Shown here: positions 1 through 64,000 of the stretch, one piece after another
How the letters are laid out: each line of letters begins with the position of its first letter
How positions within the stretch are numbered: the stretch's first letter is position 1
Origin: an uncultured Wenzhouxiangella sp.
GTDB lineage: Bacteria > Pseudomonadota > Gammaproteobacteria > Xanthomonadales > Wenzhouxiangellaceae
DNA: 64,000 nt
Direction of reading: 5' to 3'
Assembly (NCBI GenBank): GCA_913057195.1
Contig: CAJXNL010000004.1
Coordinates: 1 to 64,000 of the forward strand
Translations under genes and position numbers: made by a program
Notes under the pieces: model-generated
Databases searched by the model: none
Seen by the model: only the letters and a program-made list of their open reading frames with translations
What the model was told of the DNA's origin: nothing

Positions 1-726
1 TCTCAAAAAGCGCTTCAAGATTTGATTCAAACCTACCCGCCCCATGCGCCTGATGAGGCAGATGTCTTGGTGGTTCTAGGGGGAGATGGGTTTATGCTGC
101 ATACGCTGCATGAACATGTGGCCTCCCGATTGCCCGTGTTTGGTATGCGCATGGGCGATGTCGGGTTTTTGATGAATCGGTATCAATCAAAAGGGTTGGT
201 TGAGCGTATTGAGAATGCGCGTGAGGTCACTTTAAATCCCCTTATCATGCATGCCACGAGCGCCAATGGGCAGAGTCATCAAGCACAAGCCATCAATGAA
301 GTGGCTTTATTGCGCCAAACCAATCAAGCCGCGCACATAAAAGTGATGGTCAATGACCAAGTGCGCTTAGAAAAATTGGTGGCCGATGGGATTTTGGTCT
401 CAACGGCCGCTGGATCGACGGCCTACAACCTTTCTGCCCATGGCCCCATCCTACCGTTGGGAACAGAGGCGGTTGTGTTGACACCCATCAGCCCATTCCG
501 CCCAAGGCGGTGGCAGGGTGCGGTCTTACCTGCGCATGCGAACATCGAATTTGAGGTCTTGAACCCTGCGCGTCGCCCGGTGAGCGTGACGGCCGATTAC
601 GATGAGTTTCGTGACATCCAGCGCGTCGCTGTGAGACAAGACACCTCCACCGCCCACCGATTGCTGTTTGACCCCGAGCACTCCCTGGAAGAGCGCATTA
701 TCAACGAACAGTTCATGTCCAGTTGA
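1..726 (+). CDS. nadK: NAD kinase (5' end outside window)
   Basis: Phosphorylates NAD to NADP in the cytosol. The reading frame is open to the first base, so the N-terminus lies outside the window. A GGDG nucleotide-binding motif is followed by a FML-TLH helix, then VGFLMN, NEVALLR and a long DGILVSTAAGSTAYNLSAHG stretch, the conserved core of the family. The wording of these motifs (GGDGFML, VGFLMN) recalls the alphaproteobacterial branch of NAD kinases more than the usual gammaproteobacterial form (GGDGNML, GFLTD); that is recall, not a tree. About 240 residues are visible. The gene ends before a non-coding stretch and a convergent lipoprotein gene. Confidence 0.9.
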   Translation, partial: SQKALQDLIQTYPPHAPDEADVLVVLGGDGFMLHTLHEHVASRLPVFGMRMGDVGFLMNRYQSKGLVERIENAREVTLNPLIMHATSANGQSHQAQAINEVALLRQTNQAAHIKVMVNDQVRLEKLVADGILVSTAAGSTAYNLSAHGPILPLGTEAVVLTPISPFRPRRWQGAVLPAHANIEFEVLNPARRPVSVTADYDEFRDIQRVAVRQDTSTAHRLLFDPEHSLEERIINEQFMSS

Positions 727-761
727 CGGACAGCCGCTTAAAGGGCCCGGTGAGGGCTTCA

Positions 762-788
762 GCCGATGGAGGGCGAGCCCCCATCGGC
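762..788. other. Inverted repeat in the 727-884 gap
   Basis: The 158 bases between the end of nadK and the convergent lipoprotein gene contain a hairpin with arms GCCGATG and CATCGGC, plus an inner GGGC/GCCC pair. No T run follows on either strand, so it is at best a weak terminator. I see no convincing gene in this gap. Confidence 0.35.
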
Positions 789-884
789 AGTGCTAATGAG
801 CTGGTCTTCCCGGATGACTTGTTCTACAACCGTCGCTTGGTCACGGTCTCATGCGATTCCGTAAAAAAATCATCCTTCGAAGGT

Positions 885-1370
885 TCAGTTCCCGCGGCGC
901 TCTTGTTGCAAACGCTGCGCGCGACGAATGATTTCCTCGCCGGTCATGCCATTGAGCCGTTCATAAAAACCCGGCAGACCCGACCAACCATCTGAGGAGT
1001 AAACCTGGAGATAGCGAAGCGCCGAGTCCAACTGTCGATATTGCTCTGGGCTGCTGTCGCTGGCGATCAGCTCGAGACTTTCGGAAAAAGCTTCTGGGCT
1101 GGAGCCATCAACCATCAAAGTTAAACCAAAGCCCTCTTCTTGGGTCTGGCCTGTGCGCCGCGGAATCTTCTTTGCTGGGTCCTCATTGGCGTTGGGTGGG
1201 GGCAATTCTGCCACCGGTTCTTCACGTCGAATGGTCCGCTCTCGGGTGGGGGCGGTCTCTTGCGACTCGGATTGAGCACCCGTTGAATCCGGCTCATCGC
1301 CTGAACATCCGGCGAGCACGAGCAGGGCAGACACCAGACAAATAGTTAATAACATGCTGATTTTATTCAT
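885..1370 (-). CDS. Small acidic lipoprotein, unknown function
   Basis: I do not recognise the family. The protein has 161 residues. A hydrophobic N-terminal segment ends in LAGC, a good lipobox, so residue 21 or 22 should be the lipidated cysteine after signal peptidase II cleavage. Residues about 25-75 are rich in Glu, Thr and Pro and look like a flexible linker. The C-terminal half (about 80-155) looks like a small helical domain with SLELIASD and ALRYLQVY stretches. The second residue after the cysteine is Gly, not Asp, which suggests outer-membrane sorting if the E. coli rule holds. It stands alone between nadK (convergent) and the next minus-strand gene. Confidence 0.7.
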   Translation of the reverse strand: MNKISMLLTICLVSALLVLAGCSGDEPDSTGAQSESQETAPTRERTIRREEPVAELPPPNANEDPAKKIPRRTGQTQEEGFGLTLMVDGSSPEAFSESLELIASDSSPEQYRQLDSALRYLQVYSSDGWSGLPGFYERLNGMTGEEIIRRAQRLQQERRGN

Positions 1371-1489
1371 TTTTAGCTCACATTCTCCGACAATAGAAAC
1401 ACCAAAGTATAGGCGATCAGCGCCAATCGCTGGCTTGGAGTGCCAACAGCCGTCAGAAGTTCCGCTGCCGGGCCCAGAAATCTAACCGA

Positions 1490-2266
1490 CTAGCCGGCCG
1501 ATTGGCGAACGGCTTGAACCACCTGTGCCAGTCGATCGATGCCTTCGATGAGGCGTGGTCCAGGCCGTCCCAGCCAGGCCTCTGAGATGGGATAGATATG
1601 ACCGTTCTTCAGTGCAGGCGTATCGGCCCAGTCGGATCGTCTCTTGACGACGTGGGGCCGGTATTTGTCCTCTGCAACGCCGCACCAGCTCATGATCACG
1701 GCTGCCGCATTGGCCTCAACGGCTTGTTGACCTGTAATTTCCACGCTTTCGCTGGGGTATGAATCGAATGGGTTATGCGCCCCAACCAGCCTGAGCATCT
1801 CGTTGACCCAGGATTTTTGCCCTGGGACAATCACAGGTTTGGGCCACCACTCCACAATGATGGGCACCGACGTCTGAGGGGGCGGAGCGCGCTCAAATCG
1901 CTCTTGTAATGTCTCAGCCAGAATTTTGGCTTGAGCTTGGTGGCCGATGGCCTCACCAATCCGCCGGATGTCTTCGATGACGTCATGCAGGCATGTGGGC
2001 TGTGTCACCAAGTGTGCCAATCCAGCCGCTTTGATTTTTTCAACGCAGCGCTCATGGCCGGGCACAGTCATTGAGGTAATGACCAGATCGGGTTGAAGTG
2101 CTTCTATCTTCTCAATATTGATATCAAGATCAGCACCGATGCGCGCTTTGGTCTGAACCACATCGGGTGGATAATCAGAGTGGTCATCCACCCCCACAAT
2201 CGATTCAGCCGCCCCCAAAGCTGCCACAATCTCGGTATTGGAGCATGTGTGAGTAACGATTCTCAT
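1490..2266 (-). CDS. BtuF-type cobalamin-binding protein without signal peptide
   Basis: Resembles the BtuF/FhuD-like helical-backbone solute-binding fold: MRIVTHTCSNTEIVAAL at the start, then VGVDDHSDYPP, IEALQPDLVI and a C-terminal GRPGPRLIEG segment. Exported relatives bind vitamin B12 and feed an ABC importer. No signal peptide or lipobox is visible, so this copy should stay in the cytoplasm. The ATG at 2266 overlaps the TGA of the upstream gene by ATGA, which supports this start over a longer one at 2284. Translational coupling to the MFS gene suggests a shared role. The ligand is inferred from family likeness only. Confidence 0.75.
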   Translation of the reverse strand: MRIVTHTCSNTEIVAALGAAESIVGVDDHSDYPPDVVQTKARIGADLDINIEKIEALQPDLVITSMTVPGHERCVEKIKAAGLAHLVTQPTCLHDVIEDIRRIGEAIGHQAQAKILAETLQERFERAPPPQTSVPIIVEWWPKPVIVPGQKSWVNEMLRLVGAHNPFDSYPSESVEITGQQAVEANAAAVIMSWCGVAEDKYRPHVVKRRSDWADTPALKNGHIYPISEAWLGRPGPRLIEGIDRLAQVVQAVRQSAG

Positions 2267-3609
2267 GACCTTGTCCTTTGCCACGATCGGGCCGCCTGAA
2301 TGCCGCGGTCAACGTTGATTGAGTGTGCAATGACCGACGCTGCGACCAAGAGCACCAAACAAAACACCACCGCGTTGGCCAAGCCAAACACCATCTGCAG
2401 GATGCCCAGTCCAAAAATACCAAACAGCGCGGCGAGTTTTGAGACCGTGCCCCAATACCCAAAAAATTCAGCGGCCTTGCCATACGGTGCGAGGACACCG
2501 ACCAAGGCTCGACCGGCGGATTGAGAGGCGCCCAGACTCAAGCCTGACAGCAGTCCGGCGACCAAGAAGACGCTTTCTGGATGCAGCGCCAGCCCAGTTG
2601 CTCGATTGAGTGCCTGGGTGATGGTTGGGGTTTGCCAAATGGCGGCAATCGCCATGATCCACAGAAGCAAAGTGATTTGATAAGTTCGTTTGGGTCCAAT
2701 CGGCTGGTGTATCCACCCAAAACCCAGTGCGCCGAAGGCGGCACTGATTTGAACAGTGACAAACATGGTCACCCGCGCTTGCTCGCTCCAGCCAATGACC
2801 TGAGCGCCGTAAATGAAGGCAAAGCTGATCACAATATACAGCCCCGCCATCATGAAAAAGATCGACATCAAAAGCCGTCGTAAGTCCACCAAGGACCGTA
2901 CACGTCGGTGAGTTTGGCCCAGGCGGCGCCAGCCTTGCTTGATGTATGAGGCGCTGCTGTGTTGAGGGCGAATGCGGTTGCGGTCTTTTAAGAACAAAAA
3001 CGTCGGCAGCGCAGCAAGAAGGAAAAAGACTGCTGCAAATGGACCGACCCAGCGGATTCTTGAGTAATTCTCTATGCTGGGTTCACCCAAAAACACCAGA
3101 GCAAAAGCGGTGGCCACCAAACCGCCAATGTAGCCCAAGCCCCAGCCCAACCCGGATATCCAGCCTAAGTCATGACGCGGTCCCAGCCCCGGCAGAAAGC
3201 TCGCGACAAATGACTCGCCGAAGGCATAAGCGCTATTGGAGACAATAATAAGCGCCATGGCCAGAATCACCCACCCAGGTTCCACCCAATACAGCCCAGA
3301 GGTGGCGATGACACAAACAACACAGCTGATCCAAAGGAAGGACTTCCGTAACCGCGAGCTGTCCATGATGGCGCCCAAAATGGGGTTGAATACCACCACA
3401 AGCGCATAGCTGGTGGCTAAGGCCACAGACCACAATAAGTTGCCCAAGGCAAAGTTGTTGGGTTCGTCGATGGGATGACCTACAATGACCCGGGTAAAGA
3501 GGTCACCAAAGATCACCGTAATGATCAGCAGAGTATAGGCCTGGTTGGCAAAGTCGAACATTGCCCAGCCTGCGATTTCTTTGGCAGGTGCCCGCTTTCT
3601 TTGAACCAA
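2263..3609 (-). CDS. MFS transporter, UMF1/Atg22 family
   Basis: A polytopic inner-membrane protein with about 12 hydrophobic segments. The opening AGWAMFDFANQAYTLLI is typical of the UMF1 (Atg22-like) branch of the major facilitator superfamily, whose substrates in bacteria are mostly unknown. The frame also allows an ATG at 3675, but that would leave only two bases to the divergent gene starting at 3678 and would add an unconserved 22-residue tail. A TTG at 3609 fits the usual family start better and leaves room for promoters. The stop overlaps the ATG of the BtuF-like gene, so the two are co-translated. Confidence 0.8.
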   Translation of the reverse strand: MVQRKRAPAKEIAGWAMFDFANQAYTLLIITVIFGDLFTRVIVGHPIDEPNNFALGNLLWSVALATSYALVVVFNPILGAIMDSSRLRKSFLWISCVVCVIATSGLYWVEPGWVILAMALIIVSNSAYAFGESFVASFLPGLGPRHDLGWISGLGWGLGYIGGLVATAFALVFLGEPSIENYSRIRWVGPFAAVFFLLAALPTFLFLKDRNRIRPQHSSASYIKQGWRRLGQTHRRVRSLVDLRRLLMSIFFMMAGLYIVISFAFIYGAQVIGWSEQARVTMFVTVQISAAFGALGFGWIHQPIGPKRTYQITLLLWIMAIAAIWQTPTITQALNRATGLALHPESVFLVAGLLSGLSLGASQSAGRALVGVLAPYGKAAEFFGYWGTVSKLAALFGIFGLGILQMVFGLANAVVFCLVLLVAASVIAHSINVDRGIQAARSWQRTRS

Positions 3610-3677
3610 TGCAAGGGCCTTTAACAGCGTCTTAAATGATATATCAGCATAGCTGGATGAAGTCGAGCGGCACAAGT

Positions 3678-4034
3678 ATGGATGACAAACAAAACGGGTT
3701 TAGACTTCGCATTGTGCAAGCCATTGAACAGTTGCAGGCTGTTGCAGACAGCAGCCAGGCAGCAGCACAACCAGTTGAGCTTGATCAAACGCGAGTCGGA
3801 CGATTGAGTCGGATGGACGCATTGCAAGGTCAAGCGATGGCCAAAGCCAGCGAGGGCCGAAGACAAGCTCAGATCAAAGCGCTCCAGCAGGCTTTGGGTC
3901 GGATTGATCAGGGCGAATTCGGAAGTTGTCTGCGCTGTGGTGAGCCCATCGGTCACGCGCGGCTGGAGGCCAATTTGGCCGTGACCCTGTGTATTGACTG
4001 TGCCGCCACCGATGAGTCGAACGCAGCGTTTTGA
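3678..4034 (+). CDS. DksA/TraR-family C4 zinc-finger protein
   Basis: A 118-residue protein with a helical N-terminal part (about 1-80, coiled-coil-like and rich in Gln and Ala) and a C-terminal zinc finger: CLRC, a 17-residue spacer, then CIDC. This is the DksA/TraR layout. Such proteins bind RNA polymerase through the secondary channel; whether this short member does so is unknown. The IDQGEFGSCLRCGEPI wording is typical. A start at 3636 is possible, but residues before 3678 look non-conserved and that start has no ribosome site. It reads away from the UMF1 gene and is followed by an SDR gene after 52 bases. Confidence 0.85.
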   Translation: MDDKQNGFRLRIVQAIEQLQAVADSSQAAAQPVELDQTRVGRLSRMDALQGQAMAKASEGRRQAQIKALQQALGRIDQGEFGSCLRCGEPIGHARLEANLAVTLCIDCAATDESNAAF

Positions 4035-4086
4035 TACGTACGCTTCTTGGTCGTGGCAGACTGATCTATCGGGTGTAGAGGAGAGC

Positions 4087-4917
4087 ATGAATATGGGAGC
4101 GAGGCAACCAAAGTCCAGCCAAGTGGTGCTGATCACCGGCGCAGGTGCCGGTTTGGGCGAGTCCATGGCCCGCCGTTTTCATCAGGCTGGCGCGCACATT
4201 ATTGCATGCGACCTGCACGGGGATCGCGTCGAGGGGTTGGCACAGACCCTGGGGTCGAGAGTCTCTCCTCATGCGATGGACGTCACCCAAAAAGACGATT
4301 GGGCGCGCGTGGTGTCTGACCTCAAGGATCGGCACGGTCATGTGGATGTTTTGATCAACAACGCGGGTGTCGCAGCAGCAGGGCAACTGGATGAGACACC
4401 GATTGAAGATTGGCAGTGGGTGATTGACATCGACCTGATGGGGGTGGTGATGGGCTGTCAGTCTGTATTGGGTTTGATGCGCGCCCAACGTCGCGGTCAC
4501 ATCATCAACGTGGCTTCGGTGGCGGGATTGGCATCGGCACCAGAAATCAATGCTTATGGGACAGCCAAGGCGGCTGTGATTGCGATGTCGGAAATGCTTC
4601 GCGCTGAAGTCCATGAAGATGGCATTGAAGTCTCTGCACTTTGCCCGGCTTTTGTCAAAACCCGCTTAACCGAGACCATGCGGGCGCGCGATGCGCATTA
4701 TGAAAAACGCGTTAATCGTTGGATGGAGCGTTCTGGCGTGAGCGCAGAGGATGTGGCTGAAGTGGTTTACCAAGCCACCCTGAAGCCAAAGTTCATGCTG
4801 CTGACGCACCCCAAGACCCGCTGGCTGTGGCGGCTGAAGCGGTTTTTCCCCGAGCTTTATTTCAAGCTGGTGCTTCGCGGCGCCCGCCAAGCCAAACGAA
4901 AGAAAGCAAAAACTTAA
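4087..4917 (+). CDS. Short-chain dehydrogenase/reductase
   Basis: A 276-residue cytosolic NAD(P)-dependent oxidoreductase of the classical SDR family. Near the start VVLITGAGAGLG forms the TGxxxGxG cofactor loop, NNAG follows at about residue 97, a Ser precedes the catalytic YGTAK (YxxxK) at about 157, and a PAF motif closes the core. A basic, hydrophobic C-terminal extension (FFPELYFKLVLRGARQ) suggests membrane contact. The ATG at 4087 has an AGAGGAG ribosome site just upstream, so the longer frame from 3994 was rejected. The substrate cannot be read from sequence. tesB follows after 21 bases, so a lipid or acyl substrate is plausible. Confidence 0.9.
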   Translation: MNMGARQPKSSQVVLITGAGAGLGESMARRFHQAGAHIIACDLHGDRVEGLAQTLGSRVSPHAMDVTQKDDWARVVSDLKDRHGHVDVLINNAGVAAAGQLDETPIEDWQWVIDIDLMGVVMGCQSVLGLMRAQRRGHIINVASVAGLASAPEINAYGTAKAAVIAMSEMLRAEVHEDGIEVSALCPAFVKTRLTETMRARDAHYEKRVNRWMERSGVSAEDVAEVVYQATLKPKFMLLTHPKTRWLWRLKRFFPELYFKLVLRGARQAKRKKAKT

Positions 4918-4938
4918 GGTGTTGTTTGAGGTAATCGT

Positions 4939-5817
4939 ATGTCCAGCGCATTGAAAGACGTCATCGAGCTTTTGAAGTTAGAAACGCTCGATGACTCAAT
5001 TTTTCGAGGAGCCAGTCACGATATTGGTTCCACTCGGGTGTTTGGTGGACAAATCGTTGGCCAAGCCCTCGCTGCCGCGCAGCAGACCGTGTCGGAAGCG
5101 CAGACCGCCCACTCACTGCATGCGTACTTTCTTCGACCGGGTGATGTGAAACGTCCGGTGATTTATCAGGTCGAGGCGTCTCGCGACGGACGAAGTTATG
5201 CCAACCGGCGGGTGGTGGCCATGCAACGCGGCCGACCCATTCTGAACCTCGCGGCTTCCTTTCATTTGCCAGAGGAGGGCCAAAGCCATCAAACCAGTGC
5301 GCCGAATGTGCCTGGCCCCGAGGGCTTAACGGATACCTTTGAACTTCACCAATCAGTCAAAGACCAGGTTCCAGAGAAAATGCAGCGGTTGCTGGCGCAC
5401 CGTCGTCCGTTCGAGTTTCGTCCTGTTGAAACGCCAAAGTTCATGGACCCCACGGCTCGCACCCCACAAAAGCACCTGTGGATGCGTGCGTGGGACACGC
5501 TAGCGGATGATCCCCAGCTTCATCAAAGTTTGCTGGCGTATGTGTCCGACTACGAGCTCTTGGGGACTGCGACCTTGCCTCATGAGCTTGATTTTATCCA
5601 GCGCACGGTACAGCTGGCCAGCTTGGATCATGCCCTGTGGTTTCATCGGCCGTTTCGTGTTGATGAATGGCTTTTGTATGCTTGTGATAGCCCCACCAGC
5701 GCCGGTGGCCGAGGCTTCAGTCGAGGGCAAATCTTCAATCAAGAGGGGGTGCTGGTGGCATCGGTGGCTCAAGAGGGTGTGATGCGGCCTTGGCGTGAGC
5801 GTCCCAATTCATCTTGA
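4939..5817 (+). CDS. tesB: Acyl-CoA thioesterase II
   Basis: Hydrolyses acyl-CoA to free acid and CoA in the cytosol. The 292-residue length and two hot-dog domains match TesB. The first domain carries FGGQIVGQAL and HSLHAYFLRPGD. The second carries YVSDYEL, SLDHALWFH and GRGFSRGQIF, which hold the catalytic Asp, Thr/Ser and Gln expected for the family. It lies 21 bases after the SDR gene on the same strand. Its last 49 bases overlap the 3' end of dnaE2 on the opposite strand. Confidence 0.95.
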   Translation: MSSALKDVIELLKLETLDDSIFRGASHDIGSTRVFGGQIVGQALAAAQQTVSEAQTAHSLHAYFLRPGDVKRPVIYQVEASRDGRSYANRRVVAMQRGRPILNLAASFHLPEEGQSHQTSAPNVPGPEGLTDTFELHQSVKDQVPEKMQRLLAHRRPFEFRPVETPKFMDPTARTPQKHLWMRAWDTLADDPQLHQSLLAYVSDYELLGTATLPHELDFIQRTVQLASLDHALWFHRPFRVDEWLLYACDSPTSAGGRGFSRGQIFNQEGVLVASVAQEGVMRPWRERPNSS

Positions 5818-8800
5818 GCACAACGCTCATTGTTCACCAACTCGGCCAAACGGATATCCTCTGAATACAGAGCGTGAGCAATGACATGTACGCTGCCCTG
5901 TTTTTGCTGCAGCTGACCGCGAATTCTGATGAGTTGGCTTTGCAGTAGCACGGCATGGTATTGAGTCGCTATTTTTGGCCACACGATGGCGTTGATCAAT
6001 CCGGTTTCATCTTCGAGAGATAAAAAGACCACGCCTGAAGCGGTTCCGGGTCGTTGCCGGTGAGTGACCAAGCCAACCACTTCGACATTGCGACCATTTT
6101 GTTTGACATCGTTGAGTTGGTTCGCGCGCAAGCCTGCTTTAGGCAGCACTGGCCGAAGCCAGGCAACGGGGTGCTGATTGAGGCTATAGCCCAATGCGCT
6201 GTAGTCTTCTAACATCAGCTGTGCGTTGGGTGTGTGGCTGAGGTCAGGTGGCGCCTCTTTAATGGGCGCACGCCCAAGAAGGTCATGTTGCTGCCGGCTC
6301 GCCAGTGCTTGCCAATGGGCTTGTCGTCGATCTGATGCAAGCTCATCAAGTGCACCTGATTCAGTCAATGCCTGGCATTGGCGTTGATTGAGGCCCACAC
6401 GCTGAACCAAATCCGCAATGGAGCAAAAGGATTGATGCTGGCGTTGTTCGATCAGTCGTTCAACCACCGGCTCCGATAGGCCTTTGGCTTGATTAAAACC
6501 CAAACGAATGTGACTGGTTTGGCCGGGTGGCCGAATGACTTTGCAGTCCCAGAGGCTTTGGTGAATGCTGATGGGTTTGAATTCAACACCATGGCGCTTG
6601 GCGTCAGCGATCAGCTGTGCGGGCGCATAAAACCCCATGGGTTGAGAGTTTAAAAGCGCGCACACAAACGCCGCGGGGTGGTGGCATTTGAGCCAGGCAG
6701 AAAAATAGGTTAAGAGTGCAAAGCTGGCGGCATGCGACTCTGGGAAGCCATAGTCTCCAAACCCTTCAATTTGTGAATAGAGCTTATCCGCAAACGCCAT
6801 GGAGTGACCATTTCGAAGCATGCCTTCGATCAATTTGTCACGGAAAGCGCCCAAGCCACCCCGTCTTTTCCATGCCGCCATGGCGCGACGCAGTTGATCG
6901 GCTTGTCCGGCCGTGAACCCTGCGGCCACCATCGCAATTTGCATGACCTGCTCTTGAAAAATAGGCACTCCCAAAGTGCGCTTTAATACCTTTTCAAGTT
7001 GAGGGTTGGGGTAGGTGATGCTTGCGGGGTTTTGGCGGCGTTGCAGATAAGGGTGCACCATATCACCTTGGATTGGGCCTGGGCGAACAATGGCAATTTC
7101 GATGACCAGGTCATAAAAACTTTGTGGTTTAAGACGGGGCAGCATCGCCATTTGCGCGCGCGACTCGACTTGAAAGACGCCGATTGCATCGGCCTTGCCA
7201 AGCATTTGGTAGGTGGCAGGATCTTCTTTGGGGATATCAGCCAGTGTCATGGCGGGGTGGATGGATTGAAGTGTTTTTCGTAACACCGTCAGCATGCCCA
7301 GCGCCAAACAATCCACCTTCAACAAGCCAAGTGTTTCTAAGTCATCTTTGTCCCACTGGATGATGGTTCGGTCATGCATTGCTGCATTTTCGATGGGCAC
7401 CAGTTGGTGTAGGGGTTGATCAGAGATCACCATTCCACCCACGTGTTGCGATAAGTGTCGAGGCAATCCAACGAGCGCCCGTGCTAAGTGCAGCAACATT
7501 TTGCACAGTGGGTCAGTGGCGTCTAGGCCGCACGCACTCAGGCGCTCGGGCCAATCATCAGGTTGATCCCACCAGGTCAGGGAGCGAGTCAGCTGTTGGA
7601 TGACTTGGTTATCAAAACCCAAAGCGCGCCCAACATCCTTAAGCGCGCTTTTGGGTCGATATGTGATCACTGTGGCTGCTAAAGCAGCACGGTGCCTGCC
7701 ATATTTTTCATAAATGTATTGCAAGACCTCTTCTCGACGTTCGTGTTCAAAATCAACATCAATATCTGGCGGTTCGTCACGCTCTTTGGACAAAAATCGC
7801 TCAAACAATAACGATTGTTGAGCAGGATCCACTTCTGTGATCTGCAGGCAATAACACACCGCCGAGTTGGCTGCTGAGCCGCGGCCTTGGCATAGGATGC
7901 CTCGGGCTTTGGCAAAACACACCAAGTCATGCACAGTGAGAAAGAAGGCTTCGACTTGCATTTGCTCAATGAGCATGAGCTCATGCTCAACAAGTTGCTT
8001 GACCGACGTTGGCACGTCAGCGCCATAGCGTTCAACCAAACCACGTTCAGTCAGCTGGCGAAGATGTTCACTGGCAGTAAGCGAACTGGGCACCAATTCC
8101 TTAGGGTATTGGTAGCTCAGCTCAGACAAAGAAAATTGGCACTGGTTTGCGATGTTGATGGTTTCATCCAGCCAGGCTTTTGGGTAAAGCTTCTCAAGAT
8201 GGGGGATGGGGCGTAGATGCTGCTCGGCATTGCTTGAAGCCTTCAGGCCGAGATCTTGAACCGTGCAATGCTGATCGAGCGCCCAAGCCACATCCAATAA
8301 AGGCTGGTCGGTGCGTTGGATCATCCGAACATCGCCACATGCCACCACAGGCAGGCCATAAGTTTGGCCCAGGTTGGCCAGTGCATCCAGTTGGTAGCGA
8401 TCATTCGAGGTCAACAGTCGGGTCGCGCCCAGCCAAAGGTTGTCATGCCAATGCGCTTGCAGCCACTCAGCGGTGGCTTCTAAGGTGGGTCTGGGTAAGC
8501 GCATGTTGGGTTTCCAGATGGCCAATAGCCCAGACAGGTCTGTTTTGAGATCTTGTGCAAGCAGCTGATATTGCCCTTTTATTGCGCGTCCGCGAGCCCG
8601 ACTGATGAGCTTGCACAGGTGGCCATACCCCAAATGGTTGGTGACCAATATGACCACATGGATGGGGCCTGGCAATTGGGGGTCTTGCCAATGGCACTCG
8701 CTTCCGACAATGAGGTTGATATCGAGTTGGCGGGCCTGCTCATATGCACGAACCACCCCTGCCAAGCTGACCTCATCGGTGATGGCAATCGCTTTATATC

Positions 8801-8903
8801 CCAATGTGTGCGCTTGGGTGACCAGCGCTGCTGGACTGGCCACGGACCTGTGGAATGTGAACGCGCTTAGCGCATGGAGTTCAGCATAGGCCCGCCCAGA
8901 CAT
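5769..8903 (-). CDS. dnaE2: Error-prone DNA polymerase III alpha subunit DnaE2 (ImuC)
   Basis: The C-family translesion polymerase of the ImuA-ImuB-DnaE2 mutasome, which copies past DNA damage at the cost of mutations. The 1044 residues start with a PHP domain (AYAELHALSAFTFH). The polymerase core includes PDIDVDFEHERREEV (catalytic aspartates), and a C-terminal OB fold is visible (NVEVVGLVTHRQRPG). It lacks the long tau/epsilon-binding tail of replicative DnaE, as usual for DnaE2. A LexA-type operator touches the start codon. imuA and imuB lie about 45 kb away rather than next door. The 3' end runs 49 bases into tesB. Confidence 0.95.
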   Translation of the reverse strand: MSGRAYAELHALSAFTFHRSVASPAALVTQAHTLGYKAIAITDEVSLAGVVRAYEQARQLDINLIVGSECHWQDPQLPGPIHVVILVTNHLGYGHLCKLISRARGRAIKGQYQLLAQDLKTDLSGLLAIWKPNMRLPRPTLEATAEWLQAHWHDNLWLGATRLLTSNDRYQLDALANLGQTYGLPVVACGDVRMIQRTDQPLLDVAWALDQHCTVQDLGLKASSNAEQHLRPIPHLEKLYPKAWLDETINIANQCQFSLSELSYQYPKELVPSSLTASEHLRQLTERGLVERYGADVPTSVKQLVEHELMLIEQMQVEAFFLTVHDLVCFAKARGILCQGRGSAANSAVCYCLQITEVDPAQQSLLFERFLSKERDEPPDIDVDFEHERREEVLQYIYEKYGRHRAALAATVITYRPKSALKDVGRALGFDNQVIQQLTRSLTWWDQPDDWPERLSACGLDATDPLCKMLLHLARALVGLPRHLSQHVGGMVISDQPLHQLVPIENAAMHDRTIIQWDKDDLETLGLLKVDCLALGMLTVLRKTLQSIHPAMTLADIPKEDPATYQMLGKADAIGVFQVESRAQMAMLPRLKPQSFYDLVIEIAIVRPGPIQGDMVHPYLQRRQNPASITYPNPQLEKVLKRTLGVPIFQEQVMQIAMVAAGFTAGQADQLRRAMAAWKRRGGLGAFRDKLIEGMLRNGHSMAFADKLYSQIEGFGDYGFPESHAASFALLTYFSAWLKCHHPAAFVCALLNSQPMGFYAPAQLIADAKRHGVEFKPISIHQSLWDCKVIRPPGQTSHIRLGFNQAKGLSEPVVERLIEQRQHQSFCSIADLVQRVGLNQRQCQALTESGALDELASDRRQAHWQALASRQQHDLLGRAPIKEAPPDLSHTPNAQLMLEDYSALGYSLNQHPVAWLRPVLPKAGLRANQLNDVKQNGRNVEVVGLVTHRQRPGTASGVVFLSLEDETGLINAIVWPKIATQYHAVLLQSQLIRIRGQLQQKQGSVHVIAHALYSEDIRLAELVNNERCAQDELGRSRQGRITPS
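7970..7989. repeat. 20-bp perfect palindrome inside dnaE2
   Basis: TGAGCATGAGCTCATGCTCA reads the same on both strands. It lies within coding sequence, where it encodes part of a Glu-Leu-Met-Leu run. It may be chance codon choice. Confidence 0.6.
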
Positions 8904-8904
8904 A

Positions 8905-8920
8905 CTGTAATTATATATAG
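8905..8920 (-). promoter_or_regulatory. LexA-type operator at dnaE2
   Basis: CTGTAATTATATATAG on the plus strand is CTG-N10-TAG, one base from the gammaproteobacterial LexA consensus CTG-N10-CAG, with the AT-rich centre typical of strong boxes. It sits one base upstream of the dnaE2 ATG. Perfect-consensus boxes stand before imuA and lexA in the same window, which makes chance unlikely. No ribosome site can fit between box and start codon. Confidence 0.8.
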
Positions 8921-8962
8921 TTAATGGTGCTCAAGCAATATAAGCGGTCAATCCGCCCAGTC

Positions 8963-8991
8963 CTTGAGTTTCATCGGTGGCGGCACCATAT
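8963..8991 (+). promoter_or_regulatory. Probable sigma-32 promoter of the cbpA-type gene
   Basis: A -35 element CTTGAG (8963-8968) and a -10 element CACCATAT (8984-8991) match the RpoH consensus CTTGAA and CCCCATNT with one mismatch each and the usual spacing. The same layout, closer to consensus, stands before htpG and rpoH in this window. The downstream gene is a DnaJ-type co-chaperone, a usual RpoH target. Confidence 0.6.
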
Positions 8992-9041
8992 AGACATGGA
9001 GATGAATCAGCCAAAGCATGGGCTGAGTGGGAGAGCTGCGC

Positions 9042-9995
9042 GTGACTGAGTTCAAAGACTACTACAAGATTTTAAATGTGGCTGAGAACGCCAGCCAAGA
9101 TGAGATCAAAAAATCCTATCGACGTTTGGCGCGCAAATACCACCCCGACGTCAGCCAGCAAAGCGATGCCGAAGCCCGTTTCAAAGAGCTCGGCGAAGCC
9201 TACGAAGTCCTTAAAGACCCGGAGCGTCGACGCCAATACGACGAGCTGCGTCACCATGGGTGGCAGCAAGGTGATCAGTTTCGGCCGCCCCCGGGCTGGT
9301 CAGGCGGCATGGGGGCGGGCTTCGATCAGGCCGGTGTCTCAGGGTTCAGTGATTTTTTCGACATGCTGTTTGGTGGCTTGGGCGGCCAGGGCGGCGCTCG
9401 GCGTGCTCAAGGCTTTGGCCAGGCGCCGGGCCAAGGATCGCCTTTTGCCGAGCCGGGGCGCGATCTCCAAGCCAAAGTGAGCATTGATATCGAAACCGCC
9501 ATTCGAGGCGGCACTGAGCGCATCGGTGTGGGCGGGCGCACCCTCAATGTCAAAATCCCAGCGGGTGTGGGGGATGGGCAGCGAATTCGGCTCTCGGGCC
9601 AAGGCGAGCCAGGTGCAGGGGGCGGACCATCGGGCCATCTGTATCTCGATATTGCCATTAAACCCGACAATCGCTACCAACTTGAAGGTCGCGACGTGAT
9701 CATTGAATGGCCAATCGCGCCTTGGGAGGCGGCTTTGGGCGCGCAGCTCGAGATCCCCACGCCCTTGGGCCCCGTCACCATGAAAATTCCACCCGGATCA
9801 TCGAGTCATCAGCGATTTCGTCTGAAAGGCCGAGGTTTGCCCGCGCATGGTCAACAGCCTCAGGGCGATGCTTACGTGGTCTTGAAGATCAAGTTGCCCA
9901 ATGCCCTGAATGCTGAGCAGCGCCGACTCTTTGAGGCGTTACAAGACGCCTCGGATTTTGATCCCCGCGAGGGCCTGGTCTCACAGCGCCACTAA
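9042..9995 (+). CDS. cbpA: DnaJ-class co-chaperone, CbpA type
   Basis: A J-domain co-chaperone that stimulates the ATPase of DnaK and can bind curved DNA in E. coli. Residues 5-70 form the J domain (DYYKILNV, YRRLARKYHPDVS with the HPD motif). A Gly/Phe-rich linker spans about 75-135, followed by two beta-rich C-terminal substrate-binding domains. The cysteine zinc repeats of true DnaJ are absent, which points to CbpA. The GTG at 9042 has GGGAGAG upstream and begins next to the conserved EFKDYY; a GTG at 9027 is less likely. A sigma-32-type promoter precedes it. Confidence 0.9.
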   Translation: MTEFKDYYKILNVAENASQDEIKKSYRRLARKYHPDVSQQSDAEARFKELGEAYEVLKDPERRRQYDELRHHGWQQGDQFRPPPGWSGGMGAGFDQAGVSGFSDFFDMLFGGLGGQGGARRAQGFGQAPGQGSPFAEPGRDLQAKVSIDIETAIRGGTERIGVGGRTLNVKIPAGVGDGQRIRLSGQGEPGAGGGPSGHLYLDIAIKPDNRYQLEGRDVIIEWPIAPWEAALGAQLEIPTPLGPVTMKIPPGSSSHQRFRLKGRGLPAHGQQPQGDAYVVLKIKLPNALNAEQRRLFEALQDASDFDPREGLVSQRH

Positions 9996-10008
9996 AAAAC
10001 TTGCATAA

Positions 10009-12099
<2,091 letters not shown>

Positions 12100-12128
12100 T
12101 TCGTTGATGTTGGACACAAGACACTGAG

Positions 12129-13523
12129 ATGAACACCGAACACAACGCCATGCCTGAGTCTGACACTCCCCCGTTGGCGGGTCTTCGGGCGCATTTCGAG
12201 TCAGGGCTGACCCGTGATTTGAGCTGGCGGGATCAGCAACTGGGCCAATTGGAGGCCATGCTCAAAGACCATGAGGCGCAGATCGCTTCGGCGCTGGCGC
12301 ATGATTTGGATAAACCCGAGCAAGAGGTTTTTCTTGGTGAGCTGGCCTTGCTGTACAGCGAGATCAAATACGCGCGGCGGCATCTGAAGTCATGGGCCAA
12401 GCCGCGCCGTGTCCGAACACCTTTGGTGGGCCAGCCGGGCAAGAGCGCTGTTGTCCCGGAGCCTCGAGGTGTGGTTTTGATTATTGGGGCTTGGAATTAC
12501 CCCATTCAGTTGATCGTCGGCCCCCTGATTCCGGCCATTGCTGCTGGCAACGCCGCTGTTTTGAAGCCCTCGGAGGTGGCGACTGAAACAGCCAAGTTGG
12601 TCGCCGCACTGATCCCAGCCTATTTGGATGAGCGGGCGTTTGCGGTGGTGACGGGCGCGGTTGAAGAGACCACCGCGTTGCTGGCGCAGCGGTTCGATCA
12701 TATCTTCTACACGGGCGGGGGCGAGGTCGGCAAGGTTGTGATGGCCGCGGCGGCCAAGCATCTGACGCCCGTCACGCTTGAGCTGGGCGGCAAATCACCT
12801 TGCCTGGTCGACGACACGGCCGATATCCCATCGGCGGCGCGTCGGATTATTTGGGGCAAGTGTTTGAATGCTGGTCAAACCTGTATTGCACCCGATTATG
12901 TGCTGGTGACCCGCCATGCGCGCGCGCCGCTTATCAGTGCCATGGGCAAAGAACTTGAGCGGATGTATGGGGATGATCGGTTAACTAGCGCAGACTACTG
13001 CAAGATCATCAATGAGCGGCACTTCGATCGGTTGCTCGGCTACCTCAATGAGGGCGAGATTGCGATTGGCGGTCGCAGCGATCGTGAACGATTGAAGATT
13101 GAGCCGACCATCTTGACTGATGTGCCCGACAATGCCCCGATCCTCAAAGAAGAGATCTTTGGGCCATTGTTGCCGGTCATGAGCATCGACAGCATTGATC
13201 ATGGCATCAGCCAGATTCGGTCAGGCGACAAACCCTTGGCGGCCTACTTATTCTCAACCGATCCGCATCATCAGACCCGCTTTACGGATCAGGTCTCAGC
13301 AGGCAATATGTGCATCAATGACGTTTTGATGTTCATGTCGGTGCCCGAATTGCCCTTTGGGGGAGTGGGTGGCAGCGGCATGGGGCAGTACCACGGTCGG
13401 GCGGGCTTCAATGAGCTCAGTCATCTAAAAGCCGTGATGACACGGGGCCGGTTCCCTGAAACCTGGATTCGCTTTGCGCCTTACAGCGCACTCAAGACCC
13501 GACTTCTCAAACTATTTGGATGA
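12129..13523 (+). CDS. Aldehyde dehydrogenase, coniferyl-aldehyde dehydrogenase-like (ALDH3 type)
   Basis: A 464-residue NAD(P)-dependent aldehyde dehydrogenase. GAWNYPIQL binds cofactor, LELGGKSPC carries the general-base Glu, and NAGQTCIAPDYV carries the catalytic Cys. The short length and the C-terminal PFGGVGGSGMGQYHG match class 3 enzymes, which include fatty-aldehyde and coniferyl-aldehyde dehydrogenases. It sits between a FadH-type reductase and a VOC protein on the same strand, overlapping the latter by four bases, so a shared lipid or aromatic catabolic role is possible. Confidence 0.9.
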   Translation: MNTEHNAMPESDTPPLAGLRAHFESGLTRDLSWRDQQLGQLEAMLKDHEAQIASALAHDLDKPEQEVFLGELALLYSEIKYARRHLKSWAKPRRVRTPLVGQPGKSAVVPEPRGVVLIIGAWNYPIQLIVGPLIPAIAAGNAAVLKPSEVATETAKLVAALIPAYLDERAFAVVTGAVEETTALLAQRFDHIFYTGGGEVGKVVMAAAAKHLTPVTLELGGKSPCLVDDTADIPSAARRIIWGKCLNAGQTCIAPDYVLVTRHARAPLISAMGKELERMYGDDRLTSADYCKIINERHFDRLLGYLNEGEIAIGGRSDRERLKIEPTILTDVPDNAPILKEEIFGPLLPVMSIDSIDHGISQIRSGDKPLAAYLFSTDPHHQTRFTDQVSAGNMCINDVLMFMSVPELPFGGVGGSGMGQYHGRAGFNELSHLKAVMTRGRFPETWIRFAPYSALKTRLLKLFG

Positions 13524-13981
13524 AGGATATGACCACACCAACGACCCCTTTCCCACGTTTTCACTTGGCTTTGCCGGTGACCGATCTCGATGACACCCTG
13601 GCTTTTTACCGTGATGTCATGGCCTGCCCGATGGGTCGGTCAGATACTCGTTGGGTTGATCTTGATTTTTTTGGTCATCAGCTGGTCCTCCACATGGTTG
13701 AACCTGACGATCATCCGACCATGGCCACCAACGAAGTCGACGCCCACGCTGTGCCCGCCGGTCACTTCGGGCCGATTTTGGAGTGGGATCAGTTTCAGTC
13801 GCTGGCCGATCGGTTTCGGTCACATCAAGTGGCGTTTGTGATTGAGCCTTATGTGCGCTTTGAGGGAAAACGGGGTGAGCAGGCCACCATGTTTGTCAAA
13901 GACCCCAGCCAGAATTACCTTGAATTCAAGGCCTTTCGGGACATCAACATGCTGTTCGCGACAGACTTAGATCAAGCTTGA
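13520..13981 (+). CDS. VOC-family (glyoxalase fold) protein
   Basis: A 153-residue protein of the vicinal oxygen chelate superfamily: two beta-alpha-beta repeats, with FHLALPVTDLDDTLAFYRDV opening the first and MFVKDPSQNYLEFKAF closing the second. HLALPV and LEFK supply the likely metal ligands His and Glu. Family members include glyoxalases, dioxygenases and resistance proteins, so the reaction is unknown. The ATG overlaps the aldehyde dehydrogenase stop (ATGA); an ATG nine bases on, preceded by AAGGA, is an alternative. Confidence 0.85.
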   Translation: MKDMTTPTTPFPRFHLALPVTDLDDTLAFYRDVMACPMGRSDTRWVDLDFFGHQLVLHMVEPDDHPTMATNEVDAHAVPAGHFGPILEWDQFQSLADRFRSHQVAFVIEPYVRFEGKRGEQATMFVKDPSQNYLEFKAFRDINMLFATDLDQA

Positions 13982-13992
13982 TCGGTGTCCGT

Positions 13993-14943
13993 TCACTGCG
14001 CTGGAGTTTCGACCAAACGGGCTCCAGCGGCATTGACTGGGGTCAAAAGGGCCTCAGTCGTCAAGCCAGCCTCGTGAAACGGTTGGCTTAATGCGAGCTG
14101 AGCATGTTTGGCCTGCGCCAATGAGGCAAACCATGCAAACACGCTGGGACCGGCGCCAGAAATGGATGCGCCTAAGGCCCCATGGGCTTTGGCCGCCGTC
14201 TTGAACGCCTCAAATCCTGGAATGAGATGGCGTCGTCTGGGCTCAACCAGGTGGTCGACGAGACCGCCGGCAATGGCGCTGGCATCATCGGTGTATAACC
14301 CAATGATGAGTTGAGCCAAGCTTGTCTGTTGGCGGGTGATGTCGTCTAAGCCAAAGGGGGCGGCCAAGCAGGCGCGCGCTTGGCTGGTCTCGATCAACAA
14401 GCTGGGGTGGATGACCAACGCGGTGAGGCCCGACGGGGTGGGCAATTGAATGAGTCGTTGCTCGGTGGCCAATACCAGGCCGCCCATCAGCTGAGGACCC
14501 ACGTTGTCGCCGACCGGTTGACCGGTGGCCACCGTTTCGCCAACCACGGCGAAGGGATACAAATCTGTGGTTGATCGAGGCGCATCCAGCAAGGCATTGG
14601 TCGCGACCACAGCAGCGGTCGCACTTGCCGCAGAGCCGCCCAAACCTGAACTTAACGGGATGCCTTTATTGAGCGTTAACTCAACATCAAAGTCAGCCCC
14701 CGCGGCCTCGAGCAGTGCGATGGCTGCTCGGGAGGCGGTGTTGGCCTCGGGTGCAGTGGGCAAGTCGGTGACCCGACCGGTGACCGACTGAATTCGGGCT
14801 CGGGGGCGGGGGTGGTTGGAGGCCACGCGAGTGGCCGTGACCACATCGCCCATGCCGTCGACACAGTGCCCCACCAAATCAAAGCCTGAGGCGACATTGC
14901 CCACCACGGCGGGCGCGTAGGCAGATGCGCTTACGCCAGCCAC
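13993..14943 (-). CDS. thrB: Homoserine kinase (GHMP family)
   Basis: Phosphorylates homoserine with ATP in threonine synthesis. The 316 residues show the GHMP order: AYAPAVVGNVASGFD near the N-terminus, the ATP loop IPLSSGLGGSAAS at about 94-106, and a C-terminal GASISGAGPSVFA. thrA and thrC are not in the window. The start overlaps the end of the yeiH-type gene by 13 bases, so they are probably one transcript. The gene ends 12 bases from the convergent VOC gene. Confidence 0.92.
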   Translation of the reverse strand: MAGVSASAYAPAVVGNVASGFDLVGHCVDGMGDVVTATRVASNHPRPRARIQSVTGRVTDLPTAPEANTASRAAIALLEAAGADFDVELTLNKGIPLSSGLGGSAASATAAVVATNALLDAPRSTTDLYPFAVVGETVATGQPVGDNVGPQLMGGLVLATEQRLIQLPTPSGLTALVIHPSLLIETSQARACLAAPFGLDDITRQQTSLAQLIIGLYTDDASAIAGGLVDHLVEPRRRHLIPGFEAFKTAAKAHGALGASISGAGPSVFAWFASLAQAKHAQLALSQPFHEAGLTTEALLTPVNAAGARLVETPAQ

Positions 14944-16010
14944 GCCAATGCCACAACCAACATGCTCACGGTGGCGATGAAGGCCACGAGAAAACCTCGA
15001 ATCCCGAGTGACTTGACCTCGCTGGGGGCGACACTCATCGCCAATGCGGACATGGCCATGGCAAAAGCGAGCAAACTAAACTGATGCGCCAGAGCCAATG
15101 CACCGCTCCATACAGCTTCGATGTTGGCATCTTGGGTCGCGCCTGCCCAACGATCAACCAGTGTTCTGACCATGCTGAGGGCGATGAACGCCACGATAAA
15201 CATTGGAAATGGGACCTTTGAGCGCGCCCCCGAGGCGCCCCGCTCGCGTCGATAGTACAACAACACCAACGCAGGAATGACCACAAGCATGGTGCTGTTG
15301 CGCATCAGCTTGGCCACCGTGGCAGCATCCAGTGTTTGCTCGTTCGGCCACAGCTGTTGATGATAGACGGCGGCCGCCGTCACTTGCGCGGTATCGTGGA
15401 TGACCGTCCCCAGTGCAAGGCCCACGAGGTTCGGATCCACCAGCGCATGTTGGAGGACCACTGGATACGTCAAGATCGCCAGCAAACCCAATATCCCAAT
15501 GCAGGCAATCGCGTAGCACGTTTCTTCGTGTTTGGCTTTCAGCGCAGGCGATGCGGCGGCAATGGCCGATGCCCCACAAATGGACGTGCCGGCTGCCAAC
15601 AAAATCAGCAGGCGCGGTGAGACTTTCATCAGCTTGCCAAGCCCAAGCACCACCACCAGGCCAGTGGCAATCATGACAATGACCAGCGGCAAGGCCTGGC
15701 CACCCGTATCGACAAGTTCGCTCAGGCTCAGCCGAAGGCCGACCAAGGCCACGGCAATCTTTAAAATAGGGCCTTTGGCCAGCGCCAGACCTTTTTCCAG
15801 TGCCGGCTGCGCGCGCGTGTAGCGGCCCAGCACCAGACCCATGATGATGGCGACCAGCATCGCGCTGACAGGAATGGGGCCAAGGGGTGGAGGCAGGTTG
15901 CCGAGCAATGCAGCGACGCCCGCGGCCGCCAACGCAATGACGGTCACAAACACCAGGCCGGGCCAGCGCGTGGCATATGACTGGGGGGCGGTGGGGTGGG
16001 GGTTGCTCAT
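14931..16010 (-). CDS. YeiH/UPF0324-family membrane transporter (putative sulfate exporter)
   Basis: A 359-residue inner-membrane protein with about ten hydrophobic segments. Characteristic stretches are ILKIAVALVGLRLS, LLAAGTSICGASAIAA and GTVIHDTAQVTAA. These mark the YeiH family, named a putative sulfate exporter by annotation, with thin experimental support. It overlaps thrB by 13 bases downstream. A 318-residue open frame on the same strand in another phase is a high-GC shadow. Confidence 0.87.
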   Translation of the reverse strand: MSNPHPTAPQSYATRWPGLVFVTVIALAAAGVAALLGNLPPPLGPIPVSAMLVAIIMGLVLGRYTRAQPALEKGLALAKGPILKIAVALVGLRLSLSELVDTGGQALPLVIVMIATGLVVVLGLGKLMKVSPRLLILLAAGTSICGASAIAAASPALKAKHEETCYAIACIGILGLLAILTYPVVLQHALVDPNLVGLALGTVIHDTAQVTAAAVYHQQLWPNEQTLDAATVAKLMRNSTMLVVIPALVLLYYRRERGASGARSKVPFPMFIVAFIALSMVRTLVDRWAGATQDANIEAVWSGALALAHQFSLLAFAMAMSALAMSVAPSEVKSLGIRGFLVAFIATVSMLVVALAWLA

Positions 16011-16123
16011 TGGACAGCCGATCAGTGCTCACGCTGGGCAAAAGTGGTAGCATCATAGCGTTTTTAGACCGCAAATGTCGAACGTTTCGGCCTCTGGAAT
16101 GAATTAGCAAAGGACCTCAATGA

Positions 16124-18289
16124 ATGACAATCAAATGGCGCATCGAGATGGGCAACGGGATCAACCATGGCATGGGTTTTTTAGCGCTTGTTGTGACTTT
16201 AGTGTCTTCACCGGCGCTTTTGTTGGCAGCGCAGACCGCAGACGAGGCTGCCATGCCCACTGACCCGTATCTGTGGCTTGAGGACGTGGAGGGCGACAGG
16301 GCACTGTCGTGGGCGCGAGAGCAAAATCAACGCTCTGAGGGCGAGTTGCAAGCGCATCCAAATTTTGACGAGTTTCAAGCGCGCCATTTGGAAATTTTGA
16401 CCTCGGATGAGCGCATTGCCTATCCCGGTCTTCGCGGCGGGGAGGTCTACAACTTCTGGCGGGACGCCGAGCACGTCCGAGGGATCTGGCGTAAAACCAA
16501 TTTGGACGCTTATCGCAAAGACGACCCCGATTGGGATGTGTTGCTGGATGTGGACGCGTTGGCAGAGCGCGAGAATGAAAACTGGGTGTGGGCAGGGGCG
16601 GGCTGTCGCTATCCAGACTATGACCGCTGTATTGTCAGTTTATCGATCGGAGGCGCCGATGCGGCCGTGCGCCGCGAGTTTGACATGGAAACCCGGCGCT
16701 TTGTTGAAGGCGGGTTCGAGCTGCCGGAGTCAAAATCTCAGTTGGGTTGGCGCGACTTGAATACGGTCTTCCTGGGCCCCGCCTTCAGTGAAGACCAAAT
16801 GACTGACTCAGGCTACCCGCGCACTGTCCAGATTTGGGAGCGAGGCACGCCGAGGTCATCGGCCACCACCATCTTTGAGGGAGAAAAGACCGACGTGGCG
16901 GTGACAGGCGTTCGTCTGTGGGATGGGGATGTCTTTTATGATTTGATCTTTCGCTCGCCATCGTTTTTCACCCGACAGGTTTATCTCTATCGGGATGGAC
17001 AAACGCATCGCCTCCAGATTCCAGAGGATGCTGAGGTGGTGGGTTTGCTCAAGGGTCAACTTTTGGTTGAACTGAAATCCGATTGGGTCCAAGCGGGGCA
17101 AACGTTCCCGCAAGGCGCTCTGATTGCCGCGAGCATGGATGAGTTTCTTTCAGAGGGGGTGGAGCCAGACGTGGTGTTTGCGCCCGCTGAGCGCAGTTCG
17201 ATCTCACAGGTGGTGACCACCGACCAAGCGGTCATTGTGAACGTTTTGGATAACGTTGTCGCTCGTTTGATTCGTTTTGTTTATGCCGACGGTCAATGGC
17301 AAGCCCAAGCGCTGGATGCGCCCTCGATGGGTGCACTGCGCATTGTGACATCCGATGACCAGACCGATCGGTATTTCTTCAACTACACCGGCTTTTTGAC
17401 CCCGTCGTCTTTATATGAAGCCGACGCCATGACCAATCGCCACACCCAGGTTCGAGCGGAGCCAAGCTGGTTTGACAGCGATGGGATGTCGGTGAGTCAA
17501 TACGAGGCGACCTCGGCCGATGGTGAACGTATCCCCTATTTCGTGGTTAAGCCCAAAGGCTTTGATGACAACGTCACATACCCCACGTTGCTTTCGGCCT
17601 ACGGCGGATTTGAAATTTCGCGGACGCCTTTCTACTCGGGGATTTTAGGGTCCAGCTGGTTGGCTCGCGGCGGTGTGTATGTGTTGGCCAACATTCGAGG
17701 CGGTGGTGAATTTGGGCCGAAATGGCACCAGGCTGCGCTTAAGGACAACCGCCAGCGTGCTTTTGATGACTTAATCGCGGTGTCTGAGGATCTGGTGGCA
17801 CGAGGAATCACTCAACCGTCGAAGCTTGGCATTCAAGGCGGGTCGAACGGCGGACTGTTGGTCGGTGCGGTGATGGTTCAACGTCCAGATCTTTACAATG
17901 CGGTGGTTTGTCAGGTCCCTCTTTTGGATATGAAACGATTCCATAAGCTGTTGGCCGGTGCCAGCTGGATGGCCGAGTATGGCAATCCAGATGACCCCGA
18001 TGATTGGGCCTACATCTCTCAATACTCGCCTTATCAAAACGTCTCGGCCGATGCTGAGTACCCCAAGGCTTTTTTCACCACGTCCACTCGAGATGACCGT
18101 GTTCACCCGGCCCATGCCCGGAAAATGGTCGCGAAAATGACAGCGCAGGGGCACGATGTGCTTTATTACGAAAACATCGAGGGCGGACACGGGGGTGCTG
18201 CGAATCTTAAACAAAGCGCCTATCTCAACGCGTTGATTTATGCCTACCTGCATGACCGTCTGGCCGATGGCGGGGCACTGGATGACTAA
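16124..18289 (+). CDS. Prolyl oligopeptidase-family serine peptidase (S9), exported
   Basis: A 721-residue peptidase. An N-terminal hydrophobic stretch (about residues 17-36) followed by AAQ looks like a signal peptide, so it should act in the periplasm or outside. DPYLWLEDVEGDRALSW opens the propeller domain typical of S9A enzymes. The catalytic domain has GGSNGG (Ser about 575), TRDDRVHPAH (Asp about 656) and EGGHGG (His about 688). It probably cleaves short proline-containing peptides. AAAGGA stands about ten bases before the ATG. It reads away from the yeiH-thrB pair. Confidence 0.92.
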   Translation: MTIKWRIEMGNGINHGMGFLALVVTLVSSPALLLAAQTADEAAMPTDPYLWLEDVEGDRALSWAREQNQRSEGELQAHPNFDEFQARHLEILTSDERIAYPGLRGGEVYNFWRDAEHVRGIWRKTNLDAYRKDDPDWDVLLDVDALAERENENWVWAGAGCRYPDYDRCIVSLSIGGADAAVRREFDMETRRFVEGGFELPESKSQLGWRDLNTVFLGPAFSEDQMTDSGYPRTVQIWERGTPRSSATTIFEGEKTDVAVTGVRLWDGDVFYDLIFRSPSFFTRQVYLYRDGQTHRLQIPEDAEVVGLLKGQLLVELKSDWVQAGQTFPQGALIAASMDEFLSEGVEPDVVFAPAERSSISQVVTTDQAVIVNVLDNVVARLIRFVYADGQWQAQALDAPSMGALRIVTSDDQTDRYFFNYTGFLTPSSLYEADAMTNRHTQVRAEPSWFDSDGMSVSQYEATSADGERIPYFVVKPKGFDDNVTYPTLLSAYGGFEISRTPFYSGILGSSWLARGGVYVLANIRGGGEFGPKWHQAALKDNRQRAFDDLIAVSEDLVARGITQPSKLGIQGGSNGGLLVGAVMVQRPDLYNAVVCQVPLLDMKRFHKLLAGASWMAEYGNPDDPDDWAYISQYSPYQNVSADAEYPKAFFTTSTRDDRVHPAHARKMVAKMTAQGHDVLYYENIEGGHGGAANLKQSAYLNALIYAYLHDRLADGGALDD

Positions 18290-18297
18290 GCCAGTGG

Positions 18298-18326
18298 GGA
18301 ACTTTTGACGCTGAGTTGATGTCTGA
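18298..18326 (+). promoter_or_regulatory. Probable sigma-E promoter upstream of rpoH
   Basis: GGAACTT (18298-18304), 16 bases, then GTCTGA (18321-18326). This matches the RpoE/AlgU consensus GGAACTT - N15-19 - GTCTAA or TCTGA almost exactly. E. coli rpoH is also read from a sigma-E promoter. The rpoE gene itself is 5 kb downstream. Confidence 0.7.
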
Positions 18327-18363
18327 TGGTGTAGATTAAAGGTGGAATTTAAGCGCGTAAAGG

Positions 18364-18391
18364 CTTGAATTTGCGCCAAAAAGCCCCATTG
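18364..18391 (+). promoter_or_regulatory. Probable sigma-32 promoter of rpoH (autoregulation)
   Basis: CTTGAAT (18364-18370), 13 bases, then CCCCATTG (18384-18391), very close to the RpoH consensus. It predicts a transcript with a leader of about 145 bases and positive autoregulation. This arrangement is not that of E. coli rpoH. Confidence 0.7.
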
Positions 18392-18469
18392 AGAGCCTGT
18401 GAGGGTGTGGGGGCAAAGCAACACACCGCTTGGGATGTGGCTGGATTCGGCATCTAAAGCGCTTTAAAA

Positions 18470-18500
18470 TGGGGCGTTGGGTGGTTTAAATGACGCCCCA
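18470..18500 (+). other. Leader hairpin upstream of rpoH
   Basis: Perfect 8-bp arms TGGGGCGT and ACGCCCCA around a 15-base loop, about 40 bases before the rpoH start. No T run follows at once. It lies within the leader predicted from either upstream promoter and could affect rpoH translation, as leader structure does in other rpoH mRNAs. Confidence 0.5.
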
Positions 18501-18541
18501 GATTTTGTTGACAGTGGTTTTTTGATGAGGAGGCATGGCTG

Positions 18542-19399
18542 ATGGCCACAGAATTGGTACCAAGTCATCTTCTGGCGCCAGCCGGTACGGGCTCGCTGGA
18601 TGCCTACATTCAAGAAGTGAACCGAATTCCTGTTCTCAGCTGCGAGGAAGAGCAGTCTCTGGCGCGGCGTTTCCATGATGAGGATGACTTGGAAGCTGCA
18701 CGTCTGATGGTGATGTCTCACCTGCGATTTGTTGTTCACGTGGCCCGTGGTTACTCGGGCTATGGTCTGGCCTTGGGTGATCTCATCCAGGAGGGCAACA
18801 TTGGATTGATGAAAGCGGTCAAGCGTTTTGATCCCGACCAAGGTGTTCGTTTGGTGTCGTTTGCTGTTCATTGGATCCGAGCTGAAATTCATGAGTTCAT
18901 CTTGAAAAATTGGCGGATCGTCAAAGTGGCCACCACCAAAGCGCAGCGTAAACTCTTCTTTAATCTTCGTCGACAGAAAAAACGCCTGGGCTGGTTAAAT
19001 CAAGATGAGGTGAACCGGGTGGCTGAGGACCTTGGGGTTAAGCCTGAAGTGGTGACTGAAATGGAGTCGCGGTTGGCCGGCCAAGACGTGGGTTTTGATT
19101 TGACTCAAGACGATGAAGACGCCTCCTATGTCGCACCAGCGGCTTATTTGGAGTCTCTGACGGTGACGCCGGCGGAGGCCGCCGAGGCCCAGGACTGGGA
19201 GGAGCATCATCACCAAATGCTGTTTCAAGGTTTGGACAGCTTGGACGACCGTGCTCGAGACATCATTCAAAGCCGTTGGTTGCTCGAGCCCAAGGCGACT
19301 TTGCAAGAGCTGGCAGATAAGTATGCGGTCTCAGCAGAGCGTGTCCGTCAGCTGGAGAGCCAGGCTTTGAAAAAACTCCAGGCGGAATTGGTCGTCTAA
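18542..19399 (+). CDS. rpoH: Heat-shock sigma factor sigma-32
   Basis: Directs RNA polymerase to heat-shock promoters. The 285 residues contain region 2 ([21 protein letters not shown], then [19 protein letters not shown]), the RpoH box QRKLFFNLR at 135-143 that sets RpoH apart from RpoD, and a C-terminal region 4 helix-turn-helix ([19 protein letters not shown]). GAGGAGG precedes the ATG. Two promoters in the 250-base upstream gap match sigma-E and sigma-32. Probable targets cbpA and htpG lie in the same window. The stop overlaps the convergent murB stop by four bases. Confidence 0.96.
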
Positions 19400-20496
19400 G
19401 ACGACCCTGACCTTGGCTCGGCGGCGGAGGCCGGCGCATCGAAAGCCGATGCGGTGTTGCCGTCAACAAGCCTTGGTTCAGGGGCCAGTGTTAAACCGAA
19501 GCAATCCTTGACAGCGCGTTTGATCTCAGCGATCAACTGGCGCAAGTCTTCGGCGGTGGCATGCCCAAAATTGACCAACACCAAAGCGTGATGACGGTAG
19601 ACGCCTGCATCGCCGACCCGGGCACCTTTTAACCCCGCCGTCTCAATCATCCAAGCCGCGCTCAGCTTAAACTGGGGCGCACCGATGGCGTTATCACCCA
19701 TGGCGTGATCCAGCCGCCAGCTGGGCAATTCTGGCCACTGCGCTTTCAGCGCGTGATGTGTGTCGGATGAGACAATCGGATTTTGAAAAAAGCTGCCCGC
19801 GTTGGCTAAGCGACCAGGGTCAGGCAGGCGATGGCGCCGCAGGCGCATGATGGTGGCTGCCAAGGTTTTGGGGTCGCAGTCGGTATGCCCTAAGCGCTCA
19901 GTCAAGGCGTTGTTTAGGCTTGGATAGTGGGTTTGGGGATGGAAGGTGGTGCGCAAATGAAATGCCACTTCGGTGATGATGTAACGGTCTTTGCCACCTC
20001 GTTTAAAAAAGCTGTCTCGGTAGCCAAATGCGCAGGCGGCTCGATCAAATTCGCACCACGTTTGTTCGTATCGGTCCCAAGCGGTGACTGTGTGGACACA
20101 TGTATCCAGCTCAACGCCATAGGCACCAATGTTTTGCATGGGTGCAGCACCCACTGAGCCAGGAATCATGATGAGGTTTTCGAGCCCATACCAACCTCGA
20201 TCAAGACAGTATTTCACAAACGGATGCCATGACTCGCCGGCCGCCACGCGGACGAGCACGCCGTCGCCGAGCGGCTCATGCCATACCCCTTTGAGTTGAT
20301 TGATCACCACGGTGCCAGGCCAGTCTGATAAAAAGACCGTGTTGCTGCCTTCGCCCAGTATCAGCGTATCCGCCCGACTGACCCATTCGGATTGGAGTTG
20401 ATCGAGCGTGGTCAGCTTAAGCAATCGCGTTGCATGGGCGGGCAGCTTAAAGCTGCTGTAAGAGGTGAGATCAGCGTGTCGACTTATTGCGGCCAT
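19396..20496 (-). CDS. murB: UDP-N-acetylenolpyruvoylglucosamine reductase
   Basis: A flavoenzyme that reduces UDP-GlcNAc-enolpyruvate to UDP-MurNAc in peptidoglycan synthesis. FAD-binding motifs are LGEGSN and [20 protein letters not shown]. The catalytic Ser lies in NAGSFFQNP and the catalytic Glu in APEPRL. The length and the YRDSFFK insert match the E. coli-type (type I) enzyme. A Pro/Ala/Ser tail of about 20 residues follows the catalytic end and is unusual. The ATG at 20496 lies inside the end of pyrD; an in-frame start at 20508 only adds four residues. Confidence 0.95.
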
Positions 20497-21497
20497 GCAT
20501 GAACACATTGACGGATTAAGCCAGGGCCCTGATAGATCAAGCCGGTGTAAATCTGGATCAGGTCAGCACCGTTTTCTTTCTTCATCACGGCTGCCTGGGC
20601 GCTGTCGATGCCGCCGACCCCAATAATGGGCCATTCATTGCCCACCACTCGACGGGCGGCAGCCAAGGTCGCGTTCGACAGTGAACTCAACGGGGGACCA
20701 CTCAGCCCACCGGCTTGGTGGGCCTGGGGATGATTGGTCACTGTTGACCGATCAATGGTGGTGTTCGTTGCGATGAGGCCATCGATGCCAGCGTTTTGGA
20801 TGATCGCCAGCGTTTCCTCCAATGCGTTGCCGTCCCAATCCGGCGCAATCTTGACCACCATGGGTCGGTAAACGCCATGGGTTTGAGTTAATTCATAACG
20901 TCGCTGTGTGAGAGTTCGCAACAGATCCTCAAGGTGATCACGATGCTGTAGATCACGTAAATCAGGGGTGTTGGGCGAGGAAATGTTGACCGCAATGTAG
21001 TCGCAGTGGGGATAAACTTTGTCGATGCAATGACAATAGTCTTGTGCCGCTTGTGCGAGGGGCGTGGTCTTTTGTTTGCCCACGTTGGCACCAATAATGC
21101 CATCAAATTGGGCGTTCTGTAGCTGAGCCACAAGATGGTCGACGCCTTTGTTGTTGAAACCCATTCGGTTAATCAGCGCGTGATGCTTGGGCAGGCGAAA
21201 CAATCTCGGCCGCTCATTGCCAGGCTGTGGCCGAGGCGTCACCGTGCCCACTTCAATGAAGCCAAACCCCAGCGCGCCCATGGCTTCGATGTGGTCACCA
21301 TTTTTATCTAATCCCGCCGCCAATCCGATGGGATTTTTGAAGCGCAAGCCCATCAGGTCGATGGGCTTGTCACTTGGGGGTGGGAACAGCGTTTTTAAAA
21401 GCCCCAATTTGGCACTGACATCCATGCCAGCCAAGGCCACGTCATGCGCTTTTTCTGGCTCTAAGAGGAATAGACCTTGGCGAAGCCAGCGATACAT
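20484..21497 (-). CDS. pyrD: Dihydroorotate dehydrogenase (quinone), class 2
   Basis: Oxidises dihydroorotate to orotate with a quinone acceptor at the inner membrane, the fourth step of pyrimidine synthesis. The 337 residues begin with the class 2 membrane helix (YRWLRQGLFLLEPEKAHD). AAGLDKNGD, NRMGFNNKG, NISSPNTPDLR (active-site Ser) and GVGGIDS follow in the expected order. It shares one base with the end of the upstream aldehyde dehydrogenase gene and 13 with murB, so the three probably form one operon. Confidence 0.96.
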   Translation of the reverse strand: MYRWLRQGLFLLEPEKAHDVALAGMDVSAKLGLLKTLFPPPSDKPIDLMGLRFKNPIGLAAGLDKNGDHIEAMGALGFGFIEVGTVTPRPQPGNERPRLFRLPKHHALINRMGFNNKGVDHLVAQLQNAQFDGIIGANVGKQKTTPLAQAAQDYCHCIDKVYPHCDYIAVNISSPNTPDLRDLQHRDHLEDLLRTLTQRRYELTQTHGVYRPMVVKIAPDWDGNALEETLAIIQNAGIDGLIATNTTIDRSTVTNHPQAHQAGGLSGPPLSSLSNATLAAARRVVGNEWPIIGVGGIDSAQAAVMKKENGADLIQIYTGLIYQGPGLIRQCVHAWPQ

Positions 21498-23041
21498 TAA
21501 AACTCGAACTTGATGCCCTGTGCCAAGGGCAGCTCCGTGGAGTAGTTGATGGTATTTGTTTGGCGACGCATGTAGGCCTGCCAGGCATCGGAGCCTGACT
21601 CACGACCCCCGCCGGTTTCTTTCTCGCCACCAAAGGCCCCGCCAATTTCGGCACCGCTGGTGCCAATATTGACATTGGCAATGCCACAGTCTGAACCCAA
21701 ATGCGACAAGAAAAACTCCGCGTTTCTGACATCCGTGGTGAAGATCGCCGAAGACAGGCCCTGTTTGACATCGTTGTGCATGGCCATGGCGTGTTCGAGC
21801 GTGTCGTAAGGCATGACATATAAAATCGGCGCGAAGGTCTCCTGCTGGACAATGTCCCAGTGGTTTTGAGCTTGGATGATGGTGGGTTGAACGTAGAAAC
21901 CAGCGCCGTCAATCGCTTCTCCACCACATAAAACCTGGCCGCCCAGGGCCTTTGCACGGTCCACGGCCGCTAAAAATTTGTCCACCGCAGCCTGATCGGT
22001 GAGGGGGCCCATTAGGGTATCCGCATCGAGGGGGTGACCTATGCGGACCTGCGCATAGGCATGGACCAACTTTTCACACACCGAGCCCAACATTGATTCG
22101 TGTACGAACAGTCGGCGCGTCGTGGTGCAGCGTTGACCTGCGGTTCCGACGGCCCCAAAAACCACCGCTGGAATGGCCAAATCCAGATCGGCTGTCTCGT
22201 CCACAATAATGGCGTTGTTTCCGCCCAGTTCCAAAAGGCTCTTGCCCATGCGTTGGGCGACGCGTTGGCCCACCTGCCGCCCGACTTCAGTGGAGCCGGT
22301 GAAAGACATTAAAGCCACCCGCTCATCGTCGACAAAGCGCTGTGCCAGATCATGGCCTGACTCGATAAAGGAGGTAAAAATCGGCGGCAAATTTTCATCC
22401 TTGAGCGCCTGGTTGACAATGTTTTGAACGGCCAGACAGCACAAGGCGCCTTTGGGGCTTGGTTTCCACACGGTGGCATTGCCGCAAATGGCCGACAGCA
22501 GCGCATTCCAGGCCCACACCGCGACTGGAAAGTTAAATGCAGTGATAACGCCCACCACGCCCAGCGGGTGCCACTGCTCATACATTCGATGCCCGGGGCG
22601 CTCCGAGTGCATGGTCTTGCCATACATCATCCGAGACTGGCCCAGCGCGAGGTCTCCAATGTCGATCATCTCCTGAACTTCACCGTCGCCCTCTGCCTTG
22701 ATTTTGCCCATCTCCAAAGCCACCAATGACCCCAAGGCGTCTTTGTTCTCCCGGAGTGCGTTGGTGACCAAACGCACGGCATGACCTCGCTCAGGCGCGG
22801 GAATCTGACGCCACGCTTGAGCCGCTTGCTGGGCGGTATCGATGACTTTGGCATAGTCTTGCTCCGTGGCCGAAGAGACCTGAGCGATCACCTCACCGTT
22901 GGCCGGACACACGGCGTCCATCATGGCGTCCGAACGAATGTCAGACCACTGCCCAGGCCCAAAACAAGCGCCGGGGTTTTGGGATTTCAGGCCGAGAGCG
23001 GCCAGCACGGCCTGGGTGTCCATGGAAGCGGAGTCTTTCAT
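21497..23041 (-). CDS. ALDH7-family dehydrogenase, probable piperideine-6-carboxylate/aminoadipate-semialdehyde dehydrogenase
   Basis: A 514-residue NAD-dependent aldehyde dehydrogenase of the antiquitin (ALDH7) group. Typical are [31 protein letters not shown] (general base) and [14 protein letters not shown] (catalytic Cys). The C-terminal [22 protein letters not shown] is an ALDH7 hallmark. Bacterial members (AmaB/Pcd) oxidise the aldehyde formed in lysine breakdown. No other lysine gene is nearby; it sits before pyrD-murB, so the substrate rests on family alone. Confidence 0.88.
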
Positions 23042-23226
23042 TTGAATGGTCCTTGTTATCTCAAGCGGGTGTCTATCAGACCCATATTATCGCACGAGCC
23101 TGCAGCGGGTCCGAGTGGCCGTGCTATCCTGGTTTTATTGCCTGGGCGGCCGGGCCCCAAAGTGCCGGTGGCATTGGAGATGACCCTCCCGGCGAATCAT
23201 TTTGGCTGCTCAATTGGCATTTTCGT

Positions 23227-23254
23227 GAAACTATTTGGCGGTGGGGCAGTCTAG
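23227..23254 (+). promoter_or_regulatory. Probable sigma-E autoregulatory promoter of rpoE
   Basis: GAAACTA (23227-23233), 15 bases, then GTCTAG (23249-23254). This fits the sigma-E consensus GGAACTT - N15 - GTCTAA with two mismatches in the -35 and one in the -10. It lies about 40 bases before the rpoE start. rpoE/algU operons are usually self-activated. Confidence 0.55.
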
Positions 23255-23294
23255 GACTGTAACCGGGCGTCGATCAAGGAGCAAGGAAGCCCTG

Positions 23295-23873
23295 ATGGGC
23301 GAGCGGGACATCGACCAACTGCTGGTAGAACGGGTGCAGCAAGGTGATAAAAGCGCCTTCGACGTGCTCGTGAAAAAGTACCAGCACAAAATTATTAGCC
23401 TGATCTCACGCTATGTGTCAGATCGGGCGGAGGCCATGGATGTGGCTCAGGAAGCTTTCATCAAAGCCTACAACGCGTTGGGACGATTCCGTGGTGAGAG
23501 TGCGTTTTACACATGGATGTACCGAATTGCCATCAATACGGCAAAAAATCATCTGGTCGCTCAATCGCGACGGCCTCCTGCATCGGATGTGGATGCCAGT
23601 GATGCCGAGCAATATGTCGTTGATTCCCGCCTCAAGGAGACCAGCTCACCGGAACATGAGCTGCTCACCAACGAAATCGAACAAACCGTCTATGATGCCA
23701 TCGACCAACTGCCGGATGACCTCAAAACGGCGATTACCCTCAGAGAGTTGGAGGGCATGAGCTATGAGGAGATTGCCAGCGCAATGGAATGTCCGATTGG
23801 CACCGTTCGGTCAAGAATTTTTCGGGCCCGAGAGGCCATTGATGATCGCCTGAAACCCCTCTTAAACCCTTAG
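23295..23873 (+). CDS. rpoE: Extracytoplasmic-function sigma factor sigma-E (AlgU type)
   Basis: Directs transcription in response to envelope stress. The 192 residues open with the family start (RDIDQLLVERVQQGDKSAFD). Region 2 is YVSDRAEAMDVAQEAFIKAY with FYTWMYRIAINTAKN. Region 4 is ITLRELEGMSYEEIA with CPIGTVRSRIFRAR. The order rpoE-rseA-rseB-rseC-mucD is that of algU-mucABCD in Pseudomonas. AAGGA precedes the ATG at 23295; a longer in-frame start adds an unconserved tail. Confidence 0.96.
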   Translation: MGERDIDQLLVERVQQGDKSAFDVLVKKYQHKIISLISRYVSDRAEAMDVAQEAFIKAYNALGRFRGESAFYTWMYRIAINTAKNHLVAQSRRPPASDVDASDAEQYVVDSRLKETSSPEHELLTNEIEQTVYDAIDQLPDDLKTAITLRELEGMSYEEIASAMECPIGTVRSRIFRAREAIDDRLKPLLNP

Positions 23874-23893
23874 ATTGATGAAGGCCAGCAGCG

Positions 23894-24526
23894 ATGGAAG
23901 AACACCCCAACACAACATCCACCCAAAGCCCTGATGATGACGCGCTCAATGAGGCGCTGTCTGCGTGCATGGATGGCGATGTGGAGCGTCATGCTCAACG
24001 CTTTGTGGTGAAACGGCTTTGCGATGATGATGAGGTGGCGAATCGGTGGTCTCGATATCACGTGGCAAGAGCGGTGCTGCAGCGAGACGCGCTGATCAAT
24101 TGCGATGTCAGTGACCGGGTCAAGCAAGCCACTCGAGACTTGCCTGTGCCCGAAGCGCCTAAAAAGATGCCTGCCTTGGTCAAGCCCATCGCTGGTGGGG
24201 TGATTGCGGCAAGTGTGGCGGTGGCGGCGGTGCTCAGTCTCAACCAAGCCGGCCTCCAGTCAACAGGCGGCGGAATGGACAACAACCCAGGCTTTGTCAG
24301 TCAAAGCACCCCCATGGATCGGGTCTTTAACCAGCCCGCGACGCCTGTTGGCCTTGAACCAACAACCATCACGCAAGACCGAAAGCGTCTGGAACGGCTG
24401 TTGTTGCAGCACCAACAGGCCGCTCGTGGTGCGGGTATCGGGACTTACTGGCCGGTGGTCACCATGACACCCGCAACCCCTCAAACCGATCAGAATCCAC
24501 CGCCTCAAGCCTCTGAGAATCAATGA
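23894..24526 (+). CDS. rseA: Anti-sigma-E factor RseA/MucA
   Basis: A single-pass inner-membrane protein that holds sigma-E inactive. Residues 14-70 (LNEALSACMDGD, RWSRYHVARAVLQ) form the cytoplasmic anti-sigma domain. A hydrophobic segment at about 96-116 is the membrane span, and a Pro/Gln-rich periplasmic tail carries the part cleaved by DegS-type and RseP-type proteases under stress. The tail is low-complexity and poorly conserved, as is usual. The stop overlaps the rseB start by four bases. Confidence 0.92.
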   Translation: MEEHPNTTSTQSPDDDALNEALSACMDGDVERHAQRFVVKRLCDDDEVANRWSRYHVARAVLQRDALINCDVSDRVKQATRDLPVPEAPKKMPALVKPIAGGVIAASVAVAAVLSLNQAGLQSTGGGMDNNPGFVSQSTPMDRVFNQPATPVGLEPTTITQDRKRLERLLLQHQQAARGAGIGTYWPVVTMTPATPQTDQNPPPQASENQ

Positions 24527-25551
24527 ACATTAAAGTCCTCAACAAGCCACTGGCGGGTGTCCTTTTGAGCCTATGGGCGCTTGGACCCGCGCTCGCCAAT
24601 GACCAAGACCCGTCGGTCAGAGAGTGGCTGGATCGTATGGCACTGGCGGTGGAAACCCTGGATTATCGAGGCACCCTGGTGCAAATCAGAGGCGGACAGA
24701 TGAATGCCTTTGAGGTGATGCGCCGCGTCGATGAGGGGGTGGTTCAAGAGCGCGTCTATGCCCTCAATGGCCCCGCTCAAGAGTGGGTGCGCGATGATGA
24801 CCAATACCGATCGACGCTGAGTGGCTCCCCACGAGATTGGTATCAGGCCGATCTCCAGAACCGCTTGATGGCGCATCAGCCTCTTGACCAGTTGGCTGAC
24901 TTGGCATCGGCCTATGAGCTGCGGCTTGGCGGGACCGATCGGGTTGCAGGATTGCGGGCACAGCGCATCGACATTTGGCCCAAAGACCAGTTTCGCTATG
25001 CTCAACGACTGTGGTTGGATACCCAAACTGGCATGTGGCTTCGCTCGATGGTGCTCGACCGCAATGGACGTGTGCTCCAAGAGCAAGGGTTTGTGCAATT
25101 GGAGCTGGGCGCGACGGTCATGGACAGCGATCTGGCACCGAAAACCGAGGTGGTGGAAACCCCCACCACTCAGGCCGAGGAGCAGTCAGGACCGGCGAGC
25201 GCGCCTGCACAAATTTCGGGGATGCTGCGACCTTTGTGGGCGCCGCAGCGCTTGCCTGCCCATTTTCAGTTGATCAATGCGCGCCATGGTCGCTCCGAAG
25301 TGGATTCGGCATTTGATCATTTATTGTTCAGTGACGGATTGACCAGCTTCTCCATTTACATTGACCATGCCCCGCGTCAGGCAATGCCAACGCGTCTAAG
25401 TGCCATGGGGCCGCTTCACATCCTCAGCGGCATGATGGGGCAACGTCAGTTCACCATCATGGGTCAGGTGCCGGCTCAGACCATTCAATTTATTGGTCGG
25501 CAATTTTTGTCGTCGGCCGAGACAAAATCTGAGGTCATGGATGGGCCATAG
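24523..25551 (+). CDS. rseB: Periplasmic sigma-E regulator RseB/MucB
   Basis: Binds the periplasmic tail of RseA and protects it from proteolysis until lipopolysaccharide or lipoprotein stress displaces it. The 342 residues start with a signal peptide ending near ALGPALA. A lolA-like N-terminal domain follows (VETLDYRGTLVQIRGGQM, DIWPKDQFRYAQRLWLD), then a linker at about 210-230 and a smaller C-terminal domain (FDHLLFSDGLTSFSIYID). rseC begins 13 bases later. Confidence 0.93.
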   Translation: MNIKVLNKPLAGVLLSLWALGPALANDQDPSVREWLDRMALAVETLDYRGTLVQIRGGQMNAFEVMRRVDEGVVQERVYALNGPAQEWVRDDDQYRSTLSGSPRDWYQADLQNRLMAHQPLDQLADLASAYELRLGGTDRVAGLRAQRIDIWPKDQFRYAQRLWLDTQTGMWLRSMVLDRNGRVLQEQGFVQLELGATVMDSDLAPKTEVVETPTTQAEEQSGPASAPAQISGMLRPLWAPQRLPAHFQLINARHGRSEVDSAFDHLLFSDGLTSFSIYIDHAPRQAMPTRLSAMGPLHILSGMMGQRQFTIMGQVPAQTIQFIGRQFLSSAETKSEVMDGP

Positions 25552-25564
25552 GGCGGGTTGATCA

Positions 25565-26086
25565 ATGTCTGAGTCAGGTCATTCGGACAAGCCAGCTCAC
25601 CTGGATGCTGTGTGGCAGCCAGGCATTGTGACGGCGCGTCGAGGCGATGAATACCTGATCGAAATGGACGCCCTTGAGCATTGTCAGCGGTGTTTGGCGG
25701 GTCAAGGGTGCGGTGCGGGGGTTTTTTCACAGCTGTTTGCCCGAAATGGGGCGCGGTTGACAGCCCGCTCGAGTGAGCCGCTGGCGATCGGTGAGCGCGT
25801 TCGTGTTGGTGTATCACCGAATGGTATTTTAAAGGCATCACTGGCGCTTTATGCGTGGCCCTTGGCCCTGTTTTTGCTCACGCTGATCGCTGTGGCCCCG
25901 TGGTGGCTGGACCAGGGCCTTTGGGGAGGCGAATGGGCGGTGTTGCTGCTGGCTCTATTGGTGGCAGGATCGGGCATCAAAGTCCTTGGGCGGTTGAGAT
26001 TTCGCGCATTGAACCCCACCGTTTTACCGTTGTCTTGTCATCAGGCTGCCCCGGCAGCGGGTCCGCCTAAACGCATCAATGAATGA
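25565..26086 (+). CDS. rseC: RseC/MucC-type membrane protein
   Basis: An inner-membrane accessory of the sigma-E operon whose relatives also take part in SoxR reduction; its exact role is unclear. The 173 residues contain a C-x2-C-x5-C cluster (residues 40, 43 and 49) in a cytoplasmic N-terminal domain, then two membrane spans at about 92-112 and 118-138. Many relatives have a fourth cysteine, and I see none in this cluster. The ATG of mucD follows 13 bases after the stop. Confidence 0.88.
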   Translation: MSESGHSDKPAHLDAVWQPGIVTARRGDEYLIEMDALEHCQRCLAGQGCGAGVFSQLFARNGARLTARSSEPLAIGERVRVGVSPNGILKASLALYAWPLALFLLTLIAVAPWWLDQGLWGGEWAVLLLALLVAGSGIKVLGRLRFRALNPTVLPLSCHQAAPAAGPPKRINE

Positions 26087-26099
26087 GCTTGGAGAATGC

Positions 26100-27548
26100 A
26101 TGAACAATAAAATCAACATCAGATTCGGGTTTGCTTTATTCGTCAGTGTTGTTGTGCTCACAGCTGGGGGTGTCGTCTCCCCGGGGCTGGCAAAAACACC
26201 GGTGGATTTCACTGATTTGGTTGATCAGGCGGTGCCCGCCGTGGTGAATATTGAAACACGGCGTTTCGGTGATGGGCCGAGTGAGCAAACCCAGCGTGGC
26301 CAGATGCCCGAGGGGATGCCTGAGGACATGCCGGAATTCTTTCGGCGTTTTTTCGGCGACCCGTTTGGAGGGCAGGGGCGGCAGCCTGAGCGGCGTGGCG
26401 GTGGCTCTGGATTTATCATCGAGTCGGATGGTTTGATTGTCACCAATCACCATGTGGTCGACGAGGCCGATGAGATCGTGGTCCGCTTGTCTGACCGCCG
26501 TGAGTTTGAAGCTGAGCTGATCGGCTCGGATCCCCAAACTGACATCGCACTGTTGAGAATCGATGCCACGGGATTGCCGACGTTGGAATTTGGTGATTCC
26601 GATGAGCTTCAGCCCGGTGAATGGGTCATTGCCATTGGCTCGCCCTTTCAGTTTGAGCAATCTGTCACCGCGGGCATTGTCAGTGCCAAGGGCCGCTCGC
26701 AGGGCCGTCAGCAGTACGTGCCTTTTATTCAGTCAGACGTTGCCATCAATCGAGGCAATTCAGGCGGGCCATTGATCCGCACAGACGGTACGGTGGTGGG
26801 CATCAATTCTTGGATTCTGAGCTCTGGTGGTGGCAACATCGGTCTGTCGTTTTCTATCCCCACCGAAGTGGCTGAAAATTCAATTGAGCAACTTTTGGAA
26901 TTTGGTCGAGTCTCGCGCGGTTACTTGGGTGTGGGCATCGAGGTTGTGACACGCCAAAAGGCAGATGCGATGGGCTTAGACCGCCCGGCCGGAGCCTTGG
27001 TGAACCGGATTGAGCCCGACAGTGCGGCGGCAGAGGCAGGCATTGAAGTCGGTGATGTCATTGTCGCGTTCAACGGCACGCCGATTGATGTGTTCTCAGA
27101 GTTGCCGCCCTTGGTGGGTCTTGTGCCACCGGGAGAGACAGCGCAGGTTGAGATCTTCCGCTGGGGAGAGCGCATCACGTTGGATGTCACCGTGCGCCAA
27201 CTGGATGAGGCGGAAGTGTTGGCGCAGGCCGATCCAGAGACCAATGTTCAGCCGAGCAATGCACTTGGGTTGGTGGTTGAGCCGATTGAGGACGATGCCA
27301 TGCGGCGACGGCTCGGTGATCCCGAAGGGGGTGTGGTGATTACTGAAGTGCAAAGCGATGAGGCCTTTCGCCAGGGCATCCGTCCAGGCCTGGTGATCTT
27401 GATGATCAACAATGAGCCCGTGACGGATATTGAGGATTTTGATGCGATCGTGGCTGAGGCGGACGCTGAGCGGCCAGTGGCACTGTTGTTGCATCGCCCC
27501 AATGGCACGACGACCTTCGCCGCCTATACGCCGAATACCGAGGAGTAG
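26100..27548 (+). CDS. mucD: Periplasmic serine protease/chaperone MucD (DegP/HtrA family)
   Basis: Degrades or refolds damaged periplasmic proteins. A signal peptide covers about 1-31 (LTAGGVVSPGLAKT). The trypsin-like domain has NHHVVD (His about 117), DIALLRI (Asp about 147) and RGNSGGPL (Ser about 220). Two PDZ domains follow. The region before the catalytic domain is rich in Met, Pro and Glu (the flexible Q-linker). The ATG at 26100 has GGAG upstream; an in-frame start at 26079 lies inside rseC. It ends the sigma-E operon. Confidence 0.95.
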   Translation: MNNKINIRFGFALFVSVVVLTAGGVVSPGLAKTPVDFTDLVDQAVPAVVNIETRRFGDGPSEQTQRGQMPEGMPEDMPEFFRRFFGDPFGGQGRQPERRGGGSGFIIESDGLIVTNHHVVDEADEIVVRLSDRREFEAELIGSDPQTDIALLRIDATGLPTLEFGDSDELQPGEWVIAIGSPFQFEQSVTAGIVSAKGRSQGRQQYVPFIQSDVAINRGNSGGPLIRTDGTVVGINSWILSSGGGNIGLSFSIPTEVAENSIEQLLEFGRVSRGYLGVGIEVVTRQKADAMGLDRPAGALVNRIEPDSAAAEAGIEVGDVIVAFNGTPIDVFSELPPLVGLVPPGETAQVEIFRWGERITLDVTVRQLDEAEVLAQADPETNVQPSNALGLVVEPIEDDAMRRRLGDPEGGVVITEVQSDEAFRQGIRPGLVILMINNEPVTDIEDFDAIVAEADAERPVALLLHRPNGTTTFAAYTPNTEE

Positions 27549-27581
27549 CTCACACAAAGCCTCTATAATGGCGCTTGATCA

Positions 27582-27611
27582 AGCCACCTCACCTGCGGTG
27601 GGGTGGCTTTC
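27582..27611 (+). terminator. Hairpin between mucD and lepA
   Basis: Arms of 12 bp (AGCCACCTCACC and GGTGGGGTGGCT, one G-T pair) around a TGC loop, then TTT. It could be a weak terminator for the sigma-E operon. A TATAAT at 27564-27569 lies just before it, so a lepA transcript starting there would begin with this hairpin. No clear -35 accompanies the TATAAT. Confidence 0.55.
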
Positions 27612-27643
27612 ACCTGTTACTGGACTCGGTTGGGCCACACGGC

Positions 27644-29449
27644 ATGAGCACCATTAAAAACATCAGAAACTTCTCGATTATTGCGCATGTCGATCATGGC
27701 AAGTCCACCCTGGCGGATCGGTTCATACAATCCTGCGATGGCTTGAGTGAGCGGGAGATGGCGCAGCAAGTCCTCGACACCATGGACATTGAGCGAGAGC
27801 GCGGCATCACCATTAAAGCTCAGAGTGTGACCCTAAACTACAACGCAGCCGATGGTGATGTCTATCAGTTGAATTTCATTGACACGCCCGGTCATGTCGA
27901 TTTCTCTTACGAGGTCTCTCGGTCGCTGGCCGCTTGTGAGGGCGCGCTGCTGATTGTGGATGCGGCTCAAGGGGTGGAGGCGCAAAGCGTGGCCAATTGC
28001 TACACCGCCGTTGAGCAGGGGCTCGAGGTGATTCCGGTCATCAATAAAATTGATTTGCCGGCCGCTGATCCTGAGCGTGTGAAAAGCCAAATCGAAGACA
28101 TTATCGGCATTGATGCGTCCGATGCCATCTTGGTGAGCGCCAAAACGGGCAAGGGGGTTGAGGATGTTTTGGAAGCCATTGTGAGCCGAGTTCCACCACC
28201 GGATGATTCCAGCGATGGGCCATTGCAAGCGTTGATCATTGATTCGTGGTTCGACAACTACCTTGGGGTGAACTCACTGGTCCGAATTAAAAGCGGCACC
28301 CTAAAAAAAGGGGAAAAGATCAAAATTATGTCCAGTGGCGAGGAGTATCCTGCTGATCAGATCGGCATATTTACACCTAAGCGCACCCCAACACAGGCGC
28401 TGGGTTGTGGGCAGGTTGGGTTTGTCGCTGCTGGCATCAAAGAGGTCAACGGCGCGCCTGTAGGCGACACCATCACCCGCGCTCAGCAACCCGCGCCGTC
28501 GCCGCTTCCAGGCTTCAAGCGAATGCAGCCGCGTGTCTTCGCCGGTATCTTTCCTGTTGATTCATCCGACTACCCTGATCTGCGTGAGGCATTGGACCGT
28601 TTGCAGCTGAATGACTCTTCGCTTCAGTATGAGCCAGAGACGTCAGTGGCGCTTGGGTTTGGGTTTCGCTGCGGCTTTCTGGGCATGCTGCACATGGAAA
28701 TCGTCCAGGAGCGTTTGGAGCGAGAATACGATCTGGATCTGATCACCACCGCGCCGACAGTGATCTATGAGTTGGCGCTTACAGACGGCGAAGTTCAGAT
28801 GTTGGACAACCCTGCTGCTTTGCCGCCTGCGAATAAAATTTTTGAAATCCGGGAACCGATTATCCGTGCCAATTTGCTCGTCCCCCAGGATTTTGTTGGG
28901 CCCGTCATTGGTTTGTGTGAAGAAAAGCGAGGTCATCAAGTCGATATGCGCTTTCTTGGGGGGCAGGTGCAGCTCAGTTATGAGTTGCCGTTGGCCGAGG
29001 TGGTCATGGATTTCTTTGACCGCCTCAAATCATGCTCACGCGGGTTCGCTTCGTTTGAATACGATTTCGTTCGTCATCAGGCCGGGCCATTTGTCCGCTT
29101 GGATTTGCTGATCAACGGTGAAAAAGTTGATGCGTTGAGCTCCATTGTTCACCGTGATTTTGCCGAGCGCCGGGGACGGGAGCTGGCTGAGCGTATGCGT
29201 GAATTGATTCCAAGACAAATGTTTGATATCGCCATCCAAGCCGCAATCGGTTCTCATGTCATTGCGCGCTCCACCGTTAAGGCTTATCGTAAGAACGTCA
29301 CCGCCAAGTGTTACGGCGGCGACGTGACCCGCAAGCGCAAACTCTTAGAAAAACAAAAAGCAGGCAAGCGCCGAATGAAACAAGTGGGCCGCATTGAAAT
29401 TCCACAGGAAGCTTTTCTGGCGGTGCTTCGAACAGACAACGACAAGTAG
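27644..29449 (+). CDS. lepA: Elongation factor 4 (LepA)
   Basis: A ribosome-associated GTPase that acts on stalled or mispositioned ribosomes. The GTPase domain shows [27 protein letters not shown] and NKIDLP. The C-terminal part has the LepA-specific tail ending in [16 protein letters not shown]. The length of about 601 residues is normal. The ATG at 27644 begins the conserved [14 protein letters not shown] N-terminus; the frame extends 23 codons upstream through the hairpin and was trimmed. lepB follows after 24 bases. Confidence 0.96.
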
Positions 29450-29473
29450 CCCCCGAAAGTGGAGAACCTGACA

Positions 29474-30250
29474 ATGGATTACTCGCTGATACTCACCAGT
29501 CTGATGTTGCTCAGCGGTGTATTTTGGCTGGCGTATTTTTTTCTTCAAAGGAACAACCAGGCCTTTGAAGACTCCCGCGCTGGCAAATGGCTGGGCACCC
29601 TTGGGTCACTCTTCCCGGTGCTGTTGGTGGTTGTGAGCTTGCGTTCGTTTGTGTTCGAGCCGTTCAAAATTCCCTCAGGATCGATGATGCCCACCTTGCT
29701 TATCGGTGACTTTATTGTGGTGAATAAATATAGCTATGGCCTTCGGCTCCCTGTCACCCACACCAAAATCTGGGACACTGGTGAGCCCGAGCGTGGTGAT
29801 GTCATGGTATTCCGCTATCCCGAAGATCCAAACGTCAACTACATTAAGCGCGTGGTGGGTCTCCCGGGTGATGAGGTCACCTACCGAAACAAGGTTTTGT
29901 TTATCAACGGAGAGTTGATGAGCCAAGAGCGGATTGGGATGTGGATTGGTGAGGGACGAAACCGCAATCCACCAGGACGCAGACCTCAGCTCTTTCAGGA
30001 AGATTTGGGCGATGTTGAGCATCAGATCGTGATTTATCCCGATCAACCCGATCGTCGCGTGCAGACATGGACTGTGCCTGAGGGGCACTATTTCGTGGTG
30101 GGCGACAACCGCGATCAGTCAGCCGATTCTCGGGTCTGGGGCTTTGTCCCAGAGCGTCATCTGGTCGGTAAGGCGACGCGAATCTGGATGCACTGGGATT
30201 GTTCTCAAGGCTGTATTGGCTGGGATCGAATTGGACAAGCCATTGAATAG
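29474..30250 (+). CDS. lepB: Signal peptidase I
   Basis: Cleaves signal peptides from exported proteins at the outer face of the inner membrane. Two N-terminal membrane spans (about 5-22 and 42-60) flank a cytoplasmic loop. The catalytic Ser lies in IPSGSMMPTL and the general-base Lys in YIKRVVGLPGD. GDNRDQSADSR is the third family box. The 258-residue length is slightly short of E. coli LepB. The 3' end overlaps the rnc start by 20 bases. Confidence 0.95.
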   Translation: MDYSLILTSLMLLSGVFWLAYFFLQRNNQAFEDSRAGKWLGTLGSLFPVLLVVVSLRSFVFEPFKIPSGSMMPTLLIGDFIVVNKYSYGLRLPVTHTKIWDTGEPERGDVMVFRYPEDPNVNYIKRVVGLPGDEVTYRNKVLFINGELMSQERIGMWIGEGRNRNPPGRRPQLFQEDLGDVEHQIVIYPDQPDRRVQTWTVPEGHYFVVGDNRDQSADSRVWGFVPERHLVGKATRIWMHWDCSQGCIGWDRIGQAIE

Positions 30251-30911
30251 AATCGAAGGCATCGATTATGTCTTCAAGCATGAGCGGTTATTAACGCAGG
30301 CGCTCACCCATCGCAGTTTCGGCTCTCCGCATTATGAGCGCTTGGAGTTTCTGGGGGATGGGGTCTTAAACCTCATTGCGGCTGAAATGCTCTTTAAGGC
30401 TCATCCACATGCACCAGAGGGTGATTTGTCGCGGCTTCGCTCGCGGTTGGTCCGTGACACAACGCTTGCCGAAATCGCGAGTGACTTGGATTTGGGGAGC
30501 CATGTTCGCCTGGGGCTGGGCGAGAAAAAAAGCGGTGGTCATCTGCGCACATCGATTATGGCCGATTTGGTTGAGGCACTGGTCGGAGCGGTCTATCTGG
30601 ATGGCGGGTTCTTGGAGGCGCACCGAGTGGTGGCTGCTTTGCTGGAGACGCGGCTAAAAAATTTGCCACCCGCAGCGCATTTAAAGGATCCCAAAACGCG
30701 GCTACAAGAGGTTTGTCAGCGCCACGGCCAAGCTTTACCCCGTTACCGGATTGTGGAAGAGAAAGGCGCTGACCACGCCAAAGAGTTCTTGGTGGAATGT
30801 GCGTTGAATGGTCAATGCTCACCCACTCGAGCGCGGGCCCGCAGTCGGCGCGAAGCCGAGCAGATGGCGGCCGAGCAGATGCTTTCGCAGTGGAGCGCCG
30901 ATCATGGATAA
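30231..30911 (+). CDS. rnc: Ribonuclease III
   Basis: Cuts double-stranded RNA in rRNA processing and mRNA decay. The signature ERLEFLGDGVLN has Gly where most members have Ser or Ala. The second acidic cluster is DLVEALVGAVYLDGG, and a C-terminal double-stranded-RNA-binding domain runs from about KTRLQEVCQ to the end. A TTG at 30231 gives the usual N-terminus (LNRIEGIDYVF) and overlaps lepB; no ATG fits. The stop overlaps the era start. Confidence 0.94.
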   Translation: MDKPLNRIEGIDYVFKHERLLTQALTHRSFGSPHYERLEFLGDGVLNLIAAEMLFKAHPHAPEGDLSRLRSRLVRDTTLAEIASDLDLGSHVRLGLGEKKSGGHLRTSIMADLVEALVGAVYLDGGFLEAHRVVAALLETRLKNLPPAAHLKDPKTRLQEVCQRHGQALPRYRIVEEKGADHAKEFLVECALNGQCSPTRARARSRREAEQMAAEQMLSQWSADHG

Positions 30912-31800
30912 CCCTATGCGCGTGGGCCAAGTGGCGTTGGTGGGGCGCCCGAACGTGGGTAAGTCCACCCTCATGAACGCCCTGGTGGGCGAGCGGGTTG
31001 CCATCGTGACGCACAAACCTCAAACCACGCGCCATTCAATTCGAGGGTGGGTGACCGACGAGCGGGGCCAAGCCATTTTTGTGGATACCCCGGGCATGCA
31101 TTCGGATGCGCACAGTCTCCTGAATCACCGTTTGAACCAAATGGCCAATCAAACGCTGTTTGATGTGGACGTCGTGGTCTTGGTGGCGGATGCGACCTAC
31201 ATTTCTCAGGAGGATATGCGGGTGCTCGAAAAGCTGGCCGAGACTGATCAATGCGCCAAAATATTGGCGTTTAATAAAATTGATCAAGTTCAAGATCGGA
31301 GCGAATTGCTGGTTCAGACCAAACGTCTGACAGCGCTCTGTGCCTTCGATGCCGTGGTTTATTTGAGTGCCAAGACACGCTCGGGCTTGGATGATTTGAT
31401 GGCTGAGGTGTTCTCAAATTTGCCTGAAGGCGAGTTGATTTATCCAGTGGATGAGTTCACCGATCGCCCAGTCCGATTCTTGGTGGCCGAGTTGGTTCGC
31501 GAACAGCTCATGCTTCAGCTTCATCAGGAGATTCCCTATGGTTTGACGGTGGTCACTGAGCGTTTCGAAGAGCAAGATGACCGAGTGCATATCCACGCGC
31601 TGATCATTGTGGGCGAGGAGCGTCACAAGGGCATGGTGATTGGAAAAAAAGGCGATGTCTTAAAGCGCGTGGGCACGCGCGCTCGTCAGCGCATTGAACA
31701 ACTCCTCGATCAGTCGGTGCACTTGGAGCTGCATGTCAAAACAAAGTCTCGATGGATGGAGAACGCCCATCAACTCGATCAATTGGGGTATGCGCAGTAA
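30904..31800 (+). CDS. era: GTPase Era
   Basis: Binds 16S rRNA and aids 30S subunit assembly. The GTPase domain has GRPNVGKSTL, DTPGMH and NKIDQV, and a KH RNA-binding domain lies at the C-terminus (VIGKKGDVLKRVGTRARQ). The ATG at 30904 overlaps the end of rnc; the open frame continues upstream without conserved sequence. The last base of its TAA is the first base of the recO ATG. Confidence 0.96.
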   Translation: MDNPMRVGQVALVGRPNVGKSTLMNALVGERVAIVTHKPQTTRHSIRGWVTDERGQAIFVDTPGMHSDAHSLLNHRLNQMANQTLFDVDVVVLVADATYISQEDMRVLEKLAETDQCAKILAFNKIDQVQDRSELLVQTKRLTALCAFDAVVYLSAKTRSGLDDLMAEVFSNLPEGELIYPVDEFTDRPVRFLVAELVREQLMLQLHQEIPYGLTVVTERFEEQDDRVHIHALIIVGEERHKGMVIGKKGDVLKRVGTRARQRIEQLLDQSVHLELHVKTKSRWMENAHQLDQLGYAQ

Positions 31801-32510
31801 TGCAGGGGCACCTCTGTTCAACGGATGGGTGGGTGCTGCACCGGCGACCGTGGCGCGAGACCAGCGCACTGGTCGATGTGTTGACTGCTGATTTTGGGCG
31901 GCTGGGCTTGGTGGCAAAAGGCGCGCGCGGGCAACGCTCGCCATGGCGAGGACTTGTTGAGCCTTTTGTTCCACTGTCGCTGGACTATAGCCAAAAAGGC
32001 GAGATGGGGACTTTGCGGTCTTTGGAGCCGAATGGGCATCGGGTCGCTTTGACGGGCGTCTCCCTTTGGAGCGGTTTGTATGCCAACGAGTTGGTGCTGT
32101 GTTTGATCGACCGGGATGAACCGATGGATGGGTTGTTTGCAGCCTACTCAATATTGATGTCTGAGTTGGGCTCGGTCAGTCACCCCGGACCAGCGTTGCG
32201 TGTGTTCGAATGGCGAGTGCTGACCCTGCTGGGCGTGGCGCCATCGCTCGTTGAGCAGGCGCATGCGTTGGGACCAATTGTGGCGACGGGTCATTACCGC
32301 TTGGAGTCTGAGGCAGGGTTTGTTGCCTCCCCCACAGCTGGACGTGATACTGTCTCGGGCGAGGCGATCGGCTGGCTGGCCAACCCCAGCCAGAACGCCG
32401 AGGCGCCAGATTTGGCTCAGCAGGCGCTGAGAATCACGCGTCAGTTGATTGATCATCAGCTGGCGGGGCGGACACTGAAAACTCGATCACTTTTAAGGCA
32501 GCTTCAATGA
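31800..32510 (+). CDS. recO: DNA repair protein RecO
   Basis: Helps RecR load RecA onto single-stranded DNA in gap repair. The 236 residues start with an OB-fold domain ([35 protein letters not shown]) and continue with the helical RecO domain ([11 protein letters not shown]). The zinc-binding cysteines of some RecO proteins are absent, as in E. coli. The position after era is standard. It overlaps pdxJ by four bases. Confidence 0.94.
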
Positions 32511-33229
32511 CGCAACGACAACTGGGTGTCAATATTGATCATGTGGCCACGCTTCGCCAAGCGCGAGGGACCGATTATCCAAACGTCATCGATGCGGCCA
32601 AGATGGCCCAGGCGGCGGGGGCGGATCTGATCACCGTGCATTTACGCGAGGACCGCCGTCATATCCAGGATCGGGATGTGGTGGCTTTGGCTGAGGTGCT
32701 GGAGATTCGTCTAAACCTGGAAATGGCGGTCAGCGATGAAATGATCGACCTGGCTTGTCGACTCGTCCCCAGCGATGTGTGCTTGGTGCCGGAGAAAAGA
32801 GCGGAGTTGACCACAGAAGGGGGCTTAGACGTCGTCACCGGATTTGAGCAAATCAGGGAGGCCACCGCCAAGCTGCATCAGGCGGGCTGCCGCGTGAGTC
32901 TGTTTATTGACCCTAGCGCCGAGCAGATTGAAGCTGCCAACGCAGCGGGCGCAAAAGTCATTGAGCTTCACACGGGGGATTACGCCAATGCTCAAGGTCA
33001 CCAACGTCAAGCCGCACTCGATCGATTGTGCCAGGCTTCGCAAGTGGCGCAGGCATTTGGATTACAGGTGAATTCGGGTCACGGGTTAACGTTGGCCAAC
33101 GTCCAGCCCGTGGCAGCCATTGAGGGGATGCGTGAGTTAAACATCGGCCATGCCATCGTCTCGCGGGCGGTGTTTGTGGGCCTTGCTGAGGCCGTTAAAG
33201 AAATGCGTCAGGCGATCGAATCGGCGTGA
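32507..33229 (+). CDS. pdxJ: Pyridoxine 5'-phosphate synthase
   Basis: Joins deoxyxylulose 5-phosphate and aminoacetone phosphate to make pyridoxine phosphate, the last ring-forming step of the DXP-dependent B6 pathway. [17 protein letters not shown] is the family start, followed by [22 protein letters not shown] and FIDPS. The C-terminal [11 protein letters not shown] and [11 protein letters not shown] are also conserved. The 240-residue length is normal. It ends the lepA-to-pdxJ run, seven bases from a convergent gene. Confidence 0.96.
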
Positions 33230-33236
33230 CCGCAAG

Positions 33237-34505
33237 TCAGTTCGGTGCCGAGGGCATTGGTTTGAGCTGTGCTTTTTTTATTCGCTTATCATCAAGTTCC
33301 ACGATGGTGATTTGATGATCGCCAAGTCGAAGACAGGTTCGGCCCTCAGGCAACGATTCGAGATGTTCCAAGATCAAGCCATTGAGCGTGCTCGCCTCTG
33401 AGCTGGGCAGCTCACTGTCCAAGTGGCGGTTGAGCATTCGGAGGGTTGCACCGGCATCCACCAAGTAGCTTCCATCCTCCTGTTGGCGTATTTTCCGTTT
33501 TGGCAGAATGCCCTCGGTGGTGTACTCGCCAACAATCTCTTCGAGAATGTCATCGAGCGTCACCAAGCCTTGAATATCCCCATATTCATCCACAACAAGC
33601 CCCAGACGTCGTTCACGCGTTTGGAACTCGAGCAGTTGTTGGGTCAGCGTTGTGCCCTCGGGAATAAAGTACGCGGTTCGAGTGGCCTCAATGAGCCCAT
33701 GGCGGTCCAGCCGGCCCTGGGACAGGCGAGGCAGAATAGAGCGAACGTGCAACAGCCCTTGGACATTGTCCAAGTCCCCATCCCAAACAGGCAGTCGGGT
33801 GTGGACTGTTTGCGAGAGCCGCTCGACAATGCTGGGCCAATCGTCCGCCAGATCGATGCCCACAATATCACCACGCGGCACCATCACATCATCAATTGAG
33901 CCGTGCTCAAGGTCGAGTATGTTCAAAAGCATCTGCTGATGGTTGTGTGAGATCTGGCGCCCACTCTCTTGCAACACCACGCGAAGCTCCTCGCGACTCA
34001 GTGCCTCACTTTGGATGCTTGGTGACTTCACGCCAAACGGCCGCAGAAATAGGGAGACAACCAGGTTGATCACCCAAACCATCGGATAGGTGACTTTAAG
34101 AAGTGGCACCAATATAAGGCTGGCTGGGTAGGCAATGACCTGAGGATGCATGGCCGCAAGGGTCTTTGGGAGCAATTCGGCAAAGATCAAAACCACCGCC
34201 GTGAGCATCACCGTTGATACCCAAACGCCCGATTCGCCCAGCAACCTGAGGGCAATAAGGGTCGCCACCGAGGCCGCCATGATGTTGACCAAATTATTGC
34301 CCAACAAAATCAGTCCAAACATTCGGTCAGGTTGGGCCAGAAGTTGACCTGCCCGTTTGGCGCCTGGACTGCCGCCTTGGGCATCATGTCGCAGTCGGTA
34401 GCGGTTCAATGCGACCAAACCGGTCTCTGAACTGGAGAAAAAGGCCGACAGCACCAACAGAATCACCAAAAATCCCAAAAGGGCGGTCAAGGGGACATCA
34501 CTCAT
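33237..34505 (-). CDS. CorC/HlyC-family membrane protein (DUF21, CBS pair), YfjD-like
   Basis: A 422-residue inner-membrane protein. The N-terminal DUF21 domain (about 1-180) has four hydrophobic segments and FFSSSETGLVALNRYRL. A CBS pair follows (MVPRGDIVGID, LVVDEYGDIQGLVTLDDILEEIVGE), then a C-terminal CorC_HlyC domain. Relatives are linked to magnesium or cobalt efflux, though transport is shown for few. It stands between pdxJ (convergent) and ffh (divergent), next to ffh as in many gammaproteobacteria. Confidence 0.9.
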   Translation of the reverse strand: MSDVPLTALLGFLVILLVLSAFFSSSETGLVALNRYRLRHDAQGGSPGAKRAGQLLAQPDRMFGLILLGNNLVNIMAASVATLIALRLLGESGVWVSTVMLTAVVLIFAELLPKTLAAMHPQVIAYPASLILVPLLKVTYPMVWVINLVVSLFLRPFGVKSPSIQSEALSREELRVVLQESGRQISHNHQQMLLNILDLEHGSIDDVMVPRGDIVGIDLADDWPSIVERLSQTVHTRLPVWDGDLDNVQGLLHVRSILPRLSQGRLDRHGLIEATRTAYFIPEGTTLTQQLLEFQTRERRLGLVVDEYGDIQGLVTLDDILEEIVGEYTTEGILPKRKIRQQEDGSYLVDAGATLRMLNRHLDSELPSSEASTLNGLILEHLESLPEGRTCLRLGDHQITIVELDDKRIKKAQLKPMPSAPN

Positions 34506-34589
34506 GGATTAGAAATTGGCCGAGGGCCCAGGTCTGGACATGGGCTTGAGTATAATCAAGATCAGGACACAACACCAAAAGTCATTGTC

Positions 34590-35963
34590 ATGTTTGATCA
34601 GCTCTCCAATCGCCTCTCTTCGACGCTTGAGCGCCTGCGAGGCGGTGGCAAGCTCACCGAGGCCAATATTCAAGAAACCCTTCGAGAGGTCCGCATTGCA
34701 CTGCTAGAAGCCGATGTGGCGCTGCCTGTCGTCCGCAACTTCATCGAGCAGGCCAAAGCCCGGGCCGTTGGCCAAGAGGTGATGGGTTCGCTCAAGCCAG
34801 GGCAGGCCATGGTGAAGGTGGTCCATGAAGAGCTGCAAAAGGCGCTGGGAGAAAGCCAAGCGGCGTTGGCATTGGACCAGGCGCCGCCGGTGGTGATCGT
34901 GCTGGCCGGGCTTCAAGGCGCAGGCAAAACCACCACAGCGGGCAAATTGGCCCGCTGGATCGGTGAGCGTCATCAAAAGTCGGTGTTGCTGGCGAGCTGT
35001 GACCGTTACCGGCCCGCAGCGATTGATCAATTGGAGACCCTGGCAGATCAGGTGGAGGCGGGGTTCTTTCGGGCGAGCAGGACCGATGATGCGGTGGCCA
35101 TGGCCCAAGAAGCGCTGGCTGAGGCCAAACGGCAGTTTGCAGATGTTCTGATTGTCGATACGGCCGGCAGGCTGGCCATCGATGAGGCGATGATGGATGA
35201 AATCAAAGCCATTGAGCAAACCACCCAACCGACTGAGGTGTTGTTTGTCGTTGACAGCATGACCGGTCAGGACGCCGCCACCACGGCACAGGCGTTTAAT
35301 GCTGCCCTGCCGCTGACTGGGGTGATTTTGACCAAGACCGATGGCGATGCCAGAGGTGGAGCCGCACTGTCTGTGGCATCGATTACGGGGGCACCAATCA
35401 AGTTCCTCGGCACAGGTGAGAAACTCGATGGTTTGGAGGCCTTCCACCCCGATCGGTTGGCGTCGCGCATTCTCGGTATGGGCGATGTGCTGAGTTTGGT
35501 CGAAGATGTGGAGCGCAGCGTTGATCAGAAAAAGGCGCGTCGCCTGGCCAACAAGACAGGCAAGGGGGCACGGCGCTTTGGATTGGATGACATGCGCGAT
35601 CAGCTGCAGCAGATGGAGTCGATGGGCGGGATGGCCGCGCTGTTAGACAAACTGCCCGGTATGGGGCAGGTGCCACAAGCGGCGCAGGATCAACTCGACG
35701 ACCGCCAGAATCGGCGCAACATTGCCATTATCAATGCCATGACGCCGAAAGAGCGGCGGTTTCCAGACACCATCAATGGGTCTCGAAAGCGCCGGATCGC
35801 GCAGGGTTCAGGCACCGACATTCCCACCGTGAACCGCTTGCTCAAACAGCACAAGCAGATGCAAAAAATGATGAAAAAGGCCGGCAACAAGGCATCCATG
35901 GCAAAAATGATGAAGCGCTTGCCCGGTGGCGGCATGCCTGGCGGCGGGGGTTTGGGGCCTTAA
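34590..35963 (+). CDS. ffh: Signal recognition particle protein
   Basis: Binds signal sequences of nascent membrane proteins together with 4.5S RNA. The N domain (FDQLSNRLSSTLERLRG) is followed by the G domain with GLQGAGKTTTAGKLA, DTAGR and TKTDGDARGGAAL. The methionine-rich M domain (QMESMGGMAALLDKLPGMG, KQMQKMMKKAG) forms the C-terminus. The 457-residue length is typical. The SRP RNA gene is not in the window. TATAAT at 34551-34556 may be a -10, but no good -35 is visible. Confidence 0.96.
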   Translation: MFDQLSNRLSSTLERLRGGGKLTEANIQETLREVRIALLEADVALPVVRNFIEQAKARAVGQEVMGSLKPGQAMVKVVHEELQKALGESQAALALDQAPPVVIVLAGLQGAGKTTTAGKLARWIGERHQKSVLLASCDRYRPAAIDQLETLADQVEAGFFRASRTDDAVAMAQEALAEAKRQFADVLIVDTAGRLAIDEAMMDEIKAIEQTTQPTEVLFVVDSMTGQDAATTAQAFNAALPLTGVILTKTDGDARGGAALSVASITGAPIKFLGTGEKLDGLEAFHPDRLASRILGMGDVLSLVEDVERSVDQKKARRLANKTGKGARRFGLDDMRDQLQQMESMGGMAALLDKLPGMGQVPQAAQDQLDDRQNRRNIAIINAMTPKERRFPDTINGSRKRRIAQGSGTDIPTVNRLLKQHKQMQKMMKKAGNKASMAKMMKRLPGGGMPGGGGLGP

Positions 35964-35978
35964 AGTGGCCTAACCCCT

Positions 35979-36006
35979 TTATTGTGCGGGGTATTTGAGC
36001 TAAGAT
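35979..36006 (+). promoter_or_regulatory. Possible sigma-70 promoter of the rpsP operon
   Basis: TTATTG (35979-35984), 16 bases, TAAGAT (36001-36006), about 55 bases before the rpsP start. A GGCC/GGCC and GGGG/CCCC hairpin just upstream (about 35948-35978) may end ffh transcription. Both are judged by eye only. Confidence 0.35.
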
Positions 36007-36062
36007 AGGCGGTTTCCCGAGGCGGTTGCACTGGCCTCGTTAGGACAGATGGAGCAAATTGG

Positions 36063-36323
36063 ATGGTCAAGATACGTTTAAGCCGGGGCGGGGCAAAAAA
36101 GCAGCCGTACTACCATATCGTCGTGACAGACAGCCGCTCGCGCCGTGATGGTCGCAACATTGAGCGCGTGGGCTTTTTTAATCCCGTGGCCCAGGGCCAA
36201 GAAGAGCGTTTGAGACTCGACACGGGCCGGGTGGAACACTGGATCAATCAGGGCGCCCAAGTGTCTGAGCGCGTCCAACACCTGGTCGCTGAAGCACGCA
36301 AGGCCAACCAAGCGGCGGCCTAA
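36063..36323 (+). CDS. rpsP: Small ribosomal subunit protein bS16
   Basis: A structural protein of the 30S subunit. The 86 residues start with [21 protein letters not shown] and include [19 protein letters not shown], both diagnostic. It heads the rpsP-rimM-trmD-rplS operon, whose order is conserved in proteobacteria. Its stop overlaps the rimM ATG by one base. Confidence 0.97.
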
Positions 36324-36850
36324 TGTCGCCTGCCTCAACCGAGAACCCGGTCGTGGTTGGTCGGATTCTCGGTCCCTGGGGCGTTCAGGGTTGGCTGCAA
36401 ATCTACTCCTACACCGTGCCTCGCGAGGGCATTTTCGGATACGCTCCATGGTTGATCGGCGGCGCAGATGCGCCTGTCGATGTCGTCAATCACAAAGTCT
36501 CAGGTAAGCGCTTGGTCGTCCAGCTGCCCGGCGTGAACAGCCCAGAAGAGGCCGCACGCTGGGTCGATCAAGACATTGCAGTGGAGCGTCGCCAATTGCC
36601 AGCATTGGAGCAAGGGGAGTTTTACTGGCACGATTTGATTGGCTGCAGCGTCATCAACCGCGATCATGACACGCTGGGCGTGGTGCGTACCGTGTTCGCC
36701 ACAGGGGCCAATGATGTCTTAGAAGTCGCCCCTGACGCTGCCCAAAAACCCACCTTGATACCGTTTGTCATGGGCGTATACATCGATTCTGTGGATATTG
36801 AAGCTGGTCTTATTGTTGTCGATTGGCCCATTGACTGGCTGGAGAGATGA
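36323..36850 (+). CDS. rimM: Ribosome maturation factor RimM
   Basis: Binds S19 and aids late 30S assembly. The 175 residues have the N-terminal RimM barrel (VVVGRILGPWGVQGWLQIYS) and a C-terminal PRC barrel (GEFYWHDLIGCSVIN, LIPFVMGVYIDSVD). It overlaps trmD by four bases. Confidence 0.95.
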   Translation: MSPASTENPVVVGRILGPWGVQGWLQIYSYTVPREGIFGYAPWLIGGADAPVDVVNHKVSGKRLVVQLPGVNSPEEAARWVDQDIAVERRQLPALEQGEFYWHDLIGCSVINRDHDTLGVVRTVFATGANDVLEVAPDAAQKPTLIPFVMGVYIDSVDIEAGLIVVDWPIDWLER

Positions 36851-37593
36851 TGCTTCGCCGCATCGACATCATTACCCTGTTTCCTGAATGGTTTGATTCT
36901 GTGAAGACCTTGGGTTTGACCGGCCGTGCGATCGACCAAGGCCAGGTCGAGCTGAAGTGCTGGAATCCAAGAGACTTCACTGACGATCCTCATCGGAGCG
37001 TGGATGATCGCCCATATGGGGGCGGACCTGGGATGGTGATGCGTCCTGAGCCGTTGGCGCTGGCCATTGAGGCGGCTCAAGCCAACGGCGCCGCCTCAGC
37101 AGTGACGTATCTCAGTCCTCAGGGACAACTGCTCGACCAGGCAGGCATTCAAGCCCTTTCAAAGCGGTCTCAGTGGCTTTTGCTGTGTGGGCGCTATGAG
37201 GGCATTGACGAGCGCCTGATTGAGGCACTGGTGGATGAAGAGCTCTCCATCGGGGATTATGTCTTGTCAGGCGGCGAGCCGGCTGCGTGGGTTGTGATGG
37301 ATGCCGCCATTCGGCTGCTGCCGGGTGTGCTCGGTCACCCCGAGTCCGCCGAGCAAGACTCCTTCAGTGCGGGTCGGTTGGATCACCCGCATTACACACG
37401 ACCCTCAACTTGGCGGGGACGCGCGGTGCCCCCGGCGCTTGTCAGCGGTGACCATGGCCTGATTGAGCAGTGGCGTGCACAGATCGCCGCGGAGCGGACA
37501 AAAGCGCGACGCCCTGACCTTTGGGCACGTCCCGCCGCATCGGACCCGGAGGCGTCGGATGTGCCGCCGCCCGCGCCGAAGCATGATTTGTGA
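36847..37593 (+). CDS. trmD: tRNA (guanine-37-N1)-methyltransferase
   Basis: Methylates G37 of tRNAs reading CNN and some other codons, which prevents frameshifting. The SPOUT knot is clear: DDRPYGGGPGMVM, LLCGRYEGIDERLIE and SIGDYVLSGGEPAA. The C-terminal substrate-contacting DHPHYTRP is present. The 248-residue length is normal, with a short Pro/Ala-rich tail. rplS follows after 87 bases. Confidence 0.97.
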   Translation: MMLRRIDIITLFPEWFDSVKTLGLTGRAIDQGQVELKCWNPRDFTDDPHRSVDDRPYGGGPGMVMRPEPLALAIEAAQANGAASAVTYLSPQGQLLDQAGIQALSKRSQWLLLCGRYEGIDERLIEALVDEELSIGDYVLSGGEPAAWVVMDAAIRLLPGVLGHPESAEQDSFSAGRLDHPHYTRPSTWRGRAVPPALVSGDHGLIEQWRAQIAAERTKARRPDLWARPAASDPEASDVPPPAPKHDL

Positions 37594-37680
37594 CGGTGGG
37601 CATGGAAAATCCTCGAAAAAGCGGGTAAAATGGCGGGCTTATGTCCAATCGGGGACCGGCGATTCAGTGAGACGGCAGCC

Positions 37681-38046
37681 ATGACGAACATCATCGACGA
37701 AATCAACCAAGAACAAACACAAAAAGAGATCCCTGCTTTTGTCGCAGGCGACACCATCAGCGTCAACCTCTGGGTTCGCGAGGGCGACCGGCAACGTCTT
37801 CAGGCGTTTGAGGGCGTGGTGATCGCCCGTCGCAACCGTGGGCTGCACTCGGCGTTTACCGTCAGAAAGATCTCGCATGGCACCGGTGTTGAACGGGTGT
37901 TTCAAACCTACAGCCCGTTGATTGAATCCATCGAAGTCAAGCGTCGTGGCAAAGTCCGGCGCGCGAAGCTGTTTTATCTTCGCAATCTCGAGGGCAAAGC
38001 GGCACGCATTAAAGAACGGCTGGGTAAGCGCAAAGCGGCCAGCTGA
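37681..38046 (+). CDS. rplS: Large ribosomal subunit protein bL19
   Basis: A 50S subunit protein at the subunit interface. The 121 residues contain [38 protein letters not shown] and a C-terminal [20 protein letters not shown], all typical. The ATG at 37681 gives the usual start (TNIIDEI). It closes the operon and is followed by a strong terminator. Confidence 0.97.
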
Positions 38047-38077
38047 TTGGGCGGTGCCCAAGCGCCAGTCGATCAAA

Positions 38078-38100
38078 GCCGCCCCCGGGGCGGCTTTTTT
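38078..38100 (+). terminator. Rho-independent terminator after rplS
   Basis: GC-rich arms GCCGCCCC and GGGGCGGC (38078-38094) followed by six T (38095-38100). It ends the rpsP operon 31 bases after the rplS stop. Confidence 0.85.
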
Positions 38101-38128
38101 ATGTGCGGGCATTGGCGCGAAATTAGGC

Positions 38129-38157
38129 CTTGAAAAAAGAGGATATGATCCCCATAC
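38129..38157 (+). promoter_or_regulatory. Sigma-32 promoter of htpG
   Basis: CTTGAAA (38129-38135), 14 bases, CCCCATAC (38150-38157). This is a near-perfect RpoH promoter. It lies 17 bases before the htpG start, whose SD-like GGTGATC follows the predicted transcription start. htpG is a standard RpoH target. Confidence 0.8.
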
Positions 38158-38174
38158 CTGACAGTCGGTGATCA

Positions 38175-40106
38175 ATGGTCAGTACGGATAACTTCATGAA
38201 CGATACATCACAAGCCAACGACAACACCTATCGATTCGATGCAGAGGTCAGCCAGCTGCTTAAGCTAATGATCAATGCGTTGTACTCCAACCGGGAGATT
38301 TTCCTTCGCGAACTGATCTCGAATGCTTCGGATGCCTCCGACAAGTTGAGGTTTGAGGCGCTCACCGATGAATCGCTCAAAGGTCTTGATCAAGATCTTA
38401 AAATTGAGATTCATTTTGATGCCGACGCCAAGACGTTGACCGTCACAGATCATGGGATTGGAATGACTCGGCAAGAGGTGATCGACAATCTCGGCACCAT
38501 CGCTCGGTCGGGGACGCGTCAATTCTTGGAGTCACTTTCAGGTGATGCGAAGAAAGATGCACAGCTGATTGGTCAATTTGGGGTGGGTTTTTATTCAGCT
38601 TTTATTGTCGCTGATGAGGTGATGGTCGAAACTCGGCGAGCTGGAGCGGCCGCTGACGAGGCAGTTCGATGGACATCCTCCGGACAAGGTGAGTACCAGT
38701 TGGAGCCGATCACCAAAGACCAACACGGCACGCGCATTGTTTTGCAGGTGTCACAAGACCATGAGGATCTGCTTAATCAGTGGCAGCTGGAGCGCATCAT
38801 TCGCCATTATTCAAATCACATTGCAGTCCCCATTGAACTTTGGGCGCCTAAGGCCTCGGATGCGGATGATAAAAAACAGGCTGACTCGAAGCCCGAACTG
38901 GAGCCGAAAGTTATCAACGAAGCCAAGGCCCTGTGGACACGACCGAAAAGTGAGATCAGTGACGATGAATATCAGGCCTTTTATTCAAGTTTAGCCAATG
39001 ATCCGCAGCCAGCCCTGAGCTGGGCACATCATCAAGTAGAAGGCGCACAAAGCTATAGCTTGCTGCTGTATTTGCCAAAGCAGGCTCCTTTCGAGCTGAT
39101 GATGAATCGCGATAGCGTTGAAGGGCTGAAGCTCTATATTCAAAGGGTGTTTATTATGGATGCCGCAGAAGAGCTGCTGCCGCGCTACTTGCGTTTCATG
39201 CGTGGCGTCGTCGATTCAGCGGACTTGCCCTTGAATGTCTCTCGAGAAATCCTGCAAGACAGTCCGCTGCTCAAAAAGATTCGCGCCACCGTCATTAAAA
39301 GAAGTCTGGATTTGATTGAGAAAGTCACGGAAGCGGGCGGTGAAGAGTGGCAACAGTTCTGGGATTCGTTTGGCACAATCTTAAAAGAGGGCGTCATTGA
39401 GGACTTCGAGCAGCGCGAGCGCGTCGCTTCACTCCTGAGGTTCCCATCGACTGCTTCTGATGAGCCAACGGGGTTAGATGGCTACATTGAGAGAATGGGA
39501 GACAGTGATACCATCTGGTACCTCACCGCCGACAGCGAACAGGTGGCCAAGCACTCCCCACACATTGAGTCGTTTAAAGACAAAGGCATCGAAGTGCTGT
39601 TGCTCACCGACCGAATTGATGAGTGGGTGGTCAGCCACCTTCACGAATTTAAAGGCAAGCAGCTGAAGTCGGTCACTGCGGGTCAGCCCGACACTGATGA
39701 CCAGCCCAAGCCAGATAAAGCAGCGAAAAAGCTGGCCGGGCGGGTGAAAAAAGCCTTGGGCGATAAGGTGGGCAACGTTGAGCCCGGTCTCCAGATGACT
39801 CACTCTGCGGCGCGGATTGTCACCGGTGAGCACGATATGTCAATTCAGATGCAAAAGCTCATGCGGCAGGCGGGGCAGGCGGTTCCGGACACGACGCCCA
39901 ATCTGGAGATTAATCCGAATCATCCCCTCATTGAGGCCATGGCCACGCAAGACAATGATCAGCGCTTTGAAGGGCTTGCGCAGTTGGTGTTCGATCAGGC
40001 ATTGCTCGCAGAAGGGGGCGAACTGGCTGATCCGGCAGGGTATGTGAAAACGGTGAACACGCTGTTGGTGGAGGCGCTCAACCAGGCGTCAAACGGGCAT
40101 GATTGA
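38175..40106 (+). CDS. htpG: Chaperone HtpG (Hsp90)
   Basis: A cytosolic ATP-dependent chaperone dimer. The GHKL ATPase domain is plain: FLRELISNASDASDKLR, DHGIGMTRQEVIDNLG and GQFGVGFYSAF. The middle domain has FMRGVVDSADLPLNVSREIL with the catalytic Arg. A dimerisation domain ends the 643 residues. GGTGATC lies just before the ATG at 38175; an in-frame ATG at 38196 is an alternative. The sigma-32 promoter upstream shows heat-shock control. Confidence 0.96.
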   Translation: MVSTDNFMNDTSQANDNTYRFDAEVSQLLKLMINALYSNREIFLRELISNASDASDKLRFEALTDESLKGLDQDLKIEIHFDADAKTLTVTDHGIGMTRQEVIDNLGTIARSGTRQFLESLSGDAKKDAQLIGQFGVGFYSAFIVADEVMVETRRAGAAADEAVRWTSSGQGEYQLEPITKDQHGTRIVLQVSQDHEDLLNQWQLERIIRHYSNHIAVPIELWAPKASDADDKKQADSKPELEPKVINEAKALWTRPKSEISDDEYQAFYSSLANDPQPALSWAHHQVEGAQSYSLLLYLPKQAPFELMMNRDSVEGLKLYIQRVFIMDAAEELLPRYLRFMRGVVDSADLPLNVSREILQDSPLLKKIRATVIKRSLDLIEKVTEAGGEEWQQFWDSFGTILKEGVIEDFEQRERVASLLRFPSTASDEPTGLDGYIERMGDSDTIWYLTADSEQVAKHSPHIESFKDKGIEVLLLTDRIDEWVVSHLHEFKGKQLKSVTAGQPDTDDQPKPDKAAKKLAGRVKKALGDKVGNVEPGLQMTHSAARIVTGEHDMSIQMQKLMRQAGQAVPDTTPNLEINPNHPLIEAMATQDNDQRFEGLAQLVFDQALLAEGGELADPAGYVKTVNTLLVEALNQASNGHD

Positions 40107-40118
40107 CCGGATGGCGCA

Positions 40119-40913
40119 ATGAGCGCTCAACCGTCGGCTGCTTGGCGGAAAAAGCTGGGGTCTTGGGTTGAGGGCCCGTTGATCGGGCGGTTCATTATTG
40201 CGTTGATCGTGCTCAACGCGGTGATTCTCGGTTTGGAGACCTCGCCTACAGTGATGGCCGCAGCGGGCCCGAGTCTCCTCCTGGCCAATGACATCATCGT
40301 TGCGGTGTTTGTGCTCGAAATTGCGCTCAAGTGGCTGGCGTTTGGCCGTCAGTTTTTTCGAAGCGGTTGGAACTGGTTTGATTTCTTAATTGTCGCCATT
40401 GCGCTTGTGCCGGCATCGGGGCCATTGGAAATTCTTCGGGCGCTCCGGATTCTTCGGGTGTTGCGTTTGTTTTCCCAGGTGCCAAAGCTTCGGGCGATTA
40501 TCGAGTCGTTAATGAGGGCATTGCCGGGGATGGGTTGGACGGCGCTGCTGTTGGTTTTGGTGTTTTATATATTCGGTGTCATGGGCACGCTGCTGTTTGC
40601 TGAAACCCACCCTGAATACTGGGGATCGCTCGGAAAAAGTCTGTTCTCACTTTTTCAAATCATGACGCTTGAATCTTGGTCAAGCGGCATTGCACGCCCG
40701 ATGATCGATAGCCATCCATGGGTCTGGCTTTACTTCGTTCCGTTCATCTTAATTTCAAGTTTCATGGTGCTCAATCTGTTCATTGCAATCATTGTGACAG
40801 CCACCCAATCCATTCATGCCGATGAGCAGACTGAGCAAGGCGAGCAGGTTCTGGCCGAACTTGAGAAGATTCAGCGGCGTTTGGACGAGATGGCGCGCCC
40901 ACCCAGAGAGTAG
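40119..40913 (+). CDS. Voltage-gated sodium channel, BacNav type
   Basis: A 264-residue six-span channel subunit that should form a tetramer in the inner membrane. The S4 voltage sensor carries Arg at 107, 110, 113 and 116, every third residue. The selectivity filter is TLESWSS (183-189), nearly the TLESWSM of NavAb and NavMs and quite unlike the GYG of potassium channels. After S6 (SFMVLNLFIAIIV) comes a short coiled coil (EQVLAELEKIQRRLDEM), as in NaChBac. It follows htpG by 12 bases and may be partly co-transcribed. Confidence 0.9.
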   Translation: MSAQPSAAWRKKLGSWVEGPLIGRFIIALIVLNAVILGLETSPTVMAAAGPSLLLANDIIVAVFVLEIALKWLAFGRQFFRSGWNWFDFLIVAIALVPASGPLEILRALRILRVLRLFSQVPKLRAIIESLMRALPGMGWTALLLVLVFYIFGVMGTLLFAETHPEYWGSLGKSLFSLFQIMTLESWSSGIARPMIDSHPWVWLYFVPFILISSFMVLNLFIAIIVTATQSIHADEQTEQGEQVLAELEKIQRRLDEMARPPRE

Positions 40914-40938
40914 GTGAGCGCGCTTGCCCTGTTCGGCG

Positions 40939-41406
40939 TTAGTCCTGTTGAGGCCCGCCCTGGTCGACCTCCTCGCTGGAGGCTTCGCGAACCGCTTTGA
41001 CGTCAACCGTGAAGTTTAGGTTTTGACCCGCCAAAGCGTGATTGCCATCCACTGTGACCGTCTCATCCTCGACCGCTTTGACCATCACCGTCATTGGGCC
41101 TGCGTTGGATTCGGCTCGGAAGCTCATGCCCGGTTCGACTTTGTCAATGCCCTCAAATGCTGACCGCGGGACGTCTTGCACAAGCTCCTCGCGATACGGG
41201 CCATAACCTTCCTCTGGAGATACAGTGGCATCGAATTGATCGCCCGCTGCTTTGCCCTCCATGGCTTTTTCAAGGCCCGGCACAATATTGCCGTGACCGT
41301 GGAGATAGACCAATGGCTCGCGTCCTTGGGATGTGTCGATCACTTGTCCCTCATCATCGGTCAGGGTGTAGTCGAAGCTCACCACCGCGTCAGCTTGGAT
41401 TTTCAT
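40939..41406 (-). CDS. FKBP-type peptidyl-prolyl isomerase, SlyD-like
   Basis: A cytosolic proline isomerase and chaperone. The 155 residues have the FKBP half (VVSFDYTLTDDEGQVIDTS, PLVYLHGHGNIVPGLEKAM) with an inserted flap domain (VSPEEGYGPYREELVQDVP) and NHALAGQNLNF. The metal-binding His/Cys tail of E. coli SlyD is missing, so this is closer to the short SlpA/FkpB-like forms. The open frame runs back to 41718, but the conserved start is the ATG at 41406. Confidence 0.92.
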   Translation of the reverse strand: MKIQADAVVSFDYTLTDDEGQVIDTSQGREPLVYLHGHGNIVPGLEKAMEGKAAGDQFDATVSPEEGYGPYREELVQDVPRSAFEGIDKVEPGMSFRAESNAGPMTVMVKAVEDETVTVDGNHALAGQNLNFTVDVKAVREASSEEVDQGGPQQD

Positions 41407-41535
41407 AGTGCTCCTAGGAAGTTGTGTAAAAAATAAAGCACAGGGTAGCATGCGAATTCTCACGCTGCAGTTAAAATCCGTCGGTGGCCGGGCTACAATG
41501 ACAGCATTCCCTGGCCCAACGAGCCCAAGCATCAC

Positions 41536-42546
41536 ATGAAACCCTCGAATCGAACGCTGACCGGCATCACCACCACAGGCACGCCCCATTTGGGCAATTA
41601 TGTGGGTGCCATTAAGCCTGCCATTGAAGCAAGCCAAGACCCCAACACTGAAACGTTTTATTTCTTGGCGGATTATCATGCATTGGTCAAATGCGAAGAC
41701 CCCGACCGTGTAGCGCAATCAACCCTAGAGATTGCCGCCACCTGGCTGGCGCTGGGACTGGATACCGAGCGATCCGTCTTCTATCGGCAGTCCGACGTTC
41801 CTGAGATTCCAGAACTGACCTGGCTATTGAGTTGTGTGACTGCTAAAGGCTTAATGAATCGGGCTCATGCCTACAAAGCGGCAGTGGCGGATAACGAGGC
41901 CAATAGCGAAGACCCTGACCTGGGGATCAATTTGGGTCTGTTTTCTTACCCGGTGCTGATGGCCGCCGACATCTTGATGTTTAATGCCACGACGGTGCCG
42001 GTTGGACGCGATCAGTTGCAACACTTAGAGATGGCTCGTGATATTGCCCAGCGGTTCAATCATCGCTATGGCGAATTTTTTGTTCTGCCCGAGGGGCAGG
42101 TGGACGATCATGTCGCCACATTGCCCGGCACCGATGGCCGGAAGATGTCAAAAAGCTATGACAACACCATTCCGCTTTGGTTGGGTCAAAAAGCATTGAG
42201 AAAGGCGTTGATGCGCATACAAACCAACTCTCAGTTGCCGGGTGAGCCCAAAGACCCTGATGATTCGTCGGTTTTTGCAATTTATCGGGCGTTCGCCTCA
42301 AAAGACAAGACTCAAGCGATGGCTCAGGCGTTCCGAGACGGCATGGCCTGGGGCGATGCCAAGCAGGCTTTATTTGAGCTGATTGACGAGGAGCTCAGCG
42401 AGCCTCGAGCTCGGTATGAGGCGCTCATGGCTCGCCCACAGGAGGTCGAAGATAGGCTACAAGCCGGCGCCGAGAGAGCTCGAGCGCTGGCTCAACCTTT
42501 CATGGCTGAGCTGAGGGATGCGGTTGGGATCAGGCGACTGAGCTGA
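41536..42546 (+). CDS. trpS: Tryptophan-tRNA ligase
   Basis: Charges tRNA-Trp. The class I motifs are [12 protein letters not shown] (HIGH-type) and [13 protein letters not shown] (KMSKS). The 336-residue length and the [16 protein letters not shown] and [20 protein letters not shown] stretches match TrpS. It stands alone between the FKBP gene and the convergent rimK. Confidence 0.96.
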
Positions 42547-42567
42547 GAACGGCAGTGGCGTGGGTGT

Positions 42568-43473
42568 TCAGCCTTTGCCCCGCGTCCGAGTTCGATCCTT
42601 GCGGGCGTTTTTTTCTAAAAATTGGATGATCAAATCAGCAATGTCTTTGCTTGTGGCTTGTTCAATGCCTTCGAAGCCAGGTGATGAGTTGACCTCCATA
42701 ACCAACGGGCCATGGTTTGAACGCAAGATATCAACGCCGGCGACATTGAGCCCCATGATGCGCGCTGCCCGTGTGGCCACCGCGCGCTCTTGCGGGGTAA
42801 TTTTGACCACGTCAGCATTGCCGCCACGGTGTAAATTGGAGCGGAACTCTCCAGGAGGCGCTTGACGCTTAATGGCTGCCACCACTTTGTCACCAATCAC
42901 AAAGCAACGAATGTCAGCGCCACCGGCTTCTTTGATGTATTCCTGAACCATGATCGAAACGTTCAATCCCATGAATGCCTCAAGAACGCTCTCCGCTGCC
43001 TTCCGGGTCTCGCACAACACCACGCCGATGCCCTGTGTGCCTTCGAGCAATTTCACCACCAAAGGTGGCCCACCCACCATCTCGATGACATCGCCGATAT
43101 CATCAGGCGCTCTTGCAAAGCCGGTCACGGGCATGCCAATGCCGCGACGAGCCAGCAACTGCAAAGAGCGTAATTTATCTCGAGAGCGCGTCACAGCGAC
43201 GGACTCGTTGAGTGGGAAAGTGCCGATCATTTCAAACTGACGCAGCACCGCTGTGCCATAAAAAGTAATTGATGCTCCAATGCGCGGAATGACCGCATCA
43301 AAAGGCGCCAATTGCTCGCCACGATAGTGGATTGTCGGTCGCGCCGAGGCAATGTTCATATAGCATCGCAGGGTATCGACGACGCGCACTTCATGGTCGC
43401 GGGCCTGAGCGGCCTCGACCAGGCGTTGCGTCGAGTAGATGCTTTGGCTTCTCGATAGGATCGCGATGCGCAT
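42568..43473 (-). CDS. rimK: RimK-type glutamate ligase
   Basis: An ATP-grasp ligase that adds glutamates to the C-terminus of ribosomal protein S6 in E. coli and pseudomonads. The 301 residues show the RimK start ([22 protein letters not shown]), [12 protein letters not shown] and the metal-binding [14 protein letters not shown]. The ATG at 43473 lies ten bases after the rimB stop, so the two are coupled. The frame is open further upstream, but only over rimB. Confidence 0.94.
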
Positions 43474-43483
43474 GCTCAAGGCC

Positions 43484-43951
43484 TCAGTCTTGGGGTTGGG
43501 GTTTGCCCTGTAAAAACGCGCGGGCCGGGTAGACGACGGCATGATCTTTCATGGCCGCGCGTCCCAAAAGCATACGATACCGCATTCGCTCTCGATTGGT
43601 GAGCGTGATGTCTACTTTCCACTGGCGGGCACCGATCACAATCGGGGTGTGGATGGTGAATCGCTCCTCAATTTCGCCAGAGGTGTTTTTAACCTGGCGA
43701 AGGCCAACCAGTGGCGCCTCGCAGGGTTTCAGGTTCTTGACTCCGTCAAACCCCATATGGACCACAAAGCGAACCCAGTCTTGGTCATTTTGGGTAAACA
43801 GCTCTTGATCGGTCGCGTGCAACGCGCAAGAGCGCGCGCCTGTGTCCACTCGAGCGCGGACTGCGCCGATGCCAAGCCCGGGCAGCCCGACCCACTCACA
43901 TGCCCCGATATTCAGGGGTGGGGCATGAGGAGACAGCGCCTTTGAACTCAC
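43484..43951 (-). CDS. rimB: RimB-type retropepsin-like protease (PF05618)
   Basis: A 155-residue protein of the family annotated as ATP-dependent zinc protease. [15 protein letters not shown] holds the DTGA motif of aspartic (retropepsin) proteases. In Pseudomonas the RimB protein works with RimK on S6 glutamate tails. It starts nine bases after the E2 stop and is followed at once by rimK, so the pair is probably transcribed with the dehydrogenase genes. The rimA gene of Pseudomonas is absent here. Confidence 0.85.
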
Positions 43952-43959
43952 TGCGCGGC

Positions 43960-45204
43960 TCAGCAGGGTGCGCTGAGGTCGTTCAGCAGGGCACTCAAAA
44001 ACCGAGCCGCTTCACCGCCGGTGACCGCACGGTGGTCAAAGGTCAGTGAGATGGGCATGATGCGGTGTGTTTCAATGCCGCCAATGACGGGGACCACCTG
44101 GTGTCGTACTGCCCCGGCAGCGATGATCGCCACACATGGCGGGGCGATCACGGGTGTGGCATACCGGCCAGCAAATTTACCGAAGTTTGACAACATGATG
44201 GTGTAGTCTTTCATTTCCTCAGGGGGGATTGATCGATTGATGGATTGATCTCTCAGTCGATCCACATCACCCCTGAGCTGTTGTGCGGTTTTTTGGTTGA
44301 CATGTCGTAACGCAGCCACCATCAGTCCATCGGGTGTATCAACCGCAACACCGACGTGCATATCGCGATGGATCAGGCGTTGCTCGTTGACACCATCGAA
44401 CCAAGCATTCAGGCCTGGTTCTTGTTGAGAGGCCACCCATAGGCCTCTGAGAAGACGCACCGTCATGTCTTCGGTGGCGGCCCATTGATCAATATCGGCA
44501 TCGTCCATAAGGCTGGTGGGCACCACTTCAGCGTGTGATTGGCTCATCGAGCGGGCCATGGCGCGGCGTGTGCCGCGCAGGGGTTGCCACTCGCCGGCTC
44601 CTTCTATGGGGCGCCCTGCCGGCATCGGTGCGCGGGACGGTGTGTCGGTTGGATTCTGTGTGGTGCTGGGGCCACGCTCAGCCGCTTTTTTTACATCGGC
44701 CATGGTGATCACCCCGCCATGACCTGTGGGCGTGCAAAGTGCCGGATCAACTTTCAGCTTTTTGGCCAGCGCCCGCACCGCCGGTGTCATCTTGTGGCCA
44801 TTCGACGTTGATACCGATTCTGTCAGGATTTCATTGCCCGACTCCACATTCCCAACCACCGTGCCGGAGTCCTCGCGAGATGGTGGATTGGACGCACCAG
44901 CGAGGGTGTCTTGCTCGGCCTCAGTTGACGCTGAATCACTCCCCGAATCAGCCGATTCAGGGCTGGACCCATCAACTTCAAAATCAGCCAACGGTGCGCC
45001 AGTTTTGATGACATCACCTGCTTTGCCGTGCAAAGTGGTCACGCGGCCTTTAAAAGGGCTGGGCACCTCAACCACTGCTTTGGCGGTCTCCATCGAGACC
45101 ATGGGTTGATCGAGCTCCACGGTGTCGCCTTCCGAGATCAGCCATTCAACGATCTCAGCATCGGGCAGGCCTTCGCCCAGATCAGGCAGATGAAACGTTG
45201 TCAT
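43960..45204 (-). CDS. 2-oxoacid dehydrogenase E2 (dihydrolipoyl acyltransferase)
   Basis: The core acyltransferase of a pyruvate or branched-chain 2-oxoacid dehydrogenase complex. A single lipoyl domain (about 1-80, lipoyl Lys in METAKAVVEV) is followed by an acidic Ser-rich linker, a peripheral-subunit-binding domain (ALAKKLKVDPALCTPTGHGGVITMADV) and the catalytic domain ending in DHRAVTGGEAARFL. The usual HRxxDG is HRAVTG here, with Thr for Asp, a variant I have met in other E2 proteins. It overlaps E1-beta by four bases. No E3 gene is nearby. Confidence 0.92.
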   Translation of the reverse strand: MTTFHLPDLGEGLPDAEIVEWLISEGDTVELDQPMVSMETAKAVVEVPSPFKGRVTTLHGKAGDVIKTGAPLADFEVDGSSPESADSGSDSASTEAEQDTLAGASNPPSREDSGTVVGNVESGNEILTESVSTSNGHKMTPAVRALAKKLKVDPALCTPTGHGGVITMADVKKAAERGPSTTQNPTDTPSRAPMPAGRPIEGAGEWQPLRGTRRAMARSMSQSHAEVVPTSLMDDADIDQWAATEDMTVRLLRGLWVASQQEPGLNAWFDGVNEQRLIHRDMHVGVAVDTPDGLMVAALRHVNQKTAQQLRGDVDRLRDQSINRSIPPEEMKDYTIMLSNFGKFAGRYATPVIAPPCVAIIAAGAVRHQVVPVIGGIETHRIMPISLTFDHRAVTGGEAARFLSALLNDLSAPC

Positions 45205-46181
45205 GAGACCTCCAAGACATTATCAACGGCGGCCATGATGCGGGCGGTGCTGGGCATATACTTCATCTCGCTTCGATACAGCGGCATCACTGTATCGTAT
45301 CCACAGACGCGCTTCACAGGGGCCAGTAGACTGTAAATCCCCGCATCAGCCAAACCGGCGGCAATTTCACTGGCCACACCGCAATGCCGTGGGGCCTCTT
45401 GAATGATGACGCAACGGCCGGTCTTGGCCACCGATTCGGCAATGGTGTCCATGTCCAGCGGTGAGATGGTGGCCACATCAATCACCTCGGCGTGGATGCC
45501 TCGCTCTTTGAGTTGTTCGGCAACTGCGAGCGTTTCTTTGATCATGGCGCCCCAGCTGACCAGGGTGATGTCTGTGCCCTCGCGAAGGACGTAGCACACA
45601 TCAAGAGGAAGCTCTTCACCATCGTCTTCGACGTGTTCTTTTTGCCAGCGATAGATGCGTTTGGGTTCCATGAAGATGACAGGATCCGGATCACGGATCG
45701 AAGCCAACAACAAACCATAGGCACGCGCGGGTGACGATGGTGTCACCACCCGGATGCCGGGCATGTGCGCAAACAATGCCTCAGGGCTCTCAGAATGGTG
45801 TTCTGGGGCATGTATCCCGCCCCCGCTGGGAAAGCGCAGCACCATTGGGCAGCTCAGTCGGCCCCGAGTTCGATTGCGCATGCGACCGGCGTGACACATA
45901 ATTTGGTCGACCATGGGCATGCTGAACCCGCAAAATTGTGCTTCAGCCACAGGCTTGATGCCTTGCGCTGCCATTCCCACGCTCATGCCTGCAATCATGA
46001 CCTCCGCAAGCGGGGTGTCTAGGACGCGTTCGGCACCAAACTTGGCTTGCAAGCCAGCGGTGGCTCGAAACACACCCCCATTGACACCGACATCCTCACC
46101 TAAGATGACAACGTCTTCATCCTCACTCATGGCCCGAGCCAGCGCCATGGTCACGCCTTCGATTAATGTAATGTCTGCCAT
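45201..46181 (-). CDS. 2-oxoacid dehydrogenase E1 beta subunit
   Basis: Forms the thiamine-diphosphate active site with the alpha subunit. The 326 residues show LIEGVTMALARAMSEDEDVVILGEDVG, AEAQFCGFSMPMVDQI and a C-terminal transketolase domain (DVATISPLDMDTIAESVAKTGR, VCGYDTVMPL). Alpha/beta split E1 enzymes are branched-chain, acetoin or Gram-positive-type pyruvate dehydrogenases; the substrate cannot be fixed from sequence. Overlaps tie it to both neighbours. Confidence 0.92.
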   Translation of the reverse strand: MADITLIEGVTMALARAMSEDEDVVILGEDVGVNGGVFRATAGLQAKFGAERVLDTPLAEVMIAGMSVGMAAQGIKPVAEAQFCGFSMPMVDQIMCHAGRMRNRTRGRLSCPMVLRFPSGGGIHAPEHHSESPEALFAHMPGIRVVTPSSPARAYGLLLASIRDPDPVIFMEPKRIYRWQKEHVEDDGEELPLDVCYVLREGTDITLVSWGAMIKETLAVAEQLKERGIHAEVIDVATISPLDMDTIAESVAKTGRCVIIQEAPRHCGVASEIAAGLADAGIYSLLAPVKRVCGYDTVMPLYRSEMKYMPSTARIMAAVDNVLEVS

Positions 46182-47281
46182 CAGTGCTGCCCTCCCTCAT
46201 CCTCAAAACGCGCTGCTTGAGCGCGCTGTTCAGCCAAGTCATGGGGCAGGCTGTCAAACATGTAATCAAACATCGCGCTTGCCGGCTGGGGCTGTGTGTC
46301 AACCTGAGCCAAGTAATCATCGACCGCGGCCTGAACTTCAGCTTGGGCGGTCTCGTGCAGCGCCTGTTCCAGTGACTCATTCCAAATGCCTTGGTGGGTC
46401 AGATACTGGCGCAGGCGAATCATTGGTTCGCGCTCCCAGGCGGCGTCCACCTCATCATCAGGACGGTAGCGAGAGGCATCATCTGCGGTCGTGTGATCCG
46501 ACAGTCGATAGGTGATCATCTCGATGACCGAGGCTCCCTGGCCTGATCGAGCCGCCTCAATCGCCTCATCCATGGCCCATAGGCAAGCCACCAAATCATT
46601 GCCATCGACCTGGATGCTGGATAAACCACCCGCGATGCCTTTTTGTGCCAACGTTGCGGCAGAGTTTTGGCTCTTGCGCGGCACAGAGATGGCCCACTGG
46701 TTGTTCACAATGACCAGAACCAGCGGCAACTGGTAGGCACTGGCGGCATTGATTGCCTCGAGAAAATCGCCTTTCGATGAGCCGCCATCGCCGACCACGC
46801 TGACAGCGACACGTGGCTGATTTTTGAGTTTGAAAGCCAGGGCTGCGCCGGCAGCATGTAAACATTGGGTGGCGATGGGCACACACCATGCAAAATCATG
46901 TTTGGCCTTTTTAAAATCATTGCCACGTTCATCACCGCCCCAATACATGAGGACATCCCGCATCTCCACGCCCCGATAAAACTGCGCGCCATACTCGCGA
47001 TACATCGGGGCAAAGCAATCTTCTTCGCGCATGGCCGCGCCAATGGCGACATGAGCGGCCTCGTGCCCCAGACAGGATGCGTAAGTGCCCAACTTGCCGG
47101 TGCGTTGCAATGCGATGGCTTTCTTGTCAAAAATGCGTGTTTTGACCATCAGCTCATACAGCTTTTTCAGTCGATCAAAATCTTGAGCCACCGCTGGGAC
47201 CTTCACACCAGGCACTGGGTGGCCATCAACGCCAATGAATTGATAGTAGTCGACTTTAAATGAGGTGGCACTGTGGGTCAT
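46181..47281 (-). CDS. 2-oxoacid dehydrogenase E1 alpha subunit
   Basis: The thiamine-diphosphate-binding subunit. GDGGSSKGDFLEAINAAS with downstream NNQWAIS is the ThDP motif. YASCLGHEAAHVAIG and YRLSDHTTADDASRYR (regulatory-loop region) are conserved. An in-frame TTG at 47287 adds two codons, but the ATG at 47281 is a better start. It is the first gene of a minus-strand run E1-alpha, E1-beta, E2, rimB, rimK. Confidence 0.92.
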   Translation of the reverse strand: MTHSATSFKVDYYQFIGVDGHPVPGVKVPAVAQDFDRLKKLYELMVKTRIFDKKAIALQRTGKLGTYASCLGHEAAHVAIGAAMREEDCFAPMYREYGAQFYRGVEMRDVLMYWGGDERGNDFKKAKHDFAWCVPIATQCLHAAGAALAFKLKNQPRVAVSVVGDGGSSKGDFLEAINAASAYQLPLVLVIVNNQWAISVPRKSQNSAATLAQKGIAGGLSSIQVDGNDLVACLWAMDEAIEAARSGQGASVIEMITYRLSDHTTADDASRYRPDDEVDAAWEREPMIRLRQYLTHQGIWNESLEQALHETAQAEVQAAVDDYLAQVDTQPQPASAMFDYMFDSLPHDLAEQRAQAARFEDEGGQH

Positions 47282-47373
47282 GACCAAGCCTTGGTTTTAC
47301 AGATTAACGGGTGGATTATACCCCTTAAGATTGCGCTCAAGGGATGGCCGCCATTGAGCCTCATCGGGCGATG

Positions 47374-47413
47374 GGCCTTTCTATTAAAAAAGGCCTGTGA
47401 AGGCCATTTTTTT
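47374..47413. promoter_or_regulatory. Overlapping hairpins: attenuator-like or bidirectional terminator
   Basis: Two mutually exclusive hairpins share one arm: GGCCTTT (47374-47380) can pair with AAAGGCC (47389-47395), or GGCCT (47392-47396) with AGGCC (47401-47405), the latter followed by seven T. An A run on the other side makes it terminator-like on the minus strand too. Arms GAGCCTCAT (47356-47364) and ATGAGGCTC (47438-47446) enclose the set. It lies in the 321-base gap between the divergent E1-alpha and acylase genes, where no terminator is expected. Confidence 0.6.
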
Positions 47414-47541
47414 GAGAGGCGACCCAAGGCCAGCTCAATGAGGCTCGGTGTTCGGCCTGGCCCGTGAAATTTCGGGGCCACTGGGGGTTTGGAATCGAAC
47501 AGGCCATCTGTGCCATAATCGGAATCACTTGAAATAACCAG

Positions 47542-47559
47542 GCGGCTCGTGCGAGCCGC
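47542..47559 (+). other. Leader hairpin before the acylase gene
   Basis: Perfect 8-bp arms GCGGCTCG and CGAGCCGC with a two-base loop, 44 bases before the acylase start. No T run follows. A possible -10 (CATAAT, 47513-47518) lies upstream. Confidence 0.5.
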
Positions 47560-47602
47560 GAATTAACATAAAAAACAAATACTTCGGGGCAGGAGAGCAA
47601 TC

Positions 47603-50494
47603 ATGAAAAAGCATCTTTGGGTGGCCATCGCGGCACTGGGTCTGAGCACTGTCTGGGCGCAGGAGCCGATTGAGTCGGTGTCGCTGAACAGCGATGTCAG
47701 CGTCTATACCGATGCCAACGGAATTCCCACCATTGTTGGTGAAACCGAAACCGACGTCAGTTTTGTTCAGGGGTACTTGCACGCCCGCGATCGATTCTTC
47801 CAAATGGATTACCTCCGCCGTGTGGCGAGTGGGACTTTGGGTGAGTTGTTTGGCTCAGCTGCATTAGAAAATGACATCACCTTGCGAACACTGGGTCTGC
47901 GTCGAGCGGCTTGGTCATCCTATACGGAACTGACTGCAAAGGAACTGGCTTGGTTGAAGTCTTACGCCGATGGCGTCAACTTTTATCTCGAAAATAACGC
48001 GTTGCCGCCAGAGTATGCGGCTTTGGAATTGAGCTTAGCTGAGCCATGGTCTGAGGTGGATTCTTTGGTGATTGGTAAGTTGTTGGCCTTCCAGCTGTCG
48101 TTTGACTCCAGTTTGGGTGACATTGAGAACACCATTCGTTTGGGCACTTACCAGGCGGTGGGCGAGGCTGTCGGCTTTGACGGGACAAAGCTCTTTTTGG
48201 AGGATCTCAACATCTCTTTGCCTGTCGATGGCCGGGTCAGTATCCCCAGCTTTTTTGAAGACGCTGGAATCATTTTGCCTGAGGATTCACAAGCGGCTGA
48301 TTCCAAGGGGGCCAAAACAAATTCTCAAAAAGCCATTCCGGAGGGCATGAATCTCGAAACAGTCTTTGGGCAGTTGGATGCCTCGTCTATGCCACGGGTG
48401 GATGATTCGCTGCTGGCAATGGCGAAAGCGTATCGAGATTCGGTGAGCGATTTGCCGTTTCTAAGTGAGACCCAAGAATTTGGATCAAACTGGTGGGCCG
48501 TATCGGGCGAGCACACCGCGTCGGGTTATCCGCTGTTTGCCAACGATCCGCACCTCGGGCTCGATATGCCACCGATTTTCATGAACGAGAACCTGGTGGT
48601 CCGGGATGAGGAAATGGCGGTCAGCGGGGTTGTTTTCCCTGGGGCGCCGGTCAACGCGCAGGCGTGCAACTTGCACATGTGCTGGGGTTCAACGGTCAAC
48701 CGCATGGACGTGACCGACGTTTTCCAAGACCCCATTGCTGTTAATAACTTTGGTCTGCCCACGCATACCATTCACGAGGGTCAGAAAGAGCGCATCTTGT
48801 ATGCATTTCAAAGTTATTTCGTGAACGATCCTGCCAGTGGCAGCATGGATGATGTTGTCCGTGCCAACGTCGGCTATGACAGTGGCGGCATCACTTTCAT
48901 TGTGCCGCGGCGCAATTATGGTCCGATCGTTGAGCTGTTAGATGAGTCGGCACTGAGCGTGCAATACACCGGCTGGGGTCCTACATTTGAATTGTCCACC
49001 TTCAGGGCTTGGGCGCGAGCGGACAGCATGGAGGATTTTGAGCTTGGCTTGCGCGACTTTGCCTTCGGCTCGCAAAACTTCCTTTATGTCGATGTCGAAG
49101 GCAACATCGCCTACTACATCGGCGGTGAAATGCCGCTCCGTGAAGATTTGCAAACCGAATTGGCGCCTGGTGGTGGTATTCCACCGTGGTTTATCCGCGA
49201 CGGCTCAGGTCAGCTGGGCCATGAGTGGATGATTGCCGATGCACCGCAGCCGGGGCAAGCCACGCCTTACGCGGTCATTCCTCGAGATGAAATGCCGCAG
49301 ATCAAAAATCCAGAGCAGGGCTATGTTGCTAACGCCAACAATGATCCGGTGGGCACCACCCTTGATGGCAATCCACTGAATCAATTGCGCCCGGGCGGCG
49401 ATGGAATCTACTACTTAAACACCGATTATGCTGATCTTCGGATGGGTCGAATTGACCGTGAGCTTCAGGATCTTGTGGAGGCAGGTAACGTCACCATTGA
49501 CGATATGAAGGCTTTGCAGGCGAACAACGAGCTATTGGATGCAGAGTTACTTTTGCCGTTTTTGCTCGCCGCTTTTGAGAATGCCACTGCAGAAGACGCC
49601 TGGCCTGGGCTGGCCCAATTGGCTGCTGATGAAGGCATTCAGGAGGCCATGGGCCGACTTGCAGAGTGGGATTTTTCTACGCCGACAGGCATCGCGGGCG
49701 GATTTGATCCCGGTGGGGATCCCACGGGCAATTCTGAGCCAACGCAAGCGCAGATCGCACACTCGGTTGCCGCCACAATCTACAGCGTATGGCGGGGTCA
49801 GGTGATTCAAAACACGATTGACGCCACCCTGACCGCTGTCGGGCTGGGGGATGCACTGCCTGGTTCTCAGTTGGCATGGCGAGCCTTGGTCAATCAGCTG
49901 AAACTCTTTCCGCTGACCGAGGGCGTGGCGGGCTCTGGTTTGAGCTACTTTAATGTTCCCGAGGCGCCATCAAAAGCCGCTGCGCGCGATGCGGTCTTGC
50001 TGTCATCGCTGGCTGATGCGCTTGAATTGCTGGCATCGGATGAGTTTGCCCCCGCATTCGCCAATTCAACCGACCAAGACGACTACCGGTGGGGTAAGTT
50101 GCATCGGGTCACCTTCAGTCATCCCCTGGGTGTGGCCCCTTTCAATGTTCCTGCAGCGGGTGGGTTTGAGAACGTTGGCGAAGGATTGCCTGGCGTGGCA
50201 CGAGCTGGCGGATTCAACGCTGTTGATGCCTCCAGTCATAGCGGCCGAGCCGACACCGTCAATGGCTTCACTTTCAGCGCAGGCGCTGCTCGTCGAAATG
50301 TCGCGACATTGGCACCGTCCGGTCCCATCGCCGAAGAGATTATTCCAGGCGGGCGCAGTGGGTTTTTAATGAGCCCCTTCTATACAAATCAGCTGCGCCG
50401 TTGGCTGGTCAATGATTATCTTCCCTTGAGCATCGGCGAGGATGCGGCAATCGAAGCCAGTGCCGATATTCAAGTGTTTTCTCCGGCCATGTGA
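47603..50494 (+). CDS. Penicillin-amidase family acylase, exported
   Basis: A 963-residue N-terminal-nucleophile hydrolase precursor. A signal peptide covers residues 1-19 (ending VWA-Q). YTDANGIPTIVGETETDVSFVQGYLHARDRFFQMD is the family's alpha chain. The precursor is cut before the nucleophile Ser (about 295) in GSNWWAVSG, and FANDPHLGLDMPP follows as expected. Members cleave beta-lactam side chains or acyl-homoserine lactones; which one cannot be told. It is longer than the usual 750-850 residues. GGAGAG stands before the ATG. Confidence 0.92.
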   Translation: MKKHLWVAIAALGLSTVWAQEPIESVSLNSDVSVYTDANGIPTIVGETETDVSFVQGYLHARDRFFQMDYLRRVASGTLGELFGSAALENDITLRTLGLRRAAWSSYTELTAKELAWLKSYADGVNFYLENNALPPEYAALELSLAEPWSEVDSLVIGKLLAFQLSFDSSLGDIENTIRLGTYQAVGEAVGFDGTKLFLEDLNISLPVDGRVSIPSFFEDAGIILPEDSQAADSKGAKTNSQKAIPEGMNLETVFGQLDASSMPRVDDSLLAMAKAYRDSVSDLPFLSETQEFGSNWWAVSGEHTASGYPLFANDPHLGLDMPPIFMNENLVVRDEEMAVSGVVFPGAPVNAQACNLHMCWGSTVNRMDVTDVFQDPIAVNNFGLPTHTIHEGQKERILYAFQSYFVNDPASGSMDDVVRANVGYDSGGITFIVPRRNYGPIVELLDESALSVQYTGWGPTFELSTFRAWARADSMEDFELGLRDFAFGSQNFLYVDVEGNIAYYIGGEMPLREDLQTELAPGGGIPPWFIRDGSGQLGHEWMIADAPQPGQATPYAVIPRDEMPQIKNPEQGYVANANNDPVGTTLDGNPLNQLRPGGDGIYYLNTDYADLRMGRIDRELQDLVEAGNVTIDDMKALQANNELLDAELLLPFLLAAFENATAEDAWPGLAQLAADEGIQEAMGRLAEWDFSTPTGIAGGFDPGGDPTGNSEPTQAQIAHSVAATIYSVWRGQVIQNTIDATLTAVGLGDALPGSQLAWRALVNQLKLFPLTEGVAGSGLSYFNVPEAPSKAAARDAVLLSSLADALELLASDEFAPAFANSTDQDDYRWGKLHRVTFSHPLGVAPFNVPAAGGFENVGEGLPGVARAGGFNAVDASSHSGRADTVNGFTFSAGAARRNVATLAPSGPIAEEIIPGGRSGFLMSPFYTNQLRRWLVNDYLPLSIGEDAAIEASADIQVFSPAM

Positions 50495-50536
50495 GGCAGT
50501 GAGCCTGGCCATTTAGGATGGTTTGACACATCCACT

Positions 50537-50564
50537 AGCGCCCGCATTAGCGGGCGCTTTCTTT
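50537..50564 (+). terminator. Rho-independent terminator after the acylase gene
   Basis: Perfect 9-bp arms AGCGCCCGC and GCGGGCGCT (50537-50558) around ATTA, then TTCTTT. Confidence 0.85.
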
Positions 50565-50586
50565 ATGAAGCAATGAAAGGCAAGTC

Positions 50587-51072
50587 ATGGCAAAAAATAT
50601 GAATTTGGGTGATTTTTTTGTGCTGGTCGATCTACAGCAAGTTCGCTTGCACAGTGAAGTCAAGCACTGGCCATCCACCGATGCGGTGATTCAAGCCAAT
50701 GTCGAACTCAAGCTGAGCCCGAAAGAGCGCTTGAATGAAACCGATGGTGCGGTATTTTGTTTGGTGGCCGACATCATTCTCAACGGACAAACACAAGGCG
50801 CTGACGCCGCATCATCCGAAGAAGTCTTTACCATTGAATTAAAGGCTTTGGCTCGCTATCGCCAATTCCAAGGCGAAGCGTTGACGTTTGAGGCATTTTG
50901 TGAGCATCACCCGTCTTTGGCGCGGCAACTGTATCCTGTGCTGCAGACGCATTTGATGAACCAACTCCGCGTGGCCGGATTTGGTCACGTTCATTTGCCG
51001 ATGGACTTGGCCCATGCCAGCACCGACTGGGCTGGACAAAGTCATGGGCCCATGGGTCACCAAGTCCACTGA
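50587..51072 (+). CDS. SecB-like protein
   Basis: A 161-residue protein that seems related to the export chaperone SecB. An early DLQQVRLHSEVKHWP strand, a middle VFTIELKALARYRQF and a C-terminal LYPVLQTHLMNQLRVAGFGHVHLPMDL follow the order of SecB (its LFPYARE, VTRGGFP and L-PVNF stretches). Identity is clearly low and the acidic SecB surface is not obvious. It may be a SecB paralogue or a SecB-fold protein with another job. A terminator separates it from the acylase gene upstream. Confidence 0.55.
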   Translation: MAKNMNLGDFFVLVDLQQVRLHSEVKHWPSTDAVIQANVELKLSPKERLNETDGAVFCLVADIILNGQTQGADAASSEEVFTIELKALARYRQFQGEALTFEAFCEHHPSLARQLYPVLQTHLMNQLRVAGFGHVHLPMDLAHASTDWAGQSHGPMGHQVH

Positions 51073-51105
51073 GTTTCAGCTGGTTCTTCTTTGGGGCTTG
51101 CGGTT

Positions 51106-51133
51106 TTGAGCACGGCCGGTTAAGCTATTTAAT
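51106..51133 (+). promoter_or_regulatory. Promoter of the structured RNA
   Basis: TTGAGC (51106-51111), 16 bases, TTTAAT (51128-51133). The predicted start, about 51139, coincides with the first base of the ATTTCT that resembles the 5' end of 6S RNA. Confidence 0.5.
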
Positions 51134-51138
51134 AAGTA

Positions 51139-51308
51139 ATTTCTAATGTTCGAGACAGCTCGGGCCGGTGGGCCCATTCGGGCTCGATCAATGCTTTGAC
51201 CCGGGCTGGTTGCGTGACAGTTTTACCCCGAAGCAGTGTGAGGACCGGTCAATCGGCTGTCGAATCAGACTGCAGTTTGGCCCGGAGATTTGTCTCCGGG
51301 CTTTTTTT
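51139..51308 (+). ncRNA. Structured RNA candidate, possibly 6S RNA
   Basis: About 170 bases with a promoter at one end, a strong terminator at the other and no gene between. The 5' end (ATTTCT, then ATGTTCG, then CGGGCCGGT) follows the order of the E. coli 6S start (ATTTCT, ATGTTCG, CGGGCCAGT). The ends can pair: TTCGA-CAGC with GCTG-TCGAA, and GGCCGGT with ACCGGTC, giving the long closing stem expected of 6S. The core up to about 51270 is short for 6S, and the usual neighbours (zapA, fau) are absent. 6S would bind sigma-70 polymerase in stationary phase. Confidence 0.45.
51280..51308 (+). terminator. Strong terminator with no coding gene just upstream
   Basis: Perfect 9-bp arms GCCCGGAGA and TCTCCGGGC around TTTG, then seven T (51302-51308). 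The nearest coding stop on this strand is 208 bases upstream. It does not work on the minus strand for the convergent ACBP gene, because no T run follows there. Confidence 0.9.
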
Positions 51309-51334
51309 ATGTCTTTGGTCCATTTCTGATGAGG

Positions 51335-51625
51335 TTAAGAGTCCATCAGTTGCGCAACGATTTCAACGTAACGCCGCTTGGCCGTATCCGCATCAACCCC
51401 TTGGAGTTTTTCCCAGGCCTCATACTTGGCGACGCCAACAAAATCATAAAACCCAGGCTTTTCACCACATACATTGCCTTGGGTGGCCTGTTTGTATAGC
51501 GCATACAGCTCGAGAAGTGTGGGGTTGTCGGGTCGGATGGGCAGATCCTGCACACTTTCGAACGCTTTTTCGAATGCCGTGTTAAGCGACGGGGCAGGCT
51601 CGGCGTTGGGTAGAGGGGTGTCCAT
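51335..51625 (-). CDS. Acyl-CoA-binding protein
   Basis: A 96-residue cytosolic protein of the ACBP family, which binds and shuttles medium- and long-chain acyl-CoA. LNTAFEKAFESVQDLP, LLELYALYKQATQGNV, KPGFYDFVGVAKYEAWEKL and AKRRYVEIV are the classic four-helix signature. The start at 51625 (MDTPLPN) is preferred to one two codons upstream. ACBP is common in eukaryotes and scattered in bacteria. Confidence 0.92.
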   Translation of the reverse strand: MDTPLPNAEPAPSLNTAFEKAFESVQDLPIRPDNPTLLELYALYKQATQGNVCGEKPGFYDFVGVAKYEAWEKLQGVDADTAKRRYVEIVAQLMDS

Positions 51626-51717
51626 GCACAAGCTGATCTGATCAACGTTCCAAGTTAAAAATAATTTTTATCACGTCCGCTTGTTGGGGTCAACGCATCC
51701 CGCTATGGAAGACTTCG

Positions 51718-53496
51718 TTACGGGGGCCAAATGAGTAAGATCATTGGCGTTGCAGTCGTCAGCACCACAAGTTCCAATGGCAGGCCTAAGCGCCAGTAGT
51801 CGCTGAAGCGAAAACCACCTGGGCTCAAAATGAGGGTGTTATTTTGGTGGCCGATGGGCGTTAAAAACGCACATGAAGCGCCCACGGCAACCGCCATCAA
51901 AGCCGGTTCTGGCTGAATTCCGAGCCCACTGGCCGCGCTCAAAGCCACAGGGCACATCATCGCTGCGGTTGCGGCATTGTTCATAAAATCGCTCAAGGTC
52001 ATGGTAATGACCATCAGCCCTGCGATCATCATCCAGGCTTCGCCGTTGGGCAGCCCATCAAGCAGTGAGGCTGCCATGAGATCGGCAAGGCCGGTGCTGC
52101 TCATGGCGCCAGCAACTGGGATGAGCGCGCCCAGAAGAACGATGACTGGCCAATCAATCGCCGTATAGATTTTTTCCGTGCTGATCACGCCAGTGGCAAT
52201 TAAGAATAGGGCGCCCAGCAAAAAAGTAATGGCAGCAGGCAGCAGTCCAAATCCAGCGCCAACGACGGCGGACACCAATGTTGCGCCTGCCATCCAGGCA
52301 TGTCTTGGCTTGGGAACACGAAGTGACCGGTCTGCCAAGGGGACACAGCCATTATTCAAAGCGAACTCTTGAAGTTGATCAGCAGCCCCCTGCATTAAGA
52401 GCACATCGCTGGGTCGGAAACGCATGCTTCGAAGCCGAGCCACAGTCTGCGTCCCTTGCCGTGAAATCGCAAGCAGGTTGACACCATAGCGCGCACGCAA
52501 GCGAAGGCTCATCGCAGAGCGCCCGATGATGCCTGCGGTGGGCATGACGACCACCTCCATCAGGGTCGCGCCTTCGCTTTTGGATTTGTCAGTCAGTTGG
52601 GTGTCCTCAGACGGCGCAGTCATCTCAAGTCCCAATAGCCCCACCGCCTGCATCAAGGATTTTGGTTCGGCTTCAATGATGAGCGTGTCGTTTGCTCTCA
52701 GTTTTGTGTTTCCATGAGGGGCATTGAGCCGTTCGCCATGTCGGATCAGCGCGACCACTTGAGCGCCCGTTGCCTCAATGTTGGTTTCTGCCTCATGAAT
52801 CCGAAGTCCTTCGGCTTTGGCGCCCTCGGTCACGACTGCCTCTGTCAGATATTCACCGGTATCAAAATCCTCTGCATCTGCCCGGGTTCGGGCTGGGATT
52901 AACCATCGACCGGCCAGGCCGATCAACAGCAGGCCGCCTATCGCAACCACCAGGCCCACAGGAGCGAAGTCAAACATCGTAAAGCTTGTGCCGATTTGGT
53001 CTTGACGGAACCCCGCAACAATCAGATTGGGAGGCGTGCCAATCAATGTGGTCATGCCGCCCAAGATAGACCCAAATGCCAGCGGCATCAGGACTCGACC
53101 AGTGGGCATATGATGGCGTTTGGCCATTTGAATGCCAATGGGCATCAACAGGGCCAGCGCGCCGACATTGTTCATGAATGCAGATAAAAATGCGGCCAGA
53201 GCCACCAGTGCGGCAATGGCGATGCCGGGCGTGTCCGAATCGGGCAATGTGTGGCGGGTGACAGCATCCACCGCACCGGATGTTTGCAAAGCGCGGCTTA
53301 AAACCAAAATTGCTGCTACCGTAATTACAGCTGGGTGAGAAAAACCGCTAAAGGCCTCGGATGGAGGCACCAGGCCAGCAATGACGCACACCAGTAACGC
53401 AGCCAATGCCACAACATCGTGACGCCATCGGCCCCAAAGAAACAGTCCAATGGTGACAACGACAATAAGGGCGATAAGCAATTGGGGGTTGGCCAT
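51718..53496 (-). CDS. SLC13-family anion permease with TrkA-C domains
   Basis: A 592-residue inner-membrane transporter. Two halves of hydrophobic segments flank a cytoplasmic insert (about 200-390) that holds two TrkA-C-like domains (AQVVALIRHGERLNAPHGNTKLRANDTLIIEAE-type wording). The repeated motifs SAFMNNVGALALLMP with IGTPPNLI, and SDFMNNAATAAMM with TPIGHQNN, are the paired substrate and sodium sites of the DASS/SLC13 fold. Relatives carry sulfate or dicarboxylates. It starts 23 bases after imuB and may share its SOS-controlled transcript. Confidence 0.88.
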   Translation of the reverse strand: MANPQLLIALIVVVTIGLFLWGRWRHDVVALAALLVCVIAGLVPPSEAFSGFSHPAVITVAAILVLSRALQTSGAVDAVTRHTLPDSDTPGIAIAALVALAAFLSAFMNNVGALALLMPIGIQMAKRHHMPTGRVLMPLAFGSILGGMTTLIGTPPNLIVAGFRQDQIGTSFTMFDFAPVGLVVAIGGLLLIGLAGRWLIPARTRADAEDFDTGEYLTEAVVTEGAKAEGLRIHEAETNIEATGAQVVALIRHGERLNAPHGNTKLRANDTLIIEAEPKSLMQAVGLLGLEMTAPSEDTQLTDKSKSEGATLMEVVVMPTAGIIGRSAMSLRLRARYGVNLLAISRQGTQTVARLRSMRFRPSDVLLMQGAADQLQEFALNNGCVPLADRSLRVPKPRHAWMAGATLVSAVVGAGFGLLPAAITFLLGALFLIATGVISTEKIYTAIDWPVIVLLGALIPVAGAMSSTGLADLMAASLLDGLPNGEAWMMIAGLMVITMTLSDFMNNAATAAMMCPVALSAASGLGIQPEPALMAVAVGASCAFLTPIGHQNNTLILSPGGFRFSDYWRLGLPLELVVLTTATPMILLIWPP

Positions 53497-53519
53497 GAGT
53501 CGGGCAGTGGCTGATGAAT

Positions 53520-54761
53520 TCACCCAAATATACCGTGAATAAACCACCCCATGCGTGGTTTATGTTCATGAAAGACCCACAGTGTGCGTCCATTGGGTTC
53601 TTGTGCAATCCAATAATCACGTTGACATGGATTGTTGTCCCACCATCCCGTCTCAATTCGTTCTGGACCTTGTTTTAGGACCAATTGATCGCGGTGACAT
53701 GCCACAGGCTCAGGCAGCAACCAACTGGGTCGGTGCTTGGCATCATCAAGATCATTGACTTGATCGGGCTGACGCCAACGCCAAGCATGTTCAGGTTGAT
53801 GGTGGGGATAGGGTGATATACCCGTCATGGCGCGTTCACCCAGGCGGGCCTTTAAATGATCCAGCAATTGAGGCCAGTCGCCTTGCTGTTGGTTTCGGTC
53901 AAACAAATCGTTGGATGATGGGGTATGTTGACTGGTGCTTTCGCATTGAATGACAATGCCATTGATGGGTCTTTCAATGGTCAATTGATCAATTTTGAGC
54001 GTTATTAATGCTTTTAAGTGCTGTTGGTCAAAGCTTGGTTTTGCCAAAGTCAGCTCGAAAGTTAAATCTGATTGATTCGCTGAACCAGGGCGCTCATATT
54101 TACAACGAATCATGACTGCTGTTAGCGCTTGATTTCTTTTTATCAACCAACTTTTCAGCTCTTCACAGGCCTTGTCTAGGTAATGTTGAAGTCGTTGTTT
54201 GCTGGTGATGGGATCAATTAAATCAATGCGCCGATAGTACTGGTCTTGAGGATGCCATGGCTCAATCAATGTGGGCTGCTGGCCATACAGCTTTTGAATG
54301 TGAAGATTAATGGCCTGTCCAAAGCGTCGTACGCGCTGATCAATGGGCAGGGCATTGAATGCGCCCAAAGTGTCGATGCCGCATCGGTACAGGCTTTTTT
54401 GAGCCTGATCGGGCAAGGGCGTTAGATCAATGGGGCAATGATCGAGCACATTCATGAGACTGGCCTGATTGTCGCACCGAGTGCCCAGTCGTGCCATTAG
54501 ACCCGCTGCCATCGGATTTGGGGCAGTGCCGAGGCGATATTGCTGTCTCAAAGGTCTCAGTGTTTCAGTCAGATGGGTGAGGAGTGTCTCTGGTGTGGCA
54601 TACAGTTTTTGGCTTTTTTGAATCTCAACAACCAAAGTGACTTGATCAAGCCAGGTGAGTTGATCGCTGTATTCGTAGGCCACGCGGGCAATCCACTGCT
54701 GAGTTTGCGGCCATTGCTCATGGTCTTGAGATGAGCAGAAATATAAGCCCAACCAACTCAT
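53520..54761 (-). CDS. imuB: ImuB, Y-family polymerase-like mutasome subunit
   Basis: Couples DnaE2 to the sliding clamp during translesion synthesis; ImuB itself lacks polymerase activity. The 413 residues start with WLGLYFCS, where active Y-family polymerases have an Asp metal ligand, and the catalytic DE pair is missing. LPDQAQKSLYRCGIDTLGAFNALP is the helix-hairpin-helix region, followed by a little-finger-like domain. The length is short against ImuB proteins of about 450-500. It overlaps imuA by four bases. Confidence 0.88.
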   Translation of the reverse strand: MSWLGLYFCSSQDHEQWPQTQQWIARVAYEYSDQLTWLDQVTLVVEIQKSQKLYATPETLLTHLTETLRPLRQQYRLGTAPNPMAAGLMARLGTRCDNQASLMNVLDHCPIDLTPLPDQAQKSLYRCGIDTLGAFNALPIDQRVRRFGQAINLHIQKLYGQQPTLIEPWHPQDQYYRRIDLIDPITSKQRLQHYLDKACEELKSWLIKRNQALTAVMIRCKYERPGSANQSDLTFELTLAKPSFDQQHLKALITLKIDQLTIERPINGIVIQCESTSQHTPSSNDLFDRNQQQGDWPQLLDHLKARLGERAMTGISPYPHHQPEHAWRWRQPDQVNDLDDAKHRPSWLLPEPVACHRDQLVLKQGPERIETGWWDNNPCQRDYWIAQEPNGRTLWVFHEHKPRMGWFIHGIFG

Positions 54762-55381
54762 GATGCACTGAGTGTCCTGGGTGTGAGCTTGAGCGTGTTT
54801 GATTTTAGGGGTTGTGCACGACGTGTATGGGTCAGCGTCACCGTGGGGCCAGGTGCGATGGTTAAGCGCAGCGCGCTGAACGTGGTGACGGGCCTGTTCA
54901 CATCACTGTCAATTAAAAAACAAGGCGCATGCCCATATTCACACGCCAGTTGCAATCGTCTTAGATGGGTGGTTGTTAATCGCGTACTGTTTGACCAAAC
55001 CATCACAACACCGCATAAGCCACTTTGAAGTGCGTGTTCTGCCGTCCATAGGCTGTGGCTTTGGGTTCGCACAATCCATAGGCGAGTCAGGTCAATGCCC
55101 GCCTGTGCCCAAGCTTGTGGGCATGGGATCAGCGGTGGTGAAATCAGCATCACGGGCTGGCCGCGTTGCGTCTGTCGAGCCAGCAGTGGCCATGTGATTG
55201 AAAGTTCGCCACAGCCCACATGGATTGGCTGGAGCTCAATCAGTTGACCGCAAGGCCAACCGTGGCCCGGTAGACGTTGGTCCAGAGCAGATTGGCCTGT
55301 AGAGACAGTGGGTGTGGGGGGTTGGACGCGGCCACGCCAGATGTCTGTTCGGGTGTTTAGCAGCTGTTGCAATGCTTCCAT
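54758..55381 (-). CDS. imuA: ImuA, RecA-like mutasome accessory protein
   Basis: A 207-residue ImuA/SulA-like protein. TGQSALDQRLPGHGWPCGQLIEL opens a RecA-like fold and resembles RecA's own N-terminal region, but a full Walker A is missing, as in other ImuA proteins. LWIVRTQSHSLWTAEHALQSG and FLIDSDVNRPV are typical of the family. It reads into imuB. A consensus LexA operator lies 33-48 bases upstream. Base composition looks more AT-rich than the neighbours. Confidence 0.85.
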   Translation of the reverse strand: MEALQQLLNTRTDIWRGRVQPPTPTVSTGQSALDQRLPGHGWPCGQLIELQPIHVGCGELSITWPLLARQTQRGQPVMLISPPLIPCPQAWAQAGIDLTRLWIVRTQSHSLWTAEHALQSGLCGVVMVWSNSTRLTTTHLRRLQLACEYGHAPCFLIDSDVNRPVTTFSALRLTIAPGPTVTLTHTRRAQPLKSNTLKLTPRTLSAS

Positions 55382-55413
55382 GAATTCAAACGATGAGCTG
55401 TTGGGGATTAAGA

Positions 55414-55429
55414 CTGTAAATTAATACAG
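55414..55429 (-). promoter_or_regulatory. LexA operator of imuA-imuB
   Basis: CTGTAAATTAATACAG, a perfect CTG-N10-CAG with an AT-rich centre, 32 bases upstream of the imuA ATG. It matches the boxes at lexA and dnaE2 in the same window. Confidence 0.88.
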
Positions 55430-55502
55430 TTATTGTAGGTTGGTCAAGGCACAATGTGAAGCACATTGCAGGTGTTTGGTTTAAACTGGCGTTCTAGGCC
55501 GC

Positions 55503-55596
<94 letters not shown>

Positions 55597-55612
55597 TTCT
55601 AATAATTTTCTA

Positions 55613-55618
55613 TATAAT
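55613..55618 (+). promoter_or_regulatory. Possible -10 element between the tRNA genes
   Basis: TATAAT ten bases before the second tRNA-Ser gene. It lies in the 34-base spacer and no clear -35 is visible, so co-transcription of the two tRNAs is equally possible. Confidence 0.35.
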
Positions 55619-55628
55619 GGGCCCCCAC

Positions 55629-55720
<92 letters not shown>

Positions 55721-55752
55721 TCCCCCGAAGCCTTTGATCATCCCAAGAAAAA

Positions 55753-55802
55753 GCCACCATCTTGATGGTTCAACTGTGATGTTGAATCAAGCAAGCGGTG
55801 GC
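55753..55802. other. Long structured hairpin downstream of the tRNA pair
   Basis: Three nested pairings: GCCACC with GGTGGC, CTTGA with TCAAG, and TTCAAC with GTTGAA around TGTGAT. This lies in the 207-base gap between tRNA-Ser and the convergent fasciclin gene. No T run follows at once; TTTT occurs 15 bases later. It may terminate the tRNA transcript or be part of an unrecognised RNA. Confidence 0.5.
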
Positions 55803-55860
55803 AGTGGTGGGTCCTACTTTTATGAGGTGAGATGGGTGGCCAGTTTGACGCCACCAACAC

Positions 55861-55908
55861 CCCATCGCTTGGGCTGTCTTAACGAGCACAGCCCAAGCTT
55901 GGATGGGC
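55861..55908. other. Second long hairpin, 3' of the fasciclin gene
   Basis: An 11-bp perfect stem (GCTTGGGCTGT with ACAGCCCAAGC, ten-base loop) continues through a three-base bulge into CCCATC with GATGGG. It lies 17 bases beyond the fasciclin stop on that gene's 3' side. It probably stabilises or ends that transcript, though it lacks a T run. Confidence 0.5.
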
Positions 55909-55925
55909 ACTGATCAGCAAACCCT

Positions 55926-56426
55926 TTATTCGGGCAAGATGACTGCGTCAATGACGTGGATTACGCCGTTCGATGCCTCAATGTCGGCTGTGACAACGTT
56001 CGCGCCTTTGATTGTGACACCGTCGGTGGCATCAATGGCCACGCTGCTGCCTTGGACTGTGTTGGGCGTGAGCGTTTGCCCAGCAATATCAGCCGACATG
56101 ACTTTGCCCGGGAGGACATGGTAGGTGAGGATGCCTTGCAAGGTGGCCTTGTTCTCAGGCTTCAAAAGATCATCCAAAGTCCCTTCTGGCAATGCTGCAA
56201 ATGCTGCATCAGTGGGGGCAAACACTGTAAAAGGGCCGTCGCCTTTTAGCGTTTCAACCAGATCAGCTGCATCCAACGCAGCAGCCAGGGTATTGAAAGA
56301 CCCCGCGGCGACAGCGGTGTCCACAATGTCTTTTTGATCATGATTTCCATGGTTGTCGGCACTGGCCAGTGAGGCGAGAAGGGTCAGTGTGAATGTTAAA
56401 AAAATGTTTCTCAATTGTGATGACAT
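55926..56426 (-). CDS. Secreted fasciclin (FAS1) domain protein
   Basis: A 166-residue protein with a signal peptide (residues about 1-22, ending ASA-D) and one FAS1 domain. The two conserved boxes are [17 protein letters not shown] and [12 protein letters not shown], with YHVLPGKV between them. FAS1 proteins mediate adhesion or binding at the surface. The ATG at 56426 has GGGAG upstream; the frame extends to 56558 without conserved sequence. It reads away from the polysaccharide-type operon, across a 298-base gap. Confidence 0.9.
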
Positions 56427-56724
56427 GGTGTCTCCCTTAAGTGTTAGACCGTATTGCGATGTTGGTGTATGTGGTGCGGAATAAACATAACCGCACCGAG
56501 TGAAGGTTGCGTGACTTGCGCATGCCACCTCGATGGCTGAATCCGAATCAATGCGCATTTCGATCTCGCGACCAATCTAGACGACCAACAGCTGCGAGAA
56601 GGGCTGGGTCTGATTGTGACCAATATGACTGGACAATTCACAAATGGAGGGAAGAGAGAAGTGGTTTTTCGGTGATGATCGAGGCAATGGTGTGGATGGA
56701 CCTTTTGTGTTGTAGTATGGCTTC
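56427..56724. other. Divergent intergenic region
   Basis: About 300 bases between the fasciclin gene and the solute-binding lipoprotein gene. It should hold promoters for both. I see no ORF, operator or repeat that I can name. Confidence 0.4.
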
Positions 56725-57825
56725 ATGTTGAGACTAACCAAGCTCGTTTCGGTGACCTTAGTGGCCCTGATCAGTGCCTGTTCGGGAGAGGTGCAACGCG
56801 AAAACAATGAGGGATCCCAGAGCCTAAATGCAGATGTTTTTCAGATAGGCATCACAGGCGGGCTGAGTCGCATTCCTTGGGAGGTCGCCAAACGGTCACA
56901 ATTGATCAGTGCGATAGAACAAAAACACGCCTTGAGGCTGGAGTTCATCAGTTTTGCCAACGAGGCCGATGCCGTGTTGGCCTATTCTGCCGGCCAAATC
57001 GATGGGGTAACGAGCACACTCAACACGATTGTGGGGACGCTGCAGGGCAGTGCGGGGGACAGTCACCTTATTTTACTGACTGACTTTTCGCAGTCGTCTC
57101 ATGCTTTGCTCAGTAAAAGCATCGATGACATCCAGAGCTTGTCAGATCAACCCGTCCATGTCCAGTTGAACACGGCGAGTCATTATTTTCTTTTTCGTGC
57201 ACTGGAAAACGCCGGGTTGGAATTAAGCGATGTTGAGTTGATTGATGCGTCGACCTTTGATCTCCAAGAGGGAGCCATTGATGGCAGTATCGAGACCATG
57301 GCAGTGGGCGCACCACTGCTTGGGCAGCTCCGGCCATTAACCGAGTTTCGGCCAATCACCACAAGCGAGATGCTGTTTGGTGAAATGATCGGCGGTTTGG
57401 CCGTGAGTGCGGATGTTTTAGAAAGCAACTCCGCTTTGGGCGCTGCTTTGGTCGAGGTGTGGTTTGCAGCGGTTGAGGAAATTATGGCAGACGATGGGAC
57501 GTTTACGCGGGCAGGGCTTTCTGAAGTTGCTCAGCTGGCCGGACTGTCACCCAGATTGGTGGGAGAGTTGCTCTCTCCGAGAGACATCATTGCTGATCCG
57601 AAGCGTGCTTTAAGTTTGTTGAATGGGGATAATCTCGATGCAACAATCTCAGGTGGCCAGCGCTTTAGAACCGCCGCCGAGGCTGCCTCAGAAGAGTTAG
57701 ATCTTATGGCGTGCGCGTTCGAGTGTGACGGCGATGTTCTTGACAACGGAGTTGGAACACAGCTGCGGCTTGATGCAAAGTATCTTGAAGCATTTGTGCA
57801 GGGTACCAGCGGTGATGAAGGCTGA
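56725..57825 (+). CDS. ABC-type solute-binding lipoprotein, SsuA/PhnD-like
   Basis: A 366-residue envelope protein. The N-terminal hydrophobic stretch ends in LISAC, a lipobox, so Cys19 is probably lipidated. The mature part has the type II periplasmic-binding fold of the NMT1/SsuA/PhnD group (FQIGITGGLSRIPWEVAKRS, FANEADAVLAYSAGQIDGVTSTL, VHVQLNTASHYFLFRALENAGL). No ABC permease or ATPase is nearby, so it may sense or present a ligand rather than import it. It overlaps the next gene by 11 bases. Confidence 0.75.
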   Translation: MLRLTKLVSVTLVALISACSGEVQRENNEGSQSLNADVFQIGITGGLSRIPWEVAKRSQLISAIEQKHALRLEFISFANEADAVLAYSAGQIDGVTSTLNTIVGTLQGSAGDSHLILLTDFSQSSHALLSKSIDDIQSLSDQPVHVQLNTASHYFLFRALENAGLELSDVELIDASTFDLQEGAIDGSIETMAVGAPLLGQLRPLTEFRPITTSEMLFGEMIGGLAVSADVLESNSALGAALVEVWFAAVEEIMADDGTFTRAGLSEVAQLAGLSPRLVGELLSPRDIIADPKRALSLLNGDNLDATISGGQRFRTAAEAASEELDLMACAFECDGDVLDNGVGTQLRLDAKYLEAFVQGTSGDEG

Positions 57826-58378
57826 GTTATCCAATGCTTTATTCGATGCTCTGCCCAAAACAGGGTGGCTCTATCCCGATCTGACGTTATCAGCTGCCCA
57901 GATGTATGGTCAAGGCGTCAGGGCAGACGATCTCCACGCTTTGGTCGAGCGGGGGCTGGCTGAATCTAAGGTGCTGTGTCGCTGTGCACGATGCCCGGCA
58001 TGCCAAACACATCAGTGCAGCATTTGGGAGCGGTGCATGCGATGTGAGTCCGCCAATCTGACCGCCATACCTTTGTTTCACCATATTCTTTGCGCGGCAA
58101 TTTTCGAAGCGCCCAATGGGCTTGCTGCGGTCGAACGATGTGAGAAATGTGATCAGCCATTGGCAGATGAACCAGCGATGGTCGAGCCGGTGGGTGACAC
58201 TTATCGATGCCGTGACTGTGGAGGACACTCACCCGAGCCAAAACTTGCATTCTATTGTTTTGGCTGTCAGAAGGTTCACGCTTTTGATGAAGTGACGTTC
58301 CACCGCTTATGGAAGTTCAGGCGCGCCACAACCCACTCAGCGCTGACCGATTCTGTGAGGCAAAAAAACGATGTTTGA
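57815..58378 (+). CDS. Zinc-ribbon protein, TackOD1-like
   Basis: A 187-residue protein with many paired cysteines: CRCARCPAC, CMRC, CEKC, CRDC and CFGC, enough for two or three zinc ribbons, plus the FHHILCAAIFE stretch. The order of Cys pairs and the FHH-C segment resemble the TackOD1 output domain as I recall it; I could not check this. An N-terminal part (1-60) without cysteines may be a small winged or helical domain. The ATG overlaps the lipoprotein stop and the end overlaps the glycosyltransferase start. A regulatory role in the operon is a guess. Confidence 0.6.
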   Translation: MKAELSNALFDALPKTGWLYPDLTLSAAQMYGQGVRADDLHALVERGLAESKVLCRCARCPACQTHQCSIWERCMRCESANLTAIPLFHHILCAAIFEAPNGLAAVERCEKCDQPLADEPAMVEPVGDTYRCRDCGGHSPEPKLAFYCFGCQKVHAFDEVTFHRLWKFRRATTHSALTDSVRQKNDV

Positions 58379-59645
58379 TGTGCCCTATCTACTGGGTGTC
58401 TTCTTCGGAGCTGCCCCGTTGGCAACCCTGGCCACCGTGTTTATCTTCGATGTGCCTCGTGATTTGCTGGCGCTGGCGGGGGTTGCTTTGGCCCGCGGCC
58501 GTAAGTTAGGCAAGAGGCAAGGTGAGACGTTGACCGCCGGGCACGACGGTGACGTGACGGTCATTATTGCCTCATTGAATGATCCAGAAGGGGTCTTGTT
58601 AAGTTTGGAAAGTTTGAGGGCGCAGGACCTTCCGCCGGCACGCGTGATCGTTTTTAGTGATGGTTCAACCGACTGCTCTGTGGCCGTGTTGAGCACCCTG
58701 CAACGACGTGGTGAGATTGATTTGGTCGTTGTTAACGATTTCAGGCTTGGTCGGGCAGCGGCAGGCAATGTCGCGCTTCGCTACGTTGAGACCGAGTTTG
58801 TTTTATTTATTGATTCTGATACCCGCTTAGAACCTGGAGCGATTGCCGCACTCCGGCGTCGCTTACTGACGCGCCCCGAGGCCGCCGTTTGTTCTGGAAA
58901 CATCAGTGTCAGTAATCATAAAGACAGCATTTGGGCAGGTTTGCAGCAGTTGGAATACATGATCTCGATCGATTTTGGTCGAGAATTCTCAGATACACTG
59001 GGCGCAGTGGCCTGTTGCTCGGGGGCATTAAGCATGTATCGCAGCACAATGCTCCAAGACGCTGGCGGTTTATCCTCAGGATCAGGAGAGGACTTGGCCA
59101 CGACATTGAGACTGCGTCGCATGGGTTATGAGGTCCACTTTGAGGCAGACGCCTGGGCAAGAACAGCCGTGCCCTCGACGCTCAGTGGCCTGATCGATCA
59201 GCGACTGAGGTGGGATCGAGACGCTTTTAGGATACAGGTCGTGCAGTTTCACCAGCTTCGTAAGCAAGGCGCTAATGAGCCCTTGGCAAACTCGATTCAA
59301 CGCTATGATTTTGTTCTATTTACCTTTTTGCCCACGCTGATGATGCCTCTGTTCTTGCCCATACTCACACAGGTGCCTGCTGATCTGCTGCCGAGTTTTC
59401 TGGCTGGGGGCTATGTATTTTTGATGTTGCTTGCAGCATTGATTCTTGCGCCCGTATTTATTGGATATCGGGGGCAAGTGTCGGTATTTCAATTGCTGTT
59501 GCTGCCGATTTTTCCGCTTTATCAAGGCATCTTTATGAAGGGCGTTCGGCTGTATGCTTATGTCAGCGAGGCGATTTTTCATGCCTCGGCTCGAGATCGA
59601 TATGTCCCCGCTCGAGTGCGCCAACGACTCAACGGTAAGTGCTGA
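58371..59645 (+). CDS. Membrane-bound family 2 glycosyltransferase
   Basis: A 424-residue processive-type GT2 like those making cellulose, hyaluronan, poly-GlcNAc or alginate. An N-terminal membrane span is followed by the GT-A domain: VTVIIASLNDPEGV, FSDGSTD, the metal-binding FIDSDT (Asp148, Asp150), SGSGED (catalytic acidic pair) and QRLRW (277-281, the QxxRW product-gate motif). Three or four membrane spans follow (about 305-400). No PilZ domain is present. It overlaps both neighbours. The polymer cannot be named. Confidence 0.85.
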   Translation: MFDVPYLLGVFFGAAPLATLATVFIFDVPRDLLALAGVALARGRKLGKRQGETLTAGHDGDVTVIIASLNDPEGVLLSLESLRAQDLPPARVIVFSDGSTDCSVAVLSTLQRRGEIDLVVVNDFRLGRAAAGNVALRYVETEFVLFIDSDTRLEPGAIAALRRRLLTRPEAAVCSGNISVSNHKDSIWAGLQQLEYMISIDFGREFSDTLGAVACCSGALSMYRSTMLQDAGGLSSGSGEDLATTLRLRRMGYEVHFEADAWARTAVPSTLSGLIDQRLRWDRDAFRIQVVQFHQLRKQGANEPLANSIQRYDFVLFTFLPTLMMPLFLPILTQVPADLLPSFLAGGYVFLMLLAALILAPVFIGYRGQVSVFQLLLLPIFPLYQGIFMKGVRLYAYVSEAIFHASARDRYVPARVRQRLNGKC

Positions 59646-60628
59646 TGCATATTCTGCGCGGTGGTGGTCAAGCGGGCCAGCGCGATGAGCGATATAAAAG
59701 CTCAGGGCGGGTGGTGAGGCTGATATATTCTATGGCGGTATTGGCCGTCATTGCATATGCACTGTATTTTTTCGGTCGCCCCTATCTTATCCTCGAAGGA
59801 GCGGGGATCGTATCAGCACCTAAAAAAGATATCGCGGCTGATCATGTGGCTGAAGTTGAGCTTGTCCATATCGAGCCAGGTGATCGGGTATACCCGGGAG
59901 CCTTGCTTTTTACAATCAACCGCTCAGGTTTTGCTGAGCGTTTGGATGAAATTCGCACGACACTTGCAGATCGTGAGCAAGATATTGACAGAGTTCTTCA
60001 AGAGCTCAAGGTCGCCGAGCGAATGATGCCCGTGCTGAACCGCCGAGTGAGTGAATTGGGCGGTGTATTAAAGCGAGCAGACGATCAGCCTGAAATTATG
60101 GATCTTTCAACACGAAGCACCCTGCATCGTGAATATGCTGAGGCTTCACGACAGCTTGAACAGAATCGGGCGCAGCGAGAAAACTTACCTGGTCTGCTTG
60201 ATCAGTTGCAGCAAAACAAACGTGCGCTTCAACAACGCCAGTCGGAGATATTGCTGACCTGGAGAAACCGTCAGGTGGTGGCTCAGGAGGCCGGTATTAT
60301 CGGGCCTGAGGTTGTTTCTGAAGGTGAGACAGTGTTGACCGGTGAGGTTATGGCACAACTGCTCGACTCAAGTCGCCTTTATGTAATTTGGGAATTGCCT
60401 CAGCGAATGCTTCGATTGCCGCGTCTTGGCGAGCGGGTGATTGTGAAAGGTGTTCGTGTGCAAGTGACAGGGCGAGTGGATCGATTTGCCGCGATGGCTA
60501 GTCCCTCGCCCGGGGATCAACAGCGTCGTCGACGTCTTGTGTATGTCGCCATCAATCGTGAAGATGCGAAGTTATTGCCCCTAGAAAGCAGCGTGACAGT
60601 TCAGATGAATTACTTCTGGAACGATTGA
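59645..60628 (+). CDS. HlyD-type membrane-fusion protein, partner of the glycosyltransferase
   Basis: A 327-residue inner-membrane protein: one span at about 26-46, then a lipoyl-like half (VELVHIEPGDRVYPGALLFTI), a long coiled coil (about 85-200, Gln/Arg-rich) and the second lipoyl half (VVAQEAGIIGPEVVSEGETVLTGEVMAQLL) with a beta-barrel. The layout matches Alg44-like and HlyD adaptors that link a synthase to the periplasm. The ATG shares TGATG with the glycosyltransferase stop. No outer-membrane porin follows. Confidence 0.82.
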   Translation: MHILRGGGQAGQRDERYKSSGRVVRLIYSMAVLAVIAYALYFFGRPYLILEGAGIVSAPKKDIAADHVAEVELVHIEPGDRVYPGALLFTINRSGFAERLDEIRTTLADREQDIDRVLQELKVAERMMPVLNRRVSELGGVLKRADDQPEIMDLSTRSTLHREYAEASRQLEQNRAQRENLPGLLDQLQQNKRALQQRQSEILLTWRNRQVVAQEAGIIGPEVVSEGETVLTGEVMAQLLDSSRLYVIWELPQRMLRLPRLGERVIVKGVRVQVTGRVDRFAAMASPSPGDQQRRRRLVYVAINREDAKLLPLESSVTVQMNYFWND

Positions 60629-60895
60629 TCTGTCAGCTGAGCCGTAGGAGTCATGATCAGCCATAGGCTGCGATTTTAACGCGTTGATGACTGGCGCTGT
60701 CGGTGTTTCTGTGGCAGGCGATCCGTGCGATTCAGATTCAGATTTAGATTCGGTTTCAGACGCTTTTGAGGTGCTGCGTCGGACTTCAGACCAGGATGAG
60801 AGGCCCTTGGGCTTGATTGCGGGCACTTCAACATCTGCCGCACGAATTAAGAGAGTGATAAACTACCGGGATCATCGATTGTAAGGAGACAACCC
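60629..60895. other. Intergenic region before icd
   Basis: 267 bases. They hold an imperfect hexamer repeat (separate entry), the icd ribosome site (AAGGAG, 60882-60887) and presumably the icd promoter, which I cannot place with confidence. Short open frames on both strands here are low-complexity and unlikely to be genes. Confidence 0.4.
60729..60758. repeat. Imperfect tandem hexamer repeat
   Basis: GATTCA, GATTCA, GATTTA, GATTCG, then GTTTCA: about five units of a 6-base repeat with drift, about 140-165 bases before icd. Confidence 0.6.
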
Positions 60896-62149
60896 ATGGG
60901 ATTCCAACACGTCAAAATGCCTGAATCAGGCGATAAAGTGCGCATCGACAACGGCCGTTTGGTGGTCTCCGATCAGCCCATTTTGGGGTTTATTGAGGGT
61001 GATGGCATTGGTGTGGACATCACGCCCGCCTGCATGCGGGTTTGGAACGCCGCCATTGAAAAGGCCTATGGTGGCCAACGCAAGGTTCACTGGGCAGAGC
61101 TTTTCTTAGGGGAGAAAGCCGCCGGCATCTACGACGGGGACTACTTTCCCCAGGAAACCCTGGATGCCATTCAAGATTTGACCGTGGCCATTAAGGGGCC
61201 GTTGACGACGCCGGTCGGTGAGGGCTTTCGCTCGCTGAATGTCTCGTTGAGGCAAACCCTTGATTTATATGCCTGTGTTCGGCCAGTGAAGTACTACAAC
61301 GGCGTTCCCTCTCCGTTGAAAAAACCTGAAGATGTGGATGCGGTGATTTTCCGTGAGAACACTGAGGATGTCTATGCCGGACTCGAGTATGCATCGGGTA
61401 CCCCTGAGAATAAAAAGCTGGCGACATTCCTGCGCGAGCAAATGGGCGCGGACTTCTTCGAAGATGCGGGTCTCGGGATCAAGCCGGTCTCGGCGGCGGG
61501 CTCAAAGCGCTTAGTCCGAAAAGCCATCCAGTACGCCATCGACAATAACCGCTCAAGCGTGACCTTGGTACACAAAGGCAACATCATGAAGTTCACCGAA
61601 GGCGCGTTTAGAAAGTGGGGGTACGAAGTCGCGGCCGAAGAGTTTGGGGATGTCACCATCACCGAAGACGAGCTGTGGGAAAAACACGACGGGAAAGCCC
61701 CCGAGGGCAAGATTGTCATCAAAGACCGAATCGCCGACATCATGTTCCAGCTCATGCTGCTGCGGCCCGCGGAGTTCGATGTTTTGGCGACCATGAACCT
61801 CAATGGCGACTATTTGTCAGACGCCTTGGCTGCCGAAGTCGGCGGCATGGGGATTGCAGCGGGAGCAAACATGGCCGATCACGTTGCAGTGTTCGAAGCC
61901 ACCCACGGCACTGCGCCAAAATACGCCGGAAAAGATCAAGTTAACCCGAGCTCACTGATGTTTTCGGGCTGCATGATGTTTGATTACATCGGGTGGCCTG
62001 AAGTGACTCAATTAATCGAAGCGGCGTTTGAAAAAGTGGTCTCTGACAAAGTGGTGACTTACGATTTCGCAAGGCTTCTGGAAGGCTCCACGAAGGTCTC
62101 CACCAGCGGATTTGCAGATGCCCTAATTGACGCGATCAACCAAAGCTAA
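60896..62149 (+). CDS. icd: NADP-dependent isocitrate dehydrogenase
   Basis: Oxidises isocitrate to 2-oxoglutarate in the TCA cycle. The 417 residues match E. coli Icd. [19 protein letters not shown] holds the substrate-binding Ser that the kinase AceK phosphorylates in E. coli. [29 protein letters not shown] and [18 protein letters not shown] follow in order. AAGGAG is eight bases before the ATG. The next gene starts 31 bases after the stop. Confidence 0.97.
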
Positions 62150-62180
62150 TGGGCACTGGATTTGGCAGCTTGGCTCGACC

Positions 62181-63014
62181 ATGACTGAGAATGTTTGGGA
62201 GCAGGCTCGGACGGCTTTGGCCGAAAGAGATCCGTGGACCAAATGTGAGCAAGTGCAAGCCCTTTGGTCACTCGTGAGGCATCAGCCTGAGGGTTTAAAA
62301 GCCGACGACAAACCGAGTTGGTCCAGCGAGGAGCTGCCCTGCGGGCAGCCCGATCGTCCTGAGTTAATTCCACCGAATGAGCTGCCTCGGCGCGGCTTGG
62401 GATCTGTCGAGGGGCGAGTGGCTTTGATTCATGCCATTGCGCATATTGAGTTTAATGCCATCAATTTGGGTCTCGATGCGGCCTGCCGCTTCCACGGAAT
62501 GCCGGATGGCACGCACGGTACCGATCCGGGGCACTTTTATTGGGACTGGCTTAGCGTGGCCGCCGATGAGGCAAGACATTTTTTGATGTTATCTGGGCGT
62601 CTGTCAGATTTGGGCGCTCAGTATGGAGACTTGCCGGCGCACAATGGTCTTTGGGCAATGGCGGTCAAAACACAGCACGATGTGCTTGTTCGAATGGCCT
62701 TGGTGCCGCGTGTGTTAGAGGCGCGTGGTTTAGATGTCACGCCCGGCATGATCGACAAGCTCAAGCAAGCCGAGGACCACGAGACCGTCAGACGATTGGA
62801 AATCATTTTGGAAGAAGAGGAAGCGCACGTCACCATCGGGACTCGCTGGTTTCGCTATTGCTGCGGTCTGGTGGGCTTGGAGCCTGACTCAACCTTTGAT
62901 GAGCTTCTGCACACTTATTTTCAGCCGCCCCCCAAGGGGCCCTACAATGAGCCAGCAAGAAAGCGCGCGGGCTTTAGTGAGACAGAGCTTGCCCGTTTGA
63001 GAAAGAACGGATAA
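62181..63014 (+). CDS. DUF455 ferritin-like protein
   Basis: A 277-residue protein of the DUF455 family, whose fold is a ferritin-like four-helix bundle. Metal-ligand-like motifs are HIEFNAINLGLD, DEARHFLML and EEEEAHVTIG. The function is unknown; relatives include tRNA-hydroxylase-like diiron proteins. The ATG at 62181 is preferred to one 18 codons upstream inside icd. The last 41 bases overlap the 3' end of lexA on the other strand. Confidence 0.85.
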   Translation: MTENVWEQARTALAERDPWTKCEQVQALWSLVRHQPEGLKADDKPSWSSEELPCGQPDRPELIPPNELPRRGLGSVEGRVALIHAIAHIEFNAINLGLDAACRFHGMPDGTHGTDPGHFYWDWLSVAADEARHFLMLSGRLSDLGAQYGDLPAHNGLWAMAVKTQHDVLVRMALVPRVLEARGLDVTPGMIDKLKQAEDHETVRRLEIILEEEEAHVTIGTRWFRYCCGLVGLEPDSTFDELLHTYFQPPPKGPYNEPARKRAGFSETELARLRKNG

Positions 63015-63606
63015 CACCCACCGCCAATCCCTCAACGGCAAACTCTTGGCCTGATCGCACTTTGATGGGGGGGTAAGCGGGATTGTGCGCGACAAGCTCA
63101 ATGCCTCGCCCGCGACGTTTAAGCTCTTTGACAGTGATCTCATCATCGATGCGCGCGACAACGATTTGGCCCGTTCTGGCCTCAGGCGTTTTATGCACCA
63201 CCAGCATGTCACCATCGTTAATGCCTGCATCAATCATGCTGTCACCGTTGACCTTAAGCAAAAAGTGCGGTTTGGGTGAAAAGGCTGATGGATCAACAGA
63301 AAGTTGGGCTTGCTGGTGTTCGACAGCCAAAATGGGTCGGCCTGCACTCACTCGCCCAATCACAGGCAGTGATTTGGCGCTCGCCGGGTTGGAATCACGA
63401 GCGATAACCCGAATGCCTCGGGCGGTGCCTTGTATCAACTCAATCACGCCTTGACGCTCTAAGGCTTTCAGATGGCACTGCGCCGCGTTGGGTGAAGAAA
63501 ATTTGAAGTGTTTGACGATTTGAGCGCGCGTGGGCGGCCATCCGTGGCGATCGACGTGATCGGCAATGAAGTCGTAAATGGCCTGCTGGCGCTTGGTCAA
63601 TGGCAT
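62974..63606 (-). CDS. lexA: SOS repressor LexA
   Basis: Represses SOS genes and cleaves itself when RecA filaments form. The 210 residues hold an N-terminal winged helix (LTKRQQAIYDFIADHVDRHG, PPTRAQIVKHFKFSSPNAA). The Ala88-Gly89 cleavage site lies in VSAGRP, the catalytic Ser123 in GDSM and Lys160 in VKELKRRG. The recognition-helix region HFKFSSPNAAQCHL is close to that of E. coli LexA, in line with the CTG-N10-CAG boxes found here. An in-frame GTG at 63609 is an alternative start. Its own operator is just upstream. Confidence 0.96.
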   Translation of the reverse strand: MPLTKRQQAIYDFIADHVDRHGWPPTRAQIVKHFKFSSPNAAQCHLKALERQGVIELIQGTARGIRVIARDSNPASAKSLPVIGRVSAGRPILAVEHQQAQLSVDPSAFSPKPHFLLKVNGDSMIDAGINDGDMLVVHKTPEARTGQIVVARIDDEITVKELKRRGRGIELVAHNPAYPPIKVRSGQEFAVEGLAVGVIRSFSNGQALSH

Positions 63607-63613
63607 CACATTA

Positions 63614-63629
63614 CTGTATCAAAAAACAG
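63614..63629 (-). promoter_or_regulatory. LexA operator of lexA
   Basis: CTGTATCAAAAAACAG, a perfect CTG-N10-CAG, seven bases upstream of the lexA ATG. This is the usual autoregulatory site. Confidence 0.88.
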
Positions 63630-63678
63630 TTCTGGCGTCACCTGTGCTCTTGGCCAGCGTCCGAGGGACGTTGTGTGG

Positions 63679-64000
63679 TCACTTGCCGTCGTCGGGCGCC
63701 TTTCTCTGTACGGGCACATAAATGCGCTGAACCGGGTAGTTGTAGGGTCCCCAAAATCCTGTATAGAACCCAGCATAGCCCCAGCGCCGGTCGTCTTTTT
63801 CCGAGCGCTCAGGCCACAAGTAAATGCTCTGTGCAGTCACCATGGGGTAGCGGTACGTGTATTCCCCAATCAGGTTTTCGGTGAATCCCGTCAGTTCGCC
63901 AACCACGGTCACCTCTCGACCCTGCGTGTAGACCGCTGGATCTCGAAACCCGGGGCCGCAGGCCATGAATCGACCAAAATGCACATCATTGCCAACAATG
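63679..64000 (-). CDS. Slp-type outer-membrane lipoprotein (5' end outside window)
   Basis: The C-terminal 106 residues of a protein whose frame is open to the window edge. HFGRFMACGPGFRDPAVYTQGREVTVVGE and YRYPMVTAQSIYLWPE are typical of the Slp/YeaY starvation-lipoprotein family. The signal peptide and lipobox are not in view. The last 20 residues are Pro/Lys-rich. The stop lies 50 bases upstream of the lexA operator on the same strand. Confidence 0.8.
   Translation of the reverse strand, partial: IVGNDVHFGRFMACGPGFRDPAVYTQGREVTVVGELTGFTENLIGEYTYRYPMVTAQSIYLWPERSEKDDRRWGYAGFYTGFWGPYNYPVQRIYVPVQRKAPDDGK

Follow-up and report, generated by a model that had tools for sequence, protein, structure and literature searches.

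A predicted polymer-synthase operon in an uncultured Wenzhouxiangella with a TackOD1 zinc-ribbon protein as the conserved partner of its glycosyltransferase

What does a cell build with an operon that places a binding-protein-like lipoprotein and a zinc-ribbon protein ahead of a membrane glycosyltransferase and an efflux-type adaptor, and what controls the product? The window, a 64,000-nucleotide stretch of DNA from an uncultured Wenzhouxiangella sp., carries four such open reading frames (ORFs) in the same direction and in that order. They are a solute-binding-protein (SBP)-like lipoprotein resembling SsuA, TauA and TIGR03427 (56725..57825, + strand; 366 aa), with the lipobox ISAC and its Cys codon at 56779-56781; a TackOD1 zinc-ribbon protein of family PF18551 (57815..58378, +; 187 aa), with five CxxC pairs and an HxxC; a membrane GT2 glycosyltransferase (58371..59645, +; 424 aa), with DxD, GED and QxxRW motifs; and an HlyD-type periplasmic adaptor (59645..60628, +; 327 aa), with a hydrophobic segment at its N-terminus. 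Successive genes overlap by 11 nt (57815-57825), 8 nt (58371-58378) and 1 nt (59645, in TGATG), and each overlapping start is ATG. The first-pass annotation had held that the genes must be co-translated; the overlaps are confirmed, and they fit translational coupling without proving it to be necessary. Its statement that no permease, porin or modification gene accompanies the four genes is borne out by the ORFs read, no such gene lying between or directly beside them, and no ABC permease or ATPase for the lipoprotein was recognised among the ORFs read at 52000-64000. Promoter and terminator scans of the locus gave scores not above those of shuffles. The GC content of the operon (~0.51-0.54 in 1-kb windows) lies inside the flank range and two tRNA-Ser genes lie upstream, so composition neither supports nor rules out transfer, and an origin as a genomic island was set aside. 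We predict from these sequences a polymer-synthase operon in which the zinc protein is the conserved partner of the GT2 clade.

Several GT2 Pfam models matched the glycosyltransferase above cut-off, and D97, D148 and D150 (DxD), D241 and the QxxRW motif (277-281) are invariant in all 21 aligned GT2s. The hydropathy profile has five peaks, the first two overlapping, and the protein ends ~36 residues past its last hydrophobic segment. PgaC and NodC, whose products are beta-linked GlcNAc chains, are its nearest named models, both below cut-off; the best NCBIfam model, the PgaC/IcaA PNAG synthase (TIGR03937), scored 109.5 bits against a cut-off of 422.3, and PNAG synthase was rejected as a named family on that basis. 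HlyD_3 matched the adaptor with 25.2 bits against a cut-off of 22.2. The profile searches that had been proposed as a check thus place TackOD1, GT2 and HlyD_3 above their cut-offs and leave the lipoprotein with NMT1 and NMT1_2 as its only Pfam matches, below cut-off. They also agree with the earlier claim that PilZ is missing: with E up to 10 allowed, none of the four proteins matched it, a negative limited by HMMER filters that discard most weak matches. A TolC-type outer-membrane channel gene is present elsewhere in the window genome, and such a gene lies within the cassette in two related loci (L070 and L073) and one Aeromonas plasmid. Three others (L076, L080 and L085) carry genes of 670-700 residues upstream of HlyD for which Pfam returned nothing, and no channel is established there.

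The zinc-ribbon protein matches PF18551 with 64.7 bits against a Pfam cut-off of 32, covering profile positions 52-187 of 188, and the Cys and His residues of its five CxxC pairs and HxxC are unchanged in all seven aligned rows. A fold search with its predicted structure (pLDDT 78.3, pTM 0.49) returned no match under E 0.001. TackOD1 has been described, in the available part of PMC5847659, as mainly an archaeal response-regulator output domain that also occurs in some bacteria and whose functions "remain obscure"; a full-text literature search of a limited collection found either TackOD1 or PF18551 only in that 2018 paper. By Pfam, the window protein contains no GGDEF-like, receiver or PilZ domain. 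In many relatives TackOD1 is fused to a catalytically dead GGDEF-like domain, and in two, from Roseibium and Palleronia, to a receiver domain. GGDEF was recognised in 5 of the 11 bacterial relatives scanned (4 above cut-off) and unrecognised in the other 6. None of 36 aligned C-termini contains GG[DE]EF, and RxxD is kept in 27 of them (27/29 genome-locus rows and 0/7 alphaproteobacterial plasmid rows); this count represents 36 of 37 proteins, L077 being too short, and excludes the plasmid loci L168-L172 and the 109-residue protein of L066.

Does the zinc protein belong with the synthase, or is it a neighbour by chance? Of 32 loci opened in other genomes, 29 have TackOD1 next to GT2 and HlyD within the locus; TackOD1 also adjoins GT2 in 13 of the 14 plasmid records opened (17 were found), one of them haloarchaeal; the TackOD1-GT2-HlyD arrangement recurs in gamma- and alphaproteobacteria. 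From the opposite direction, a GT2 profile (A3) was run against 369 genomes of the class with at most 4 candidates scored per genome, and all 15 matches of at least 462 bits, 5 of which were not rows of the profile, fell in TackOD1 genomes, with the next score at 280. Conversely, GT2 is present in 16 of the 19 genomes that have TackOD1 above the Pfam cut-off. In a tree that took in 6 of the 97 proteins from the GT2 relatives search and omitted L155, L083, L173, L009, L010 and BgsA (L133; matched stretch under 250 residues), a branch with 97% support separates 42 of 43 TackOD1-linked GT2s from 18 unlinked ones, and the Halorussus GT2 groups among the unlinked. TackOD1 occurs without GT2 in G259 (L072), as a second copy in G331 (L086), at a contig end in G190 (L087) and in Natronococcus. 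Genome G212 has a TackOD1 of 33.5 bits with an internal stop and no GT2 match in the A3 scan, its locus being unopened. Among 190 genomes from the same class as G905, the window GT2 matched 3 at E 1e-25; TackOD1 adjoins GT2 in two of these (G905 and G1192) and was not found in the short flank available in the third (G733; GT2 238 bits). Within the order, the only TackOD1 above cut-off among 200 genomes and the only match to alignment A1 among 299 genomes are the window's own, and two contig-collection scans, with the GT2 and the TackOD1 alignments, gave no matches. On the locus survey and the 369-genome scan a chance neighbour was rejected: TackOD1 and this GT2 clade are strongly paired in both directions. 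The annotation had called a zinc ribbon in a polymer-synthase operon unusual and asked whether it always accompanies this clade; it is a conserved partner, and the arrangement is unusual only outside the clade. The expectation that all four genes would be neighbours elsewhere held in part, since TackOD1, GT2 and HlyD recur as a three-gene unit and the lipoprotein stands outside it, none of the 40 other loci carrying one like it.

What, then, feeds information into the synthase? No GGDEF match was found in the window genome; of 30 genomes in the genus, 26 have GGDEF. This genome is in effect a natural experiment: it lacks a detectable c-di-GMP-making domain yet keeps the synthase and TackOD1, and so reveals the part of the regulator that cannot be spared. 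The reading that we favour, with somewhat better than even confidence, is an Mxd-like surface-polysaccharide synthase and exporter in which TackOD1 would keep the synthase active and the signal given elsewhere by c-di-GMP would probably come from the lipoprotein. TackOD1 would be the coupling part of a synthase whose c-di-GMP input has been lost, a sensor of periplasmic ligands perhaps having taken its place. In such a machine the GT2 would polymerise a UDP-sugar and thread the polymer through the inner membrane, HlyD would hand it to the TolC-type channel of the genome, and TackOD1 would contact the cytoplasmic face of the GT2 and hold it active. As the least certain step, the lipoprotein would detect a small periplasmic ligand and act on the GT2 or HlyD, and a sensor role for it, as first suggested, is possible.

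The lipoprotein is also where the alternative readings diverge. Its match to the urea-type ABC binding protein TIGR03427 spans residues 38-360 of 366 (8.7e-32; 110.6 bits against a cut-off of 333.9), TauA matched at 2.9e-5, and a weak structural model (pLDDT 59.6) gave SsuA and TauA as best Foldseek matches, in agreement with the sequence result. This kinship with importer proteins would suit an ordinary Mxd-type exopolysaccharide operon in which the lipoprotein is the co-transcribed binding protein of an ABC importer with its permease elsewhere, and its restriction to this locus among those surveyed means that the synthase unit by itself can do without it. Such an importer is nonetheless unlikely in our judgement, as the lipoprotein gene is the overlapping first gene of the operon and its six relatives at 50-76% identity are set apart from the next match at 25% among the 7997 candidates scored, which were those sharing most words. 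Some of these relatives apparently recur with TackOD1 and GT2 on contigs of 160040 and 6168 bases matched by equal size, in a search that reached TackOD1 proteins of about 103-327 residues, and a 5892-base contig also holds an SBP relative. The tie between SBP and synthase consists of the window and three contigs equated by size.

A different role, other than sensing, would be that of an outer-membrane structural export factor, which holds the nascent polymer or the channel much as AlgK does for alginate. The lipobox cysteine C19 is unchanged in 7/7 rows and is followed by a residue other than Asp in 6/7, which under the sorting rule of E. coli points to an outer-membrane location, and the operon has no channel gene; the protein, however, resembles periplasmic binding proteins in sequence and in the fold of its low-confidence model rather than a TPR scaffold, and we consider this role quite improbable. 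Least credible, and very improbable, is that the GT2 makes no polymer and decorates a protein or lipid such as the divergent fasciclin-domain protein next to the operon (55926..56426, - strand; ORF to 56558; PF02469, 131.3 bits), whose likely start is 56426, where a signal-peptide-like stretch comes next. Adjacency aside, the QxxRW motif is of the processive type, an HlyD-type adaptor accompanies the GT2, joined in some relatives by TolC, and no fasciclin relative occurs in the 40 other loci. The fasciclin gene is thus a neighbour outside the conserved unit, which removes it as an operon partner and as the surface-role partner proposed initially.

Returning to the Mxd-like reading, a broader and more tentative proposal, which we hold to be possible but doubtful, is that TackOD1 is the constant zinc-ribbon clutch of a family of bacterial and archaeal GT2 polymer synthases with swapped inputs: c-di-GMP through a dead GGDEF with its I-site, a phosphorelay through REC, or the SBP lipoprotein in the window's cell without c-di-GMP. 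The pairing itself gives an obscure domain a testable job and might account for the action of MxdA on MxdB.

How does the operon compare with described systems? By gene order and published descriptions, the closest appears to be the Mxd machinery of Shewanella, which is nearer than the Alg8-Alg44 likeness raised at first. In the available text of PMC3691769 and PMC7666153, mxdABCD of S. oneidensis MR-1 comprises a regulator gene, the membrane GT2 MxdB and the efflux-type adaptor MxdC, with a biofilm polymer proposed as product, and the window GT2 and adaptor likewise share an operon with a regulator gene. In favour of the link, S. oneidensis CheY3 interacts with MxdA (PMC7666153), and receiver domains are fused to TackOD1 in Roseibium and Palleronia. 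Against it, PMC3691769 describes MxdA as a protein of unknown function with an indirect effect on c-di-GMP levels, and the part seen of a review (PMC8683041) ascribes c-di-GMP contact to MxdB. MxdA is also reported, in text available in part, as a c-di-GMP binder, whereas the window TackOD1 has no GGDEF-like part. Mxd further differs in having mxdD after the adaptor, where the next same-strand gene in the window is an isocitrate dehydrogenase at 60896 (named from ORF reading), and in lacking the leading lipoprotein gene. A match to an already described exopolysaccharide locus is therefore partial: the regulator, GT2 and adaptor layout is alike according to these papers, and the rest differs. 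The alginate pair Alg8-Alg44 carries PilZ on its adaptor, and an alginate-like system was rejected as the window adaptor has no PilZ match. Like the window, S. meliloti BgsBA combines a GT2 with an HlyD-like partner without PilZ, but BgsA has a cytoplasmic c-di-GMP-binding C-terminus, unlike the short tail of the window GT2, and the portions available of PMC9495663 and PMC5567048 mention no TackOD1. The pSymB ORF taken as BgsA (669 aa, from an unannotated record) scored 55 bits with the GT2 profile, against at least 462 in the 15 TackOD1 genomes, and a mixed-linkage beta-glucan synthase of this type was rejected on that score. PelD and BcsE place an inactive GGDEF beside a synthase, as do the gammaproteobacterial relatives of the window protein; TackOD1 goes unmentioned in the accessible part of PMC8461298, and the window protein is devoid of such a part. 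Cyanobacterial XcsAB-TolC cellulose export, a model proposed and unverified according to the text seen of PMC12430437, follows a similar GT2, HlyD and TolC route, although XcsA carries PilZ and the window GT2 gave no match to it. Finally, the window protein shares its five CxxC pairs and HxxC with TackOD1 of archaeal response regulators, above the Pfam cut-off, but unlike them it adjoins a polysaccharide synthase and has no REC.

The ORF reading places four genes at 56725 to 60628, all in one direction, in which a lipoprotein gene with periplasmic-binding-protein sequence is followed by genes for a TackOD1 zinc-ribbon protein of 187 residues (PF18551 at 64.7 bits, with a cut-off of 32), a membrane GT2 with DxD, GED and QxxRW motifs, and an HlyD-type adaptor. 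With ATG starts assumed, the overlaps are 11, 8 and 1 bases in gene order, in line with the 1 to 11 bases described in the first-pass annotation, which was also right that the operon has no PilZ domain (a Pfam scan of the four proteins found none) and that the adjoining fasciclin gene has the opposite orientation. The next gene downstream is a putative isocitrate dehydrogenase gene, named from the ORF reading. Tandem tRNA-Ser genes (GGA, TGA) lie upstream at 55503-55718, and a putative ImuA/ImuB-type DNA-polymerase pair (53520-55381) and a putative LexA repressor (62974-63609) were named nearby from ORF reading alone.

Thirty-two TackOD1 loci were opened from other genomes in two sets (18 and 14), and a GT2 of the window GT2's family adjoins TackOD1 in 29 of them, the very 29 that also hold an HlyD-type gene. 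In the loci opened elsewhere, the four-gene unit of the first-pass annotation stands for this TackOD1-GT2-HlyD cassette and does not extend to the lipoprotein, which occurs in 0 of 40 other loci, 37 of which have the cassette. The three exceptions among the 32 loci are those of G259, where a PhoB/PhoR-like pair and a phosphate-type binding protein come after TackOD1, of G190, where the contig ends, and of G331, where a second, incomplete TackOD1 copy has no GT2 beside it. Of the 369 genomes searched in the class, 19 have a TackOD1 score above the Pfam cut-off, and 16 of these hold the GT2; the other three are G259, G190, whose TackOD1 match at the contig end is partial, and G212 (33.5 bits, internal stop). 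The cassette GT2 at L083:9594-10707 is split over two frames, by frameshift or sequence error.

In the reverse direction, the 369 genomes were searched with a profile (A3) built from 21 cassette GT2s, and at most four candidates were scored per genome. The 28 matches separate by score into an upper group of 15 genomes, which reach at least 462 bits, and a lower group of 13, which stay at or below 280 bits; all 15 genomes of the upper group have TackOD1, and five of their GT2s are not among the A3 rows. The lower group includes G285, whose TackOD1-linked GT2 is read in two frames. A3 was built from linked GT2s and is biased in their favour, a bias that would hardly explain the ~180-bit gap. In a quick-method tree of 67 GT2s, a branch with 97% support sets the 18 unlinked rows apart from six rows of unknown context and from all but one of the 43 linked rows (42); the sole linked GT2 on the unlinked side is a long-branched Halorussus row. 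Rows from same-class genomes group tightly with Aeromonas and Plesiomonas GT2s, and on this ground the class is probably Gammaproteobacteria.

A plasmid search found 17 TackOD1 records, of which 14 were opened, from Phyllobacterium (three), Aminobacter, Methylocystis, Roseibium, Palleronia, Alisedimentitalea, a Rhodobacteraceae strain, Photobacterium, Plesiomonas, Aeromonas and two haloarchaea; 13 have a GT2 and 12 an HlyD gene. The first-pass annotation had asked whether the zinc protein always accompanies this GT2 clade: in the reverse search it does so in all 15 genomes of the upper group, and in most genome loci and plasmid records the GT2 in turn accompanies TackOD1. Judged from sequence, TackOD1 and this GT2 are regular partners.

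A TackOD1-synthase pair also exists outside bacteria: on a Halorussus halophilus plasmid (L166:6950-9911), genes for TackOD1, DUF2334 and a GT2 of a different branch follow one another with four-base overlaps; in Natronococcus, TackOD1 is present and no GT2 was found within the stretch read. On a Sinorhizobium medicae plasmid (L066:5974-8565), the GT2 and HlyD belong to the same branch as those in the window, and the gene after them encodes a zinc-ribbon protein of 109 residues with only a partial match to TackOD1. The Aeromonas caviae plasmid pKAM345_3 (29 kb, typed mobilizable) encodes TackOD1-GGDEF-like, GT2, TolC and HlyD proteins (L169:5896-8256 and L173:1-3462); its GT2 gene crosses the record start and is omitted from the gene table, as are all such genes.

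The TackOD1 ORFs of other loci mostly have 355 to 636 residues. GGDEF was matched C-terminally in 5 of 11 bacterial relatives scanned (four above cut-off) and was not recognised in the other six, namely five alphaproteobacterial plasmid proteins and L083. No GG[DE]EF motif occurs in 36 aligned C-termini; RxxD, in the position that corresponds to the inhibitory site for c-di-GMP, occurs in 27 of the 36, in 27 of 29 genome-locus rows versus 0 of 7 alphaproteobacterial plasmid rows. Two alphaproteobacterial proteins have a receiver domain N-terminal to TackOD1. The window protein is the TackOD1 domain alone, and its six listed relatives are likewise short (158-190 residues), from a search able to list short proteins only. 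No GGDEF match turned up in the window genome, which is 98.9% complete. Within the genus, 26 of 30 genomes give between 12 and 51 matches each, and besides the window genome three give none: G004, G007 and G021 (1.3-2.1 Mb, 63-95% complete).

Among 7997 candidates scored out of 5.8 billion proteins, six resemble the lipoprotein at 50 to 76% identity, and the next one stands at 25%. Contig sizes of 160040 and 6168 bases each yield lipoprotein, TackOD1 and GT2 relatives, and 5892 bases yields lipoprotein and GT2 relatives; equal-sized contigs are taken to be the same.

How would such an operon work? The GT2, which among named models comes closest to PgaC and NodC and scores under the cut-off of each, would polymerise a UDP-sugar, and the HlyD protein would hand the chain on to an outer-membrane channel. 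In L070, in L073 and on the Aeromonas plasmid, the cassette itself includes a TolC-type gene; the window genome has one TolC-type frame, of 466 residues, away from the operon. In two Rhodobacterales cassettes, galE (UDP-glucose 4-epimerase) follows HlyD (L171:9672-10682, L172:9445-10455), a hint of a galactose-type precursor. TackOD1 would keep the synthase in its active state, with c-di-GMP input through the GGDEF-like domain or phosphorelay input through the receiver domain of relatives; in the window the c-di-GMP input would be gone, and the lipoprotein may stand in for it.

We lean towards reading the operon as an Mxd-like polymer synthase in which TackOD1 is the coupling part, the c-di-GMP input has been lost and the lipoprotein is perhaps the signal source in its place. 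A broader reading, in which TackOD1 is the constant clutch of GT2 synthases and only the input is swapped (c-di-GMP, receiver domain or the window lipoprotein), is put forward tentatively and is rather doubtful. Caution applies to both the coupling and the swapped input because GGDEF was recognised in only five of the 11 relatives and the argument from short relatives is weak.

MxdA of Shewanella oneidensis, which we take to have a degenerate GGDEF motif, may contain TackOD1. In published accounts, MxdA is reported as a c-di-GMP binder, CheY3 interactor and probable trigger of the Mxd machinery, MxdB as a GT2 and MxdC as an efflux-pump homologue (PMC7666153, PMC3691769); differing accounts describe MxdA function as unknown with c-di-GMP affected indirectly (PMC3691769), or have c-di-GMP act on MxdB (PMC8683041). 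The proposed TackOD1 control with c-di-GMP or phosphorelay input would agree with the MxdA reports from S. oneidensis. Two tested features of Mxd, the c-di-GMP-binding part and mxdD, are missing in the window, and for this reason the operon is not classed as an Mxd member; the likeness, drawn from gene layout and published descriptions of Mxd, would lie in its way of working.
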